Positions 1 through 50,832 of a stretch of DNA of 50,832 bases are shown piece after piece. The stretch spans positions 1 through 50,832 of the forward strand of contig NZ_WHOL01000052.1 of NCBI RefSeq assembly GCF_009745975.1, in the 5' to 3' direction. Below the pieces are notes generated by a model. That model saw nothing but the letters and a program-made list of their open reading frames with translations. It searched no databases and was not told the origin of the DNA. The DNA comes from Actinokineospora pegani (GTDB lineage Bacteria; Actinomycetota; Actinomycetes; Mycobacteriales; Pseudonocardiaceae). Each line of letters begins with the position of its first letter. The first letter of the stretch is position 1. The position numbers were made by a program, and so were the translations under genes.

Positions 1-94
1 ACCTGCGGGGTGGTGGGGGGCGTTGCGGGGTGACGGGGTTGAGGGCAGGAGCTGGACCTGCGGGGTGGTGGGGGCGTTGCGGGGTGACGGGGTG
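1..94. repeat. G-rich direct repeat, two copies
   Basis: A segment of about 39 bases beginning ACCTGCGGGGTGGTGGGGG is found at the window edge and again from position 55, differing mainly by one G. The whole stretch 1-260 is extremely G-rich on the plus strand, with many runs of three to six G, so it could form G-quadruplexes. No convincing gene is seen in it. It lies downstream of the surface-protein gene and may continue to the left of the window. Confidence 0.7.
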
Positions 95-216
95 GGATGG
101 GGGGTGCGGTCCTTGGGACCTGCGTGTGGTGGTTTGGGGTGGGGCGGGCGGGTTCTTGGGGTGGGCGATGTGGTGCGTGGTGAGGGGCGGGGGGTGCTTG
201 GGGTTGAGGGGGTGGG

Positions 217-250
217 CCTTGGGGCTGTCCGTGGGTGGACAGCCCCAAGG
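217..250 (-). terminator. Hairpin terminator of the surface-protein gene
   Basis: A perfect 14-bp stem (217-230 pairing with 237-250, arm CCTTGGGGCTGTCC) with a 6-base loop lies 11 bases past the stop of the minus-strand gene ending at 261. There is no T tract, as is common for actinobacterial terminators. Confidence 0.75.
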
Positions 251-260
251 GGTGGTGGGG

Positions 261-2816
261 TTAGTTGGGGCGGCGTTTGTGGGTGGTGATCCAGAGGGTG
301 GCGCCTGCGAGGATGGCCAGGATGCCGAGGAAGATCAGTTCGGGTAGTGCGGTGACGCCGGTGTGGGCCAGGGGCTGGGTGATCGCCCTGGCCGATGGGG
401 GCGTGGGGGCGGGCGGGGCGGCGGGGGCTGCTTCGCTGGTGGGTGTCGCCTCGCTGGGGGGCGGCGGGGTCGTGGGCGGGGTGGGCTTGGGGATGTGCAC
501 GCCCGCGTCGATGGTGTGGTCGACGCCGCCTGCCTGGGTGGGGGCGGTGACGGGGGCGTAGCCGTTGCAGAGGCGGTCGGTGGTGGGTGGGGTGACGTTG
601 GAGTCGCGGACTCGGTCGTCGCCCGCGGTTGGGAGGGTGAAGCGGAGGTCTTCGGCCGGTGGGGTGCCGGGGACGTTGGCGGTCAACGCGGTGCACACGT
701 CGAACTGGACCGTGTACTCCGCTCCCCTCGTGAGTTCGGGGGATGCGCCGACACCGCCGAAGTAGTACTCGCCCGCGGCGTCGGTGCGGGTGGTGGCGAT
801 CTTCACGCCGTCGGCGTCCAGCAGGTGCACGGTCGCGCCTTCCAGCGGCACCTCGTCGTCGTGGTACGGGTCCTGGACGCCGTTGTTGTCGCCGTCGAAC
901 CAGACGACGTTGCCGATCTGGACCGGTGCGTTCGCGGCCTGGTAGGCGATGTCGCCGAGACCGCCCGCCTTGGCGAAGCCGTTGTCGCGGGGGCCGACGA
1001 ACTGGTAGCCGTGGGTGGGGTTCTCGTGGCCGGGGCCCACACCGGTGGTCACGTCGTAGAAGCCGGCGCCGTTGGAGTTCACATCCCTGGCGGGGTCCAG
1101 TTCGGTGCTGACGACCCACTGCTGCTGCGGGATGAAGGCCACCGACCCCTGGGCCGTCTCCTGGTGCGTGCCGTTGCCCGACCGGCCCGGGTCGAAGAAG
1201 TCACCGTGGAAGTACTCGACCACGCCGTCGAGCTGCCTGCCGTTGTTGGCCGTCGTGCCGTGGTTGGGGCACTCGCCCGTGCCCTCCCAGTCGAACCCGC
1301 CCGTGGGCTTGGCGCAGGCCATGGTGATGTCGCCACCGGACATGGCGGACTCCGGGGTGTCGTTGCCCGGGCGCGGGTCGAGGCCGCCCGCTCCGATGAC
1401 GTCGGCGAACCGGTCGCGGAAGCCCAGGATCAGCGAGCCGTCCCGGGTGAAGGCCATGGTGGCCAGTTCGGGCTGCGGGTCGATGAAGACGCCGCTCCTG
1501 TTGCGCTCGTCCCAGTTCGCCAGGTCGGCGTCCCACGGGTTCCAGTGGTTGGTCTCGGGTTCGGTGCGCGAGCGGATGACGTAGCCACGCGGGTACGCGA
1601 GCCCGTGGGTCAACACCTCGGTGAAGGTCGAGCCGTCGTAGGTGGACACGACGACCTTCAGGTCGGCTCGGTCCTGCGTGCTCTCGGCGGAGCACACACC
1701 GCCCACGTACAGCTTCGCGTCGTGCGCGGTGAGGGCGAACGGCCGCCAGTCGTCCGGCGCCGCGCACCCCGGGTCGGGGATGGGCACGGTGTTGGCGACG
1801 CCCGGCGCCCGCGCCGCGGTGGCGTCGAAGCTCACCAGCTCCCGGGTCAGCAGGTTCACCGCGTAGAGGGTCGTGCCGTCCTCCGACACGGTGAGGCCGC
1901 CGAGGCTCTCCTTGCCCGGCACGTCCACGAATGCCGGGTCCTTGCGCATGTCGACGGCGCCGTGCTCGGTCGCCGTGGCGCCGGGCACCGTGGCGAACAG
2001 CTCCGGCTGCCCCGAGCCGTCGACCGGCGTCGTGTAGATCGCACCGCCGCCGCCGGGGCCGTACTCGGTGAAGCGCTTGGCGAAGGCGGACTGGAAGATG
2101 CGCTCGCGGTCCTTGTCGTAGGCCAGGCCCCAGGTGGTGCCGACCTGGGACTGCGTGTTGATGACCGTCGGGCACGCCACCTCGTCGGGGCAGGTGCCGC
2201 GCGACTCCTGGGCGAACGCCACCAGCGCCCGGCCGCCCGGGTCGGACGGGGTGCCGTCCCGGTTCACGGCCGGGGTCTGCACGGGGACGTAGTAGCGGGT
2301 GTCGGGGAGCGTGTGGTCGGCCGGGTTCCAGACGGCGGTGATCACCGACTGGTCCGTGCCCTCGCGCAGGTCCACGAACGAGGTGAAGCTGTCGAAGTGG
2401 TCGGGCTTCGTCGAGGCGGGCGCCGCCCGCAGGTAGTCGCTGTAGGGCGCGGGGATCGACACGTCCACGCGGTATTGGCCACCGACGAGCTCCGTCGAGG
2501 GTGGCACGACGACCTTGCCGGTCGCGTCCGTCGACGCCCGGACGCGGGCGCCCGTCACATCGGTCACCTCGACGGTCATGCCCTGCTGCGGCGTGTCCAT
2601 GGTCGTGTTGATGACGCCGGTGCCGAAGAAGTCCCGCAGCACCTGGACCGTCAGCGTGCCGTCCGTGGTCGACGCGCCCGCCGTGGCGCCCCCCGCGACA
2701 ATCGTGCCCGCGGCGCTGCCGAACAGCAGCAGACCGGTCAGCCCCACGCGGGCCAGTCGTCGAGCGCCGGTCCGCGTTCTGCGGTCTCGTGCCTTGCCGA
2801 CTCCGCGCACAGCCAT
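261..2816 (-). CDS. LAxTG-anchored surface protein with SdrD B-like domain
   Basis: Predicted 851-residue secreted, wall-anchored protein. The N-terminus is a long Arg-rich signal peptide followed by a hydrophobic stretch and an Ala/Gly cleavage region near residue 48. A large unassigned ectodomain follows, then an SdrD B-like (Cna-B-type) Ig domain around residues 650-780 that starts QIGNVVWFDGDNNGVQD. After it come a Pro/Thr/Ala-rich wall spacer, the sorting motif LAHTG (816-820), a hydrophobic helix and the basic tail KRRPN. LAxTG is the form known for class E sortases of high-GC Gram-positives. The ATG at 2816 is preceded by AAGGGGAGAGCT, a good ribosome site. The in-frame ORF extends upstream to 3167, but that part lacks signal-peptide character. 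No sortase gene is in the window. Ligand or function of the ectodomain is unknown; a long shadow ORF lies on the other strand. Confidence 0.88.
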   Translation of the reverse strand: MAVRGVGKARDRRTRTGARRLARVGLTGLLLFGSAAGTIVAGGATAGASTTDGTLTVQVLRDFFGTGVINTTMDTPQQGMTVEVTDVTGARVRASTDATGKVVVPPSTELVGGQYRVDVSIPAPYSDYLRAAPASTKPDHFDSFTSFVDLREGTDQSVITAVWNPADHTLPDTRYYVPVQTPAVNRDGTPSDPGGRALVAFAQESRGTCPDEVACPTVINTQSQVGTTWGLAYDKDRERIFQSAFAKRFTEYGPGGGGAIYTTPVDGSGQPELFATVPGATATEHGAVDMRKDPAFVDVPGKESLGGLTVSEDGTTLYAVNLLTRELVSFDATAARAPGVANTVPIPDPGCAAPDDWRPFALTAHDAKLYVGGVCSAESTQDRADLKVVVSTYDGSTFTEVLTHGLAYPRGYVIRSRTEPETNHWNPWDADLANWDERNRSGVFIDPQPELATMAFTRDGSLILGFRDRFADVIGAGGLDPRPGNDTPESAMSGGDITMACAKPTGGFDWEGTGECPNHGTTANNGRQLDGVVEYFHGDFFDPGRSGNGTHQETAQGSVAFIPQQQWVVSTELDPARDVNSNGAGFYDVTTGVGPGHENPTHGYQFVGPRDNGFAKAGGLGDIAYQAANAPVQIGNVVWFDGDNNGVQDPYHDDEVPLEGATVHLLDADGVKIATTRTDAAGEYYFGGVGASPELTRGAEYTVQFDVCTALTANVPGTPPAEDLRFTLPTAGDDRVRDSNVTPPTTDRLCNGYAPVTAPTQAGGVDHTIDAGVHIPKPTPPTTPPPPSEATPTSEAAPAAPPAPTPPSARAITQPLAHTGVTALPELIFLGILAILAGATLWITTHKRRPN

Positions 2817-2999
2817 AGCTCTCCCCTTGCCGAGTGGATGAAGTCCCGTTACCGGGCAACACATCCGGTTCGGGTCGAGGGCATGCGCCAGATCGCGGGT
2901 GCGACCGAGCCTCACTAGGAAACCAAAGACGCGAGCCGGTCCGCTACGGCAACCCGCTGACCTTTCGGGTGAACTTGAGGCACTGTTAGTTTGAGCGCC

Positions 3000-3761
3000 A
3001 TGCCGATCCACAAGGAACCCGCCCAGAGGCCGAGGTCGCGGTGGCGGGTCGTGGCCCTCGTCGGGCTCGCCGCCGCAGTGGTCGCAGCGGTGGCTGTCGC
3101 GCTCTGCACCGCTTGGGACGACTCGGGTTCGGCGAGTCCGCGCGCGTTGACCGCGGAGGAGACGCAACGGCTGGCGATCGCGAGGTTCCGCAACTTCGAG
3201 GCGGGTGGCCGCGCGGTGACGATCACCGTGCCGGATACCGCCGGGGGCCTGGTCATCACCGGATCAGTGGACTACCGAAACCGGCTCGGTTACGGCGTGG
3301 TGCGCGGAACCGGGCGCAACACGTCCGGCGATGGGCTGATCGAGTGGACGGACACCACTGTGTTCGTTCACCCGATGGAGGAAGTCCCTACGCGCGCACC
3401 GGATGCGCCGCCCACGGCGGGGTGGCATCATCGTCCACTTCAGACAATGGGCAGCACCCTGGACACCACGCTGTCCATCGTGCTCGGGCTCGGCAGCGAC
3501 CGGCCGGACAACGCCCAGTTGCTCCCGCAGAACGGCGCCGCCTGGCTCGGCCGCGACCAGGTGAACGGCCAGCCGGTCGACGTGCTGCGCGGTCCCGACG
3601 CCCACGGCCGGGTCGGGGCGCCGGGCTCGGTGCGCTACTGGCTCGGCCAGGACGGCACCATGCACCGGGTCCGGGCCGAGGTGGCCTCCGAGCCGGAGCC
3701 GGTCGTCATCGACTTCGACACGCACAGCCGGGCCGAGGTGCCCCCCGTCCCGACGCGGTGA
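3000..3761 (+). CDS. Membrane-anchored secreted protein of unknown function
   Basis: 253 residues. A basic N-terminus (residues 1-15) is followed by one hydrophobic segment of about 22 residues ending ALC, then a soluble extracytoplasmic domain with alternating beta-type pattern. It looks superficially like LppX/LprG- or LolA-type lipid carriers, but I cannot assign it. The cysteine after the helix is preceded by VAL rather than G/A/S at position -1, so a canonical lipobox is not present and it may simply be a signal anchor. ATG 3000 is chosen; a TTG nine bases upstream is the alternative, and neither has a strong ribosome site. It is divergent from the surface-protein gene, with a 183-bp intergenic region where I see no clear promoter. 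Confidence 0.7.
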   Translation: MPIHKEPAQRPRSRWRVVALVGLAAAVVAAVAVALCTAWDDSGSASPRALTAEETQRLAIARFRNFEAGGRAVTITVPDTAGGLVITGSVDYRNRLGYGVVRGTGRNTSGDGLIEWTDTTVFVHPMEEVPTRAPDAPPTAGWHHRPLQTMGSTLDTTLSIVLGLGSDRPDNAQLLPQNGAAWLGRDQVNGQPVDVLRGPDAHGRVGAPGSVRYWLGQDGTMHRVRAEVASEPEPVVIDFDTHSRAEVPPVPTR

Positions 3762-3770
3762 CCGCCCGCC

Positions 3771-5105
3771 TCAGAGCACCCGCACCAGCGCGCGGTCGGC
3801 CAGCAGCGACACCGTCGGCACGAGCACCCCGGCGAGGTCGGGCAGTGCGGGGACGGCGGGCACCGCGGTCGCCCCGGCGGTGGTGGCGCCCGGGAGCTGG
3901 GGCTGCGCGGGCGGTGCCGCGACCTCGGTGAACGGGATGCCCCGGGGTGGGCGCGGGCCGGGCAGCGCACCGGAGGGCGAGGGCGATCCGGCCGCGGCCG
4001 GGCAGGACGCGATCACCGCGAGCCCGTCGGGCACGGTGCGCAGGTCCGCACCGCCGACGCAGTTGCCGTGCCCCTTCGTCGCCGTGGGGAACGTCCAGCC
4101 CACGTCGACGCCGTTCGCCGCGAAGACGTTGTCCAGGACCTGGTTCCCGTTCGCCGGGATGTCCTGGGTCGCGGTGATCACCAGGCCCGCGTGCGCGTTG
4201 TCGGTGATCCGGTTGCGGACGACCTGGTTGTCGCTCCCGCCGTCGATGCCCACCCCCGCTCCCCACCCGCCGTCGGCCTGCTCGGGGGTGGCCGCCTGCT
4301 GGTTGGCCGCGATCAGGTTGCCCGCGATGACGGAACCCTGTTGCGGGAGCAGCTTCTCCTGGTGGTCGGAGCTGGTGGTGAGGCCGACCCGGTTGCCGGA
4401 GAAGCGGTTGCCGACCACGTACAGGTCGCCGCTGGCGTTGGTGCCCTCGAACCCGATCGCGTTCAACTCGGCGACGTTGTCGCGCACCACGACACCGCAC
4501 GGCTTGCACTGCCCGACGTAGATCCCCGAGTCGGCGCTCCCGGAGGCGTAGGAGGACTCGATCACGCCGTTTCGCGCGGAGAACGCGTAGATGCCGTACA
4601 AGCCGTTGCCGGTGGCGGTCACGTGCGAGACCAGGAACGACTCGACGAAGCGGACCTCCTCGTCGCCGGTGTCGTAGCCGCCCTCGCCCGGCGCTCCCTC
4701 GATCGCCTTGGCCGAGCCCGTGACCAGCACCCCGTTCTGGGTGTTCCCCTTCACCGTCAGGTTCTCCACGGCCACCCCGGGCGCCGCGACGACGACGCCG
4801 TTCGGCTGCCGCAACCGCCCATCCAGCACCACTTCATGCCGAGATTCACCCCGAAGAGTGATCCTCGGCGTCGTGATCTTCACCGGGTCGTGGTACACCC
4901 CCGGGGCGACCAGCACGAGGTCACCCGGCTGCGCGAGGGCCACCGCGGCCGAGATGGTCGGCGCGTCGGCCGGGACCCGGATCGTCACGTGCTCGCCGGT
5001 CGGACGGTTGCCCTGACGTGCGCCGTCGTCGTCGGAGCAGCCCGAGAGCGCCATCGTCAGGACGGCCAGAACCGCGGCCCGCAGCCGGAAATCCTCCCAA
5101 GACAT
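3771..5105 (-). CDS. Lipoprotein with right-handed parallel beta-helix
   Basis: 444 residues. The N-terminus has a signal peptide with lipobox LSGC (Cys about residue 22), predicting a lipid-anchored extracytoplasmic protein. The body, roughly residues 40-370, is a parallel beta-helix of the PbH1/NosD type. Successive coils carry patterns such as GVVVAAPGVAVENLTVKGN, NGVLVTGS and GLYGIYAFSARNGVIE, with many Asn/Gly turns. A paired Cys motif (QCKPCG) sits mid-helix. The C-terminal 90 residues are Pro/Ala/Ser-rich and end in a hydrophobic stretch. Such folds often bind or cleave polysaccharide, or serve as NosD-like metallo-chaperones; no catalytic residues can be named here. The start ATG shares bases with the plus-strand ATG at 5104, and the gene is divergent from the DyP peroxidase. 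Confidence 0.82.
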   Translation of the reverse strand: MSWEDFRLRAAVLAVLTMALSGCSDDDGARQGNRPTGEHVTIRVPADAPTISAAVALAQPGDLVLVAPGVYHDPVKITTPRITLRGESRHEVVLDGRLRQPNGVVVAAPGVAVENLTVKGNTQNGVLVTGSAKAIEGAPGEGGYDTGDEEVRFVESFLVSHVTATGNGLYGIYAFSARNGVIESSYASGSADSGIYVGQCKPCGVVVRDNVAELNAIGFEGTNASGDLYVVGNRFSGNRVGLTTSSDHQEKLLPQQGSVIAGNLIAANQQAATPEQADGGWGAGVGIDGGSDNQVVRNRITDNAHAGLVITATQDIPANGNQVLDNVFAANGVDVGWTFPTATKGHGNCVGGADLRTVPDGLAVIASCPAAAGSPSPSGALPGPRPPRGIPFTEVAAPPAQPQLPGATTAGATAVPAVPALPDLAGVLVPTVSLLADRALVRVL

Positions 5106-5169
5106 GGCTCGAGTCTGGCACGGGCGACGGATTCGCTTGTGCCACGCGGTGTGTGGCACCCTGCGATGC

Positions 5170-6312
5170 GTGAACCGCGGCCCGTCACGTCGGACGTTCC
5201 TCGGCGCCGCGGGCGCCGCGGTGACCGCTGGCTTAGCCGTCGGGTGCGAGTCCCGTTCCGGTAAACCGCACGGCGCACCCGCTCCCGACGCGCCACCGCC
5301 CGCGACGGGCGGGCACCAGGCAGGGGTCGCCGAACCCCGGGACGCCCAGCCCAACCTGCTCGCCGTCGTCGCGGACATCGATGACACCGCCGCGGTGGGC
5401 CCGTTGCTGGCCGAGCTCGGCCAGACCATCCTCGCGCTCACCGCGGGCGTCGACCCGCGGCTGCTGGGTCTGGCGCCGGGCGATCTCACCGTGACGATCG
5501 GGATCGGTCCCCGGATCGTCCGGCTGTCCGACCCGTCGTTGCCCGGTGCGGCAGACCTGCCGCCCTTCTCCCGGGAGGAGGTCGCCGATCGCGAACGCGG
5601 TGGCGACCTGTTGGTGCAGGTCTGCGCGAGCGACCCCCTGCTGCCGTCGGTCGCCGCGGCCGCGCTCCTGGACCGGGCGGGCGACCGGGTGCGCGAGCGC
5701 TGGCGGCAGTCCGGCCGACGCGCCTCCGGTGTCGCACTGGGCGAAGGGCGCACCGCACCGCGGAACCTGCTGGGGTTCGTCGACGGCATCGTGGGACCGC
5801 ACACCCCCGCCGAGCAGGAGCGGGACCTGTGGCTGAGCGCACCGCCGCCGGTGGCAGGCGGCACCATCGTCGTGCTCCGCCGCATGGAACTCGACCTGCG
5901 GCGGTTCGCCGGTCTGTCCATCCAGGACCAGAATGCCGTCTTCGGCCGGCATCGCGACACCGGTGTCCCGTTGTCGGGGGGCTCCGCCGCCGCCGGGCCG
6001 AACCTCGGGGCCAAGACACCGGACGGCAGGTACCTCGTCCCCGCCGACGCCCACGCGCGCCGCGCGCACTCCAGCGTGGTCGGCGTGGGCCTCATGCTCC
6101 GCCGCTCCTACAGCGTTGACGAGCCCGCGCCCGGTCTGCTGTTCATCAGCTTCCAGAACGACCTGCGGACCTTCACCGCCACCCTGACCCACATGGAGCA
6201 CTCCGACGCGCTCCTCCCGTTCACCAGGACCACGGCGAGCGCGACCTTCCTGGTGCTCCCGGGTTTCGACCGGCGACGGCAACTGGGCTCCACCCTGTTC
6301 CCCGGCGGCTGA
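5170..6312 (+). CDS. Dyp-type (EfeB-like) heme peroxidase, Tat lipoprotein
   Basis: 380 residues from GTG 5170. This start puts a twin-arginine signal at the very N-terminus (SRRTFLGAAGAAV, residues 6-18), followed by AVGC with Cys 26, so a Tat-exported, possibly lipidated enzyme is predicted. DyP hallmarks are the GFVDG motif with the catalytic Asp at about residue 205, the downstream RRSYSV and GLLFISFQND strands around the proximal heme-His region, and a C-terminal TFLVLPG. The family oxidises dyes, phenols and possibly heme using H2O2. No iron permease (EfeU) or EfeO gene adjoins it. An ATG at 5104 would add 22 residues that bury the Tat motif, so it is not preferred. Confidence 0.88.
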   Translation: MNRGPSRRTFLGAAGAAVTAGLAVGCESRSGKPHGAPAPDAPPPATGGHQAGVAEPRDAQPNLLAVVADIDDTAAVGPLLAELGQTILALTAGVDPRLLGLAPGDLTVTIGIGPRIVRLSDPSLPGAADLPPFSREEVADRERGGDLLVQVCASDPLLPSVAAAALLDRAGDRVRERWRQSGRRASGVALGEGRTAPRNLLGFVDGIVGPHTPAEQERDLWLSAPPPVAGGTIVVLRRMELDLRRFAGLSIQDQNAVFGRHRDTGVPLSGGSAAAGPNLGAKTPDGRYLVPADAHARRAHSSVVGVGLMLRRSYSVDEPAPGLLFISFQNDLRTFTATLTHMEHSDALLPFTRTTASATFLVLPGFDRRRQLGSTLFPGG

Positions 6313-6324
6313 ACCGACCGCCTT

Positions 6325-6354
6325 GAGGGGTGGCACCTGGTGGCACCACCCCTC
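6325..6354. terminator. Bidirectional hairpin between converging genes
   Basis: GAGGGGTGG (6325-6333) pairs with CCACCCCTC (6346-6354) around a 12-base loop that can itself pair partly. It sits in the 55-bp gap between the DyP gene and the end of lon, so it can serve both strands. Confidence 0.7.
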
Positions 6355-6367
6355 GAGGATTCGCCGG

Positions 6368-8728
<2,361 letters not shown>

Positions 8729-8749
8729 GAAGAACCACTCTCCAAAGAA

Positions 8750-8770
8750 GTTGAGTCTGACTAGCTCAAC
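8750..8770 (-). promoter_or_regulatory. HAIR-like HspR operator upstream of lon
   Basis: GTTGAGT (8750-8756), a 7-base spacer, then GCTCAAC (8764-8770). This matches the HspR-associated inverted repeat CTTGAGT-N7-ACTCAAG at the core, with changes only at the outermost and innermost bases. In Streptomyces HspR is known to repress lon, dnaK and clpB through such sites. The position, 22 bp from the lon start, fits direct repression. Confidence 0.72.
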
Positions 8771-8896
8771 CTGAGAAGGCGGAGTGGTGTTCCCGGGGAG
8801 TGTTCGCCGTGAGCGAGCGGGGTCCAGGGGTCTTCGCCGCTTCGGGAGCCGACCGGCAGGCAGAGGATGGCCCGGCACCGGGGTCGGAGGACCCCC

Positions 8897-9373
8897 TCAG
8901 CGGATGCCCTTGGCCCGCCGTCCCATCGTCTTGGCGATCTCGCGGTTGGCGTCGCGCTTGGCCAGGTCCTGGCGCTTGTCGTAGGACTTCTTGCCCTTGG
9001 CGAGCGCCAGCTCGACCTTGACCTTGCCGTCCTTGAAGTACAGCGACAGCGGGACGAGGGTGAGGCTGTTCTCCTTGATCTTGCCGACCAGCCGGAGGAT
9101 CTCGCCCTTGTGCAGCAGCAGCTTGCGGGTGCGCCGGGGCTCGTGGTTGGTCCACGTGCCCTGCGTGTACTCGGGGATGTGCAGGTTGCGCAGGTAGATC
9201 TCGCCGTCGTCGACCGTCGCGAACGCGTCGACCAGGGAGGCGCGGCCCTCCCGCAGCGACTTCACCTCGGTGCCGACGAGGACCATCCCGGCCTCGTAGG
9301 TGTCCACCACGGCGTAGTCGTGCCGCGCCTTCCGGTTCGACGCGATCACCTTGTTCCCGCGCTCCTTGACCAT
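8897..9373 (-). CDS. smpB: SsrA-binding protein SmpB
   Basis: 158 residues. SmpB binds tmRNA and delivers it to stalled ribosomes for trans-translation. The OB-fold core starts [21 protein letters not shown], followed by [19 protein letters not shown] and the conserved NLHIPEY. The basic C-terminal tail [16 protein letters not shown]...GRRAKGIR is the part that enters the decoding centre. It is the last gene of a prfB-ftsE-ftsX-smpB cluster, a conserved actinobacterial order. No tmRNA gene is found in the 168 bp between smpB and lon or elsewhere in the window. Confidence 0.97.
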
Positions 9374-9473
9374 GGCGTGAACTCTACGGAAAGGAGCGCG
9401 GGGTCGGCGACGCGGTTACCGGCGCGAGATCCCTGCCGGGCCGGGAACGAGGGGGTGGGTGGCGGGAGAGGTG

Positions 9474-10376
9474 TTACGTCCGGACGTAGAGGCGGAGGGT
9501 GACGTAGCCGGTGAGGCCCGAGATGCCCAAGGCGACCAGCAGCAGCCACGGCGACACCAGCAGGATGTCCAGGCCGTCCACCGAGCGCACCACCCCCGCG
9601 TTGATCGGGTCGGCGAGCACGTCGTCGAGGAACATGACCTTCACCAGGACGAGCAGGCCGATGGCCAGCAGGGCGCCGACCAGGCCGGTGACCATCGCCT
9701 CCAGCAGGAAGGGGAGCTGGGTGTACCAGCGGGTGGCGCCGACCAGGCGCATGATCCCCACCTCCGTGCGCCGGGTGAACGCCGAGAGCTGGACGGTGTT
9801 GGAGATCAGCAGCAGCGCCGCGATGGCCATCACCAGCGCGACCGCGAAGACGACGTTGCGCACGCCGTTGAGGGCGCTGAAGAACCGGTCCAGGAACTCG
9901 CTCTGGTCGGTGATGCTGTCGATCCCGGCGCGGCCGCCGTAGCTCTGGGTGATCACCTCGGGCCGGTCCGGGTCGACCAGCTTGACCCGGAACGAGGCGG
10001 GCAGCGCCTCCGGCCGGGCCAGCTTCACCAGTTCGGGCTGGGCCTCGAAGATCCGCTTGAACCGCTCGAAGGCCTCGTCGCGGTTCTCGAACACCACCGT
10101 CTCGACGGCCGGGTCGGTCTCCAGGGACGTGCGCAACGCCTTGCAGGGGTCGTTGACGCACTCCTTGTCCGTCGCGGACACGTCGTTGGTCAGGTAGACG
10201 CTGACCTCGACCTTGTCCTGGTAGAGCAGTTGCGTCTTGTCGATCATCCGCACGACCAGCAGGCCGCCGCCGAGCAGCGCCAGGGAGATGGCGGTGGTGA
10301 TGATCATCGCGATGGTCATCGTGATGTTCCGGCGAAGCCCGGTCAGGACCTCGCTGAACACGAAGCTGGCACGCAT
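9474..10376 (-). CDS. ftsX: Cell-division ABC transporter membrane subunit FtsX
   Basis: 300 residues with the FtsX layout: a cytoplasmic start (MRASFVFSEVLTGLRRN), TM1 at about 18-42, a large extracellular domain (about 43-175) with a Cys pair (KECVNDPC) that probably forms a disulfide, then three TM helices (about 178-200, 225-250, 272-292). With FtsE it transmits ATP-driven conformational change across the membrane to activate peptidoglycan hydrolases; in mycobacteria the partner is RipC. It lies 51 bp downstream of ftsE, so co-transcription is likely. Confidence 0.96.
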   Translation of the reverse strand: MRASFVFSEVLTGLRRNITMTIAMIITTAISLALLGGGLLVVRMIDKTQLLYQDKVEVSVYLTNDVSATDKECVNDPCKALRTSLETDPAVETVVFENRDEAFERFKRIFEAQPELVKLARPEALPASFRVKLVDPDRPEVITQSYGGRAGIDSITDQSEFLDRFFSALNGVRNVVFAVALVMAIAALLLISNTVQLSAFTRRTEVGIMRLVGATRWYTQLPFLLEAMVTGLVGALLAIGLLVLVKVMFLDDVLADPINAGVVRSVDGLDILLVSPWLLLVALGISGLTGYVTLRLYVRT

Positions 10377-10427
10377 CGGGGGCGGTGTTCCTCGCTGTGT
10401 CGGGGCAGGTCGTGGGGTGTTGTCGGC

Positions 10428-11117
10428 CTAGCGACCGACGCCGTAGACGCCCCTGGCGTCGTCGCGGACCACGCGGCCGAGGTCGAGCTCGACGACGCGG
10501 CGGCGCATGGAGTCCACGATGCCGTGGTCGTGGGTGGCCATCAGGACGGTGGTGCCGGTCCGGTTGATCCGCTCCAGCAGCAGCATGATGTCCTGGCTGG
10601 TGTCGGGGTCGAGGTTTCCGGTCGGCTCGTCGGCCAGCAGCATCAGCGGCCGGTTGACGAACGCGCGGGCGATGGCCACGCGCTGCTGCTCGCCGCCGGA
10701 GAGCTCCGAGGGCATCCGCTCGGCCTTGCCCTCCAGGCCGACCAGCTCGAGCACCTCGGGCACGACCTTCTTGATGGTGTGCCGGGGCTTGCCGATGACC
10801 TCGAGCGCGAACGCCACGTTCTCGTGGACGGTCTTGTTCTGCAGCAGCCGGAAGTCCTGGAACACGCAGCCGATGGACTGGCGCAGCCGGGGCACCCGGC
10901 GGCGCGCCATCCGCGCGACGTCGAAGTTGGCCACGTAGACCCGGCCCTTGCTGGGCACCTCCTCGCGCAGCAGCAGGCGCAGGAAGGTCGACTTCCCGGA
11001 CCCCGACGGGCCGATGAGGAAGACGAACTCACCCTTGTCGACCTCGACGGAGATGCTGTCCAGGGCTGGCCGGGTGGAGGTCTTGTAGACCTTGGAAACC
11101 TCTTCGAGCCGGATCAC
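10428..11117 (-). CDS. ftsE: Cell-division ATP-binding protein FtsE
   Basis: 229 residues, typical for FtsE, the cytoplasmic ATPase of the FtsEX complex. Walker [10 protein letters not shown] is near residues 36-44, the ABC signature [14 protein letters not shown] around 140-153, Walker [14 protein letters not shown] around 160-172, and the switch His in MATHDH near 196. The N-terminus [14 protein letters not shown] is standard, and the ATG is close to the transcript start after prfB. It pairs with the adjacent ftsX. Confidence 0.97.
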
Positions 11118-11241
11118 GGTGGGCGAGTCTACCTTTTGTCGTTATCGGGCCGTTGCCACGGCCTGGTGGTGAACCTGCTGGTCACGCTGCGTTGCACAAC
11201 GGCGTCCCGGGCCGACGGGCCGGGCGGGGCGCCACCGCCGG

Positions 11242-12339
11242 TCAGCTCGTCCGGCGCCAGCGGATCCCCGCCTCGAGGAAGCCGTCGATGTCGCCGTCGA
11301 GGACGGCGGCGGGGTTGCCGATCTCGTGGTCGGTGCGCAGGTCCTTGACCATCTGGTACGGGTGCAGGACGTAGGAGCGCATCTGGTTGCCCCACGAGCC
11401 CGAGGACGAGTCCTTGAGCGCGTCCATCTTGGCCTGCTCCTCCTGCCTGCGGCGCTCGAGCAGCTTGGCCTGCAGCACGGCCATCGCCGAGGCCTTGTTC
11501 TGGAGCTGGGAGCGCTCGTTCTGGCAGGAGACGACGATGCCGGTCGGGATGTGGGTGAGGCGGACGGCGGAGTCGGTCGTGTTGACGCCCTGGCCACCGG
11601 GGCCCGAGGAGCGGTACACGTCGACGCGCAACTCCTTCTCGTCGACCTCGATGTGGTCGGTCGTCTCCACGACCGGGGCGACCTCGACCGCGGCGAAGGA
11701 GGTCTGGCGGCGGCCCTGGTTGTCGAACGGCGAGATCCGGACCAGCCGGTGGGTGCCCTGCTCGACCGAGAGCGTGCCGTAGGCGTAGGGGGCGGTGACC
11801 TTGAAGGTCGCCGACTTGATCCCCGCCTCCTCGGCGTAGTGGGTCTCGTAGACCTCGGTCGGGTAGCCGTGGCGCTCGGACCAGCGGATGTACATCCGCA
11901 TGAGCATCTCGGCGAAGTCGGCGGCGTCGACGCCACCGGCCTCGGAGCGGATGGTCAGCAGCGCGTCGCGCACGTCGTACTCGCCGGAGAGCAGGGTGCG
12001 CACCTCGAGCGAGGCGATGTCGGCGCGCAGCTTCTCGCGCTCGACGTCGGCCTCGGCCTCGGACTCGGCGTCCCCGCCCTCCTCGGCCAGCTCGTACATC
12101 ACCGGGAGGTCGTCGAGGCGGGCGCGCAGCTCCGCGATGCGGCGCAGCTCACCCTGGCGGTGCGAGAGCCGGGAGGTGATCTTCTGCGCCGCCTCGGGGT
12201 CGTCCCACAGGTCAGGGGCCGCAGCCTGCTTCTCCAGCTCGGCGATCTCCGCGCGCAAGCTGTCGAGGTCGATGACGCCCTCGACTCCGGTGAGCGTGGC
12301 GGACAGGTCCTTGAGGTCAGCGGCGACGTCCGGGTTCAC
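11242..12339 (-). CDS. prfB: Peptide chain release factor 2
   Basis: 365 residues. RF2 recognises UGA and UAA stop codons. The recognition tripeptide SPF is in [16 protein letters not shown], and the catalytic GGQ is in [17 protein letters not shown]. Codons run in one frame from ATG 12339 without an internal TGA, so the autoregulatory +1 frameshift of enterobacterial prfB is absent, as in most actinobacteria. The coiled-coil domain 1 covers about residues 25-110. It heads the minus-strand cluster with ftsE, ftsX and smpB; a 124-bp gap separates it from ftsE. Confidence 0.97.
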
Positions 12340-12380
12340 GTCCGCAGAGGTTACGCGGACGCGGCCGCCGCCGCTGCGGC

Positions 12381-12401
12381 GGTGGGGGCATTTCCCCCAC
12401 C
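12381..12401 (-). terminator. Hairpin after the PadR-like gene
   Basis: GGTGGGGG (12381-12388) pairs with CCCCCACC (12394-12401) around CATTT, 26 bp downstream of the stop at 12427 and before prfB. It probably separates the two transcripts. Confidence 0.55.
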
Positions 12402-12426
12402 ACCCTCGACCACGCGAGCCCCGCGG

Positions 12427-12927
12427 TCAGGCCTTGGGGATGGAGTCCAGCAGCTTGAGCACGGCCTTGGCGCGCGCGACGCCGAACTCGGCGATCGCCT
12501 TCCCGTACTGGTCCTCGGCCACCTTGACCGCCGCGCGGGCCGCGTCGTGCTCGGCGGCGTAGGCGGCCTTGGCCGAGTCGATCAGCGCGGTCCGCTGCTT
12601 GGCCGTCAGCGTGTTGGCGTGCACCAGGCGCAGGATGAGCGGGCTGCGCAGGTGGTCGGGGCCGGGCTCGCTGGCCAGCCACGCCTTGAAGGCCTTCTTG
12701 CCCGCGGCGGTGATGACGTACTGCTGGCTCGACCGGGGGCCCTGCTTGCCGAGGCGGACCAGGCCGTCCTCGGCGAGCGCGGGCAGCTCGCGGTAGACCT
12801 GGCTGCGCGTGACGCTGAAGAAGGAGCCGAAGCGTTCGCGCGCGACCGCGACGAGCTGCCCTCCGGTCTGGGGGCCCTCGTGCAGCAGGCCGAGGAGAGC
12901 GGCTGCGGTTGCGTTCAATTCAGACAC
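12427..12927 (-). CDS. PadR-family transcriptional regulator
   Basis: 166 residues from GTG 12927. The N-terminal winged helix (about 1-85) has the PadR pattern: ALLGLLHEGPQTGGQL, then SVTRSQVYRELPALAEDGLV as the recognition helix region and QQYVITAAGKKAFKAWL as the wing. A C-terminal alpha-helical dimerisation region (about 95-160) is rich in Ala and charged residues. The effector is unknown. A longer in-frame ORF reaches 13098 but reads as low-complexity non-coding sequence. Three copies of a GTCCAC-type element lie just upstream and may be its own operator. No obvious target gene is adjacent other than prfB behind it and the divergent peptide transporter. Confidence 0.85.
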   Translation of the reverse strand: MSELNATAAALLGLLHEGPQTGGQLVAVARERFGSFFSVTRSQVYRELPALAEDGLVRLGKQGPRSSQQYVITAAGKKAFKAWLASEPGPDHLRSPLILRLVHANTLTAKQRTALIDSAKAAYAAEHDAARAAVKVAEDQYGKAIAEFGVARAKAVLKLLDSIPKA

Positions 12928-12930
12928 GCC

Positions 12931-12992
12931 GTCCACGGTGCCACGCCGGCGCGGCGCTGTCCACAGTGGCCACGTCGTTTGGTCCACAATGG
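12931..12992. promoter_or_regulatory. Three direct repeats upstream of the PadR-like gene
   Basis: GTCCACGGTG at 12931, GTCCACAGTGG at 12959 and GTCCACAATGG at 12982 are spaced 28 and 23 bases apart. They lie immediately upstream of the GTG start, where an autoregulatory operator or promoter would be. No PadR site with known consensus is recognised, so the role is inferred from position and repetition only. Confidence 0.4.
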
Positions 12993-13202
12993 CTGATCGC
13001 GCTCCGGCACGACCGAGGGCCGTCGCGTGCCACCGAACAGACCAATCCCGACGGCCCGTCCGGAGCAAGATCGGACAGTCGCACGTGGACGTGATCACCG
13101 CACTGCCCTGAACGAGTGGATCGCCGTACGCCGCACTACCCGTTCAGACCAATCGCGGAAAACCCGGAACACCCGTCCGAAATCCGCCGAACGAGACCTG
13201 AA

Positions 13203-13218
13203 TGTGACTCACGTCACC
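13203..13218. promoter_or_regulatory. CRP/FNR-like operator upstream of the peptide transporter
   Basis: TGTGA-CTCACG-TCACC matches the TGTGA-N6-TCACA consensus of Crp/GlxR-type regulators at 9 of 10 half-site bases. It lies 210 bp before dppB and about 90 bp before the small ORF at 13308. A TAGGTT hexamer at 13249-13254 is a possible -10 element. GlxR/Crp control of nutrient importers is common in actinobacteria; the link here is inference. Confidence 0.5.
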
Positions 13219-13307
13219 GATTTTACCGTGCCTGAACCCGGCAGATATTAGGTTGTGCAACAGACGCGCTCCTGTTACCGGATTCCTCACCAAAGTAGGT
13301 AGCTTGC

Positions 13308-13403
13308 ATGTCCGCCACGGCTGAGTGCCCGTTTCCCGGGGGGCGGGCCCGCCCGCGGCGCGGCGGCTCATCCCGCGGCGGTGGCGCCACCGGGCACCAC
13401 TGA
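13308..13403 (+). CDS. Possible 31-codon leader ORF before dppB
   Basis: An ATG with AGGTAG six bases upstream opens a 31-residue reading frame, MSATAECPFPGGRARPRRGG..., ending at TGA 13401-13403, 24 bp before the dppB GTG. It contains one Cys in a CPF context and is very Arg/Gly-rich. Short leader peptides before uptake operons are common in actinobacteria and some act in attenuation. I see no clear terminator structure here, so this could also be chance. Conservation in relatives is the test. Confidence 0.35.
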   Translation: MSATAECPFPGGRARPRRGGSSRGGGATGHH

Positions 13404-13427
13404 CCTACCGGGAAAGGCTGGACCGGC

Positions 13428-14402
13428 GTGATCGGTTTCCTCGTCCGGCGCTTGGCGAACTACGTCGTCCTGTGCCTGGTGGCGACATTCCTCGCGTTCG
13501 CGCTCGCGTCGACGACGTTCGACCCGATCGCCGTCCTCGAACAGCGCAACCCGCCGCCGCCCGCCGCCGTGCTGGACGCCAAGCGCGAGGCGCTGCGCCT
13601 CGACGAGCCGATCCCGCAGCGCTTCCTGAGCTGGGTCGGCGGCGTGGTCCACGGCGACTTCGGGCGGACCGTGACCGACCGGCCGGTCGCCGACGAACTG
13701 CCCCGCCGGGCCGGGGTGAGCCTGCGGCTGTTCCTGGTCGGTGTGGTGCTCGGCGTGGTGTTCGGCGTCATCCTCGGCGTGGTCAGCGCGATCCGGCAGT
13801 ACAAGCTCAGCGATTACCTGGCGACGCTGTTCTCGTTCATCATCCTGTCGACACCGGTGTTCGTCCTCGGCACGCTGCTCAAGCAGCCCGCCCAGTCGTT
13901 CAACGAGCTGATCGGCACCAACTACCTGCAGACGCTGGGCGAGTCGACCCCCGGCTTCGACGGCAGTTGGTTCGCCTCGCTCGGCGACCGGCTGCGCTAC
14001 CTGATCGTGCCGACCGCGACCATCGCGCTGGGACAGATCGCCTACTACAGCCGCTACCAGCGCAGCGCCATGCTCGACGTGCTCGGCAGCGATTTCCTGC
14101 GCACCGCCCAGGCCAAGGGCCTTACCCGGCGGCGGGCGCTGTTCAAGCACGGCCTGCGCACCGCGCTGATCCCGATGGCCACGCTGTTCGCCTTCGGCTT
14201 CGGCCTGCTCATCACCGGCGGCACGTTCACCGAGCGGATCTTCGGCTGGTACGGGATGGGCGACTGGCTCGTGGTCGGCGTGGCCACCCAGGACGCCAAC
14301 ATCGTCGCCACGGTCACGCTGTTCATCGCCGTGCTGGTGCTCGTCTCCGGCTGGCTGTCCGATGTGCTCTACGCCGCGCTGGACCCGCGGGTCCGGGTTT
14401 GA
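13428..14402 (+). CDS. dppB: Peptide ABC transporter permease, DppB type
   Basis: 324 residues from GTG 13428, preceded by GGAAAGG. This is an inner-membrane permease of the dipeptide/oligopeptide/nickel class. TM1 is at about residues 9-29, there is a periplasmic loop to about 95, and five further helices follow. The EAA coupling loop is seen in DFLRTAQAKGLTRRRALFKHGLRTAL. The C-terminus ends LYAALDPRVRV, the usual DppB ending. It is first of a tight operon (gaps of 16, -4, 53 and -1 bases) with dppC, the fused ATPase gene and the binding protein. Substrate specificity (peptides, heme or other) cannot be read from the sequence. Confidence 0.93.
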   Translation: MIGFLVRRLANYVVLCLVATFLAFALASTTFDPIAVLEQRNPPPPAAVLDAKREALRLDEPIPQRFLSWVGGVVHGDFGRTVTDRPVADELPRRAGVSLRLFLVGVVLGVVFGVILGVVSAIRQYKLSDYLATLFSFIILSTPVFVLGTLLKQPAQSFNELIGTNYLQTLGESTPGFDGSWFASLGDRLRYLIVPTATIALGQIAYYSRYQRSAMLDVLGSDFLRTAQAKGLTRRRALFKHGLRTALIPMATLFAFGFGLLITGGTFTERIFGWYGMGDWLVVGVATQDANIVATVTLFIAVLVLVSGWLSDVLYAALDPRVRV

Positions 14403-14418
14403 GGGCAGGGAACAACTC

Positions 14419-15372
14419 ATGACTGTCACCGACGACGGCGCCGCCACCGCCTCCCCCGTCGACCCCACCCCCGTCACCGAGCGCACGCCCAGCCGGGGCA
14501 AGCTCGTGCTGCGCCGCTTCCTGCGCCGCAAGTCCGCGCTCTTCGGCCTCGTCGTGGTCGTGCTGCTCTACGCGGTCGCGTTCTCGTACCCGCTGTTCTC
14601 GCCGTGGGACTACGCCGTGCCGGACTACCTGGCGTTCCTGACCCCGCCGGACGGCTCGCACTGGTTCGGCACGACCAAGATCGGCGAGGACGTCTTCGCC
14701 CAGGTGATGCGCGGGCTGCAGAAGTCGCTGACGATCGGCCTGCTGGTCGGGCTGCTGTCGACCTCGCTGGCCGCGGTCGTCGGCGCGGTGGCGGGCTACT
14801 TCGGCGGCTGGGTCGACCGGGTCCTGATGTGGCTGGTCGACCTGCTGCTGGTGCTGCCGTCGTTCCTGATCATCGCGGTGGCCTCGCCCGCCTTCAAGGG
14901 CGAGAGCTGGCTGATCTTCGTGGTGCTGCTGGCCGGGTTCTCCTGGATGATCACCGCCAGGATCGTGCGCGGCATGACGCTGACCCTGCGCGAGCGCGAG
15001 TACGTCAAGGCCGCGCGGTTCATGGGGCAGAGCCCGCTGCGCGTCATCGCCAAGCACATCGTGCCGAACATGGCCTCGCTGCTGATCATCGATGCGACCA
15101 TCACCGTGGGCGCGGCGGTGCTGGCCGAGACGGGGCTGAGCTTCTTCGGCTTCGGCGTGCAGCCGCCGGACGTCTCGCTGGGCACGCTGATCGCCTCCGG
15201 CACCGAGTCCGCCATCACCTACCCCTGGCTGTTCTACTTCCCCGCCGGGTTCCTGGTGGTGTTCGTGCTGGCGGTGAACCTGTTCGGCGACGGCCTGCGC
15301 GACGCGCTGGACCCGTCGGCGGCGGGCAGCCGCAAGCGGGAGAAGAAGATCGACAAGGGGGAGCGGGCATGA
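14419..15372 (+). CDS. dppC: Peptide ABC transporter permease, DppC type
   Basis: 317 residues. The cytoplasmic N-terminus (about 45 residues, [19 protein letters not shown]) is the OppC_N segment. It is followed by TM1, a periplasmic segment containing [13 protein letters not shown], and five more TM helices with the EAA loop [21 protein letters not shown]. The end ([15 protein letters not shown]) is family-typical. The stop TGA overlaps the ATG of the ATPase gene (ATGA), so translation is coupled. It partners DppB to form the membrane channel. Confidence 0.93.
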
Positions 15373-17468
15373 CCGCGGCCGACAAGCCGTTCGACGGGCC
15401 GGTTCTCGAGGTCGACGACCTGCGCGTGTCGTTCCCCAGCGAGGACGGGCGGGTCACCGCCGTGCGCGGACTGGGCTACGCGGTGTCCCCCGGCGAGGTG
15501 CTGGGCATCGTGGGCGAGTCCGGCTCGGGCAAGTCGGTGTCCTCGCTGGCGGTCATGGGGCTGCTGCCGGACTCGGCCAGGGTCACCGGATCGATCCGGT
15601 TCCAGGGCCGCGAGCTGCTGGGCCTGGGCGACGCGGAGCTCTCCCGGCTGCGCGGGCGCCGGGTGTCGATGGTGTTCCAGGACCCGCTCTCGGCGCTGAC
15701 CCCGGTGTACACCGTCGGCGACCAGATCGCTGAGGCGCTGCTGGCCCACGGCCGGGGCCGGGTGTCCAAGCAGCAGGCGGCCAACCGGGCGGTGGAGCTG
15801 CTAGACCTCGTCGGCATCCCGAACGCCCGCGAGCGGGCCAAGGCGTTCCCGCACGAGTTCTCCGGCGGCATGCGCCAGCGCGCGGTCATCGCCATCGCGA
15901 TCGCCAACGACCCCGACCTGATCATCGCCGACGAGCCGACCACCGCGCTCGACGTCACCGTGCAGGCCCAGGTGCTCGAGGTGCTCAAGACCGCCCAGGA
16001 GGTCACCGGTGCGGGCATCGTCATCATCACCCACGACCTGGGCGTCGTCGCCGGGTTCGCCGACCGGCTGATGGTGATGTACGCCGGGCGGGCGGTGGAG
16101 ACCGGCCAGGTGGACGAGGTCTACACCCGGCCGCGGATGCCCTACACCCTGGGCCTGCTCGGCTCGATCCCCCGGCTCGACGCGGCCGAGAAGCAGCCGC
16201 TGGTGCCGATCGAGGGCCAGCCGCCGTCGCTGACCGACCTGCCGCCCGGCTGCCCGTTCGCCCCGCGCTGCCCGATGGTCGTCGACGCCTGCCTGACCGA
16301 GGAGCCGCCGCTGTCGCTGGTGGGCGCGGTCGGGGCGGGTGAGGAGCACCGGGCCGCGTGCATCCGCAGCGCCGACATCGCCGAGCGCGATCCCGCCGCC
16401 GCGGAGGTCTTCGGCGTGGCGACCATCGGCGAGCCCGCGATCGCCGCCGTGCCGCGGGCCGAGCGCGAGGTCGTGCTGTCGGTCGAGGACCTGGTGAAGT
16501 CCTTCCCGGTCACCAAGGGCACGGTGTTCCGGCGCCGGGTCGGCGAGGTGCGCGCGGTCGACGGCATCAGCTTCGACATCCGCGCGGGTGAGACGCTGGG
16601 CCTGGTCGGCGAGTCCGGCTGCGGCAAGACCACCACGCTGATGGAGATCCTGGGCTTGGACAAGCTGATGGGCGGGCGGATCAGCGTCCTGGGCGAGCCG
16701 ACCGACCGGCTGGACAAGGCCAGGCGCAAGGCCATCCGCCGCGACCTGCAGGTGGTGTTCCAGGACCCGCAGGCCTCGCTCGACCCGAGAATGCCGATCA
16801 GCGACGTGCTGGCCGAGCCGATGCAGGTGCACGGGTTCAGCGCCGCGCGCATCGCCGAGCGGGTGCCTGCGCTGCTGGACCTGGTCGGCCTGCGCCGCGA
16901 GCACGGCAGCCGCTACCCCGCCGAGTTCTCCGGCGGGCAGCGCCAGCGGATCGGCATCGCCCGCGCGCTGGCGCTGCGGCCCCGGCTGATCGTGCTCGAC
17001 GAGCCGGTGTCCGCGCTGGACGTGTCCATCCAGGCCGGTGTGATCAACCTGCTCGACGAGCTCAAGGCCGAGCTGGGCCTGTCGTACCTGTTCGTCGCGC
17101 ACGACCTGTCGGTGGTGCGCCACATCGCCGACCGGGTCGCGGTGATGTACCTGGGCAAGATCGTCGAGATCGGCGAGGTGGACCGGGTGTTCGCCGCCCC
17201 GGAGCACCCCTACACCCAGGCGCTGCTCTCGGCCATCCCGATCCCGGACCCGGCCAAGGAGCGCGTGCGCGAGCGGATCATCCTGACCGGCGACCTGCCC
17301 AGCCCGGCGGACCCGCCGACCGGCTGCCGCTTCCACACCCGCTGCTTCGTCTACGCGGCCATGCCCGAGGACAGGCGGTCGGTGTGCGTGGACACCGAGC
17401 CCGCCCTGAACGGGTCCGGCGACCACTCCTCGGCGTGCCACTTCGCGCGGTCCCGAGAGGTCGTCTGA
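15369..17468 (+). CDS. dppD: Fused DppD-DppF ATPase of peptide ABC transporter
   Basis: 699 residues, about twice a single subunit, carrying two complete ATPase halves. Half 1 has Walker A GESGSGKS (49-56), signature [12 protein letters not shown], Walker [14 protein letters not shown] and the oligopeptide-type C-terminal motif [11 protein letters not shown]. After a linker (about 350-375), half 2 has Walker A GESGCGKT (about 414-421), signature [12 protein letters not shown], Walker [14 protein letters not shown] and a second C-terminal motif with CRFHTRC. Fusion of DppD and DppF fixes a 1:1 heterodimer and is common in actinobacteria. ATG 15369 overlaps the dppC stop. The conserved Cys clusters after each half resemble those that bind an Fe-S cluster in some DppD proteins. 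Confidence 0.93.
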
Positions 17469-17521
17469 CCCCGTCAGTTTCGCGGCTGCCCCGAAGGCCG
17501 CACTAGTGAGAGGACTCAACC

Positions 17522-19201
17522 GTGAGTCGGAGGAACTGGGTGGCCCTGGCCGCCCCGCTGACGGCGGCGGCGCTCGCGCTGAGCGCGTGCGGCGGCTCGT
17601 CGGACGACCCGCAGGGGCAGGCCCCGCCCGCCGAGCAGGGGAGCTGGGACATCAACGAGGTGGACCCCGCCGCGCTGACCGACGGCGGCGAGCTCAAGTG
17701 GCCGGTGGACCAGTTGCCGGACAACTGGAACATGAACCACGTCAACGGTGCGCTGGTCGACGGCAAGCACATCCTCGACGCCATCATGCCGAAGCTGCAC
17801 CTCGCCGACAAGGCGGGCAAGATCCAGGTGAACGGGGACTACCTGGAGTCCGCGACGCTGACCTCCCAGGACCCGCAGGTGGTCACCTACAAGCTCAACC
17901 CGCTAGCCAAGTGGAACGACGGGACGCCGTTCTCCTGGACGGACTTCGACGCCCAGGCCAAGGCGCTCAACGGGTCCAACACCGAGTTCTCGGTGGCGTC
18001 CACCACCGGCTATGAGGACATCGAGAAGGTCGAGCAGGGCGCGTCGGCGCAGGAGGTGAAGGTCACCTTCAAGCAGAAGTTCAGCGAGTGGACCTCCCTG
18101 TTCACCCCGCTCTACCCGGCGTCGCTGAACTCCACCCCCGCTGAGTTCAACACCGGCTGGCAGAGCGCGCCCAAGGTCACCGCGGGCGCGTTCAAGGTGG
18201 AGACGATCGACCAGACCGCGAAGCTGGTCACCCTGGTGCGCGACGACGCGTGGTGGGGCGCCAAGCCCAAGCTGGAGAAAATCACCTTCCGGGTGGTCGA
18301 GCGCGCCGCCCTGGCCGACTCGCTGGCCAGCGGTGCGATCGACTTCTACACCATCGGCTCCAGCGTCGACCTGTTCCAGCGGGCCAAGGCCATCACGGGC
18401 GCGACGGTGCGCCAAGCGCCGGGGAAGCAGTACAACCAGTTGACCTTCAACGGGGCCCCCACCTCCATCCTGGCCGACCGAGCGCTGCGGGTGGCCGTCT
18501 CCAAGGCCCTCGACCCGATGGTGTTCGCCAAGGGCATCCTGGGCCCGATCTCGACCGACCCCGAGCCGCTGGGCAACCACTTCTTCCTGACCGGCACCAG
18601 CAACTACCAGGACAACTCCGCCCCGGTGAAGGCGGACAAGGAAGCCGCTCGGGCCGACCTGGACAAGCTGGGGTGGAGGCTCGAGGGCGAGTTCCGCAAG
18701 AAGGACGGCAAGCAGCTCGACATCCGGCTGCTGGGCGGCGCGGGGAACCCGATCACCGAGCAGATCTCCAAGCTGACCCAGGCGCAGCTCAAGGAGGTCG
18801 GCGTCAACGTCGTCATCGACTTGGTGCCCGGCGCGACCTTCTTCAAGGAGTACGTGATGCCCGGCAACTTCGACATGGTGGGCCTGGCCTGGCAGCAGGA
18901 CCCGTGGCCGATCAGCTCCTCGCGCGAGGTCTACTTCCTCGACCCGGACGCCAAGAAGCAGAACTTCGGTGCCATCGGCTCCGAGGAGATCAACGCCAAG
19001 CTCTTGGCGGCCAACGCCGAGTTCGACGACGCCAAGCGCGTCGCGCTGATCCAGGAGGCGGACAAGCTGATCTGGGCCGAGGGCCACCAGTTGCCGCTGT
19101 ACCTGGTGCCCGGCACCAGGGCGGTCCGCTCGACGCTGGCCAACTTCGGCAGCTTCGGCGTGGCCGACCCGGACTACACCAAGATCGGCTTCACCGGCTG
19201 A
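17522..19201 (+). CDS. dppA: Peptide-binding lipoprotein, SBP family 5
   Basis: 559 residues from GTG 17522 with GAGAGGA upstream. The signal peptide ends in lipobox LSAC (Cys about residue 22), so the protein is tethered outside the membrane and hands substrate to DppBC. Family 5 features include the early region LVDGKHILDAIMPKLH, FKLNPLAKWNDGTPFSWTDF-type ligand-lobe sequence, the internal ALRVAVSKALDP segment, and a C-terminal LYLVPGTRAVRSTLANFG. It is last of the transporter genes; its TGA overlaps the next ATG by one base. The ligand is not deducible from sequence; related proteins bind peptides, heme, nickel or sugars. Confidence 0.93.
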   Translation: MSRRNWVALAAPLTAAALALSACGGSSDDPQGQAPPAEQGSWDINEVDPAALTDGGELKWPVDQLPDNWNMNHVNGALVDGKHILDAIMPKLHLADKAGKIQVNGDYLESATLTSQDPQVVTYKLNPLAKWNDGTPFSWTDFDAQAKALNGSNTEFSVASTTGYEDIEKVEQGASAQEVKVTFKQKFSEWTSLFTPLYPASLNSTPAEFNTGWQSAPKVTAGAFKVETIDQTAKLVTLVRDDAWWGAKPKLEKITFRVVERAALADSLASGAIDFYTIGSSVDLFQRAKAITGATVRQAPGKQYNQLTFNGAPTSILADRALRVAVSKALDPMVFAKGILGPISTDPEPLGNHFFLTGTSNYQDNSAPVKADKEAARADLDKLGWRLEGEFRKKDGKQLDIRLLGGAGNPITEQISKLTQAQLKEVGVNVVIDLVPGATFFKEYVMPGNFDMVGLAWQQDPWPISSSREVYFLDPDAKKQNFGAIGSEEINAKLLAANAEFDDAKRVALIQEADKLIWAEGHQLPLYLVPGTRAVRSTLANFGSFGVADPDYTKIGFTG

Positions 19202-20115
19202 TGAGCCACACCACCGGACCGCGCGCGCTCCTCGGGGTGCGCGCGGTCCGGCACGTCGGCGCCAGGACGCTGGTGGTGCTCGCCGTCTGCGCGGTGGTGG
19301 CGCTGGTGTCCTGGCGCTCGTACGGGGCCGCTGCGGCTGAGCTGTCGGGGCTGACGGCCCGTGCGTCGGGGACCGTCGCGCCCCTGCGCCCCGGTGTCGT
19401 CCTGGCCACGTGGCCGGTCGAGGGACGGGAGGTGTCGGCGGAGGTCGCGATCGCCGTGCGCCCCCCGACCGGGCCCACCCCGGCCACCATCGCCTACTCC
19501 CCCGCCGACCCGACCCGGGCCGTGGTCCCCGGCGCGGCGCTGCTGGCCGACGCCGACCGCGCCGCGAGCGGGATCGCCTTCACCGCCGTCGTGGCGGGCC
19601 TGGTCGTCCTGGTCGACCTGTGGGCGCTGGGCAGCCGGTGGCTGGCCACCAGGGGCCCGGCGCGGCGGGTCCTGGTGCGGCGCGTCCGCGTCCAGCGGGG
19701 CCTGTTGACCCGCTCGTGGCTGGAGACCGAGTCCGGACCGGCCCGCTGGGTCCCGGTGCACTTCGACCCGGCCCTGGTCACGCTGCCGTCCCCCACCGAG
19801 GTGTCGGTGACCGGAACCCGCTGGACCTCGGTCCGCCTGCCCACCGGCGCGGTGCTGCACCCCTCCGGCCCCACCCGCGCCACCGAGCCCCGTGGCCGCC
19901 GCACCGACAACGCCACCACACCTGACCAGATCCCCCCGCCCTCGCACTGGCGCGCGTGGCGGGCAGACCTGGCCGCGGCTGCGCCCGCCCCGCTCGTCGG
20001 CTTGTTCTGGTCCTACTTGGACGCCAGCGGCTTCACCGGCTTCCTCGCGGCGACGGGCATCACCGGGGCGCTCGCGCTGTGGCTGTGGTCGGTGCGCGGT
20101 TCGGACCCGAGCTGA
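19201..20115 (+). CDS. DUF3592-like membrane protein
   Basis: 304 residues. A TM helix at about 22-42 is followed by an extracytoplasmic beta-rich segment with GTVAPLRPGVVLATWPVEG and a later IAYSPADPTRAVVPG, the pattern seen in DUF3592 proteins. Next come a second helix (about 120-142), a cytoplasmic stretch with an Arg-rich part, and two more helices near the C-terminus. The start ATG overlaps the dppA stop (TGATG), so it is co-translated with the transporter, though nothing ties its role to transport. Function unknown; the DUF3592 assignment is tentative. Confidence 0.7.
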   Translation: MSHTTGPRALLGVRAVRHVGARTLVVLAVCAVVALVSWRSYGAAAAELSGLTARASGTVAPLRPGVVLATWPVEGREVSAEVAIAVRPPTGPTPATIAYSPADPTRAVVPGAALLADADRAASGIAFTAVVAGLVVLVDLWALGSRWLATRGPARRVLVRRVRVQRGLLTRSWLETESGPARWVPVHFDPALVTLPSPTEVSVTGTRWTSVRLPTGAVLHPSGPTRATEPRGRRTDNATTPDQIPPPSHWRAWRADLAAAAPAPLVGLFWSYLDASGFTGFLAATGITGALALWLWSVRGSDPS

Positions 20116-20141
20116 GCCCGGACCGTCCCTCCACATGCGAC

Positions 20142-20170
20142 GAGGCCCCGGTCTGATCGACCGGGGCCTC
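20142..20170. terminator. Hairpin between the peptide operon and tRNA-fMet copy 1
   Basis: A perfect 12-bp stem (arm GAGGCCCCGGTC at 20142-20153, complement at 20159-20170) with a 5-base loop. It can end both the plus-strand operon and the minus-strand tRNA transcript, which lies 9 bases away. Confidence 0.8.
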
Positions 20171-20178
20171 GCGCGTTG

Positions 20179-20252
20179 TAGCGGGGACAGGATTTGAACC
20201 TGCGACCTCTGGGTTATGAGCCCAGCGAGCTACCGAGCTGCTCCACCCCGCG
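20179..20252 (-). tRNA. Initiator tRNA-fMet (CAT), copy 1
   Basis: 74 bases without an encoded CCA. Acceptor arm CGCGGGG / CCCCGCT leaves the first pair mismatched (C1 x U72), and the anticodon stem has three G-C pairs next to loop CTCATAA with anticodon CAT. Both are hallmarks of initiator rather than elongator tRNA. The T loop reads GGTTCAAATCC. A TACAGT hexamer (minus strand, 20271-20266) is a likely -10 element. It is identical in sequence to the copy at 21500-21573. Confidence 0.95.
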
Positions 20253-20281
20253 TTGGGTAAGACCAACTGTACACATCCCTG

Positions 20282-20845
20282 TCACCCCCGTTTCACAGGG
20301 GGGTCACTGAGGACGTCGACCCACGCGCCGGACCGCCAGTAGGCGCCTGCGTCCCTGGTCAGGAGCCCGGCATCGACCAGGTGGCGCCGCAGGGTCGCGT
20401 GGTCGCCGGGCGTCCCGTCGGTCCACGCCCGCAGCACCGCGTCCACCTCGCGCTCCGGAAACCGCTCCCCCGGGCTGAAACTCTGGGCGATGTGCTCGAG
20501 CACCAGCCGCCGCTTCCCGGCGGCAGCGGGCATCGCGGCCAGCTTCCCGTCCCGGAAGAAAGTCCGGATGACCGCCTCCTGGGCGGGATCGGCGTAGCCG
20601 TGGTCCTCCGGCTGCCGCGCCCCCGCCTGCGCCCTGGCGGCCTGCTTGAGCACGCCATCCCGCACGGAGAAACCGTCGGCCAACCCGGCCTCCCGCAGCT
20701 TGCCCAGGGCCTTCGCGGCGACCTTGGCGCCCAACCCGGTCCGGCGAACCACCTCGTCGAGGTCGCCCGCACCCAGCGCCAGAGCGGAGAACACCTTGAG
20801 CCGGTCCGGCTCCGCCAGCACCCGCACGACATCAGCAGCGTCCAC
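20282..20845 (-). CDS. HTH regulator with C-terminal DUF2087
   Basis: 187 residues. The N-terminal ArsR-like winged helix (about 1-70) reads MDAADVVRVLAEPDRLKVFSAL, with LGAKVAAKALGKLREAGLAD as the recognition region. The DUF2087 domain (about 90-175) has FFRDGKLAAMPAAAGKRRLVLEHIA, FSPGERFPEREVDAVLRAW and DHATLRRHLVDAGLLTRDAG, the typical pattern of that family. Probably a transcriptional regulator; effector and targets unknown. It sits upstream of tRNA copy 1 on the same strand and is divergent from the FMN reductase gene, with an 83-bp gap that could hold a shared operator. Confidence 0.85.
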   Translation of the reverse strand: MDAADVVRVLAEPDRLKVFSALALGAGDLDEVVRRTGLGAKVAAKALGKLREAGLADGFSVRDGVLKQAARAQAGARQPEDHGYADPAQEAVIRTFFRDGKLAAMPAAAGKRRLVLEHIAQSFSPGERFPEREVDAVLRAWTDGTPGDHATLRRHLVDAGLLTRDAGAYWRSGAWVDVLSDPPVKRG

Positions 20846-20928
20846 GACCGGGACCCTAGCGGCTTGACCTCCATGTTGCTCGAGGTTTTACCGTCGGCGG
20901 CGCAAGCGGGACAACGGAGGGAACCCAC

Positions 20929-21450
20929 GTGCGCACCAAAGTCGCAGTGATCATCGGCAGCGTCCGCGAGGGCCGGTTCGGCCCCGTCATCGCGGGCTGG
21001 TTCGCCGAGCTGGCCAAGGCCAGGGACGACGTCGAGGTCGAGGTCGCCGACGTCGCCGAGGGCCGCACGGCGTTCGCGGCCGCGGTGGGCCGGGCGGACG
21101 CGTTCGTGGTCGTGACGCCGGAGTACAACCACGGGTACCCGGGAGCGCTCAAGGAGGCCGTGGACTCGGTCCACGCGGCGTGGACGGCCAAGCCGGTCGC
21201 GTTGGTCACCTACGGCGGCATCTCCGGCGGCCTGCGGGCGGCCGAACAGCTCCGGCAGGTCTTCGCCAGCCTGCACGCCGTGACCATCCGGGAGACGGTG
21301 AGCTTCCGCGACGCGCACTCGCGGTTCACCCCGCAGGGCGTGCCGGTCGACCCGGGCGCGGACGAGGCGGCGGAGAAGCTGCTCACCCACCTGCTGTGGT
21401 GGGCCACCGCGCTGCGCACCGCCCGCGACGCCGCGCCGTACCCGGGGTGA
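20929..21450 (+). CDS. NADPH-dependent FMN reductase family protein
   Basis: 173 residues from GTG 20929, with ACGGAGGG as ribosome site. Flavodoxin-like fold: the phosphate-binding loop IIGSVREGRFG (about 9-19) and the second FMN-binding loop TPEYNHGYPGALKEAVD (about 64-80) are the signature of the YieF/ArsH/azoreductase-type group. It probably reduces FMN, quinones or other acceptors with NAD(P)H. Its neighbour is a divergent DUF2087 regulator, which might control it. A 17-bp terminator follows six bases after the stop. Confidence 0.9.
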   Translation: MRTKVAVIIGSVREGRFGPVIAGWFAELAKARDDVEVEVADVAEGRTAFAAAVGRADAFVVVTPEYNHGYPGALKEAVDSVHAAWTAKPVALVTYGGISGGLRAAEQLRQVFASLHAVTIRETVSFRDAHSRFTPQGVPVDPGADEAAEKLLTHLLWWATALRTARDAAPYPG

Positions 21451-21455
21451 ACAAA

Positions 21456-21493
21456 CACGTGCGGCCCGGTCCTCATGGACCGGGCCGCACGTG
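21456..21493. terminator. Strong 17-bp hairpin between FMN reductase and tRNA copy 2
   Basis: The perfect stem 21456-21472 with 21477-21493 closes on a TCAT loop. It lies six bases after the reductase stop and seven bases beyond the 3' end of the tRNA on the other strand, so it probably works in both directions. Confidence 0.85.
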
Positions 21494-21499
21494 CAGTGG

Positions 21500-21573
21500 T
21501 AGCGGGGACAGGATTTGAACCTGCGACCTCTGGGTTATGAGCCCAGCGAGCTACCGAGCTGCTCCACCCCGCG
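21500..21573 (-). tRNA. Initiator tRNA-fMet (CAT), copy 2
   Basis: Identical 74-base sequence to copy 1, with the same C1 x U72 mismatch, three G-C anticodon-stem pairs and CAT anticodon. The upstream flank is also related (CCAACG before the tRNA and a TATGGT -10-like hexamer), which suggests tandem duplication of a unit with its promoter. CCA is not encoded. Confidence 0.95.
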
Positions 21574-21604
21574 TTGGTAAGAGCAACCATACACGGGTCG
21601 GAGC

Positions 21605-21622
21605 ACCCCCTTCACGGGGGGT
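21605..21622 (-). terminator. Short hairpin after the UPF0182 gene
   Basis: ACCCCC (21605-21610) pairs with GGGGGT (21617-21622) five bases after the stop of the minus-strand gene. A similar ACCCCC/GGGGGT hairpin lies upstream of the other tRNA copy (20284-20304), so it may belong to the duplicated tRNA unit instead. Confidence 0.45.
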
Positions 21623-21626
21623 CGGT

Positions 21627-24600
21627 TCACCCTCCAGGAGTGGGCGGTGTCGACGGCGGCGCCGGGGTCTCGGTGCTGCCGCCTGCCTGGGCCTTCGCCT
21701 CGTCGTACCGCTTGGCGGCGGCGTCCAGCTCGGCCAGGGCCGCGCCCTGCGCGGTGAAGTCGCCGTCGCGCTGGGCGGTGCGCAGCTTCTCCAGCGCCGA
21801 GTTCAGCGCCGTCACGGCCGCGTCCATCTCCGGCGAGGCCCCGGTGCCACCGCCCGTGCTGGGCGGCGGGGCGGCGCCGGAGGACGGTGGCGTGCTCGGC
21901 GGCGTGGTGCCGCCGCCCGCGTCGCCGGGCTTGGTCGCGGCCTCGCCGGTGCCCGCGCCGAAGACCTCGTCGAGGGCCTCCTGGACGGTGGGCGCGAAGC
22001 CGACCCTGGACCCGAACGACACCAGCACCCGGGCGAGCTGCGGGAACGCGTTGACGTCCTTGCGCTGGATGTAGATGGGCTCGATGTAGAGCAGTCCGCC
22101 CGCCACCGGCAGCGTCAGCAGGTTGCCGAACTGCGGTGAGACGCTGGGGTTGTTGAACAGCGTCCGGTTCTCCGCCACCTCGGGTGTGGTCTGGAAGCGG
22201 TTCTGGACCTGGTTCGGGCCCTCCACCTGGGACGCCTCGGTGGGCAATCGGAGGACTCTGATCTTGCCGTAGTCCGCCGGGTCGGAGGAGACCGAGACCC
22301 ACGAGGCGAGGAACTGCCGGTTGAGCAGGGTCAGCGCGCTGGTGATCTGGAAGGTCGCGCTGTCCTGCCCGGGGATCTGGGCGAGCACGTAGTACGGCGG
22401 CTGCTTGACCCCGCCGGTGTTGGTGCTCGCGGCCTGGCTGCCGCCCTCGACCGTCGGGTCGCTCGGGACGTTCCAGAAGGTCTTCTGGGAGAAGAACTCG
22501 TTGGAGTCCGAGACGTGGTAGCGCGACAGCAGCTCGCGCTGGACCTTGAACAGGTCCTCGGGGTAGCGGAAGTGCGCGCGCAGCGAGTCCGAGATCTCCG
22601 AGCTCGGCTTCACCGTGCCGGGGAACACGCCCTCCCACGCCTTGAGGACCGGGTCGTTGTCGTCGATCGAGAACAGGTCGACCGAGCCGTCGTAGGCATC
22701 GACGGTCGCCTTCACCGAGTTGCGGATGTAGCTGATCGTCTTGTCTTCCTGGCGGACGACGCCCGCCAGGGAGTCCGTGGTGGCCTCGCCCAGCGGGGTG
22801 CGCTGCGCGTAGGGGTAGTTCTCCAGCGTGGTGTAGCCGTCGATGATCCAGACGATCTTGCCGTCGACGACCGCCGGGTACGGGTCGCCGTCCACCGTCA
22901 GCCACGGCGCGACCTCGGCCACGCGGTCCCTCGGGTTGCGGTTGTACATGATCTTGGCGCCCTCGCCGATCTGCGAGGAGAACAAGATGTTGCGCTCGGC
23001 GTAGTTGGCCGCGAAGACGAGCTTGTTGAACAGGTTGTCGATGGGCACCCCGCCCTGGCCGTTGTAGGCGAAGGTCGTGTTCTGGGTGTCGTACTCCATC
23101 GGCGTGTCGCCGTTCTTGCCGCCGACGATCGCGTACTGGTCGGTGGCGAGCTCGCCGAAGTAGATGCGCGGCTGCTCGACGTTGAACGGGCCGGGGTTGC
23201 TCAGGTCGCCGACCTTGAACACCGGGTAGCCGCCCTGCTCGCCCGACTGGCCGCCCTGGTCGGCCGCGTCCTCCAGCGCCGAGTTGATCGTGTTCGCCGG
23301 CGCGGCGACGAAGCCGTTGCCGTGGGTGAACACCATGTGCCGGTTGATCCAGCCGCCCTGGGTCTCGGTGAGCCCGGCGGTGTTGATCTCACGCGCGGCG
23401 ACGATGTAGTCCTGGGTCTTGCCGTTGACCGTGTAGCGGTCGATGTCGAGCTTCTCGGGGAACCCGTAGAAGTTCTCCCGGCCCTCGCGCTGGGTGAAGG
23501 TCGGGGCGAGGATGTTCGGGTCGAGCAGGCGCAGGTTCGAGATGGTGTTCAGGCTCGCCGGGTCGCTGCGGATCTTCGCCGGGTCGACCGAGCTGACGCC
23601 GGAGTAGTCCTCGGTCTCGACCTTGTCGTCGGTGAGGCCGAACGCCTGCCGGGTGGCGTCGATGTTGCGCTGGATCGACACGGCCTCCTTGGCGTTCTCG
23701 TTCGGGCGGACCGAGAACTGCTGCAGGACCTGCGGCCACGCCGCGCCGACCAGCACCCCGGAGAGCACCAGCAGCGCCGTGGCGATGGCCGGGAGCTGCA
23801 GGTTGCGCAGGAAGGCGCCCGCGAAGAACGCCACGGCGCAGAAGGCCGCGATGAACATCAGGATGAGCTTGGCGGGCAGCACCGCGTTGAGGTCGGTGTA
23901 GGTCGCGCCGCTGAACAGCGAGTTGCTGTCGGAGAACATCAGCTCGTAGCGCTCGAAGAAGTAGTCGACCGCGTACACGAGCACGAACACGCCCGCGGTG
24001 ATCGATAGCTGCATGCGCGCCGAGGCGGCCAACTGGCCGCCCTTCCCGGCGAGCCGGATGCCGCCGAAGATGTAGTGGGTGATCAGCGCGCCGAAGAACG
24101 CGATGGCCACCGCCACGAACATCCAGTCGATCAGCCAGGTGATGAACGGCAGGGTGAAGGCGTAGAAGCCGATGTCGATGCCGAACTGCGGGTCGGTCAC
24201 GCCGAATTCCGTGCCGTTGAGCAGCAGTTGGAACCGCTGCCAGTCACCCTGGGCCGCCGAACCGGCGATCAGGCCGACGGCGACGGGGATGCCGATGCCG
24301 AACAACCGCACCCGCTGCACGATGTTCGACCGGTACCGGGCCAGCGGGTCGTCCGCGCCCACGATGGGCACGAACACCGGCCGCGAGCGGTAGGCGATCC
24401 ACAGGCTGATCGCGAGCAGGCCGCCCACGACGGCGCCAACGGTGAAGAACAGGCCGATCCGGGTCCACAGGACGGTGGTGAACACCGACCGGAACCCGAC
24501 CTCCCCGAACCACAACCAGTTCACGTAGGTGCTGAGCAGCCGCGATCCCACCAGCAAGAGCAGGACGACGGCGGCTCCGATGATGAGCAGGGCACGGCTG

Positions 24601-24644
24601 CGACGGGACAGCTTCGGCAGGCCGATCGGGGGCCGAGTGGCCAC
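21627..24644 (-). CDS. UPF0182 family large membrane protein
   Basis: 1005 residues, the family's usual size (Rv3193c type). Seven TM helices lie in the first third: about 22-44, 58-90, 108-130, 160-185, 205-225, 250-280 and 285-305. A large extracytoplasmic domain then runs to about 890, followed by a low-complexity Pro/Ser/Gly tail and a short helical segment. Family signature pieces visible are NWLWFGEVGFRSVF, RYRSNIVQRVRLF and TPMEYDTQN. GTG 24644 is preferred because GGAG sits 7 bases before it and translation starts VATRPPIGLPKLSRRSR; a longer frame reaches 24677. Function unknown; it may bind surface partners. It heads the block syntenic with mycobacterial Rv3193c-Rv3198c. Confidence 0.93.
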   Translation of the reverse strand: MATRPPIGLPKLSRRSRALLIIGAAVVLLLLVGSRLLSTYVNWLWFGEVGFRSVFTTVLWTRIGLFFTVGAVVGGLLAISLWIAYRSRPVFVPIVGADDPLARYRSNIVQRVRLFGIGIPVAVGLIAGSAAQGDWQRFQLLLNGTEFGVTDPQFGIDIGFYAFTLPFITWLIDWMFVAVAIAFFGALITHYIFGGIRLAGKGGQLAASARMQLSITAGVFVLVYAVDYFFERYELMFSDSNSLFSGATYTDLNAVLPAKLILMFIAAFCAVAFFAGAFLRNLQLPAIATALLVLSGVLVGAAWPQVLQQFSVRPNENAKEAVSIQRNIDATRQAFGLTDDKVETEDYSGVSSVDPAKIRSDPASLNTISNLRLLDPNILAPTFTQREGRENFYGFPEKLDIDRYTVNGKTQDYIVAAREINTAGLTETQGGWINRHMVFTHGNGFVAAPANTINSALEDAADQGGQSGEQGGYPVFKVGDLSNPGPFNVEQPRIYFGELATDQYAIVGGKNGDTPMEYDTQNTTFAYNGQGGVPIDNLFNKLVFAANYAERNILFSSQIGEGAKIMYNRNPRDRVAEVAPWLTVDGDPYPAVVDGKIVWIIDGYTTLENYPYAQRTPLGEATTDSLAGVVRQEDKTISYIRNSVKATVDAYDGSVDLFSIDDNDPVLKAWEGVFPGTVKPSSEISDSLRAHFRYPEDLFKVQRELLSRYHVSDSNEFFSQKTFWNVPSDPTVEGGSQAASTNTGGVKQPPYYVLAQIPGQDSATFQITSALTLLNRQFLASWVSVSSDPADYGKIRVLRLPTEASQVEGPNQVQNRFQTTPEVAENRTLFNNPSVSPQFGNLLTLPVAGGLLYIEPIYIQRKDVNAFPQLARVLVSFGSRVGFAPTVQEALDEVFGAGTGEAATKPGDAGGGTTPPSTPPSSGAAPPPSTGGGTGASPEMDAAVTALNSALEKLRTAQRDGDFTAQGAALAELDAAAKRYDEAKAQAGGSTETPAPPSTPPTPGG

Positions 24645-24819
24645 GGGCACGCTCCAGAGTCGCTTACACAAGATCAACAGGGCTGGCCAGCAGCCGGCCC
24701 CGGTTGTTCAACTCTATTAGGGGTGGTTCAGGTTCCCGCGAGGGTGCCCGATATGCACGGATGTCCGCCCGCCCGGGGCTGCGAACTCGCCGGATCGGGT
24801 GATGGGCGAGGATGGCCCG

Positions 24820-25356
24820 GTGACCGAGCCCACCACCCCGGCGCCCGACGCCGCCCGCCTCGCCGCAGCCGCCCGCGAGGTCGAGGAATACGTGGCCGCG
24901 GGCGGCTGGGACCAGGCCCCGCAGCTTTTCGCGCTGGTCCCCACCGACCACCTCCTGCGCGAGCAGCCCGAGCTGGCCGACCGCCTGGACCCGACCGCCG
25001 CCCCGCTGACCCCCGTCGCCCAGGACCCCCTGGAGGGCGACCTCGGCGAGGCCTTGGCCGCCATCATGTGGCCCGAGGCCGTCGCGGGCTGCGCCCTCGC
25101 CCAGGAGATCGTCATGCTCCCCCCGGACGCCGAGGCGGAACTCCCCGACTCCGACGCCGACGCGATGGGCCGAGTGGCCGCCGCCCACCCCCAGGCCCGC
25201 GAGGCCCGCCTCATCGCCGCGGTCTCCCGAGACGGAGCCACCGCGTGCGTCCTGCGCCTGCGCACGACCAGCCCGGACCAGTTGGACGAGGTGGTGGAAC
25301 ACCCCGGCCTGGCCAAGAACCTGACCACAGCCCTGCTGGAGACCCTGCGCCCGTAG
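24820..25356 (+). CDS. PPA1309-family conserved hypothetical protein
   Basis: 178 residues from GTG 24820, chosen because GAGGA lies 7 bases upstream; GTG 24799 and ATG 24802 are in-frame alternatives. It is an acidic, cytoplasmic-looking protein with recognisable stretches EVEEYVAAGGWDQAPQLFAL, IMWPEAVAGCALAQEIVMLP and DGATACVLRLR. It is regularly found beside UPF0182 and PDZ/S16 genes in actinobacteria. No domain of known function can be seen. It is divergent from UPF0182 across a 175-bp gap. Confidence 0.85.
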   Translation: MTEPTTPAPDAARLAAAAREVEEYVAAGGWDQAPQLFALVPTDHLLREQPELADRLDPTAAPLTPVAQDPLEGDLGEALAAIMWPEAVAGCALAQEIVMLPPDAEAELPDSDADAMGRVAAAHPQAREARLIAAVSRDGATACVLRLRTTSPDQLDEVVEHPGLAKNLTTALLETLRP

Positions 25357-25380
25357 CTTTGCCGGGCAGGACCTCGCGCC

Positions 25381-26094
25381 TCACCCCAGCGGGGTGGACC
25401 ACTTGAGGACTGTCGCGCCAGGGCAGACCTTCACCGCGACCTCCACGATCCTCCCGTCCACGAGCCACACGGTCCGGGTCACCTGCGTGACCACAGTCGG
25501 CGCTGACCCGGTCAAGCCGAGCTTGGCCCGCTCATCGTCGGTGGCCAACCGCGAGGTGACCTCCTCGAGCACACGGTCTTGCGCAGAGCCAAGACGCTGT
25601 GCGGCCAGCTCACGTGAGCCGCCCGTCGAGGTTGGCTCCGTCAGCTCCGGGGTGGCCTCGATCACCTCGGAGAGGTAGTACGAACTGGTCAAGTGCGCTG
25701 GCGCCCCGTCACGACTGACGACTCGCCGACGGACGAAGACCGGGTTCCCCGGCTCGACTTCGAGCCGAGCCGCCACGGCCTCGTCGGCACTGACAGTGCC
25801 AATCTCAACGATCTCGGACGACTCGTCAGCGGACAACGCACGCCCGGTCGCCGCCCAACCACGCACTCGGGAGCCGACCGCGCCTGCGCTGTCAGCAACC
25901 ACGGTCCCTCCCCCGGTGGTAGCCCGCGTCAACCCCTCGGCCTTGAGCGCCGCGTATGCGCGGCTTGCTGTTTGCTGGGCCACGCCGAACTCGGCCATGA
26001 CCTCCCGCAGGGTCGGCAACCGCTGACCAGGGAGCAGGGTTCCGGACTCGATCTGGCCACGGAAGTGAGCCGCTATGTCTGTGTATCCCGCCAT
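25381..26094 (-). CDS. GntR-family regulator with UTRA domain
   Basis: 237 residues from ATG 26094, with GGGGAG upstream. The N-terminal GntR winged helix (about 1-70) has IAAHFRGQIESGTLLPGQRLPTLREVMAEF and AQQTASRAYAALKAEGL. The UTRA effector domain (about 85-235) has VFVRRRVVSRDGAPAHLTSSYY and a C-terminal VAVKVCPGATVLKW. G/C at third positions is lower than in neighbouring genes, so the pair with the next plus-strand gene looks recently acquired. The 180-bp divergent region contains a perfect 12-bp inverted repeat, a strong operator candidate. The effector ligand is unknown. Confidence 0.9.
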   Translation of the reverse strand: MAGYTDIAAHFRGQIESGTLLPGQRLPTLREVMAEFGVAQQTASRAYAALKAEGLTRATTGGGTVVADSAGAVGSRVRGWAATGRALSADESSEIVEIGTVSADEAVAARLEVEPGNPVFVRRRVVSRDGAPAHLTSSYYLSEVIEATPELTEPTSTGGSRELAAQRLGSAQDRVLEEVTSRLATDDERAKLGLTGSAPTVVTQVTRTVWLVDGRIVEVAVKVCPGATVLKWSTPLG

Positions 26095-26198
26095 GTCTTC
26101 TCCCCACACCGCCTGACTTGTCGCCGTCCTGCACCAGGGTAGATCAAGCCACCCTTACATCACCAGACTTAGTAGTGCAAACTGACCTGCAAACGCCC

Positions 26199-26232
26199 CT
26201 AGGTAGCTCATATGACACTTTGAGCTACCTAG
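26199..26232. promoter_or_regulatory. Perfect 12-bp inverted repeat, probable GntR operator
   Basis: CTAGGTAGCTCA (26199-26210), a 10-base AT-rich spacer and TGAGCTACCTAG (26221-26232) form a perfect dyad. Centre-to-centre distance is 22 bases, two helical turns. It sits in the AT-rich divergent region, 42 bp before the plus-strand start and about 105 bp from the GntR start, so it could repress the unknown gene and perhaps the regulator. Confidence 0.65.
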
Positions 26233-26274
26233 AGATAGAGCAAATTCGTACTGACGTCGGGAAGGATGATTGTG

Positions 26275-27114
26275 ATGGAGTTCGGCTTGGAGCGTCTTCG
26301 CGAGTGCGTGGCTGGCCTTGAGCAGCACTTGGACTACCACGGGGCGGACCTGGATGAGGCGCGGCCGGTCCTAGTGGACATGACCATGCGCGCACACCAG
26401 GCGTCGAACGTCGTGGTGCAGGTGCGGGGCGAGAGTTTCGGTGACACCTGCTCGCAGTTGCTGGCCTGGTGGAACTCCGTCGACCCGGGGGAGCTCATCG
26501 GCTTGACGGTGACCCGCTCCGGCAACAGCAGGTCCTTCGTCTTGCAGAGCGCGGGTCCGTTCGTCGGCGGCTTGGACGCGCAAGCGTGGGTGCGGATCGA
26601 CGACATGCCCGCGCTGTTCCCTAGCCTTCAGCCCTACCAGGGCATCGAGGTCGGCGTGCGGGTGCTGCGCGGGCTCACCAGCCTGATCGATGACACCGTG
26701 GTGGAACCGGCATCCGTCGCGCACGACGCCGTGGAGCGAGTGATCGTGTTCACCGAGCACCTGCACCAGCATCCGCAACCCCTCGCCTCACCACGACGGG
26801 TCGTCGTCCGGGGCGAGCAGGACCACCCGATCACCGTCGACCTCGGCAAGATGAGCCTCAGCGACGGCTGCACCGTGCTGCTGAGCTGGCACGAACTGTT
26901 GACCGAGTCGAGGTTCACCGTCACCCGGACCCCGCACCTGGGGGGCCTGACCGTGGTGCTTGAAGGCGTGGCCCTGCACGCAGGCCCCTGCGAGGTGACG
27001 ACCGGTGTGCCCGAGTCGCCCAAGGTCTTCGGCTCTGTGCCCGCTCACACGGGCAAGCCGGTCGGGGTCGAACTGGTCCGGGCGCTCTCGAACCAGGTCG
27101 TCGCGGCCACCTAG
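26275..27114 (+). CDS. Unknown protein with internal duplication, GntR partner
   Basis: 279 residues from ATG 26275, with AAGGA 8 bases upstream; in-frame ATG 26266 and GTG 26272 are alternatives. No known domain is recognised. Residues about 46-136 and 185-274 align with each other: TCSQLLAWW / GCTVLLSWH, GLTVTRSG / RFTVTRTP, and IEVGVRVLRGLTS / VGVELVRALSNQ. The protein is therefore two copies of a roughly 90-residue alpha/beta unit joined by a helix. There is no signal peptide or TM segment. It faces the GntR gene across a perfect palindrome and is presumably regulated by it. G/C at third positions is lower than in flanking housekeeping genes. Confidence 0.75.
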   Translation: MEFGLERLRECVAGLEQHLDYHGADLDEARPVLVDMTMRAHQASNVVVQVRGESFGDTCSQLLAWWNSVDPGELIGLTVTRSGNSRSFVLQSAGPFVGGLDAQAWVRIDDMPALFPSLQPYQGIEVGVRVLRGLTSLIDDTVVEPASVAHDAVERVIVFTEHLHQHPQPLASPRRVVVRGEQDHPITVDLGKMSLSDGCTVLLSWHELLTESRFTVTRTPHLGGLTVVLEGVALHAGPCEVTTGVPESPKVFGSVPAHTGKPVGVELVRALSNQVVAAT

Positions 27115-27125
27115 AAGGCGTCCCC

Positions 27126-28226
27126 TCAGCAGCCCTCGGTGGGCCGCCCGGCCTTGAGGTTCTCCAGCTGCGTGACAGCGTCCGTCAGGGTCCCGACCTT
27201 CAACAACTGCAAACCATCAGGCGTGGCCGCCCGGGCCTCATCGCAGTTGCCCTCCGGGACCAGGAACGTGGTCACCCCAGCCTCCCGAGCCCCCACGAGC
27301 TTGAACTGGATACCGCCGATCCGCCCCACGGTGCCCTCCGGGTCGATCTCCCCGGTCCCGGCGATGGTGTGCCCACCGGCCAGGTCGCCGGGGGTGAGGC
27401 GGTCCACGATGGCCAGGGAGAACATCAACCCAGCCGACGGCCCGCCCACGTTCTCCAGCGAGATCGAGGTCGTGAACGGGACATCGGGCTGGTCAGCGGG
27501 GCCGAGGCCGAGGAAGCCCTCCGACCGCTCCTGCGCGCCGAAGTCCGACGCCTTGCCCAGCGTGATCGAGGTCGTCGTGTCCACGCCCTCGCGCTTGAAG
27601 CTGATCGAGACCGAGTCGCCGGGCTTGGTGCCCGCCAGCGCGCCGCGCACCTGCGCGGCGGTGGAGATGGGGGTGCCGTTGACGGTCAGCAACTGGTCGC
27701 CGGGCTCGAGCACCTTGTCGGCGGGGGCGCCCGCGGTGATCTGCGCGGCGATGACCTGGGTCGGGTAGCGCAGGTAGCGCAGAGCGGCGGTCTCGGCGTT
27801 GCTCTGCGAGTCCTGGAAGAGCTTGGTGTTCTGCTTGGTGATGTCCTCCTCGGTCTCGCCGGGGCGGAAGTACTCCTCGCGGGGGGCGAGCGCGTAGCGG
27901 CCGCTCACCCACAGCCCCATGGCGCCGAAGAGGGTGACCTCGTCGTTCACCGACACCGTCGTCATCCGCAACTGGCCGGTGGTCGGGTAGGTCTGCTCGC
28001 CGTCCACCGCGACGATCTGCACGTCCTCGATCGAGCCCAGCGTGTCGTAGGTGGGCCCGGGGCCCAGCGAGACGTAGGGGATCGGCACGAACAGCCCGGC
28101 GATGAGGAACACCAGCGTGAGCAGGGTGCCGATGACCACGGTCCAGCCGCGCCGGGTCAGCCCGCGGGCCGGTCGCGGCTGCTCGGGCGCGGGCTGCGTG
28201 GCGGGGGCGTCCGGTGTAGTGCTCAC
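27126..28226 (-). CDS. PDZ and Lon-type S16 membrane protease (YlbL-like)
   Basis: 366 residues from GTG 28226. A Pro-rich cytoplasmic N-terminus is followed by one TM helix (about 27-49), then the extracytoplasmic part: a conserved GPGPTYDTLG region, a PDZ domain (about 150-225, with KVLEPGDQLLTVNG) and a Lon-like S16 catalytic domain. Catalytic Ser264 is in VGGPSAGLMFS and Lys309 in GGIQFK, the Ser/Lys dyad arrangement of Lon proteases. It corresponds to Rv3194c by context. It is divergent from the zinc metalloprotease gene by 79 bp and converges on the GntR-associated gene. Confidence 0.92.
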   Translation of the reverse strand: MSTTPDAPATQPAPEQPRPARGLTRRGWTVVIGTLLTLVFLIAGLFVPIPYVSLGPGPTYDTLGSIEDVQIVAVDGEQTYPTTGQLRMTTVSVNDEVTLFGAMGLWVSGRYALAPREEYFRPGETEEDITKQNTKLFQDSQSNAETAALRYLRYPTQVIAAQITAGAPADKVLEPGDQLLTVNGTPISTAAQVRGALAGTKPGDSVSISFKREGVDTTTSITLGKASDFGAQERSEGFLGLGPADQPDVPFTTSISLENVGGPSAGLMFSLAIVDRLTPGDLAGGHTIAGTGEIDPEGTVGRIGGIQFKLVGAREAGVTTFLVPEGNCDEARAATPDGLQLLKVGTLTDAVTQLENLKAGRPTEGC

Positions 28227-28305
28227 GGCGCCACAGCCTACGTGCGTTCACGCAGAGCGGATCACCGGACAGCGCGGGGCCGCCCGCGCCGCGTACCGTG
28301 GACCC

Positions 28306-29700
28306 ATGAGCGAGTTCAAGTTCGGCTTCGGCGCGCCGGACCCCGATGACCGGGACGAGGACGGCAACCCCAAGCCCTCCGGCGGCGGCCAGGAGAACCC
28401 CTTCGACGGTTTCGGCCAGCTCGGCCAGATGCTCAGCCAGCTCGGGCAGATGCTCTCGCAGGCGGGCTCCGGCGGCGGCGGCGGTCCGGTCAACTACGAC
28501 CTGGCCAAGCAGATCGCCGTGCAGCGCCTGTCCGGCCAGGTGGGCTTCGTCGCCCCGGCCGAGTCGGCCAAGGCGGTCACCGACGCGGTGCACCTGGCCG
28601 AGATGTGGCTGGACCCGGCCACGACCCTGCCCGCGGGCGCCACCAGCACCCAGGCGTGGACCGCGCGGGACTGGGTCGAGCACACGCTGCCGACCTGGCA
28701 GCGGCTGTGCGACCCGGTGGCCCGCCGGATGTCCGGCGCGTGGGTCGACGCCCTGCCCGCCGAGGCCAAGGCGCAGGCCGGTCCGCTGCTGGCCATGGTC
28801 GGCCAGATGGGCGGCATGGCCTTCGGCTCGCAGCTCGGCGGCGCGCTGGCGCAGCTCGCCGCGGAGGTGCTGACCTCGACCGACATCGGCCTGCCGCTGG
28901 GCCCGGCCAACACCGCGGCCCTGCTCCCGGCCAACATCGAGGAGTTCACCAAGGGGCTGGAGCTGCCCGCCAGCGAGGTGATGGTGTTCCTCGCCGCGCG
29001 CGAGGCCGCCCACCACCGCCTGTTCGCCGGGGTGCCGTGGCTGCGGCAGCGGCTGCTGGCCTCGGTGGAGGAGTTCGCCAGCGGCATCAAGGTCGACACC
29101 GCCGCGCTGGAGCAGCTCGCCACCCAGGTCGACCCGTCGAACCCGGAGACCATCGAGCAGGCCATGCGCTCGGGGGTGCTGGAGCCGGAGACCACCCCGG
29201 AGCAGAAGCAGGCCCTGGCCCGGTTGGAGACCCTGCTGGCCCTGGTCGAGGGCTGGGTCGACGTGGTCGTGGGCGACGCGGTGACCGACCGGCTGCCCGG
29301 CGCCAACGCGCTGCGCGAGACGCTGCGCCGCCGCCGCGCCTCCGGCGGGCCCGCCGAGCAGACCTTCGCCACCCTCGTGGGCCTGGAGCTGCGCCCGCGC
29401 AAGCTGCGCGCCGCGGCGTCGCTGTGGCGGCTGGTCACCGACCAGAACGGCCTCGACGCCCGGGACGCCCTGTGGGCCCACCCCGACCTGATGCCCACCG
29501 CCGAGGACCTCGACGACCCGATGGCGTTCGCCGACCGCGTCGGCTCCGGGACGGCCATCGAGGACGACCCGATCGCCCAGCTCAAGCGCACCGAGCAGTC
29601 GGCGGCGGCCAAGGAGGCCGAGCGCGAGGCCAAGGCCAACGCCCCCGACGGCGAGGACGGCGCCGAGGACGAGGGTCCCGAGGACGGCGGCAGGGCCTGA
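28306..29700 (+). CDS. Zinc-dependent metalloprotease (DUF2342 type)
   Basis: 464 residues. A Gly/Gln-rich N-terminus (NPFDGFGQLGQMLSQ) leads into a long alpha-helical protein. The putative zinc site is REAAHHRLF, the family's EAAHxRLF form of HExxH, around residues 228-236, with a downstream conserved WVDVVVGDAV Glu/Asp-bearing helix. The C-terminal tail is acidic and low-complexity. By synteny it matches Rv3195. No signal peptide is seen, so it is presumably cytoplasmic. Substrate unknown. Confidence 0.88.
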   Translation: MSEFKFGFGAPDPDDRDEDGNPKPSGGGQENPFDGFGQLGQMLSQLGQMLSQAGSGGGGGPVNYDLAKQIAVQRLSGQVGFVAPAESAKAVTDAVHLAEMWLDPATTLPAGATSTQAWTARDWVEHTLPTWQRLCDPVARRMSGAWVDALPAEAKAQAGPLLAMVGQMGGMAFGSQLGGALAQLAAEVLTSTDIGLPLGPANTAALLPANIEEFTKGLELPASEVMVFLAAREAAHHRLFAGVPWLRQRLLASVEEFASGIKVDTAALEQLATQVDPSNPETIEQAMRSGVLEPETTPEQKQALARLETLLALVEGWVDVVVGDAVTDRLPGANALRETLRRRRASGGPAEQTFATLVGLELRPRKLRAAASLWRLVTDQNGLDARDALWAHPDLMPTAEDLDDPMAFADRVGSGTAIEDDPIAQLKRTEQSAAAKEAEREAKANAPDGEDGAEDEGPEDGGRA

Positions 29701-29733
29701 CCCGGCCCGGCTCGACCGGGCACCACTCGCTCA

Positions 29734-29782
29734 GCGGACGCCGCGCCCACCTGGTTGAACGAGCCAGGGGCGCGGCGTCCGC
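29734..29782. terminator. Long hairpin between converging genes
   Basis: GCGGACGCCGCGCC (from 29734) pairs with its complement ending at 29782, and an inner CCTGG/CCAGG extends the stem past a bulged A. It serves the converging metalloprotease and M48-type genes. Confidence 0.8.
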
Positions 29783-29785
29783 GCG

Positions 29786-30307
29786 TCAGTCCACCGACAA
29801 CCCCCAGCCCGCGGCGGCGGACAGCCCCTCCAGGAAGCCCATGGCCCGGTCGGTGCGCGGGTAGGCCTGCACCAGCTCCCAGAACTCCGGCCCGTGCCCT
29901 GGCTCGATCAGGTGCGCCAACTCGTGCACCAGCACGTAGTCCAGCACCCAGGCGGGCACCTGCTTGAGGTGCTCGGAGACCCGGATCGTCCGGTCGACCG
30001 GGGTGCACGAGGCCCACCGGGTGCGCATGGGCGGCACCCAGCGCACGGCGGCGGGCTCGCACCGGCCGTCGAAGTACCGGTCCGAGAGCTCGACGCACCG
30101 GGCCAGCAGGGTGGCGTCGGAGGTGCGCGAGGGCCCCCGGCGCTTGGTGTCGCTGCGCAGCAGCCTGCGCTCCATCTCCCGCACCCAGTGCGCCTCCTCC
30201 TTCTTGGAGAGCCTGGCGGGGATCAGGACTATGAGGGTGTTCCCCTCGCGGTATGCGGTGACGGTGCGGGTTCGTCGCTTGCTCCTGCGCACCTCGACTT
30301 CGGCCAC
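29786..30307 (-). CDS. M48/YgjP-like metallopeptidase (DUF45)
   Basis: 173 residues. Zinc motif HELAH is at about residues 128-132 in DYVLVHELAHLIEPGHGPEFW, where the later His of GHGPEFW is the usual third ligand. Upstream RWASCTPVDRTIRVSEHL is the YgjP/SprT-type core motif (R-W-x-S-C). The N-terminus VRRSKRRTRTVTAYREGNTLIVLIP forms the leading beta strands. Probably a cytoplasmic zinc peptidase of unknown substrate. It is divergent from the TOMM-like gene by 110 bp. Confidence 0.9.
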   Translation of the reverse strand: MAEVEVRRSKRRTRTVTAYREGNTLIVLIPARLSKKEEAHWVREMERRLLRSDTKRRGPSRTSDATLLARCVELSDRYFDGRCEPAAVRWVPPMRTRWASCTPVDRTIRVSEHLKQVPAWVLDYVLVHELAHLIEPGHGPEFWELVQAYPRTDRAMGFLEGLSAAAGWGLSVD

Positions 30308-30417
30308 GGCGCAACCGTAAACCGCGACACCGACACTCCGGGAGGACCGACGGGGTGTGACGCTCGCCTGTGGACAACTTTTCCCACCATTCGGCGGAAT
30401 CCGGCACTCTCGCAGCT

Positions 30418-31431
30418 ATGCGAGCACCCCTGCGGACACCCCCGCACCCGCCCCTGCGCCGCCCCCGGCTGCGGCCGGGGCTGCCCCTGCTGCGCCGTCG
30501 CGCAGGCGAGGTCCAGATCGGCCTCGAGCCCGGTCTCGCGACGGTGGTCGACGGGGTGCCGCCCGCCGTCCTCGACGCGCTCGACGACCTCGCGGGCGCG
30601 CACACCGCGGCCGGGTTGCTGCGCCGGGCGGGCCCGCACCGGGCCGAGATGGCCGAGCTGCTGGCCGGCCTGGCCGGTCGCGGGCTGCTGGAGGACGCCG
30701 CGGGCCCCGTGCAGGCGTCCGAGCTGGCCGCCGACGCCGCGCACGCGGCCACCCGGCAGACCGCGGGACTGTCCACCCGCGCCGCGGCGGGGGTGCTCGT
30801 GCGCGGCGACGGGCGGATCGCGGTCGCGGTGGGGCGGCTGCTCGCCGAGTCGGGGGTGGGCCACGTCCGGGTCGTGGCCCGGGGCCGGGTCGAGCCCGCC
30901 GACCTGGGCACCGGGTTGCGCAGGCGCGACATCGGCCTGCCGCGCGCGGAGGCCGCCTGCGGCGTGGTGGCGCGCGCGAGCGACAGCGTGCGCACGCACG
31001 GCTTCCACGGCCGGTCACCTGACCTGGTGGTGCTCGCCGACGCCCCGGTGCCCGACCCGGCGGTGCTGGCCTGCCTGCGCGCCCCGCACCTGCCGGTGTC
31101 GGCCGCGCAGGGCGTCGGGGTGGTGGGGCCGCTGGTGCTGCCCGGCCGCACGGCCTGCCTGCGCTGCCTGGACCTGCACCGGACCGCGGGGGACGCCTGT
31201 TGGCCGGTGGTGGCCGCGCAGGTCGCCGGGCGGGCGGTGCCCGCCGACCTGGCCACGGTGCACGCCGCGGCGGCGCTGGCGGTGGCGCAAACCCTTGCGG
31301 CGCTGCGCGGGCCGACCGGTGTCGGCGGTGTCGCACTGCGGGTCGACCCGGCTGCGGGGACCCTGACGAGACAGGCCTGGCCGCCGCACCCAGAGTGCGG
31401 GTGCGGGGCGGGGCGCGCGATTGGCGGTTGA
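30418..31431 (+). CDS. ThiF/E1-like TOMM leader-binding protein, standalone
   Basis: 337 residues from ATG 30418; an earlier in-frame ATG (30370) is less likely. An N-terminal region with winged-helix character (about 15-90, VVDGVPPAVLDALDDL) is followed by a degenerate ThiF/E1 Rossmann core: VLVRGDGRIAVAVGRLLAESGVGHVRVVARGRVEPADLG. Zinc-binding Cys pairs are CLRC (about 246-249) and a C-terminal CGC. This is the architecture of the cyclodehydratase partner protein that presents leader peptides to YcaO enzymes in azol(in)e peptide synthesis. No YcaO or precursor peptide gene is nearby, and the position matches the conserved Rv3196 locus, so the actual role is probably different or unknown. 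Confidence 0.8.
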   Translation: MRAPLRTPPHPPLRRPRLRPGLPLLRRRAGEVQIGLEPGLATVVDGVPPAVLDALDDLAGAHTAAGLLRRAGPHRAEMAELLAGLAGRGLLEDAAGPVQASELAADAAHAATRQTAGLSTRAAAGVLVRGDGRIAVAVGRLLAESGVGHVRVVARGRVEPADLGTGLRRRDIGLPRAEAACGVVARASDSVRTHGFHGRSPDLVVLADAPVPDPAVLACLRAPHLPVSAAQGVGVVGPLVLPGRTACLRCLDLHRTAGDACWPVVAAQVAGRAVPADLATVHAAAALAVAQTLAALRGPTGVGGVALRVDPAAGTLTRQAWPPHPECGCGAGRAIGG

Positions 31432-31482
31432 TGACAAGTGTTCACGTCCGGAGACTGGGCGCGGGGTGAGAACCTGGATCCG

Positions 31483-31521
31483 GTGGGGAGAATCCCCACG
31501 AATCCCGGTTCGGCCGGGGAT
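31483..31521 (+). terminator. Tandem hairpins after the TOMM-like gene
   Basis: GTGGGGA/TCCCCAC (31483-31499, loop GAA) is followed by a second imperfect stem based on ATCCC/GGGGAT (31502-31521). They lie 52 bp after the stop and before the aarF promoter region. No T tract. Confidence 0.45.
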
Positions 31522-31549
31522 AGCCGTGTGCCGCGGCGGCGGAAGAGGG

Positions 31550-31555
31550 GACAAT
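31550..31555 (+). promoter_or_regulatory. Possible -10 for aarF, leaderless transcript
   Basis: GACAAT ends 6 bases before GTG 31562, the spacing expected if transcription begins at the start codon. GAGGGG overlaps it, so a leadered transcript with a ribosome site cannot be excluded. No good -35 element is visible. Confidence 0.35.
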
Positions 31556-31561
31556 CGTCTG

Positions 31562-32881
31562 GTGAATGACATGCCACGCAAGACCGTCGCCAGGACCGCG
31601 CGGCTGGCCAGCATCCCGCTCGGGGTCGCGGGCCGGACCGTGGGCGGCTGGGGCAAGCGGTTGGCCGGGCAGACCGCGGACCAGGTCAGCGCCGAGATGT
31701 CGGCGCGGACCGCGGAGCAGTTGTTCGCCGTCCTCGGCCAGCTCAAGGGCGGTGCGATGAAGTTCGGCCAGGCGCTGTCGGTGTTCGAGGCCGCGGTGCC
31801 CGACGAGCTCGCCGAGCCCTACCGGGAGGCGCTGACCAAGCTGCAGTCGGCCGCGCCGCCGATGAGCACGGCGACCACGCACCGGGTGCTGGCCCAGCAG
31901 TTGGGCAACGGGTGGGCGTCCCGGTTCGCCGAGTTCGACGACACCCCGGCCGCGGCGGCGAGCATCGGCCAGGTGCACCGGGCGGTGTGGCACGACGGGC
32001 GCGTGGTGGCGGTCAAGGTGCAGTACCCGGGCGCCGACGAGGCCCTGCGGTCGGACCTGCGGCAGCTCCAGCGGTTCAGCAAGCTCTTCCAGCCCTTCGC
32101 CCCCGGCCTGGACGTCAAGCCGTTGCTGCAGGAGCTGGCGGACCGGATGACCGAGGAGCTGGACTACCGGGCCGAGGCCGCCAACCAGCGCGCCTTCGCC
32201 AAGGCCTTCGCCGGGGACGCGCAGGTGCTGGTGCCCAGGGTGGTGGCCAGCGCGCCCAAGGTGACGATCACCGAGTGGGTCGACGGGCGCCCGCTGGCCT
32301 CGATCATCAAGGAGGGCACGCAGTCCGAGCGCGACGAGGCGGGCAGGCTGCTGGCCGAGTTCCACTTCTCCTCGCCGACCCGCGTCGGCCTGCTGCACTC
32401 CGACCCGCACCCGGGCAACTTCATGCTCACCCCGGACGGGCGGCTGTGCGTGATCGACTTCGGGGCCATCGCCCGGCTGCCCGAGGGCCTGCCGCGCCCG
32501 CTCGGGGTGATGACCCGGCTGGCCGTCGACGGCAAGTCCGAGGAACTGGCCGCCCAGATGCGCGCGGACGGCTTCATCCGCGAGGGCATGAAGCTCGACC
32601 CCGAGGACGTCCTGGGCTACCTGGCCCCGTTCGCCGAGCCCGCCGCCAGCGAGGTCTTCCACTTCTCCCGCCGCTGGATGCAGCGCCAGGCCTGGCGCGT
32701 CGGCGACGTGAAGGGGCAGGACTTCAAGACCGGCCGCTCGCTGAACCTGCCGCCGCAGTACCTGCTGATCCAGCGGGTGACGGCGGGCGCGACGGGCATC
32801 CTGTGCCAGCTCGGCGCCCGGGTGGGCATGCGGGAGATCATCTCCCACTGGCAGCCGGGCTTCGCCGACGACGACGGCTGA
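31562..32881 (+). CDS. AarF/UbiB/ABC1 family atypical kinase
   Basis: 439 residues from GTG 31562 (ATG 31571 is also in frame). Diagnostic motifs of the ADCK/UbiB family in order: KxGQ (GGAMKFGQALSV, about 62-73), the Ala-rich nucleotide loop AAAASIGQVHRA, the ATP-binding Lys in VAVKVQYPG, the Glu of EELDYRAEAANQ, HSDPHPGNFML as catalytic loop, and VIDFGAIARL with the DFG Asp. These proteins are atypical kinase/ATPases tied to quinone synthesis or lipid homeostasis. It corresponds by synteny to Rv3197. No C-terminal TM helix is evident. It converges on the GPP34 gene 12 bp away. Confidence 0.93.
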   Translation: MNDMPRKTVARTARLASIPLGVAGRTVGGWGKRLAGQTADQVSAEMSARTAEQLFAVLGQLKGGAMKFGQALSVFEAAVPDELAEPYREALTKLQSAAPPMSTATTHRVLAQQLGNGWASRFAEFDDTPAAAASIGQVHRAVWHDGRVVAVKVQYPGADEALRSDLRQLQRFSKLFQPFAPGLDVKPLLQELADRMTEELDYRAEAANQRAFAKAFAGDAQVLVPRVVASAPKVTITEWVDGRPLASIIKEGTQSERDEAGRLLAEFHFSSPTRVGLLHSDPHPGNFMLTPDGRLCVIDFGAIARLPEGLPRPLGVMTRLAVDGKSEELAAQMRADGFIREGMKLDPEDVLGYLAPFAEPAASEVFHFSRRWMQRQAWRVGDVKGQDFKTGRSLNLPPQYLLIQRVTAGATGILCQLGARVGMREIISHWQPGFADDDG

Positions 32882-32893
32882 GCGGACCGGGGC

Positions 32894-33574
32894 TCAGCCA
32901 CCCCCGCCGCCGTCCCCGCCGCCGGAGCTCGAGGACGCGACGGCGACCAGGACGGCCTGGTTGACCTGGGCCACCGCCTTGCGCACCGCCTCGCTGGCCC
33001 AATCGCCGTCGGCCAGTTCCTTGGCCCGCCTCTTGGCGGCCTTCTTGTCCCGCACGTCGAGGACGCGGGGCAGCACGTCGAGGGCGTGCAGGAGGGTGAT
33101 CAACGCCCCGGAGTGGTGGTCGGGCTCGGCGCCCGCGAGGACGGCGTCGAGGCGGGCGCGGACCTGGGCCTCGTGGTCGGCGTCGCGCGGGAAGACCCGG
33201 GTGGTGGGGATCAGGCCGAGGACCTTCCTGCTCTCCTCGCGCACCAGCCCCCGGACGACCAGGCTCGCGGTGATCTCGGCGCGCAGGCCCTTGGCCAGCT
33301 TCGCCAGCACCGGGCCGGGCTCGCGGCCCTCCCACTCGGCGATCCGGGCGTAGCAGCCGCGCAGGACCTGGTGCTCGGGCGGGGAGCCGGGGCGGCGCAC
33401 GACGCGGCCCTTCTTGGCGGGCGCGCCCTCCCCCGCGACGTCGACGAGGCCGAGCCCGGCCAACTCGACCAGGACGGCGCCCGCCAGGCCCGTGTCCACC
33501 TGGGTGCCCGCGGGTTTGACCCGGCCGGACTCGTCGTCGAGCAGGAGCAGCAGCAGGTCCTCGGCGATCAGCAC
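32894..33574 (-). CDS. GPP34 (GOLPH3/VPS74) family protein
   Basis: 226 residues. The GPP34 fold is indicated by MLIAEDLLLLLLDDESGRV, LVELAGLGLVDV, a central LVVRGLVREESRKVLGLIPTTRVFP beta-hairpin and HSGALITLLHALDVLPRVL. The C-terminus ends in a Ser/Gly run (SSSSGGGDGGGGG). Eukaryotic GOLPH3 binds phosphatidylinositol 4-phosphate; bacterial members, abundant in actinobacteria, have no established role. It is followed closely by no other gene on its strand; the next minus-strand gene upstream ends at 33594, 19 bp away, so co-transcription is likely. Confidence 0.9.
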   Translation of the reverse strand: MLIAEDLLLLLLDDESGRVKPAGTQVDTGLAGAVLVELAGLGLVDVAGEGAPAKKGRVVRRPGSPPEHQVLRGCYARIAEWEGREPGPVLAKLAKGLRAEITASLVVRGLVREESRKVLGLIPTTRVFPRDADHEAQVRARLDAVLAGAEPDHHSGALITLLHALDVLPRVLDVRDKKAAKRRAKELADGDWASEAVRKAVAQVNQAVLVAVASSSSGGGDGGGGG

Positions 33575-33593
33575 GCGCCTGACCGTATCGGGG

Positions 33594-33773
33594 TCACCAG
33601 TGCTCGGCAGGCAGTTTGCCCTCGATCGCGCGGACGTTGTCCCTGGCGCACGGGCCGCACAGCCAGCGCGGCGCGCCGTCCTGGGCGTCCTTGGCCCAGG
33701 CCAGGGCGGCGAGGGCGGGCTCGGCGGAGCGCGCCCGCCCGCACAGCGCGCAGAACTGGTCGGCGCCGGTCAC
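33594..33773 (-). CDS. Small zinc-ribbon protein coupled to DUF742 gene
   Basis: 59 residues from GTG 33773. Two CxxC knuckles (CALCG near residue 8 and CGPC near residue 39) predict a single zinc ribbon, ending AIEGKLPAEHW. The start overlaps the stop of the DUF742 gene (GTGA), so the two are translationally coupled, which is the main support for so small a gene. Function unknown; a role with the DUF742 protein is inferred. Confidence 0.75.
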   Translation of the reverse strand: MTGADQFCALCGRARSAEPALAALAWAKDAQDGAPRWLCGPCARDNVRAIEGKLPAEHW

Positions 33774-34462
33774 AGCTTGCGCAGGCCCGCGAGCACGCGG
33801 CCCATGAACTCCAGGTCGTTGGCGGCGCCGTCGGCGCGCTGGTGGACGCTGACGGCCTGGGCCTCGGCGAGGTCGCTGATCAGCACCCGCGCGACGCCTA
33901 GCGGGAGCTTCATCAGGGCGGACACCTCGGCCACCGACCGCGGGGTGGCGCACAGGTCGACGACCGCCCGGTGCTCCCAGGAGGTGGCGCGCTCGGCGGA
34001 GACGGTGGAGACCAGGGCCTCGAGGGCCAGGTCTGAGCGGGTGTGCGTGCGACCGCGGGTCCAGGCGTAGGGGCGGACGAGGGTGTGCTGCTCGGGGCGG
34101 GTCGTCCACGCCTCGTCGCTGACCGGCTCCGGGGACCACGGCCGGACCGGGTCGACCGGGGCCAGGACCGGGGAGGGTGCGGCGAACAGCTCGTCGAGGT
34201 CGTCTTCGGTCGTCGAGTCGACGGGCTCCTCGACGGCGGCGCGCCCGCGCTTGCGGGCGGAGCCGCCGAACCGGGCGCCGACGCGGCCGATCGCGGAGTC
34301 CGGTCTCGGCTCGTCCGGCTGCGGGTCCACGGGGTCGGGCTCCCCGGCGGCGAGCCGCCACTGACCGCGGGGCCCGAACCGGGCGCCGGTGCGGCCCACC
34401 TCGGGCGAGGACCCGCGTCTTGCGCTCACGCCACTGGCGTCCTGCGCGAATTGCACCACCAT
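33770..34462 (-). CDS. DUF742 protein with GRxGARFG repeats
   Basis: 230 residues from ATG 34462. The C-terminal DUF742 winged-helix domain (about 125-225) has TLVRPYAWTRGRTHT, EHRAVVDLCATPRSVAEVSAL and LPLGVARVLISDLAE. DUF742 proteins normally sit in conservon operons with a sensor kinase, roadblock protein and GTPase, but none is here. The N-terminal half is disordered, Pro/Glu-rich, and has two copies of a short motif (EVGRTGARFG and AIGRVGARFG). The ORF extends to 34552, but that extra part has non-coding codon usage, so ATG 34462 with TTGGGG upstream is preferred. Confidence 0.85.
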   Translation of the reverse strand: MVVQFAQDASGVSARRGSSPEVGRTGARFGPRGQWRLAAGEPDPVDPQPDEPRPDSAIGRVGARFGGSARKRGRAAVEEPVDSTTEDDLDELFAAPSPVLAPVDPVRPWSPEPVSDEAWTTRPEQHTLVRPYAWTRGRTHTRSDLALEALVSTVSAERATSWEHRAVVDLCATPRSVAEVSALMKLPLGVARVLISDLAEAQAVSVHQRADGAANDLEFMGRVLAGLRKL

Positions 34463-34563
34463 GAGCCCCAACGCGTCGGGTACAGGGGACAACACCCTAT
34501 GCCCGCCCCGCCAGGCACGCGGTGACAACACTGTTTCCATCCAGTATCCCACCCTAACGGCGA

Positions 34564-34592
34564 ACGCCCGCCACCGATGAGGTGGCGGGCGT
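34564..34592. terminator. 12-bp hairpin downstream of the whiB7 transcript
   Basis: ACGCCCGCCACC (34564-34575) pairs perfectly with 34581-34592 around GATGA. It lies 48 bp after the small gene that follows whiB7 on the minus strand. Confidence 0.75.
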
Positions 34593-34639
34593 CACACGGG
34601 GTAGTGGGTGGGTTCGGGCTGTCGGATCAGGGCAGCGGG

Positions 34640-34855
34640 TCAGAGGATGGCGGTGAGGTGCGCGGCGCGCTTGGCCGCCCACTTCGACACGCGCTGCCAG
34701 CGCCTCGCGGCGCTCAGCCGGCGGACCAGGTGGCGGGCTCGCGCCACCTGGTCCGCCTCGCGCATTCGTGATCTGGCGAGGTTTTCGTGGAGCAACATCT
34801 CCGTGGGACCTTCCGGCTTGAAGGTGTACATCGGGTCCCTGAGCTGGGCGTTCAT
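34640..34855 (-). CDS. Small basic protein translationally coupled to whiB7
   Basis: 71 residues from ATG 34855, which overlaps the whiB7 stop (ATGA). The sequence is Arg/Ala-rich and helical: MNAQLRDPMYTFKPEG, TEMLLHENLARSRMREAD, then an amphipathic basic helix to LTAIL. No domain is recognised. Short Arg-rich helical proteins of this look are frequent next to regulatory genes in actinobacteria. A perfect 14-bp inverted repeat lies inside the coding sequence. The overlap and high G/C at third positions support translation. Confidence 0.65.
   Translation of the reverse strand: MNAQLRDPMYTFKPEGPTEMLLHENLARSRMREADQVARARHLVRRLSAARRWQRVSKWAAKRAAHLTAIL
34721..34756. repeat. Perfect 14-bp inverted repeat inside the small gene
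   Basis: GCGGACCAGGTGGC (34721-34734) and its exact complement (34743-34756) flank an 8-base loop. This would make a very stable hairpin in the middle of the coding mRNA. It may be a transcription-attenuating structure, or a consequence of the repeated codons for an amphipathic Arg/Val helix. Confidence 0.8.
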
Positions 34856-35229
34856 GCGGCTACCCCGTTCTTGGTCGCGCGCTCGGCCGCCTCGCGGGCG
34901 AGGTCGGCCTTGCGCGGGCGGCCACGCGGCCGCTTGCGGGCGATCACGACGCCGCGCTCGAAGATCTCGCCGCCCCAGACACCCCAGGGCTCGTGCCTGG
35001 CCAGCGCGGAGGCCAGGCAGGCCGCGCGGACGGGGCAGTCGCCGCAGAGGTCCTTGGCGCGCTCGAGGTCGGCGGGCGCGTCGGCGAACCACAGGTCGGG
35101 GTTGTCGGCGGACCGGCAGGGCAGCGCCAAGCCCGCGGACGGCGCCGCGTCCAGCAGCTCACTGACCCCTGACGTCTGCGAGAGCAGGTCGGACAGGTCT
35201 CCGCCGGGCAGCGGAGTGGTGGTCGACAT
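34852..35229 (-). CDS. whiB7: WhiB7-type iron-sulfur transcription factor
   Basis: 125 residues. The four cluster-binding Cys are C38, C62, C65 and C71 (C...CGDC...C). The conserved beta-turn is EPWGVWGGE (80-88), and the AT-hook RGRPRK (102-107) is what sets WhiB7 apart from other Wbl proteins. WhiB7 binds the primary sigma factor and activates intrinsic antibiotic-resistance genes when translation is blocked. An intrinsic terminator sits 50 bp upstream of its start, inside a long leader that begins at a WhiB7-type promoter. A small coupled gene follows. The order aarF ... whiB7-uvrD2 is conserved with mycobacteria. Confidence 0.95.
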   Translation of the reverse strand: MSTTTPLPGGDLSDLLSQTSGVSELLDAAPSAGLALPCRSADNPDLWFADAPADLERAKDLCGDCPVRAACLASALARHEPWGVWGGEIFERGVVIARKRPRGRPRKADLAREAAERATKNGVAA

Positions 35230-35278
35230 GGTCGAGAAACTCCTGACTGGGAAGAAAACCGGTTGTGGTCAAAAACAA

Positions 35279-35312
35279 AGGCCGCGTACTCCGGTGTCGG
35301 AGTCCGCGGCCT
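35279..35312 (-). terminator. Intrinsic attenuator in the whiB7 leader
   Basis: Read on the minus strand: AGGCCGCG, one mismatch, ACTCCG, a 4-base loop, CGGAGT, then CGCGGCCT, followed directly by TTTGTTTTT. This is a textbook Rho-independent terminator, unusual in this GC-rich genome, and it lies within the transcript 50 bp before the whiB7 start. Attenuation by a leader terminator is established for whiB7/wblC in mycobacteria and Streptomyces. Confidence 0.88.
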
Positions 35313-35337
35313 CTGGGCCAGGAGCTTGCGCTGAGCG

Positions 35338-35727
35338 CTAAGTCCTCCGGCCCGACACAACGGACAGGACACGCGGGAAGCCGCCATCAGCGACCAGACC
35401 GGTGTTGTTGGAGAGAACGGTGGTGTGTGCGGTGTGTGCGACGGACGCCCCCAGAGCGGCCACACGCTCACGACGAGCCTGGAGGGTTTCCAGGTCGCCC
35501 CCATGAACAGACAGAGCGGACTTCGGGGTGGCGCTGCCACCCATGACCGACATGCCGCCGACGCACGCGCCCGTGGCGCGCTTTCCGGCGGTGGGCCAGC
35601 CGACGACCGGCGTGCCGAGGACGCGCACAGCGGTGTGCGGGACCGACTCCGGGAACAGGTGGCAGGTCGGGGTCCACTGCTCGATCGAGACCTTGGTCTC
35701 CGGGAACTTGAACTCCACGCTGTCCAC
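35338..35727 (-). CDS. Leader ORF of 129 codons upstream of whiB7
   Basis: Starts at GTG 35727 with AAGGAG five bases upstream and ends at TAG 35338-35340, only 26 bases before the terminator hairpin. The first about 70 codons (VDSVEFKFPETKVSIEQW ... GWPTAGKRATGACVGGMSVMGG) have G or C in nearly all third positions, strong evidence for real translation. In the last about 59 codons this falls to roughly two thirds. No homologous family is recognised, and there is no signal peptide or TM helix. It may be a protein gene co-transcribed with whiB7, and its translation may also set terminator formation. WhiB7 leaders known to me carry shorter upstream ORFs, so this length is unusual. Confidence 0.6.
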   Translation of the reverse strand: MDSVEFKFPETKVSIEQWTPTCHLFPESVPHTAVRVLGTPVVGWPTAGKRATGACVGGMSVMGGSATPKSALSVHGGDLETLQARRERVAALGASVAHTAHTTVLSNNTGLVADGGFPRVLSVVSGRRT

Positions 35728-35804
35728 CTCCACTCCTTCGTCGGCCGCCGGATGTCAGTCCGACAGCGGTGCTTCCCCGGGCGTTCTTCCTCCCGGACAC
35801 ATGC

Positions 35805-35842
35805 AGGTTATTGGGCCTCGCAGAGGCCGTGCAACCTATTTT
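35805..35842 (-). promoter_or_regulatory. WhiB7-dependent promoter of the whiB7 transcript
   Basis: Minus strand: AAAAT (35842-35838), three bases, -35 TTGCAC (35834-35829), an 18-base spacer that itself holds a GGCCTC/GAGGCC dyad, then -10 TAACCT (35810-35805). An AT-rich block just upstream of the -35 is the recognised mark of WhiB7-activated promoters, implying autoregulation. Transcription would start near 35798, leaving a leader of about 570 bases. Confidence 0.78.
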
Positions 35843-35879
35843 CCACAACTTCGAGTGACGCCAGTCACACGACCTTCGA

Positions 35880-37961
35880 TCAGTCCCCGCCGGTGATTAT
35901 CGACAGCACCTCGGACCCGAACTTGTCCAGTTTCGAGGCCCCGATCCCGGAGATAGCCACGAGAGCGGCCCGATCCGCCGGACGTTGTTCGGCAATCGCC
36001 AAAAGTGTGGCGTCGGTGAAGATGACGTACGCGGGCACGCGCAGCGCCTTGGACCGCTCCACCCGCCACTCGCGCAGCCGGTCCAGCAGCCCCTCGTCCA
36101 GGTCGGCCGGGCAGTCCGCGCACCGGCCCAGCTTGACCGGCATGATCCCGTGGAGCTGGCATCCGCACACCCGGCAGAACCGCGGCGCGTCCACCCCGCG
36201 CGCCCCGGCCTCCCGCTGCCGCAGCGGCACCCGCGCGGTCGGGTCGTTCTGCGGGATGAGCCCGTAGAGGAACCTGCTGCGCCGCCGGTACCGCTTGCCG
36301 CCCTCCGCGCGCGCCAGCGCCCACGACAACGACAGGTGCACCCGCGCGCGGGTCACCCCCACGTAGAGCAGCCTGCGCTCCTCCTCGATCGCCGCGTTGT
36401 CCCCGTCGGCGTGCTGGATCGGCATGGTCCCGTCGACCAGGCCGACCAGGAACACCGCGTCCCACTCCAGGCCCTTGGCCGCGTGCAGCGACGCCAGCGT
36501 GACGCCCTCGACCGTCGGCGGGTGCTGGGCCTGCGCCCGCTGCTCCAGCTCGGCGGCGTAGCGGGCCAGGTCCGCGCCCCGCTCGGCCGCCACCAGCTCC
36601 TCGGCCAGCTCGACCAGCGCCAGCAGCGAGTCCCACTTCTCGCGCAGCCTCCCGCCCGCGGGCGGCTCGTCGCTCAGCCCCAGCGGCGCCAGCAGCGACC
36701 GGACCAGCGCGGGCAGCTCCCCCCGCGGGTTCGCCACCGCCGCCGTGCGGATCGCGGCCACCGCTTGGCGCACCTCGGAGCGCTGGAAGAACCGCTCGCC
36801 GCCGCGGACCAGGTACGGGATCTCCAGCTTGGCCAGCGCCTGCTCGTACACCTCCGACTGGGCGTTCACCCGGTAGAGGACGGCGATCTCGCTGAGCGCG
36901 ACCCCCTCGTCGACCAGCTCCTTGATCCGCGCGGCCACCGCGGCGGCCTCGGTCGGCTCGTCGTCGTGCTCGGTGAACCGCGGCCGGGGACCGGGCGGGC
37001 GCTGGCCGATCAGCCGCAACCGGGACCCGGCGGGCCGGTCGCGCGCGGCGCCGATGACCTGGTTGGCCAGCGACACCACCTCCGGCGTCGAGCGGTAGTC
37101 GCGCTCCAGGCGGACCACCGTGGCGTCGGGGAAGCGGCGGGTGAACTCCAGCAGCGGCCGGGCCGAGGCGCCCGCGAAGGAGTAGATGGTCTGGTTGGCG
37201 TCACCCACCACGGTCAGGTCGTCGCGCTGGCCCAGCCACGCGTCGAGCACCCGCTGCTGCAGCGGCGTGACGTCCTGGTACTCGTCGACGACGAAGCACC
37301 GGTACCGGTCGCGGAACTCCTCGGCGACCTCGCCGTGCTCCTCCAGCGCGGCGGCCGTGTGCAGCAGCAGGTCGTCGAAGTCGAGCATCCGCGCCTGGTT
37401 CTTGAGCTCCTCGTACCCGGCGTAGACCTTCGCCACCAGCTCCGGCGCCGTGGGGGCGTCGCGGCGCGAGCGGGCGGCGGCCGCCGGGTAGTCCTGCGGC
37501 GCCACCAGCGACGCCTTCGCCCACTCGATCTCGCCCGCGAGGTCGCGCAGCGTCTCCCGCTCCGTGCTCGTGCCCACCCGGTGCGCGGCCTGGCCGACCA
37601 GGCGCAGCTTGCCGTCGAGCAGCTCCCACGGGCTGTCGCCGACGACCCTGGGCCAGAAGTAGCGCAACTGCCGCAGCGCCGAGGCGTGGAACGTGCGGGC
37701 CTGCGCGCCCGGCACCCCGGCCGCGCGCAGCCGGGTCCGCATCTCCCCCGCCGCCCGCGCGGTGAAGGTGACCGCGAGGACCTGACCGGCGGAGACGTGG
37801 CCCGCCGAGACCAGCGCCGCGATGCGGCTGACGATGGTGCGCGTCTTGCCGGTGCCCGCCCCGGCCAGCACGCACACCGGGCCCCGGGGGGCGCGCACGG
37901 CGGCGAGTTGCTCGGGGTCGAGCCCGGCCAGCAGGTCGTCGCGTCCTCGGTCGCTGGCCAT
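35880..37961 (-). CDS. uvrD2: ATP-dependent DNA helicase UvrD2
   Basis: 693 residues, close to the about 700 of mycobacterial UvrD2. A superfamily 1 helicase: Walker A AGAGTGKT (33-40), motif Ia after it, motif [21 protein letters not shown] (motif III), LERDYRST (motif IV), [17 protein letters not shown] (motif V) and [10 protein letters not shown] (motif VI). The C-terminus has the tetracysteine motif CRVC...CADC and an HRDC domain (about 615-690), the combination that defines UvrD2. ATG 37961 starts [19 protein letters not shown]; an in-frame ORF continues far upstream but lacks helicase sequence. It acts in DNA unwinding during repair or replication. Confidence 0.96.
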
Positions 37962-38021
37962 GCCCGCATCCTCGCAGAGCGCGGCTCGTGTGCGCGGGAG
38001 GGCGCACCGTATCCTGGGAGC

Positions 38022-38753
38022 ATGGCGGATAAGCAGGACAAGGCGGCCGCGAAGGAAGCCAAGGCGGCGCGCAAGGCCGCGTCGAAGGCCAAGCGCGGGC
38101 AGATCTGGCAGGCCTTCCAGATGCAGCGCAAGGAGGACAAGGCCCTCCTGCCGTGGATGGTGGGCTCGTTCCTCGTGGTGGCGGGCGTCGTGTTCGTCAT
38201 CGGCCTGCTCATCGGCATCGAGTGGTTCCTGCTGCCGGTCGGCATCGCCTTCGGCCTGCTCGCCGCTGTGATCATCTTCGGCCGACGGGTGCAGCGCAAC
38301 GTCTACGGCAAGGCCGACGGCCAGCCCGGCGCCGCGGCGTGGGCGCTGGAGAACCTGCGCGGCCGCTGGAAGGTCACCCCCGCCGTCGCGGGCACCACCC
38401 AGCTCGACGCCGTGCACCGGGTCCTGGGCCGCCCCGGCGTCGTCCTGGTCGCCGAGGGCGCCCCGCACCGGGTCAAGACGCTGCTCGCCCAGGAGAAGAA
38501 GCGCGTCGCGCGCGTCATCGGCGACAAGACGCCGATCTACGACGTGTTCGTCGGCAACGAGGAGGGCCAGATCCCGCTGGCCAAGCTGCAGCGGCACCTG
38601 ATGAAGCTGCCCAACAACCTGCGCCCCGCCGAGATCGACGGCGTGGAGAAGCGGATGGCCGCCCTGGCCAGCCGGGGCGCGGCACTGCCCAAGGGCCCGA
38701 TGCCGCAGGGCGCGAAGATGCGCAGCGTGCAGCGCACCATGCGCAGGCGCTGA
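38022..38753 (+). CDS. DUF4191 membrane protein
   Basis: 243 residues. A Lys/Ala-rich cytoplasmic N-terminus (about 1-45) is followed by two adjacent TM helices (about 46-68 and 70-90), then a cytoplasmic domain with [37 protein letters not shown] and [17 protein letters not shown]. This is the DUF4191 pattern (Rv2219 type), normally found near lipoyl synthase and glnA in actinobacteria. Function unknown. It is divergent from uvrD2 by 60 bp, which marks the join of two conserved gene blocks. Confidence 0.92.
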
Positions 38754-38777
38754 CCCCCGCCAGACACCGCCGCCGAG

Positions 38778-38805
38778 CAGCCGACCGGAATCTTCCGGTC
38801 GGCTG
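38778..38805. terminator. 12-bp hairpin after the DUF4191 gene
   Basis: CAGCCGACCGGA (38778-38789) pairs perfectly with 38794-38805 around ATCT, 25 bp after the stop. Confidence 0.8.
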
Positions 38806-38891
38806 TTCCGCGTTCCACGGCCGGACGAGATCACCACGCCCGGGCGAAAGCCGGTCGGCTGCCGCGCCCACCGGGCGATACGGTCGCACGG

Positions 38892-39665
38892 GTGACCCCC
38901 GCGAACACCGCCGCCCGCATCGCCGCCGCCCAGCTCCGCGGGCTCAGCCGGAGCAGGACCCTGGTCCAGGCGGGCCCGTTCACCGGCCTGCTCGCCCCGG
39001 ACGGGCCGCAGTTCCTCAGCTACGCCGTGGCCGCCCGCCCGGGTGAGCCGGTCGAGGACCCCGCCGAGGTGGCCGCGGCGCTGCGGGCCCTGCGCGAGGT
39101 CTTCCCCGAGGGCACGCTGCGCTTCGAACTGGTCGACGAGGCCGCGCCGGGGGCCGCGCGGGCGCTGGCCGGGGCGGGGCTGAGCGTCACCCTGCGCGTG
39201 CCGGTCATGACCGTCGCCCGGGACGCCCTCGTCGAGCCCGACCCGGCACCCGGCGTCGTGGTCTCCCGGGTCACCACCACCGAGCACCGGCTGATCGGCG
39301 ACGGCATCGCCCACCGCGCGTTCGGCGGCCTCGGCGAGCCGGTGGCCCAGGCGCCCGCGCCGGACGCGGGCGCAGGCGGGATGGTCCTGGCCTGGGTCGA
39401 CGGGACGCCGGTGGCGGTGGCGTCGTGGACGGCCGTCGCCGACGGGGTGACCGAGGTGGTGGGCATCGCCACCGAGGAGGAGCACCGCAGGCAGGGCTTC
39501 GGCGCGCTGGTGACCGCCGCCGCGACCCTGGTCCCGATGACCGAGGCGGGCGTCGATCTGGCCTGGCTGACCCCGGGCAGCGCCGACGCCGACCGGGTCT
39601 ACCGCGGCGTCGGGTACCTGCCCGTCGCCACCGCCGTGCACCTGGCCGAGGAGCCCGCGCTCTAG
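38892..39665 (+). CDS. GNAT-family N-acetyltransferase
   Basis: 257 residues from GTG 38892. The C-terminal GNAT core has [22 protein letters not shown] (about 195-216), with Q/RxxGxG-type acetyl-CoA binding in RRQGFGA, and a final beta strand [11 protein letters not shown]. The N-terminal half looks like a second, degenerate GNAT lobe ([17 protein letters not shown] region). Substrate unknown. Its TAG stop overlaps the TAG of the converging RDD gene by two bases. Confidence 0.85.
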
Positions 39666-40129
39666 CGGGTGCGCAGCTCCACGGTGCCGCCCACCTTGTC
39701 GTGCAGGCCGCGCCCGTCCCGGTCGACGACAGCGGCGGGGATGATGACGGCCACGAGCAGTGACCGGGGCACGGCGCGCAGCCCGACGTGCTCGCTGCCG
39801 TCGATGCGCAGCACCCGCATCCCGAGCAGCATCTTGCCCGGCGTGAGGCCTATCACGCCCACCCCGACCACGGTGATCACCAGCCAGATCGCCACCGACA
39901 GCAGGTTGCGGTTCCAGTTGGCCGTCGGGTCGTCGAAGTCCAGCGGCAGGAACAACGACGTGATCAACGAGGCCAGGACCAGGTCGACCACCAGGGCCAG
40001 CAGGCGCACTCCCCCCGAGGCCACCGAGCCCTCGCCCTTCTCGGGCAGTCCCATCCGCTCGCCCGGCCACCGCTGGGAATCGCGTTCCGCACCCGAGCCG
40101 GGAAGCCACGTGCCGGTCCATCTGCTCAC
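39662..40129 (-). CDS. RDD family membrane protein
   Basis: 155 residues from GTG 40129. After a hydrophilic N-terminus come [22 protein letters not shown] (TM1, with the Arg and Asp of the RDD motif), [29 protein letters not shown] (TM2 and the conserved TPGK motif) and a final helix [16 protein letters not shown] before [20 protein letters not shown] proteins are small membrane proteins of uncertain role. Placement between DUF4191 and glnA matches the mycobacterial order. The upstream 70 bp abut the glnA GlnR operator. Confidence 0.9.
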
Positions 40130-40198
40130 CCCCGCAGCCTAGGACGGGGTGCCACCGGCGGTGACAGCCGGCATGCTCGGCAGCGACGACGGGTGCCG

Positions 40199-40236
40199 TT
40201 AACGCCCGTGAAACATGAGGGTGATGGTCGGGCAAC
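40199..40236 (+). promoter_or_regulatory. GlnR operator (a1-b1-a2-b2) upstream of glnA
   Basis: TTAAC-N6-GAAAC-N6-GTGAT-N6-GCAAC, with each 6-base spacer exact, fits the actinobacterial GlnR box gTnAC-n6-GaAAC repeated twice, with one mismatch in three of the four boxes. It ends 109 bp before the GTG of glnA, as at Streptomyces glnA, and implies control by nitrogen status. Confidence 0.78.
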
Positions 40237-40345
40237 ACCGCCCTCTTACTTTCATCACGCAGAGCGGACAGGCGTGATCATCTGCCTTCGCCCCGCGCGG
40301 TGGGCCGGTCCCGGCCGGCAGATCAGACGTAAGGAGCCAACCAGC

Positions 40346-41773
40346 GTGTTCAAGTCTTCCGACGAGGTCTTGGGCTTCATCGCCAAAGAAGGCGTGAAGT
40401 TCGTCGATGTCCGGTTCTGCGACCTGCCGGGTGTCATGCAGCACTTCACCCTCCCGGCGGCGGCCTTCGACGAGGACGCCTACAACGAGGGCCTCGCCTT
40501 CGACGGCTCCTCCGTCCGCGGCTTCCAGTCGATCCACGAGTCGGACATGCTGCTGCTGCCCGACCCCGCGACGGCCAGGATCGACCCGTTCCGCGCGGAG
40601 AAGACCCTGATCATCAACTTCTTCGTGCACGACCCGTTCACCCGCGAGGCCTACTCCCGCGACCCGCGCAACATCGCGCGCAAGGCCGAGCAGTACATCG
40701 CCGAGTCGGGCATCGCCGACACCGCGTACTTCGGCCCGGAGGCCGAGTTCTACATCTTCGACTCGGTGCGCTTCGACTACACCGAGAACGGCTCCTTCCA
40801 CGAGCTGGACTCCGTCGAGGGCTGGTGGAACACCGGCGCGGCCGACGCGGACGGCAAGAACCTGGGCTACAAGACCAAGTTCAAGGGCGGCTACTTCCCC
40901 GTCCCGCCGGTCGACCACTTCGCCGACCTGCGCGACAAGATGGTCGTCGACCTGCAGGGCCTGGGCTTCAACATCGAGCGCGCCCACCACGAGGTCGGCA
41001 CCGGCGGCCAGACCGAGATCAACTACCGGTTCAACACGCTGCTGCACGCCGCCGACGACCTGCAGATGTTCAAGTACAGCATCAAGAACACCGCGTGGAA
41101 CGCCGACAAGACCGTCACCTTCATGCCCAAGCCGCTCTACGGCGACAACGGCTCCGGCATGCACGTGCACTCCTCGCTGTGGAAGGACGGCGTCCCGCTG
41201 TTCCACGACGAGTCCGGCTACGCGGGCCTGTCCGACACCGCCCGCCACTACATCGGCGGCCTGCTCAAGCACGCCCCGTCGCTGCTGGCGTTCACCAACC
41301 CGACGGTGAACTCCTACCACCGCCTGGTGCCCGGCTACGAGGCCCCGGTCTCGCTGGTCTACTCCCAGCGCAACCGCTCCGCCTGCGTCCGCATCCCGAT
41401 CACGGGCAACAACGCCAAGGCCAAGCGCGTCGAGTTCCGCTGCCCCGACTCCTCGGGCAACCCGTACCTGGCCTTCGCCGCCCTGGTGATGGCGGGCCTG
41501 GACGGCGTCAAGAACAAGATCGAGCCCCCGGCCCCGATCGACAAGGACCTCTACGAGCTCCCGCCGGAGGAGGCCAAGTCGGTCGCGCAGGTCCCCGCCT
41601 CCCTGGGCGACGTGCTCGACTCGCTCGAGGCCGACCACGACTACCTGCTCGAGGGCGGCGTGTTCACCCCCGACGTCATCGAGACGTGGATCGCCTTCAA
41701 GCGCGAGCACGAGATCGACCCCCTGCGCCTGCGCCCGCACCCGTACGAGTTCGGTCTCTACTACGACGTGTGA
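40346..41773 (+). CDS. glnA: Glutamine synthetase type I
   Basis: 475 residues from GTG 40346 with AAGGAG upstream. It makes glutamine from glutamate, ammonia and ATP, as a cytoplasmic dodecamer. N-terminal beta-grasp: [19 protein letters not shown]. Catalytic domain: DGSSVRGF, the metal-binding [20 protein letters not shown] (ATP/glutamate loop), and [10 protein letters not shown] with [11 protein letters not shown]. Tyr403 in [12 protein letters not shown] is the adenylylation site of GS-I-beta enzymes; the modifying enzyme GlnE is encoded at 47016-50006. A GlnR box precedes the gene. Transcription ends at a 15-bp hairpin downstream. Confidence 0.98.
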
Positions 41774-41791
41774 CTCTCGGCTGGGCTCAGC

Positions 41792-41830
41792 CAGGCTGGC
41801 CTGAACCAGGCTGGACTGAACCAGGCAGCG
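41792..41830. repeat. 15-bp tandem repeat after glnA
   Basis: CAGGCTGGCCTGAAC, CAGGCTGGACTGAAC and a partial third CAGGCAGCG follow each other between the glnA stop and its terminator. No function is apparent. Confidence 0.75.
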
Positions 41831-41831
41831 A

Positions 41832-41864
41832 CAGCGCCCGCCCGGGCCTCCCGGGCGGGCGCTG
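41832..41864. terminator. 15-bp hairpin between glnA and tetR-like gene
   Basis: CAGCGCCCGCCCGGG (41832-41846) pairs perfectly with 41850-41864 around a 3-base loop. It serves both converging genes. Confidence 0.85.
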
Positions 41865-41881
41865 CGCTGTCCCGGGCCGCG

Positions 41882-42508
41882 TCAGGCGTCGGCGTGCGCC
41901 AGCACGGCCTGGACCGAGCGGCGGGCGTTGGCCGCCGCTCCGGGGTCGGCGCCCGCGGCGAGGAGGACGAGGGTGCCCTCGTAGAGCAGGTGGAGGTGGG
42001 CTCCCACGCCGAGGTCGCCCGCGAGGGTGTCGAACAAGGCGCGCATCCACGCCTTCTCCGCGCGGATGACCGGGACGGCCGGGTGCTCGCTGTCGCCGAC
42101 CTCGGCGTAGGCGTTGACGAACGCGCAGCCCCGTCGCTGGGTCCCCATCCAGGTCTGCAACGCGTCGAAGACCAGGGGCACCGTCCGCTCGGCGGCGTCG
42201 TCGGCGACGACCCCGGCCTCGGCGAACCGGGTGAGCAGGTGGTCGCGCCAGCGGTGCGCCCGCCGCAGCAGGTAGAGCGCCACGAGGGCGTCCTTGGAAC
42301 CGAACCGGTCGTAGAGGGTCTTCTTCGTCGTCCCGGCGGTCTCGGCGATGAGGTCCACGCCGACGGCGCGCACCCCGCGTAGGTAGAACAGGTCGCTGGC
42401 CGCGTCCAGCAGTCGTGTCCCCGCCTCGGTCAGCGCAGGCAGCGGCTGCAGGACCGGCCGCAGGACGCCCGGGGTGGTGTCGTCCATCGTGGTGAGCGTG
42501 CCCAGCAC
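41882..42508 (-). CDS. TetR-family regulator
   Basis: 208 residues. GTG 42508 is chosen because GGGGAGG lies 5 bases upstream; ATG 42487 lacks a ribosome site, and the ORF top at 42547 runs into the operator. The N-terminal TetR helix-turn-helix has LLDAASDLFYLRGVRAVGVDLIAETAGTTKKTLYDRFGSKDALVALYL. The C-terminal helical ligand-binding part has GCAFVNAYAEVGD, typical of TetR_C proteins near drug-type exporters. A palindrome overlaps both divergent -10 elements, so it very probably represses itself and the EamA gene. Inducer unknown. Confidence 0.9.
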   Translation of the reverse strand: MLGTLTTMDDTTPGVLRPVLQPLPALTEAGTRLLDAASDLFYLRGVRAVGVDLIAETAGTTKKTLYDRFGSKDALVALYLLRRAHRWRDHLLTRFAEAGVVADDAAERTVPLVFDALQTWMGTQRRGCAFVNAYAEVGDSEHPAVPVIRAEKAWMRALFDTLAGDLGVGAHLHLLYEGTLVLLAAGADPGAAANARRSVQAVLAHADA

Positions 42509-42540
42509 GGCCGCCTCCCCTTCATCGGTGAACTGCGAGT

Positions 42541-42554
42541 ATACCAACCGGTAT
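42541..42554. promoter_or_regulatory. TetR operator overlapping divergent promoters
   Basis: ATACC-AACC-GGTAT is a perfect dyad. Its left arm overlaps a minus-strand TATACT (42543-42538) suited as -10 of the tetR-like gene, and its right arm overlaps TATGGT (42552-42557), a -10 for the EamA gene. Binding would block both. TATGGT ends only 4 bases before ATG 42561, so the EamA mRNA may be leaderless. Confidence 0.7.
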
Positions 42555-42560
42555 GGTTAC

Positions 42561-43502
42561 ATGCGGCTCATGGCCACCATCCGCGCACTCGCGCTGGTCC
42601 TCGTCTGGAGTTCCGGGTTCATCGGCGCCGAGCTCGGCGCCCGCGCCGCCCCGCCCACGACGCTGCTGGCCTGGCGTTTCCTGGTCATCGCCGTCGTCCT
42701 GCTCCCGTGGCTGCCGCGGGCGGCGGACCGGCGGGAGTGGATGCGCCAGGCGGTGCTCGCCGTGCTGTGCCAGTGCCTCTACCTGGTGGGCGTCTACTGG
42801 GCGGCGGCCGCGGGGGTCCCCGCGGGCACCTCCGCCCTCATCGCCTCCCTGCAACCGGCGCTGGTGCTCGCGGCAGCCGCGCTGCTGGGGAGCAGGCGAT
42901 TCCGGTTCGCCCACGCCTGCGGGTTGACCCTGGGGTCTGCCGGCGTCGCACTGACCGCCGCGGGGGACCTGAGCGCGGGCGTCAGCATCACGGCGCTGGT
43001 CCTGCCGCTGTTGGCGATGCTGTCCCTGGCCGCGGGCACCCTGCTCCAACAGCGGTGGACCACCACCCCGCGCACCTCGACACCGCTGATGCAGAGCCTC
43101 GCCACCCAGGCAGTCATCAGCGCGGGACTCATCACCGCGTACACCGCCGTCGTGGGCGATCTAACACCCCCGGCGACCACAGCGTTCTGGACCGCCACAG
43201 CGTGGGCAGCCCTAGCGGGCATCGGAAGCTACGGGCTCTACTACCTCGTCACCACCCGCGATGGCGCGGAACGAGCCAGCACCCTGCTCTACCTGACCCC
43301 GGCCGCCACCGCCCTGTGGGCAACGGCGATGTTCAGCGAACCCCTGCGCCGCACAGCCGTCATCGGCCTGCTCGTGAGCGCGGTCGCCGTCGCCGTCTTG
43401 AACACCGCGAGCAAAGGCCCCGTCAAGCGCCGAGGAGAGCCAGGTCCAGACCCGCTGCCTCCAGGGCGGTCCGTGGGTCCGGCAACAGCTTGCGGGCGGT
43501 GA
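42561..43502 (+). CDS. EamA/DMT-family transporter
   Basis: 313 residues from ATG 42561 (ATG 42570 is also possible). Ten hydrophobic helices form two EamA repeats; the first opens ALALVLVWSSGFIGAELGAR and contains AAAAGVPAGTSALIASLQPALV, and the second contains GIGSYGLYYLVTTRDGAERASTLLYLTPAATALWA. These carriers export metabolites, often amino acids or drugs. The substrate is unknown. It is divergent from a TetR regulator whose operator covers its promoter. The last about 26 codons, a hydrophilic Pro/Gly-rich tail, overlap the converging thioesterase gene by 80 bp. Confidence 0.9.
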   Translation: MRLMATIRALALVLVWSSGFIGAELGARAAPPTTLLAWRFLVIAVVLLPWLPRAADRREWMRQAVLAVLCQCLYLVGVYWAAAAGVPAGTSALIASLQPALVLAAAALLGSRRFRFAHACGLTLGSAGVALTAAGDLSAGVSITALVLPLLAMLSLAAGTLLQQRWTTTPRTSTPLMQSLATQAVISAGLITAYTAVVGDLTPPATTAFWTATAWAALAGIGSYGLYYLVTTRDGAERASTLLYLTPAATALWATAMFSEPLRRTAVIGLLVSAVAVAVLNTASKGPVKRRGEPGPDPLPPGRSVGPATACGR

Positions 43503-43845
43503 GGTCCATGACCCCGATGACGCACGACAGCTCGGCTGACACGGTGCCGTCCAGCTTGGTCATGACCGAGTCGCACAGGAAGGTCTTGCCGGTGCCGAAC
43601 TTCAGTTCGCAGGTGACGTCGACGGCCTCGCCCGCGCGCAGCTCGCGGCGGTAGGAGATGGTGGCGCCGAGCAGGACCGGGGAGGCGCCGCTGGCCAGCA
43701 GCTCGTCCCAGGCGCAGCCCGCTGCGGCGAAGCCCTCGACGCGGGCGATCTCGCCGTACTGGTGGTAGACCGCCTGGTTGAGGTGGCCGAGGGCGTCGAG
43801 TTCGTAGCTGCGCACCACGATGCGGGTGGACCAGGGCGTGCTCAT
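43423..43845 (-). CDS. Acyl-CoA thioesterase, 4HBT hotdog fold
   Basis: 140 residues. The 4HBT motif is YELDALGHLNQAVYHQYGEIARVEGF (about 14-39), with the catalytic Asp replaced or shifted as in many YbgC/FatA-like members. It is followed by GATISYRRELRAGEAVDVTCEL and a final beta strand. It probably hydrolyses acyl-CoA thioesters. The 3' end overlaps the EamA coding sequence on the other strand by 80 bp. Confidence 0.88.
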   Translation of the reverse strand: MSTPWSTRIVVRSYELDALGHLNQAVYHQYGEIARVEGFAAAGCAWDELLASGASPVLLGATISYRRELRAGEAVDVTCELKFGTGKTFLCDSVMTKLDGTVSAELSCVIGVMDLTARKLLPDPRTALEAAGLDLALLGA

Positions 43846-43866
43846 GGGCCGAGCCTAAGCGCGGAG

Positions 43867-43889
43867 ACCACCAGTACCCGAATGGTGGT
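43867..43889 (-). terminator. Weak hairpin downstream of the methyltransferase gene
   Basis: ACCACCA (43867-43873) pairs with TGGTGGT (43883-43889) around 9 bases, 57 bp past the stop of the minus-strand methyltransferase. No T tract. Confidence 0.35.
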
Positions 43890-43945
43890 TGCGCACGTCA
43901 CTCAGCAGTGCCGGGAGCTGCGTTCGCGACAACGGAGGCCCGCGA

Positions 43946-46132
43946 TCATTCCGGCAGGTCTGCGAGCAGGGCTGGCAGCACCAAGGCCTTCAGCTCCCCC
44001 ACGATCTCCCCCACGCGGTTGTGCGCCAGAGCAGCAGCCCGAAAAGGTGCCATGGTCTCGATGACCTCCTGCTGGACTGACAGGGTTGGAAGCCAAACCG
44101 GCAAAGCTTTGAGCGCTGAGGTCGTGATGTGGTGAATCGCGGTTCCTCTCTTCTGCGTGTCAAGCCATCGTTGGGCGTCTGGACCGGTCAGGTAGTGCAG
44201 GAGGAACGCGGGCAGCACTTTCTCTCGCGCCCGCAGGAGGATGCAGCCCGGACCAACCAGCCAGCCACGCTGCCCTTCACCCACCAGGCCGAACCGACGG
44301 TCAGACCCGACCCGCGCAGCGACGATGTCCCCCACCGAGGCCGCGAACTTGCCCATGGTCGCGGCCACGGAGGTGCTGACCGCGCCCACCTCGCCGAAGT
44401 CCACACGTTCGTTGCGAATGTTGCGGGTCAGGATCAATGGACGCCCGTCTGCGGCCCGCCCGTCCGGGGAGAGGCTTCCAGGACCCGCGACGACGCTGCA
44501 GATATCCCCCAACGAAGCGAAGGAACCGTCCTCCCGTTGTTGGCGGCCCAGACGGCTCAAGCCCTCCTCCAGGTCGGCGTCTGTGCGGCGCGCCTCCCGG
44601 AGAACACCGGCCAACTCAGCTCGTAGCGTCGCCAACGACTTCGCGAAATCCTCGGGCCCCGGTTTCGCGGACTCGATCACGGTGTAGCGCGCTGGGTGCA
44701 GAACGAAATCCTCGCGCTTCACCTCCTCAAAGGTGGCTGAGTGCGAGAACCCGGATTCTCCCTTGAACGCGGCAGCTTCCCGCCATCGCTCGTATTCGGT
44801 CGCGATCCGTGCTTGGGCCTGCGGAGCGAGGATCTGCTCGCTGTTGCTGACGCGGGTACCCAGTTGCGCCGCGTTGATCAGCAGGACGTCCGATCTGGGA
44901 ACAGCGGCCTCTCGGCTCCGCAAGATCCACAGCATCGTGGAAATTTGTGTGTGCTTGAACAGTTGCGAGGGCAGCTCGATCACCGCGTGAACGACCCCGG
45001 CTTCGACCATGGCTGCGCGGATTGACGTTTCCTTGTTTCCTCTGAACGCCGCTCCGGCTGGCATCACCACTGCGGCGGTACCCAGGGGGTTCAGCTTGAG
45101 CACTGCAAGCTGCAGCCATGCTAAGTCGGCATTCGCGGACTGACCGAAAGGCAAGTTCAAGGTTAAGTCGCTGGGCAGACGCATCGCGAACGGAGGGTTG
45201 CTGAGCACTGTGTCAAACCGGTGTTGCGCAAAACAACCTGAAGTGAGTGCGTCGCCGACTTGAATCTCCGCACTGACGCCGTGGAGAGCCGTGTTCATCG
45301 TGGCCATTTGCGCTGACCACACGTTGGCGACTTGGCCGTGCACCAATGCCTTGCCCCTGCCTGCGGCGCAGAGCAGCTCACCGCTGCCACACGACGGGTC
45401 GAGGACCGAATCGGACGTGGTCGAGGACAGGATGCGCACGAGCAGGTCAGCCACTGCGGGCGGGGTGTGATGGGCACCGCCGCGACCGACGCGGTTGTCG
45501 CCTTTGGCTAGGAAGTCGTCCGCGAGGCGCGCTGCGGTGCTCTCCGGGCCGACGCCGTCGGACATGTCGATCTCGTCGATGAATCGCAGGACATGCCGGA
45601 ACTTCTCATCGCGCACGAGTCCGAAATCTGCGCCGACCAGCGGTTCTCGACGGTGACCGGGGAGGTGGAGGTCCGCTTCGCCGATGCCGCGGCCTAAGAC
45701 CGACTGCCACTGGCTCGGATCGGTCGCCTTGAGGTAAACGAGCTTATAGAGGAGACCAAACAGGGCGGTGGGGTGCACCTCACCGCGGAGGGGCTCTGTG
45801 GCCGACCAGAGAAGTGCCATCGGATCTCGATCGGGTTGTCGAACCGCCGCAGGCGGTGCGTGCCCCTGCGCCAGGCTTCGCTGCAACCTCTGGCCGTAAG
45901 TCGCCCCTGGGGCCTCCCCCTCGCGCAGGCGGTTGCCAGGGACCTTACGTCCATCCAGCCAAGCAGAGATCGCCGAAGCCTCGAACGTCTCCTGACCACC
46001 TTCGGCGACCGCTTGCGGGAAGTCCCGATTGCGTGCCCGCCAGTTGCTGACAGCGCTCAGTCCAACCCCCGCGTGCTTGGCGACCTCAGACGCCGTCAAC
46101 CGCGTGTTCCGCCTCGACGGACCGTCTGTCAC
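43946..46132 (-). CDS. N6-adenine DNA methyltransferase with fused specificity domain
   Basis: 728 residues from GTG 46132, overlapping the Abi-like stop (GTGA). The N-terminal helix-turn-helix (about 10-65) has RLTASEVAKHAGVGLSAVSNW. The type I HsdM-like methyltransferase core (about 180-500) has GAHHTPPAVADLL, the SAM motif DPSCGSG (245-251) and catalytic NPPF (312-315). A C-terminal HsdS-like target-recognition region (about 530-725) has SFASLGDICSVV and a closing WLPTLSVQQEVIETMAPF. Methyltransferase and specificity parts fused in one chain, with no HsdR or other nuclease subunit nearby, suggest an orphan or partner-dependent modification enzyme. Expression is coupled to the HEPN/Abi gene. 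Function as anti-phage defence is inference. Confidence 0.88.
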   Translation of the reverse strand: MTDGPSRRNTRLTASEVAKHAGVGLSAVSNWRARNRDFPQAVAEGGQETFEASAISAWLDGRKVPGNRLREGEAPGATYGQRLQRSLAQGHAPPAAVRQPDRDPMALLWSATEPLRGEVHPTALFGLLYKLVYLKATDPSQWQSVLGRGIGEADLHLPGHRREPLVGADFGLVRDEKFRHVLRFIDEIDMSDGVGPESTAARLADDFLAKGDNRVGRGGAHHTPPAVADLLVRILSSTTSDSVLDPSCGSGELLCAAGRGKALVHGQVANVWSAQMATMNTALHGVSAEIQVGDALTSGCFAQHRFDTVLSNPPFAMRLPSDLTLNLPFGQSANADLAWLQLAVLKLNPLGTAAVVMPAGAAFRGNKETSIRAAMVEAGVVHAVIELPSQLFKHTQISTMLWILRSREAAVPRSDVLLINAAQLGTRVSNSEQILAPQAQARIATEYERWREAAAFKGESGFSHSATFEEVKREDFVLHPARYTVIESAKPGPEDFAKSLATLRAELAGVLREARRTDADLEEGLSRLGRQQREDGSFASLGDICSVVAGPGSLSPDGRAADGRPLILTRNIRNERVDFGEVGAVSTSVAATMGKFAASVGDIVAARVGSDRRFGLVGEGQRGWLVGPGCILLRAREKVLPAFLLHYLTGPDAQRWLDTQKRGTAIHHITTSALKALPVWLPTLSVQQEVIETMAPFRAAALAHNRVGEIVGELKALVLPALLADLPE

Positions 46133-46758
46133 CGGAACCTCGGACGGTTCGCCAAGATCGCGTCCACCGGATCAATCTCCCCCACGAGCCGGAGCACGTC
46201 CTCGGACATCCAGCCCAACAACCGGTGGATGGTCGCCAGGTCCGCCTCGAGGTGGCGGTGGTGGATCGGCTCGTAGTGCATCACCCGGTTCCGGAAGAGC
46301 AGCATGCTCCTCATGTCCTCGTGCAGGCGCTTGCGCTGCGGCCTGCCTGGGAAGGCGACGTGGAGGTGGGACCGCCAGAGGGTTCTGTCGTACCCGGAGG
46401 CCAGCAGGGACACCCAGAACCCGAAGGACAACTGGGCGACCATGTCGTCGCTGGTCGTGGAATGGTCGCGCCGCCTCAACTCTTTCTCCGCGTCGGCGAG
46501 CATGCGCAGGGCGTTGTCGTGCAACGGGGCGGCCTCCCACCAGTCCGAGCGGTCGAACGCTCTCGACAGGGTGCGATGCGCGGTGTTGCGCAACGAGACC
46601 TCGAGGTAGTGCAGCGGAGTGTGGAACGCGGATGCCACAGCAACGTTCCAGTGGTAGAGCTTGATCGCGCTCGCGATGTCGTTGCCTGCGGCTGTGCAAT
46701 AGGGTTTGAAGCGCGCGGGAGACAGCGCGTCACGAACCCACCCGGGTATGTCGGACAT
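46129..46758 (-). CDS. HEPN Abi-like (Abi_2/AbiD-F type) protein
   Basis: 209 residues from ATG 46758 (an upstream in-frame start at 46791 would lie inside the structured leader). Features of the Abi_2 group are the N-terminal RFKPYCTAAGNDIASAIKLYHWN, a first helix pair with YLEVSLRNTAHRTL (51-64), the central AQLSFGFWVSLL (108-119), and the HEPN catalytic motif RNRVMH (156-161, R-N-x3-H) within FRNRVMHYEPI. HEPN proteins with intact R-x4-H are usually RNases that block phage growth or act as toxins. It lies first in a two-gene operon with the methyltransferase, behind a 5' UTR with three stable hairpins. Confidence 0.82.
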   Translation of the reverse strand: MSDIPGWVRDALSPARFKPYCTAAGNDIASAIKLYHWNVAVASAFHTPLHYLEVSLRNTAHRTLSRAFDRSDWWEAAPLHDNALRMLADAEKELRRRDHSTTSDDMVAQLSFGFWVSLLASGYDRTLWRSHLHVAFPGRPQRKRLHEDMRSMLLFRNRVMHYEPIHHRHLEADLATIHRLLGWMSEDVLRLVGEIDPVDAILANRPRFR

Positions 46759-46897
46759 GATGGCACCGCCTCTCGGGTTTTGGGGCAGCACGAATCCGTG
46801 CTACGGTGATGGATGTAAGCCCCGGGTCGCCTCTGCTTTGCAAGCCGCCCGGGGCATCGCTTTGTCTTCATGCGGATCGCATGGATACCTGGCTCTG
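46759..46897 (-). ncRNA. Structured 5' UTR / possible abiF-like RNA
   Basis: In transcript order on the minus strand there are three stems: CATGCG with CGCATG (46883-46878 / 46874-46869, 3-base loop), GCCCCGGG with CCCGGGGC (46855-46848 / 46826-46819, 21-base internal region that could fold further), and AGCACG with CGTGCT (46802-46797 / 46792-46787, 4-base loop). They fill most of the space between the predicted transcription start and the Abi-like ATG. A conserved RNA called the abiF motif is known upstream of some abiF-type genes; whether this is a member needs a covariance search. Confidence 0.55.
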
Positions 46898-46903
46898 CGG
46901 ACA

Positions 46904-46932
46904 ACCGTAGCAGCGTTGATCATCGACGACAA
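46904..46932 (-). promoter_or_regulatory. Promoter of the Abi-methyltransferase operon
   Basis: Minus strand: -35 TTGTCG (46932-46927), a 17-base spacer, then an extended -10 TGC-TACGGT (TACGGT at 46909-46904). Transcription would start near 46897, about 139 bases before the Abi-like ATG. A perfect TTGACA at 46942-46937 has no -10 at proper spacing. Confidence 0.55.
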
Positions 46933-47015
46933 GCACTGTCAATGCTCAAATCTGTGAACATGCGGTCGTACCGTGCGCCCTATCAGATGTGAACCACTCT
47001 GAGGAGCCGGGCACG

Positions 47016-50006
47016 TCACTCGTCGTAGAAGACCCGTTCGATCACCGAGTGCGCGCGGCGGGTGGTGCGCCGGTAGTAGTCCAGGAACTCCCCCGGGTCC
47101 GCCAGGCCGCCAGGGGTGTCCGGGCCCAGTGCGCTCACCACCGCCAGCAGTTCCCGGCCCTGGGTCGGCAGTTGGTCGGTCGACTTCCCGCGGACCAGGG
47201 TGATCGCGTTGCGGACGCGGGTGGCCAGCAGCCACGACTGGGTCAGCTCCGCCGAGTCCTCCGCCGACAGCAGACCGGCGGCCACGGCGGCCGCCAGGCC
47301 CTTGATCGTCGAGGTGGTGCGCAGCGCCGGGAACTCGTGGGCGTGCCGCAGTTGCACGAGCTGCAACGTCCACTCCACGTCGGCCAGGCCGCCGCGGCCG
47401 AGCTTGGTGTGCGAGGTCGGGTCGGCGCCGCGGGGGAGGCGTTCGGTGTCGACCCTGGCCTTGATCCGCCGGATCTCGCGCACGGCGTCATCGGTCAGGC
47501 CGCCATCCGGGTACCGGATGGGGTCGATCAGCTCGACGAAGCGGGCGCCCAGCTCCTCGTCGCCCGCGATCGGGCGTGCCCGCAGCAGCGCCTGCGACTC
47601 CCAGACCTCGCTCCACTGCGCGTAGTAGGCGCGGTAGGACTCCAGGGTGCGCACGATCGGGCCCTGCCTGCCCTCCGGCCGCAGGTCGACGTCCACCTGC
47701 AACGGCGGGTCCTGCGACGGTGAGCCCAGCAGCCGCCGCACCGTCGTGGCGACCCTGGTCGCGTACTTGAGCGCGTCGGTGTCGGAGACGCCCTGCGCGG
47801 CCTCGCACACGAACATCACGTCCGCGTCCGACCCGTAGCCCAGCTCGGCCCCGCCCAGGCGCCCCATGCCGATCACCGCGATGCGCGCCAGGTTGCCCCC
47901 GGCGGCCACGGCCTCCGAGCGGTCGACGGCGTGCAGCGCGGCCTGCAGCACCGCGCCCCACACGCTCGACAGCGCCGAGCACACCGACAACACGTCCATG
48001 AACCCCAGCAGGTCCGCGCACGCCACCCTGGCCAGCTCGTGGCGGCGCAACGACCGGGCGGCCGTCACCGCGTTGCCCAGGTAGCTGTGCCGCTTCACCA
48101 CGTTGCGCAGTGACGCGGCCACCTCGGCCGGGTCGCGCAGGGTCAGGTCCTTGGGGTCGGCCAGCAGCCGCAGCACCTCGGGGGCGCGGACCACCAGGTC
48201 CGGCACCAGCCGGGAGGTGCCGAGCAGGAACGCCAGCCGCTCGGCCACCGCGCCCTCGTCGCGCAGCACCCGCAGGTACCAGGGGGTCGAGGCCAGCGCC
48301 TCGGACACCCGCCGGTAGGCCAGCAGCCCGCCGTCGGGGTCGGCGGTCTCGGCGAGCAGGTCCAGCAGCACCGGCAGCAGCGCGGTCTGGATCGCCGCCC
48401 GCCTGCTCACCCCGGAGGTGAGCGCCTCGATGTGCTTGAGCGCGCCCTGCGGGGAGGTGTAACCGAGCGCGGCGAGCCGGGCCTCGGCCTGGTCGGCGGT
48501 CAGCCGCAGGGAGCCGGTCGGCACGCGCGAGACCGCCTCGAGCAGCGGGCGGTAGAACAACTTCTCGTGCAGCCGCCGGATGCGGTTGGCGCGCCTGCGG
48601 AACTCCGCGAGCAGCACCTGCGCCTCGGACTTGCCCCGGTCCGGGCCGATGCCGGTTGCCCTGGCCAGCCAGCGCAGGTCGGCGGTGTCGTCGTCGGCGG
48701 GGAACAGGTGGGTGCGCCGGAGGCGCTGCAACTGCAGGCGGTGCTCCAGAGTGCGCAGGAACCGGTAGGACTCAGCCAGCTCCGCGCCATCCGTGCGTCC
48801 GACATAGCCCCCCGCCGCCAACGCCGCCAACGCGTCGACCGTGGAGCCGATGCGCAGCGTCTCGTCTGTGCGACCGTGCACGAGTTGCAGGAGCTGAACC
48901 GCGAACTCGATGTCCCGCAGTCCCCCGCGCCCCAGCTTCAGCTCGCGCTCGAGGAGTTCGGAGGGCACGTGGTCCTCGACGCGGCGGCGCATGGCCTGCA
49001 CGTCCACGACGAAGTTGTCCCGGTTCGCCGCGTTCCACACCAGCGGGGCGACGGCGTCGATGTAGGCGCGCCCCAGTTCGGCGTCGCCCGCGACCGGGCG
49101 GGCCTTGAGCAGCGCCTGGAACTCCCAGGTCCGCGCCCAGCGCTTGTAGTAGGCCAGGTGTCCGTCCACGGTGCGCACCAGCGCGCCGTTGCGGCCCTCG
49201 GGGCGCAGGTTCGCGTCGACCTCGAAGCAGGCCTCGTGGGCGGTGCGCATCATCGCGCTGGCGACCCGGGTGGCTAGGCTGAGGTCGTCCTCGGCGGCGA
49301 AGACCACGTCGACGTCGCTGACGTAGTTGAGCTCGTGGCCGCCGCACTTGCCCATGGCGATCACCGCGAGCCGGGTCTTGTCCTGGCTCGCGAGGCCGCC
49401 GTTCTCCGCCCACGCGACCGCCAGCGCCGCCCGCAGCGCGGCCTCGGCCAGGTCGCTGAGCCTGCTCGCCACGTCCTCGTAGGCGGGCGCCGGGAGCGCG
49501 GGCTCGACGAGGTGGCCCAGGTCGTCGGCGGCCAGCTCCAGCAGCAGGCCGCGGTAGCCGAACCGGAGCGCCTTGACCGCCTCCGTGCCGCGCTTGGTGG
49601 CGATGCCGTCCGCCGCGGCCTCGACCATGCGCAGCAGGGTCTTCGCGTAGTCGGACGCCGGGACGCCCTCGCCACTGAGCCTGCGCCACTCGCCGGGATG
49701 GGCGACGAGCAGGTCGGCCAGGGTGCTGGACCCGCCGAGGACGGAGATCATCCGCCCGCGCAACCGCCGGTTCGACACCAGAGCGGAGCGCAGCGTCGCC
49801 CACCCCGGCTCGTCGGCCTCGCGGATGCGGGCCAGACCGCGCAACGCCAGGTCGGGGTCGGGGCTGCGGGACAGGGCGGTGAGGATCAGCTCGTGCTCGA
49901 CGACCGGCCCGTGGTCGTCCCACAGCCCGGCGGCCCGCAGCTCCGCCTCGGCCCGGCTCTCGGTGAGCCCGAACCTGGCCGTCGACGACGTGACGCGGTC
50001 GGCCAT
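47016..50006 (-). CDS. glnE: Glutamine synthetase adenylyltransferase/deadenylase GlnE
   Basis: 996 residues from ATG 50006 (MADRVTSSTARFGLTESRAE); the ORF continues upstream only by overlapping the amidotransferase gene. Two nucleotidyltransferase domains are present: the N-terminal deadenylylase with GKCGGHELNYVSDVDVVF (about 219-236) and the C-terminal adenylylase with GMGRLGGAELGYGSDADVMF (about 712-731), each with the G-[GS]-x-D-x-D metal site. Each is followed by a helical GlnD-type domain with LGRGGLRDIEFAVQLLQL / LGRGGLADVEWTLQLVQL. GlnE attaches AMP to Tyr403 of GlnA or removes it, matching activity to nitrogen supply. It is co-transcribed with the gene ending 2 bases before it. In mycobacteria glnE lies directly beside glnA1; here an accessory segment separates them. 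Confidence 0.97.
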   Translation of the reverse strand: MADRVTSSTARFGLTESRAEAELRAAGLWDDHGPVVEHELILTALSRSPDPDLALRGLARIREADEPGWATLRSALVSNRRLRGRMISVLGGSSTLADLLVAHPGEWRRLSGEGVPASDYAKTLLRMVEAAADGIATKRGTEAVKALRFGYRGLLLELAADDLGHLVEPALPAPAYEDVASRLSDLAEAALRAALAVAWAENGGLASQDKTRLAVIAMGKCGGHELNYVSDVDVVFAAEDDLSLATRVASAMMRTAHEACFEVDANLRPEGRNGALVRTVDGHLAYYKRWARTWEFQALLKARPVAGDAELGRAYIDAVAPLVWNAANRDNFVVDVQAMRRRVEDHVPSELLERELKLGRGGLRDIEFAVQLLQLVHGRTDETLRIGSTVDALAALAAGGYVGRTDGAELAESYRFLRTLEHRLQLQRLRRTHLFPADDDTADLRWLARATGIGPDRGKSEAQVLLAEFRRRANRIRRLHEKLFYRPLLEAVSRVPTGSLRLTADQAEARLAALGYTSPQGALKHIEALTSGVSRRAAIQTALLPVLLDLLAETADPDGGLLAYRRVSEALASTPWYLRVLRDEGAVAERLAFLLGTSRLVPDLVVRAPEVLRLLADPKDLTLRDPAEVAASLRNVVKRHSYLGNAVTAARSLRRHELARVACADLLGFMDVLSVCSALSSVWGAVLQAALHAVDRSEAVAAGGNLARIAVIGMGRLGGAELGYGSDADVMFVCEAAQGVSDTDALKYATRVATTVRRLLGSPSQDPPLQVDVDLRPEGRQGPIVRTLESYRAYYAQWSEVWESQALLRARPIAGDEELGARFVELIDPIRYPDGGLTDDAVREIRRIKARVDTERLPRGADPTSHTKLGRGGLADVEWTLQLVQLRHAHEFPALRTTSTIKGLAAAVAAGLLSAEDSAELTQSWLLATRVRNAITLVRGKSTDQLPTQGRELLAVVSALGPDTPGGLADPGEFLDYYRRTTRRAHSVIERVFYDE

Positions 50007-50008
50007 CG

Positions 50009-50743
50009 CTACAGCAGGTTCTTGGCGACGGGGGCCAGCTCGCCCGCGGCCATGGCGACGAACCGGTCGACGAAGGGCCGCCAGACCTCCTCGGTGTCGG
50101 CGTGCAGCTTGGCGATGCCCTCGTCGGTGGTGTCCGCGGGGTGGGCCCACCGGGCGAAGCCGGGGTAGACCTCGAGCCAGTGCCGGAAGACCTCGGGCGT
50201 GGTCTCGATGTGGAACTGCACGCCGTAGGCGCAACTGCCGACCCGGAACGCCTGGGTCGGGTAGCGGGTGGCCGACAGCAGCAGCTCGGCCCCGACCGGC
50301 AGCCGCGCGATGACGTCCTGGTGGAAGTGCACGACGTCCTGCATCAGGGGGAGGTCCGCGCACAGCGGGTCGGTCCAGCTCACGTCGCGCTTGGCGGTCA
50401 GACCGCGGCCGACCTCGGGGCCCTCGTCGCCGGGCTGGACCTCACCGCCCTCGGCCACCGCGAGCAGTTGCGCGCCGAGGCAGATGGCCAGCAGTGGGAT
50501 GCGCTTGGACACGCACGTCGACATCAGCGCGCGGACTTCCTTGAGCCACGGGTGGTCAGCGGTGTCGTGGACGCCCATCGGTCCGCCGAGCACGACGACA
50601 CCGGCGTACGCGGCGGGGTCGACGGGCAGTGCGCCGGGGCGGATGACGTCGACCTCGGCACCGGCCTCGACGAGCCAGTCGGCCAGTCGTCCGGGCGGGT
50701 CCAGGTCGGCGAGGTGGGCGACGCAGACGCGCGTGGTGGTCAC
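50009..50743 (-). CDS. Class I glutamine amidotransferase-like protein
   Basis: 244 residues from GTG 50743. The triad of class I glutamine amidotransferases is visible: nucleophile Cys in LLAICLGAQLLA (about residue 90), His in YGVQFHIETT (about 178), and the Glu two residues later. The oxyanion strand VVVLGGPMGVHD is also present. It resembles stand-alone GMP-synthase-like or YbgI/GuaA-type GATase proteins that have no synthetase domain. The acceptor reaction is unknown. It is immediately upstream of glnE (2-base gap), so a link with glutamine metabolism is plausible. No ribosome site is visible and a -10-like TACGCT sits 6 bases upstream, suggesting leaderless translation. Confidence 0.9.
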   Translation of the reverse strand: MTTTRVCVAHLADLDPPGRLADWLVEAGAEVDVIRPGALPVDPAAYAGVVVLGGPMGVHDTADHPWLKEVRALMSTCVSKRIPLLAICLGAQLLAVAEGGEVQPGDEGPEVGRGLTAKRDVSWTDPLCADLPLMQDVVHFHQDVIARLPVGAELLLSATRYPTQAFRVGSCAYGVQFHIETTPEVFRHWLEVYPGFARWAHPADTTDEGIAKLHADTEEVWRPFVDRFVAMAAGELAPVAKNLL

Positions 50744-50749
50744 GGTGGC

Positions 50750-50755
50750 AGCGTA
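50750..50755 (-). promoter_or_regulatory. -10 element, leaderless transcript of GATase-glnE
   Basis: Minus-strand TACGCT (TAnnnT) ends 6 bases before GTG 50743, so transcription could begin at the start codon. A convincing -35 is not seen. Confidence 0.4.
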
Positions 50756-50804
50756 GTCCCGCCCGTGTGCGGCCGTTGTCGTGGCCGGAACGTGAAAAAG
50801 CCCC

Positions 50805-50832
50805 AGGCCCGAGAACGTGTGTTCTCGGGCCT
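50805..50832 (-). terminator. Intrinsic terminator at the right edge
   Basis: AGGCCCGAGAAC (50805-50816) pairs perfectly with 50821-50832 around GTGT; on the minus strand it is followed by GGGGCTTTTTC. It ends a minus-strand transcript that enters from beyond the window and separates it from the GATase-glnE operon. Confidence 0.85.

Follow-up and report, generated by a model that had tools for sequence, protein, structure and literature searches.

The HEPN gene and the N6-adenine methyltransferase gene that overlap in the window (the whole stretch of Actinokineospora pegani DNA that was analysed, 50,832 nucleotides) are not paired by chance. The locus may be an AbiF-like, RNA-gated toxin module joined to a DNA-reading regulator, a tentative reading that we place just short of even. 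The two genes co-travel in many actinobacteria, and the pair and its promoter element are retained across several families. The features of the locus are as follows.

43946-46132, minus strand: fusion of an HTH, an N6-adenine methyltransferase and a single Methylase_S domain (half-HsdS), 728 residues
46129-46132, minus strand: GTGA overlap of the HEPN stop and the methyltransferase start, from both reading frames
46129-46758, minus strand: HEPN protein of AbiF fold, predicted RNase toxin, 209 residues, from reading frame, motif and predicted fold
46799-46807, plus strand: extended -10 (TGC TACGGT), predicted promoter of the small RNA, from its offset to the stem
46814-46862, plus strand: structured RNA of abiF-like type, read in the direction away from HEPN (model R1, 69.2 bits; covariation)
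46904-46932, minus strand: predicted sigma-70-type promoter of the HEPN-methyltransferase operon (-35 TTGTCG, 46927-46932; -10 TACGGT, 46904-46909)
46932-46958, minus strand: putative operator adjoining the -35, an imperfect palindrome AGCATTGACAGTGCT (46932-46946) plus TTCACA (46953-46958)

An earlier note on this DNA described a 209-residue HEPN protein with an intact motif that overlaps a 728-residue methyltransferase, and the two reading frames confirm this. The HEPN frame runs on the minus strand from an ATG at 46758 to a stop ending at 46129, and its R-x4-H motif, RNRVMH (residues 156-161, encoded at 46276-46293), conforms to the Rx4-6H pattern of AbiF (AbiD/F) toxins; the predicted fold is that of AbiF as well, and the Abi-type assignment is supported. 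R-x2-[IVL]-x-H is present in 59 of 63 HEPN rows, leaving four without a match. The window HEPN has no Pfam match at 1e-3, its Abi_2 score of 12.7 bits lies below the cut-off of 25.6 that is passed by two relatives (L156, 28.3 bits; L157, 27.9 bits), and a sequence search of the PDB gave nothing better than E 0.37. PD-T4-5, which PADLOC lists with AbiD, matches it at 6e-9. PD-T4-5 is a plasmid-borne, distant AbiF/D relative acting in Abi defence, for which passages of PMC9519451 mention no methyltransferase partner. The methyltransferase starts with the GTG of the GTGA overlap, which suggests co-translation.

The strictly ordered coupling that the note had proposed is borne out by the relatives, although its co-occurrence check gave a divided answer: almost all of the nearest relatives have the pair, but the fetched HEPN rows below 177 bits are all solo save L099 and L100. 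Nor was a HEPN found at 11 more distant HTH-methyltransferase loci. Five solo rows in the clade (L119, L102-L104 and L129) keep an intact HEPN frame where the 13-14 kb retrieved contain no methyltransferase homologue; a copy elsewhere in the genome, beyond that span, is possible. A nearby methyltransferase is thus dispensable. For the surveys 45 HEPN places were listed, with G414, G301 and G198 (<97 bits) left out, and L061 and L064 were dropped as copies of L116 and L120. Among near relatives the locus was examined in 30 of the 32 genomes with a HEPN match, at the best place only and with 1.5 kb flanks. Candidates were scored at up to seven per genome in one search and two in another, which makes the resulting counts lower bounds, and profile A6, derived from paired sequences, is biased towards them.

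The small RNA, which the earlier note did not contain, is probably the antidote of the HEPN toxin. Its stem is formed by 46819-46826 and 46848-46855, and its core consists of GCCTCTGC (46829-46836) and GCAAGCC (46840-46846). Such an RNA lies 5' of the HEPN at 22 of 23 paired loci and at 33 of the 39 solo ones, in an upstream set of 62 regions (two L106 copies counted once); it was not found before seven (paired L099; solo L111, L112, L114, L115, L146 and L148). The alignments held 40 of 53 upstream sequences in one case and 25 near ones in the other, and the window RNA, with its 69.2 bits, is itself among the sequences behind model R1. Three sequences outside the alignments were later found by the model (L101, 76.2 bits; L123, 68.5; L127, 70.8). 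Among its 55 matches a few weak ones lie at a distance from the HEPN, and in L123 one falls on the reverse strand. Of 52 hairpins, 51 have an extended -10 box at an offset of 11 or 12 to the stem. A...TA occurs at offsets 11 and 12 only, a count slightly favoured by the hairpin picker, whose score rises a little for any A...TA within 40 nt. An RNA in the sense of the HEPN gene was rejected, TA...T on that strand being scattered (offsets 2, 11 and 15, with one or two loci each).

These features resemble the AbiF/AbiFr type III toxin-antitoxin systems (PbAbiF, 8vz6; AbiFCd/RCd22 of C. difficile), which have in common with the locus the HEPN fold, as predicted here, and a small hairpin RNA beside the gene with the core GCCUCU...AUGC. 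Here, however, RNA and HEPN are on opposite strands and the same-direction upstream arrangement of C. difficile was not found, whereas RCd22, according to a portion of PMC12373285, can be co-transcribed with abiF. There is usually one hairpin per locus (two in L110 and L151) where RCd22 has two, and a methyltransferase is attached. RF03085 was rejected as the family of the RNA, having no match in 43400-47400 or in the loci of five relatives; across the phylum it matched 0 of 149 genomes, and the control genomes gave no match either. The covariance models of Zilberzwige-Tal and colleagues (Cell, 2025) may already cover the small RNA.

The pair has a predicted promoter of its own, as had been claimed, with a spacer of 17 nt. 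The promoter element was present in 18 of 22 paired loci against 0 of 18 solo loci, and in 6 of 4400 shuffles, with a pattern that was composed after inspection of the paired loci; it is absent from the remaining four, and L119 itself also fails it. The test covered 22 of the 23 paired loci, L099 having no RNA as anchor, and 18 of the 26 solo loci at which the RNA was matched, excluding L104, L131 and six weak ones. The end that the earlier note gave to its feature, 46940, falls inside the operator, which that note lacked. Palindromes were also sought at the promoters of HEPN-less loci for the HTH-methyltransferase-Methylase_S (HTH-M-S) protein, where perfect inverted repeats at 3 of 11 against 1.3 by shuffling are not significant and leave the HTH-operator link unconfirmed there.

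The HTH-M-S protein of the window matches N6_Mtase (4e-57) and Methylase_S (1e-6), the domains of type I restriction-modification, which confirms the methyltransferase; the HTH, new with respect to the earlier note, spans about residues 12-60 with a weak HTH_17 match (E 0.05). In some loci M and S are separate genes. The earlier note proposed that methylation tells the HEPN effector self from non-self; in such a model HEPN attacks on meeting unmodified DNA, the methyltransferase is the antidote and HEPN stands in for the restriction subunit. We consider this unlikely, although the strict gene order and close spacing agree with it, as do the intact DPSCGSG (residue 245) and NPPF (residue 312) of the window protein. 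A search for HSDR_N (PF04313) in 18 genomes, 16 of them with the pair, gave matches in 14; on the contig that carries the pair no match comes closer to it than 1 Mb, and the sole match of A. pegani is on another contig. This absence of a restriction subunit, as the note had claimed, also suits the proposal and departs from type I systems, where HsdR stands beside M and S. Against it, the RNA accompanies HEPNs with and without the methyltransferase, the five solo rows named above keep HEPN intact, and the SAM-loop (motif I) glycine is replaced by Arg or His in 12 of 23 paired proteins, while NPPF is kept in all 23. The loop is also altered in 7 of 11 HEPN-less HTH relatives, so the alteration is not tied to HEPN; M.TaqI has Ala at this position, and loss of the glycine therefore does not prove inactivity. 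The TRD shows no hypervariability that would point to restriction-type specificity: it is no more variable than the rest (mean identity 0.40 over 105 pairs, against 0.37 for the catalytic part and 0.45 for the HTH, 253 pairs each).

HEPN genes within restriction-modification operons were already noted in 2013 (PMC3710099), and PrrC with EcoprrI likewise combines a HEPN RNase with M and S domains of a type I-like kind. In the manner of PrrC-PrrI, direct contact with the M-S protein on DNA might keep HEPN latent until a phage factor frees it, with the RNA setting HEPN dosage only. Passages of PMC3710099 propose such action for operon-linked HEPN genes and the overlap is in keeping with it, but solo HEPNs carry the same RNA with no M-S partner nearby, the HEPN has no ABC ATPase domain (Pfam), and HSDR_N is not nearby; we regard the idea as improbable. 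The locus also differs from PrrC with EcoprrI in having M and S in one HTH-M-S chain with a single Methylase_S domain, and an RNA alongside. Within the literature searched, the note's statement that no described system has exactly this pair stands, but AbiF toxins with an RNA, and HEPN genes in such operons, are described. It is unlikely that RNA and HEPN form a selfish addiction module stabilising a genomic segment, with the methyltransferase a passenger that has its own epigenetic role. HEPN relatives on 522 plasmid records (E 1e-6) are compatible with this, as are L159, whose RNA comes with a HEPN fragment, and 13 of 27 class-wide places where the RNA has no HEPN closer than 1.5 kb, about three chance matches being expected at the cut-off. 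The maintenance of pair and promoter element over several families argues otherwise, as do the HEPN-less RNAs in viral DNA described below.

In the RNA-gated module with a DNA-reading regulator, HEPN would be a dimeric RNase, and the small RNA would be expressed from a divergent promoter of its own and fold into an abiF-like hairpin that binds and silences HEPN, by analogy with PbAbiF/AbiFr and AbiFCd/RCd22. Because the palindrome co-occurs with the methyltransferase gene, HTH-M-S may bind it by the -35 and repress the operon, and it would also scan DNA through its M and TRD domains. Many engaging sites on phage DNA, or removal of HTH-M-S by the phage, would lift repression; HEPN would then be made faster than the RNA can cover, RNA would be cut and growth would stop. 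With an intact SAM loop, which the window protein has, HTH-M-S probably also methylates its own sites, so that host DNA would not titrate it. If true, one operon joins a HEPN toxin of the Cas13-ancestor type, gated by RNA, with a nuclease-less type I-like DNA reader, and the altered SAM loops pose the testable question of whether a methyltransferase fold can act as a non-methylating DNA sensor. A broader conjecture, possible but on the doubtful side, is that the HTH-(pseudo)methyltransferase-TRD family, many members with Arg for the SAM-loop glycine, comprises DNA-reading transcription factors that arm RNase toxins; one branch would control abiF-like RNA-gated HEPNs via a palindrome common to its loci, and methylation would be dispensable or have been lost. 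The phages' response would be antitoxin RNAs that stand alone, carried within tRNA arrays and between structural genes.

Stand-alone copies of the RNA are present in phage DNA. On 32 IMG/VR contigs it occurs with no HEPN in the DNA examined, which points to conflict with phages; HEPN was sought by homology in the viral contigs and none was confirmed. The raw count of the viral pattern was discarded as evidence: the pattern gave 50 loci and a permuted core 48. The model recovers 33 of the 50 at E<=0.0081 and none of the 48 at E<=0.1, a difference that is partly by construction since the pattern requires part of the scored features. The fairer comparison uses GYAHGY, which the pattern did not demand, and the -10: GYAHGY occurs at 30 of the 50 loci, 18 of them distinct, and at 5 of the 48, of which 4 are distinct, while for the -10 the figures are 16 of 50 and 0 of 48. 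Phages with a lone RNA would provide the antidote, and if so these RNAs are an RNA-only counter-defence against AbiF-like toxins. A lone abiF-type RNA within the tRNA cluster of cyanophage S-CREM1 is described in part of PMC9964418. Model R1 has no match on S-CREM1, whose RNA, unlike that of the window, is RF03085 proper (52.2 bits); it would, if the above is true, match the counter-defence pattern.

The locus consists of two overlapping genes on the reverse strand and a small structured RNA on the forward strand. The gene pair is as the earlier note had described it, with a 209-residue HEPN protein carrying RNRVMH, a 728-residue methyltransferase and a GTGA overlap between them; the RNA, a putative operator and a helix-turn-helix (HTH) were missed there.

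43946-46132, reverse strand: methyltransferase gene, 728 aa
46129-46758, reverse strand: HEPN gene, 209 aa, RNRVMH; overlaps the methyltransferase gene by 4 nt (GTGA)
46814-46862, forward strand: putative abiF-like RNA, 69.2 bits with our covariance model

The methyltransferase combines a type I-like M domain and one Methylase_S in a single chain (Pfam, PADLOC). The HEPN protein has no Pfam match at 1e-3 and matches PD-T4-5 at 6e-9 in PADLOC.

A scan of named GTDB contigs found a methyltransferase homologue next on the same strand in 9/9 HEPN relatives. Among 150 near-relative genomes, 32, the own genome counted, contain a HEPN match, and 5 of the 30 with an inspectable locus are paired (G000, G058, G132, G083 and G050). 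Across the class, 38 of 394 sampled genomes have a HEPN match at 1e-25; pairing is found in 12 of the 13 whose best match reaches at least 178 bits, window counted, the exception being G523 (locus L119), and fetched HEPN rows below 177 bits are all solo save L099 and L100, from one genus. M and S are separate genes in some pairs (L118, by Pfam, L121, L123, L125 and L101). On a HEPN tree of 63 rows, the 23 paired rows all fall in one clade of 28, together with five solo rows. Methionine precedes the catalytic histidine in 28/28 rows of this clade and in 0/31 pattern-matching rows outside it, four rows having no pattern match.

The same hairpin lies upstream of most HEPN genes, in 22/23 paired and 33/39 solo upstream regions; these counts come from a picker, plus L124, identified manually, and L100, identified with the model. 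No hairpin was found in the upstream regions of L099, L111, L112, L114, L115, L146 and L148. At the paired locus L099 (7900-8760) the promoter element leads directly into a shortened HEPN frame, with no RNA detected. A covariance model built from 25 sequences has the window RNA as its sole match in the own genome at E<=0.01, and gives 76.2, 70.8 and 68.5 bits to L101, L127 and L123, which were outside the training set. With the 25 sequences aligned by MAFFT, the structure is kept in 99.7% of cells and three pairs, all in the outer helix, have changed on both sides (0/500 shuffles). When a wider set of 52 distinct sequences is aligned to the model, pairing holds in 98.3% of cells and both-side changes occur in 7 pairs (40 cells), with 3.7 and 7.8 on shuffling (0/500). 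Two loci, L110 (6702-6753, 6813-6864) and L151 (5843-5897, 6048-6104), have two model matches in succession ahead of one HEPN gene, resembling the two-motif RCd22 of C. difficile.

The strand of the RNA is indicated by a TANNNT box on the opposite strand to the HEPN gene, which 51/52 hairpins have at a distance of 11 or 12 nt from the stem; within 30 nt the box occurs at no further offset (chance approximately 0.012 per locus, some loci being near-copies). A T run directly follows the stem on this strand in some distant solo loci (L145, L138), and a phage copy, L153, has its RNA on the same strand as all 19 surrounding tRNAs. The core of the Rfam abiF consensus (RF03085) is GCCUCUCAACGAUGC and that of the window-type RNA, in the same sense, GCCUCUGCnnnGCAUGCC. 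We take the small RNA to be an abiF-like RNA beyond detection by RF03085. It runs antisense to the leader predicted for the HEPN mRNA and so may act on that mRNA too.

Upstream of the RNA, the pattern TT[AC]ACA-N18..25-TTG, which was composed after inspection of paired loci, occurs in 18/22 paired, 0/18 solo and 6/4400 shuffled sequences; a -10 follows at a spacing of 17-18 nt in 17/18 matches. The middle of this putative operator is palindromic, e.g. GCGCACTGCAGTGCGC in L127, and 6-7 of 7 palindrome positions match in 10/18 elements versus approximately 5% of shuffles. The solo locus L119 retains an element that is similar by eye yet fails the pattern, and is sister to the paired L123, which suggests that it has lost its methyltransferase. 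The methyltransferase N-terminus is an HTH in the structure model, with ten invariant positions in residues 30-62 across 13 sequences, and we infer that it binds the palindromic promoter site; the link was not confirmed at the promoters of HEPN-less relatives with the same HTH-M-S architecture.

The window protein and ten other paired proteins have DPxCGxG as motif I, but the first glycine of the motif is replaced in 12/23 (R in 11, H in one); NPPF is intact in 23/23. The glycine is kept in 25 unpaired, mostly more distant relatives and in the three best PDB relatives, and its change is one step on the methyltransferase tree, on a branch with support of 51. M.TaqI has alanine at this site, so loss of methylation activity where the motif is altered is likely rather than certain. 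The change is not tied to HEPN, since arginine also stands there in 7 of 11 HEPN-less HTH-M-S proteins (L313, L315, L316, L317, L320, L321 and L322), the others having V (1) or G (3), with NPPF in 11/11. A recurrent arginine in an otherwise intact protein looks selected rather than decayed. The methyltransferase may be able to do without methylating, and the arginine-bearing HEPN-less proteins are possibly a family of non-methylating DNA readers with a methyltransferase fold. In the 394 genomes the six top full-length profile matches are all paired, and at eleven further HTH-M-S loci, full-length or split, neither a HEPN nor the RNA was found within about 1.5 kb. Known toxin genes lie near four of ten HEPN-less loci fetched with larger flanks (HepT/MntA at L314, PIN at L315, AbiEii at L316, DUF433 with PIN_10 at L322), a lead rather than a test, counted without a background rate.

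The three parts, their order and directions, predicted promoters, and patterns of conservation and absence are described here at the sequence level. By analogy with AbiF work, the HEPN protein would cut RNA and the small RNA would silence it; the HTH-M-S protein would repress the operon and read DNA, phage infection would tip the balance, and phage-borne RNAs would serve as antidotes. AbiF with its RNA is already known (PMC12373285; 8vz6), and a 2013 paper pointed out HEPN genes in R-M operons (PMC3710099). In the literature searched we found no report of the HEPN, methyltransferase and RNA trio, no methyltransferase partner of AbiF and no divergent actinobacterial abiF-like RNA. The models of the main AbiF paper (Cell 2025) may cover the RNA described here.

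An RNA pattern matches 50 loci on contigs whose viral status rests on IMG/VR; the model scores 33 of them at 21.9 bits or more (E<=0.0081), and 0/48 loci of a permuted pattern reach even E 0.1. Features that the pattern does not demand are a fairer test, as it already requires part of what the model scores: GYAHGY precedes the closing arm in 30/50 versus 5/48 permuted loci, and a -10 lies at 11-12 nt in 16/50 versus 0/48. Several contigs are near-copies, and the both-side core is found in 18 distinct hairpins. Only L224 among the 50 has a HEPN in the sequence examined, which is short in some cases. The RNA lies between terminase and portal genes in L200 and near capsid genes in L209 (neighbours assigned by reading, not by family search), and in or near tRNA genes (ARAGORN) in L153, with 19, and in L189, L203 and L231, with one each. 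As a precedent, cyanophage S-CREM1 has an RF03085 abiF RNA in a tRNA cluster. L153 (1-6952) is part of a 130-kb viral contig; because its RNA lacks a -10 box at the expected spacing, it is probably co-transcribed with the tRNAs.

The model finds the RNA at 27 places, spread over 24 of 296 bacterial genomes, at E<=0.01 per genome; about three of the 27 may be chance matches. A HEPN ORF lies within 1.5 kb of 14/27, including the eight best (at least 61.9 bits), and 13/27 are without one. Among the 14, L159 (G303:C1:3665299-3665348) has a 73.5-bit RNA beside a 77-aa HEPN remnant. On the alphaproteobacterial conjugative Ancylobacter plasmid pA (L156, 2878-2928), an RNA of 50.2 bits and its HEPN sit upstream of a large TPR and GreA/GreB-like protein. 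In another family, an orphan RNA of 56.8 bits (L166, G313:C1:377813-377861) has, from the frames read, glnA on one side and a frame resembling the reverse of glnE on the other, a setting like that of the window locus.
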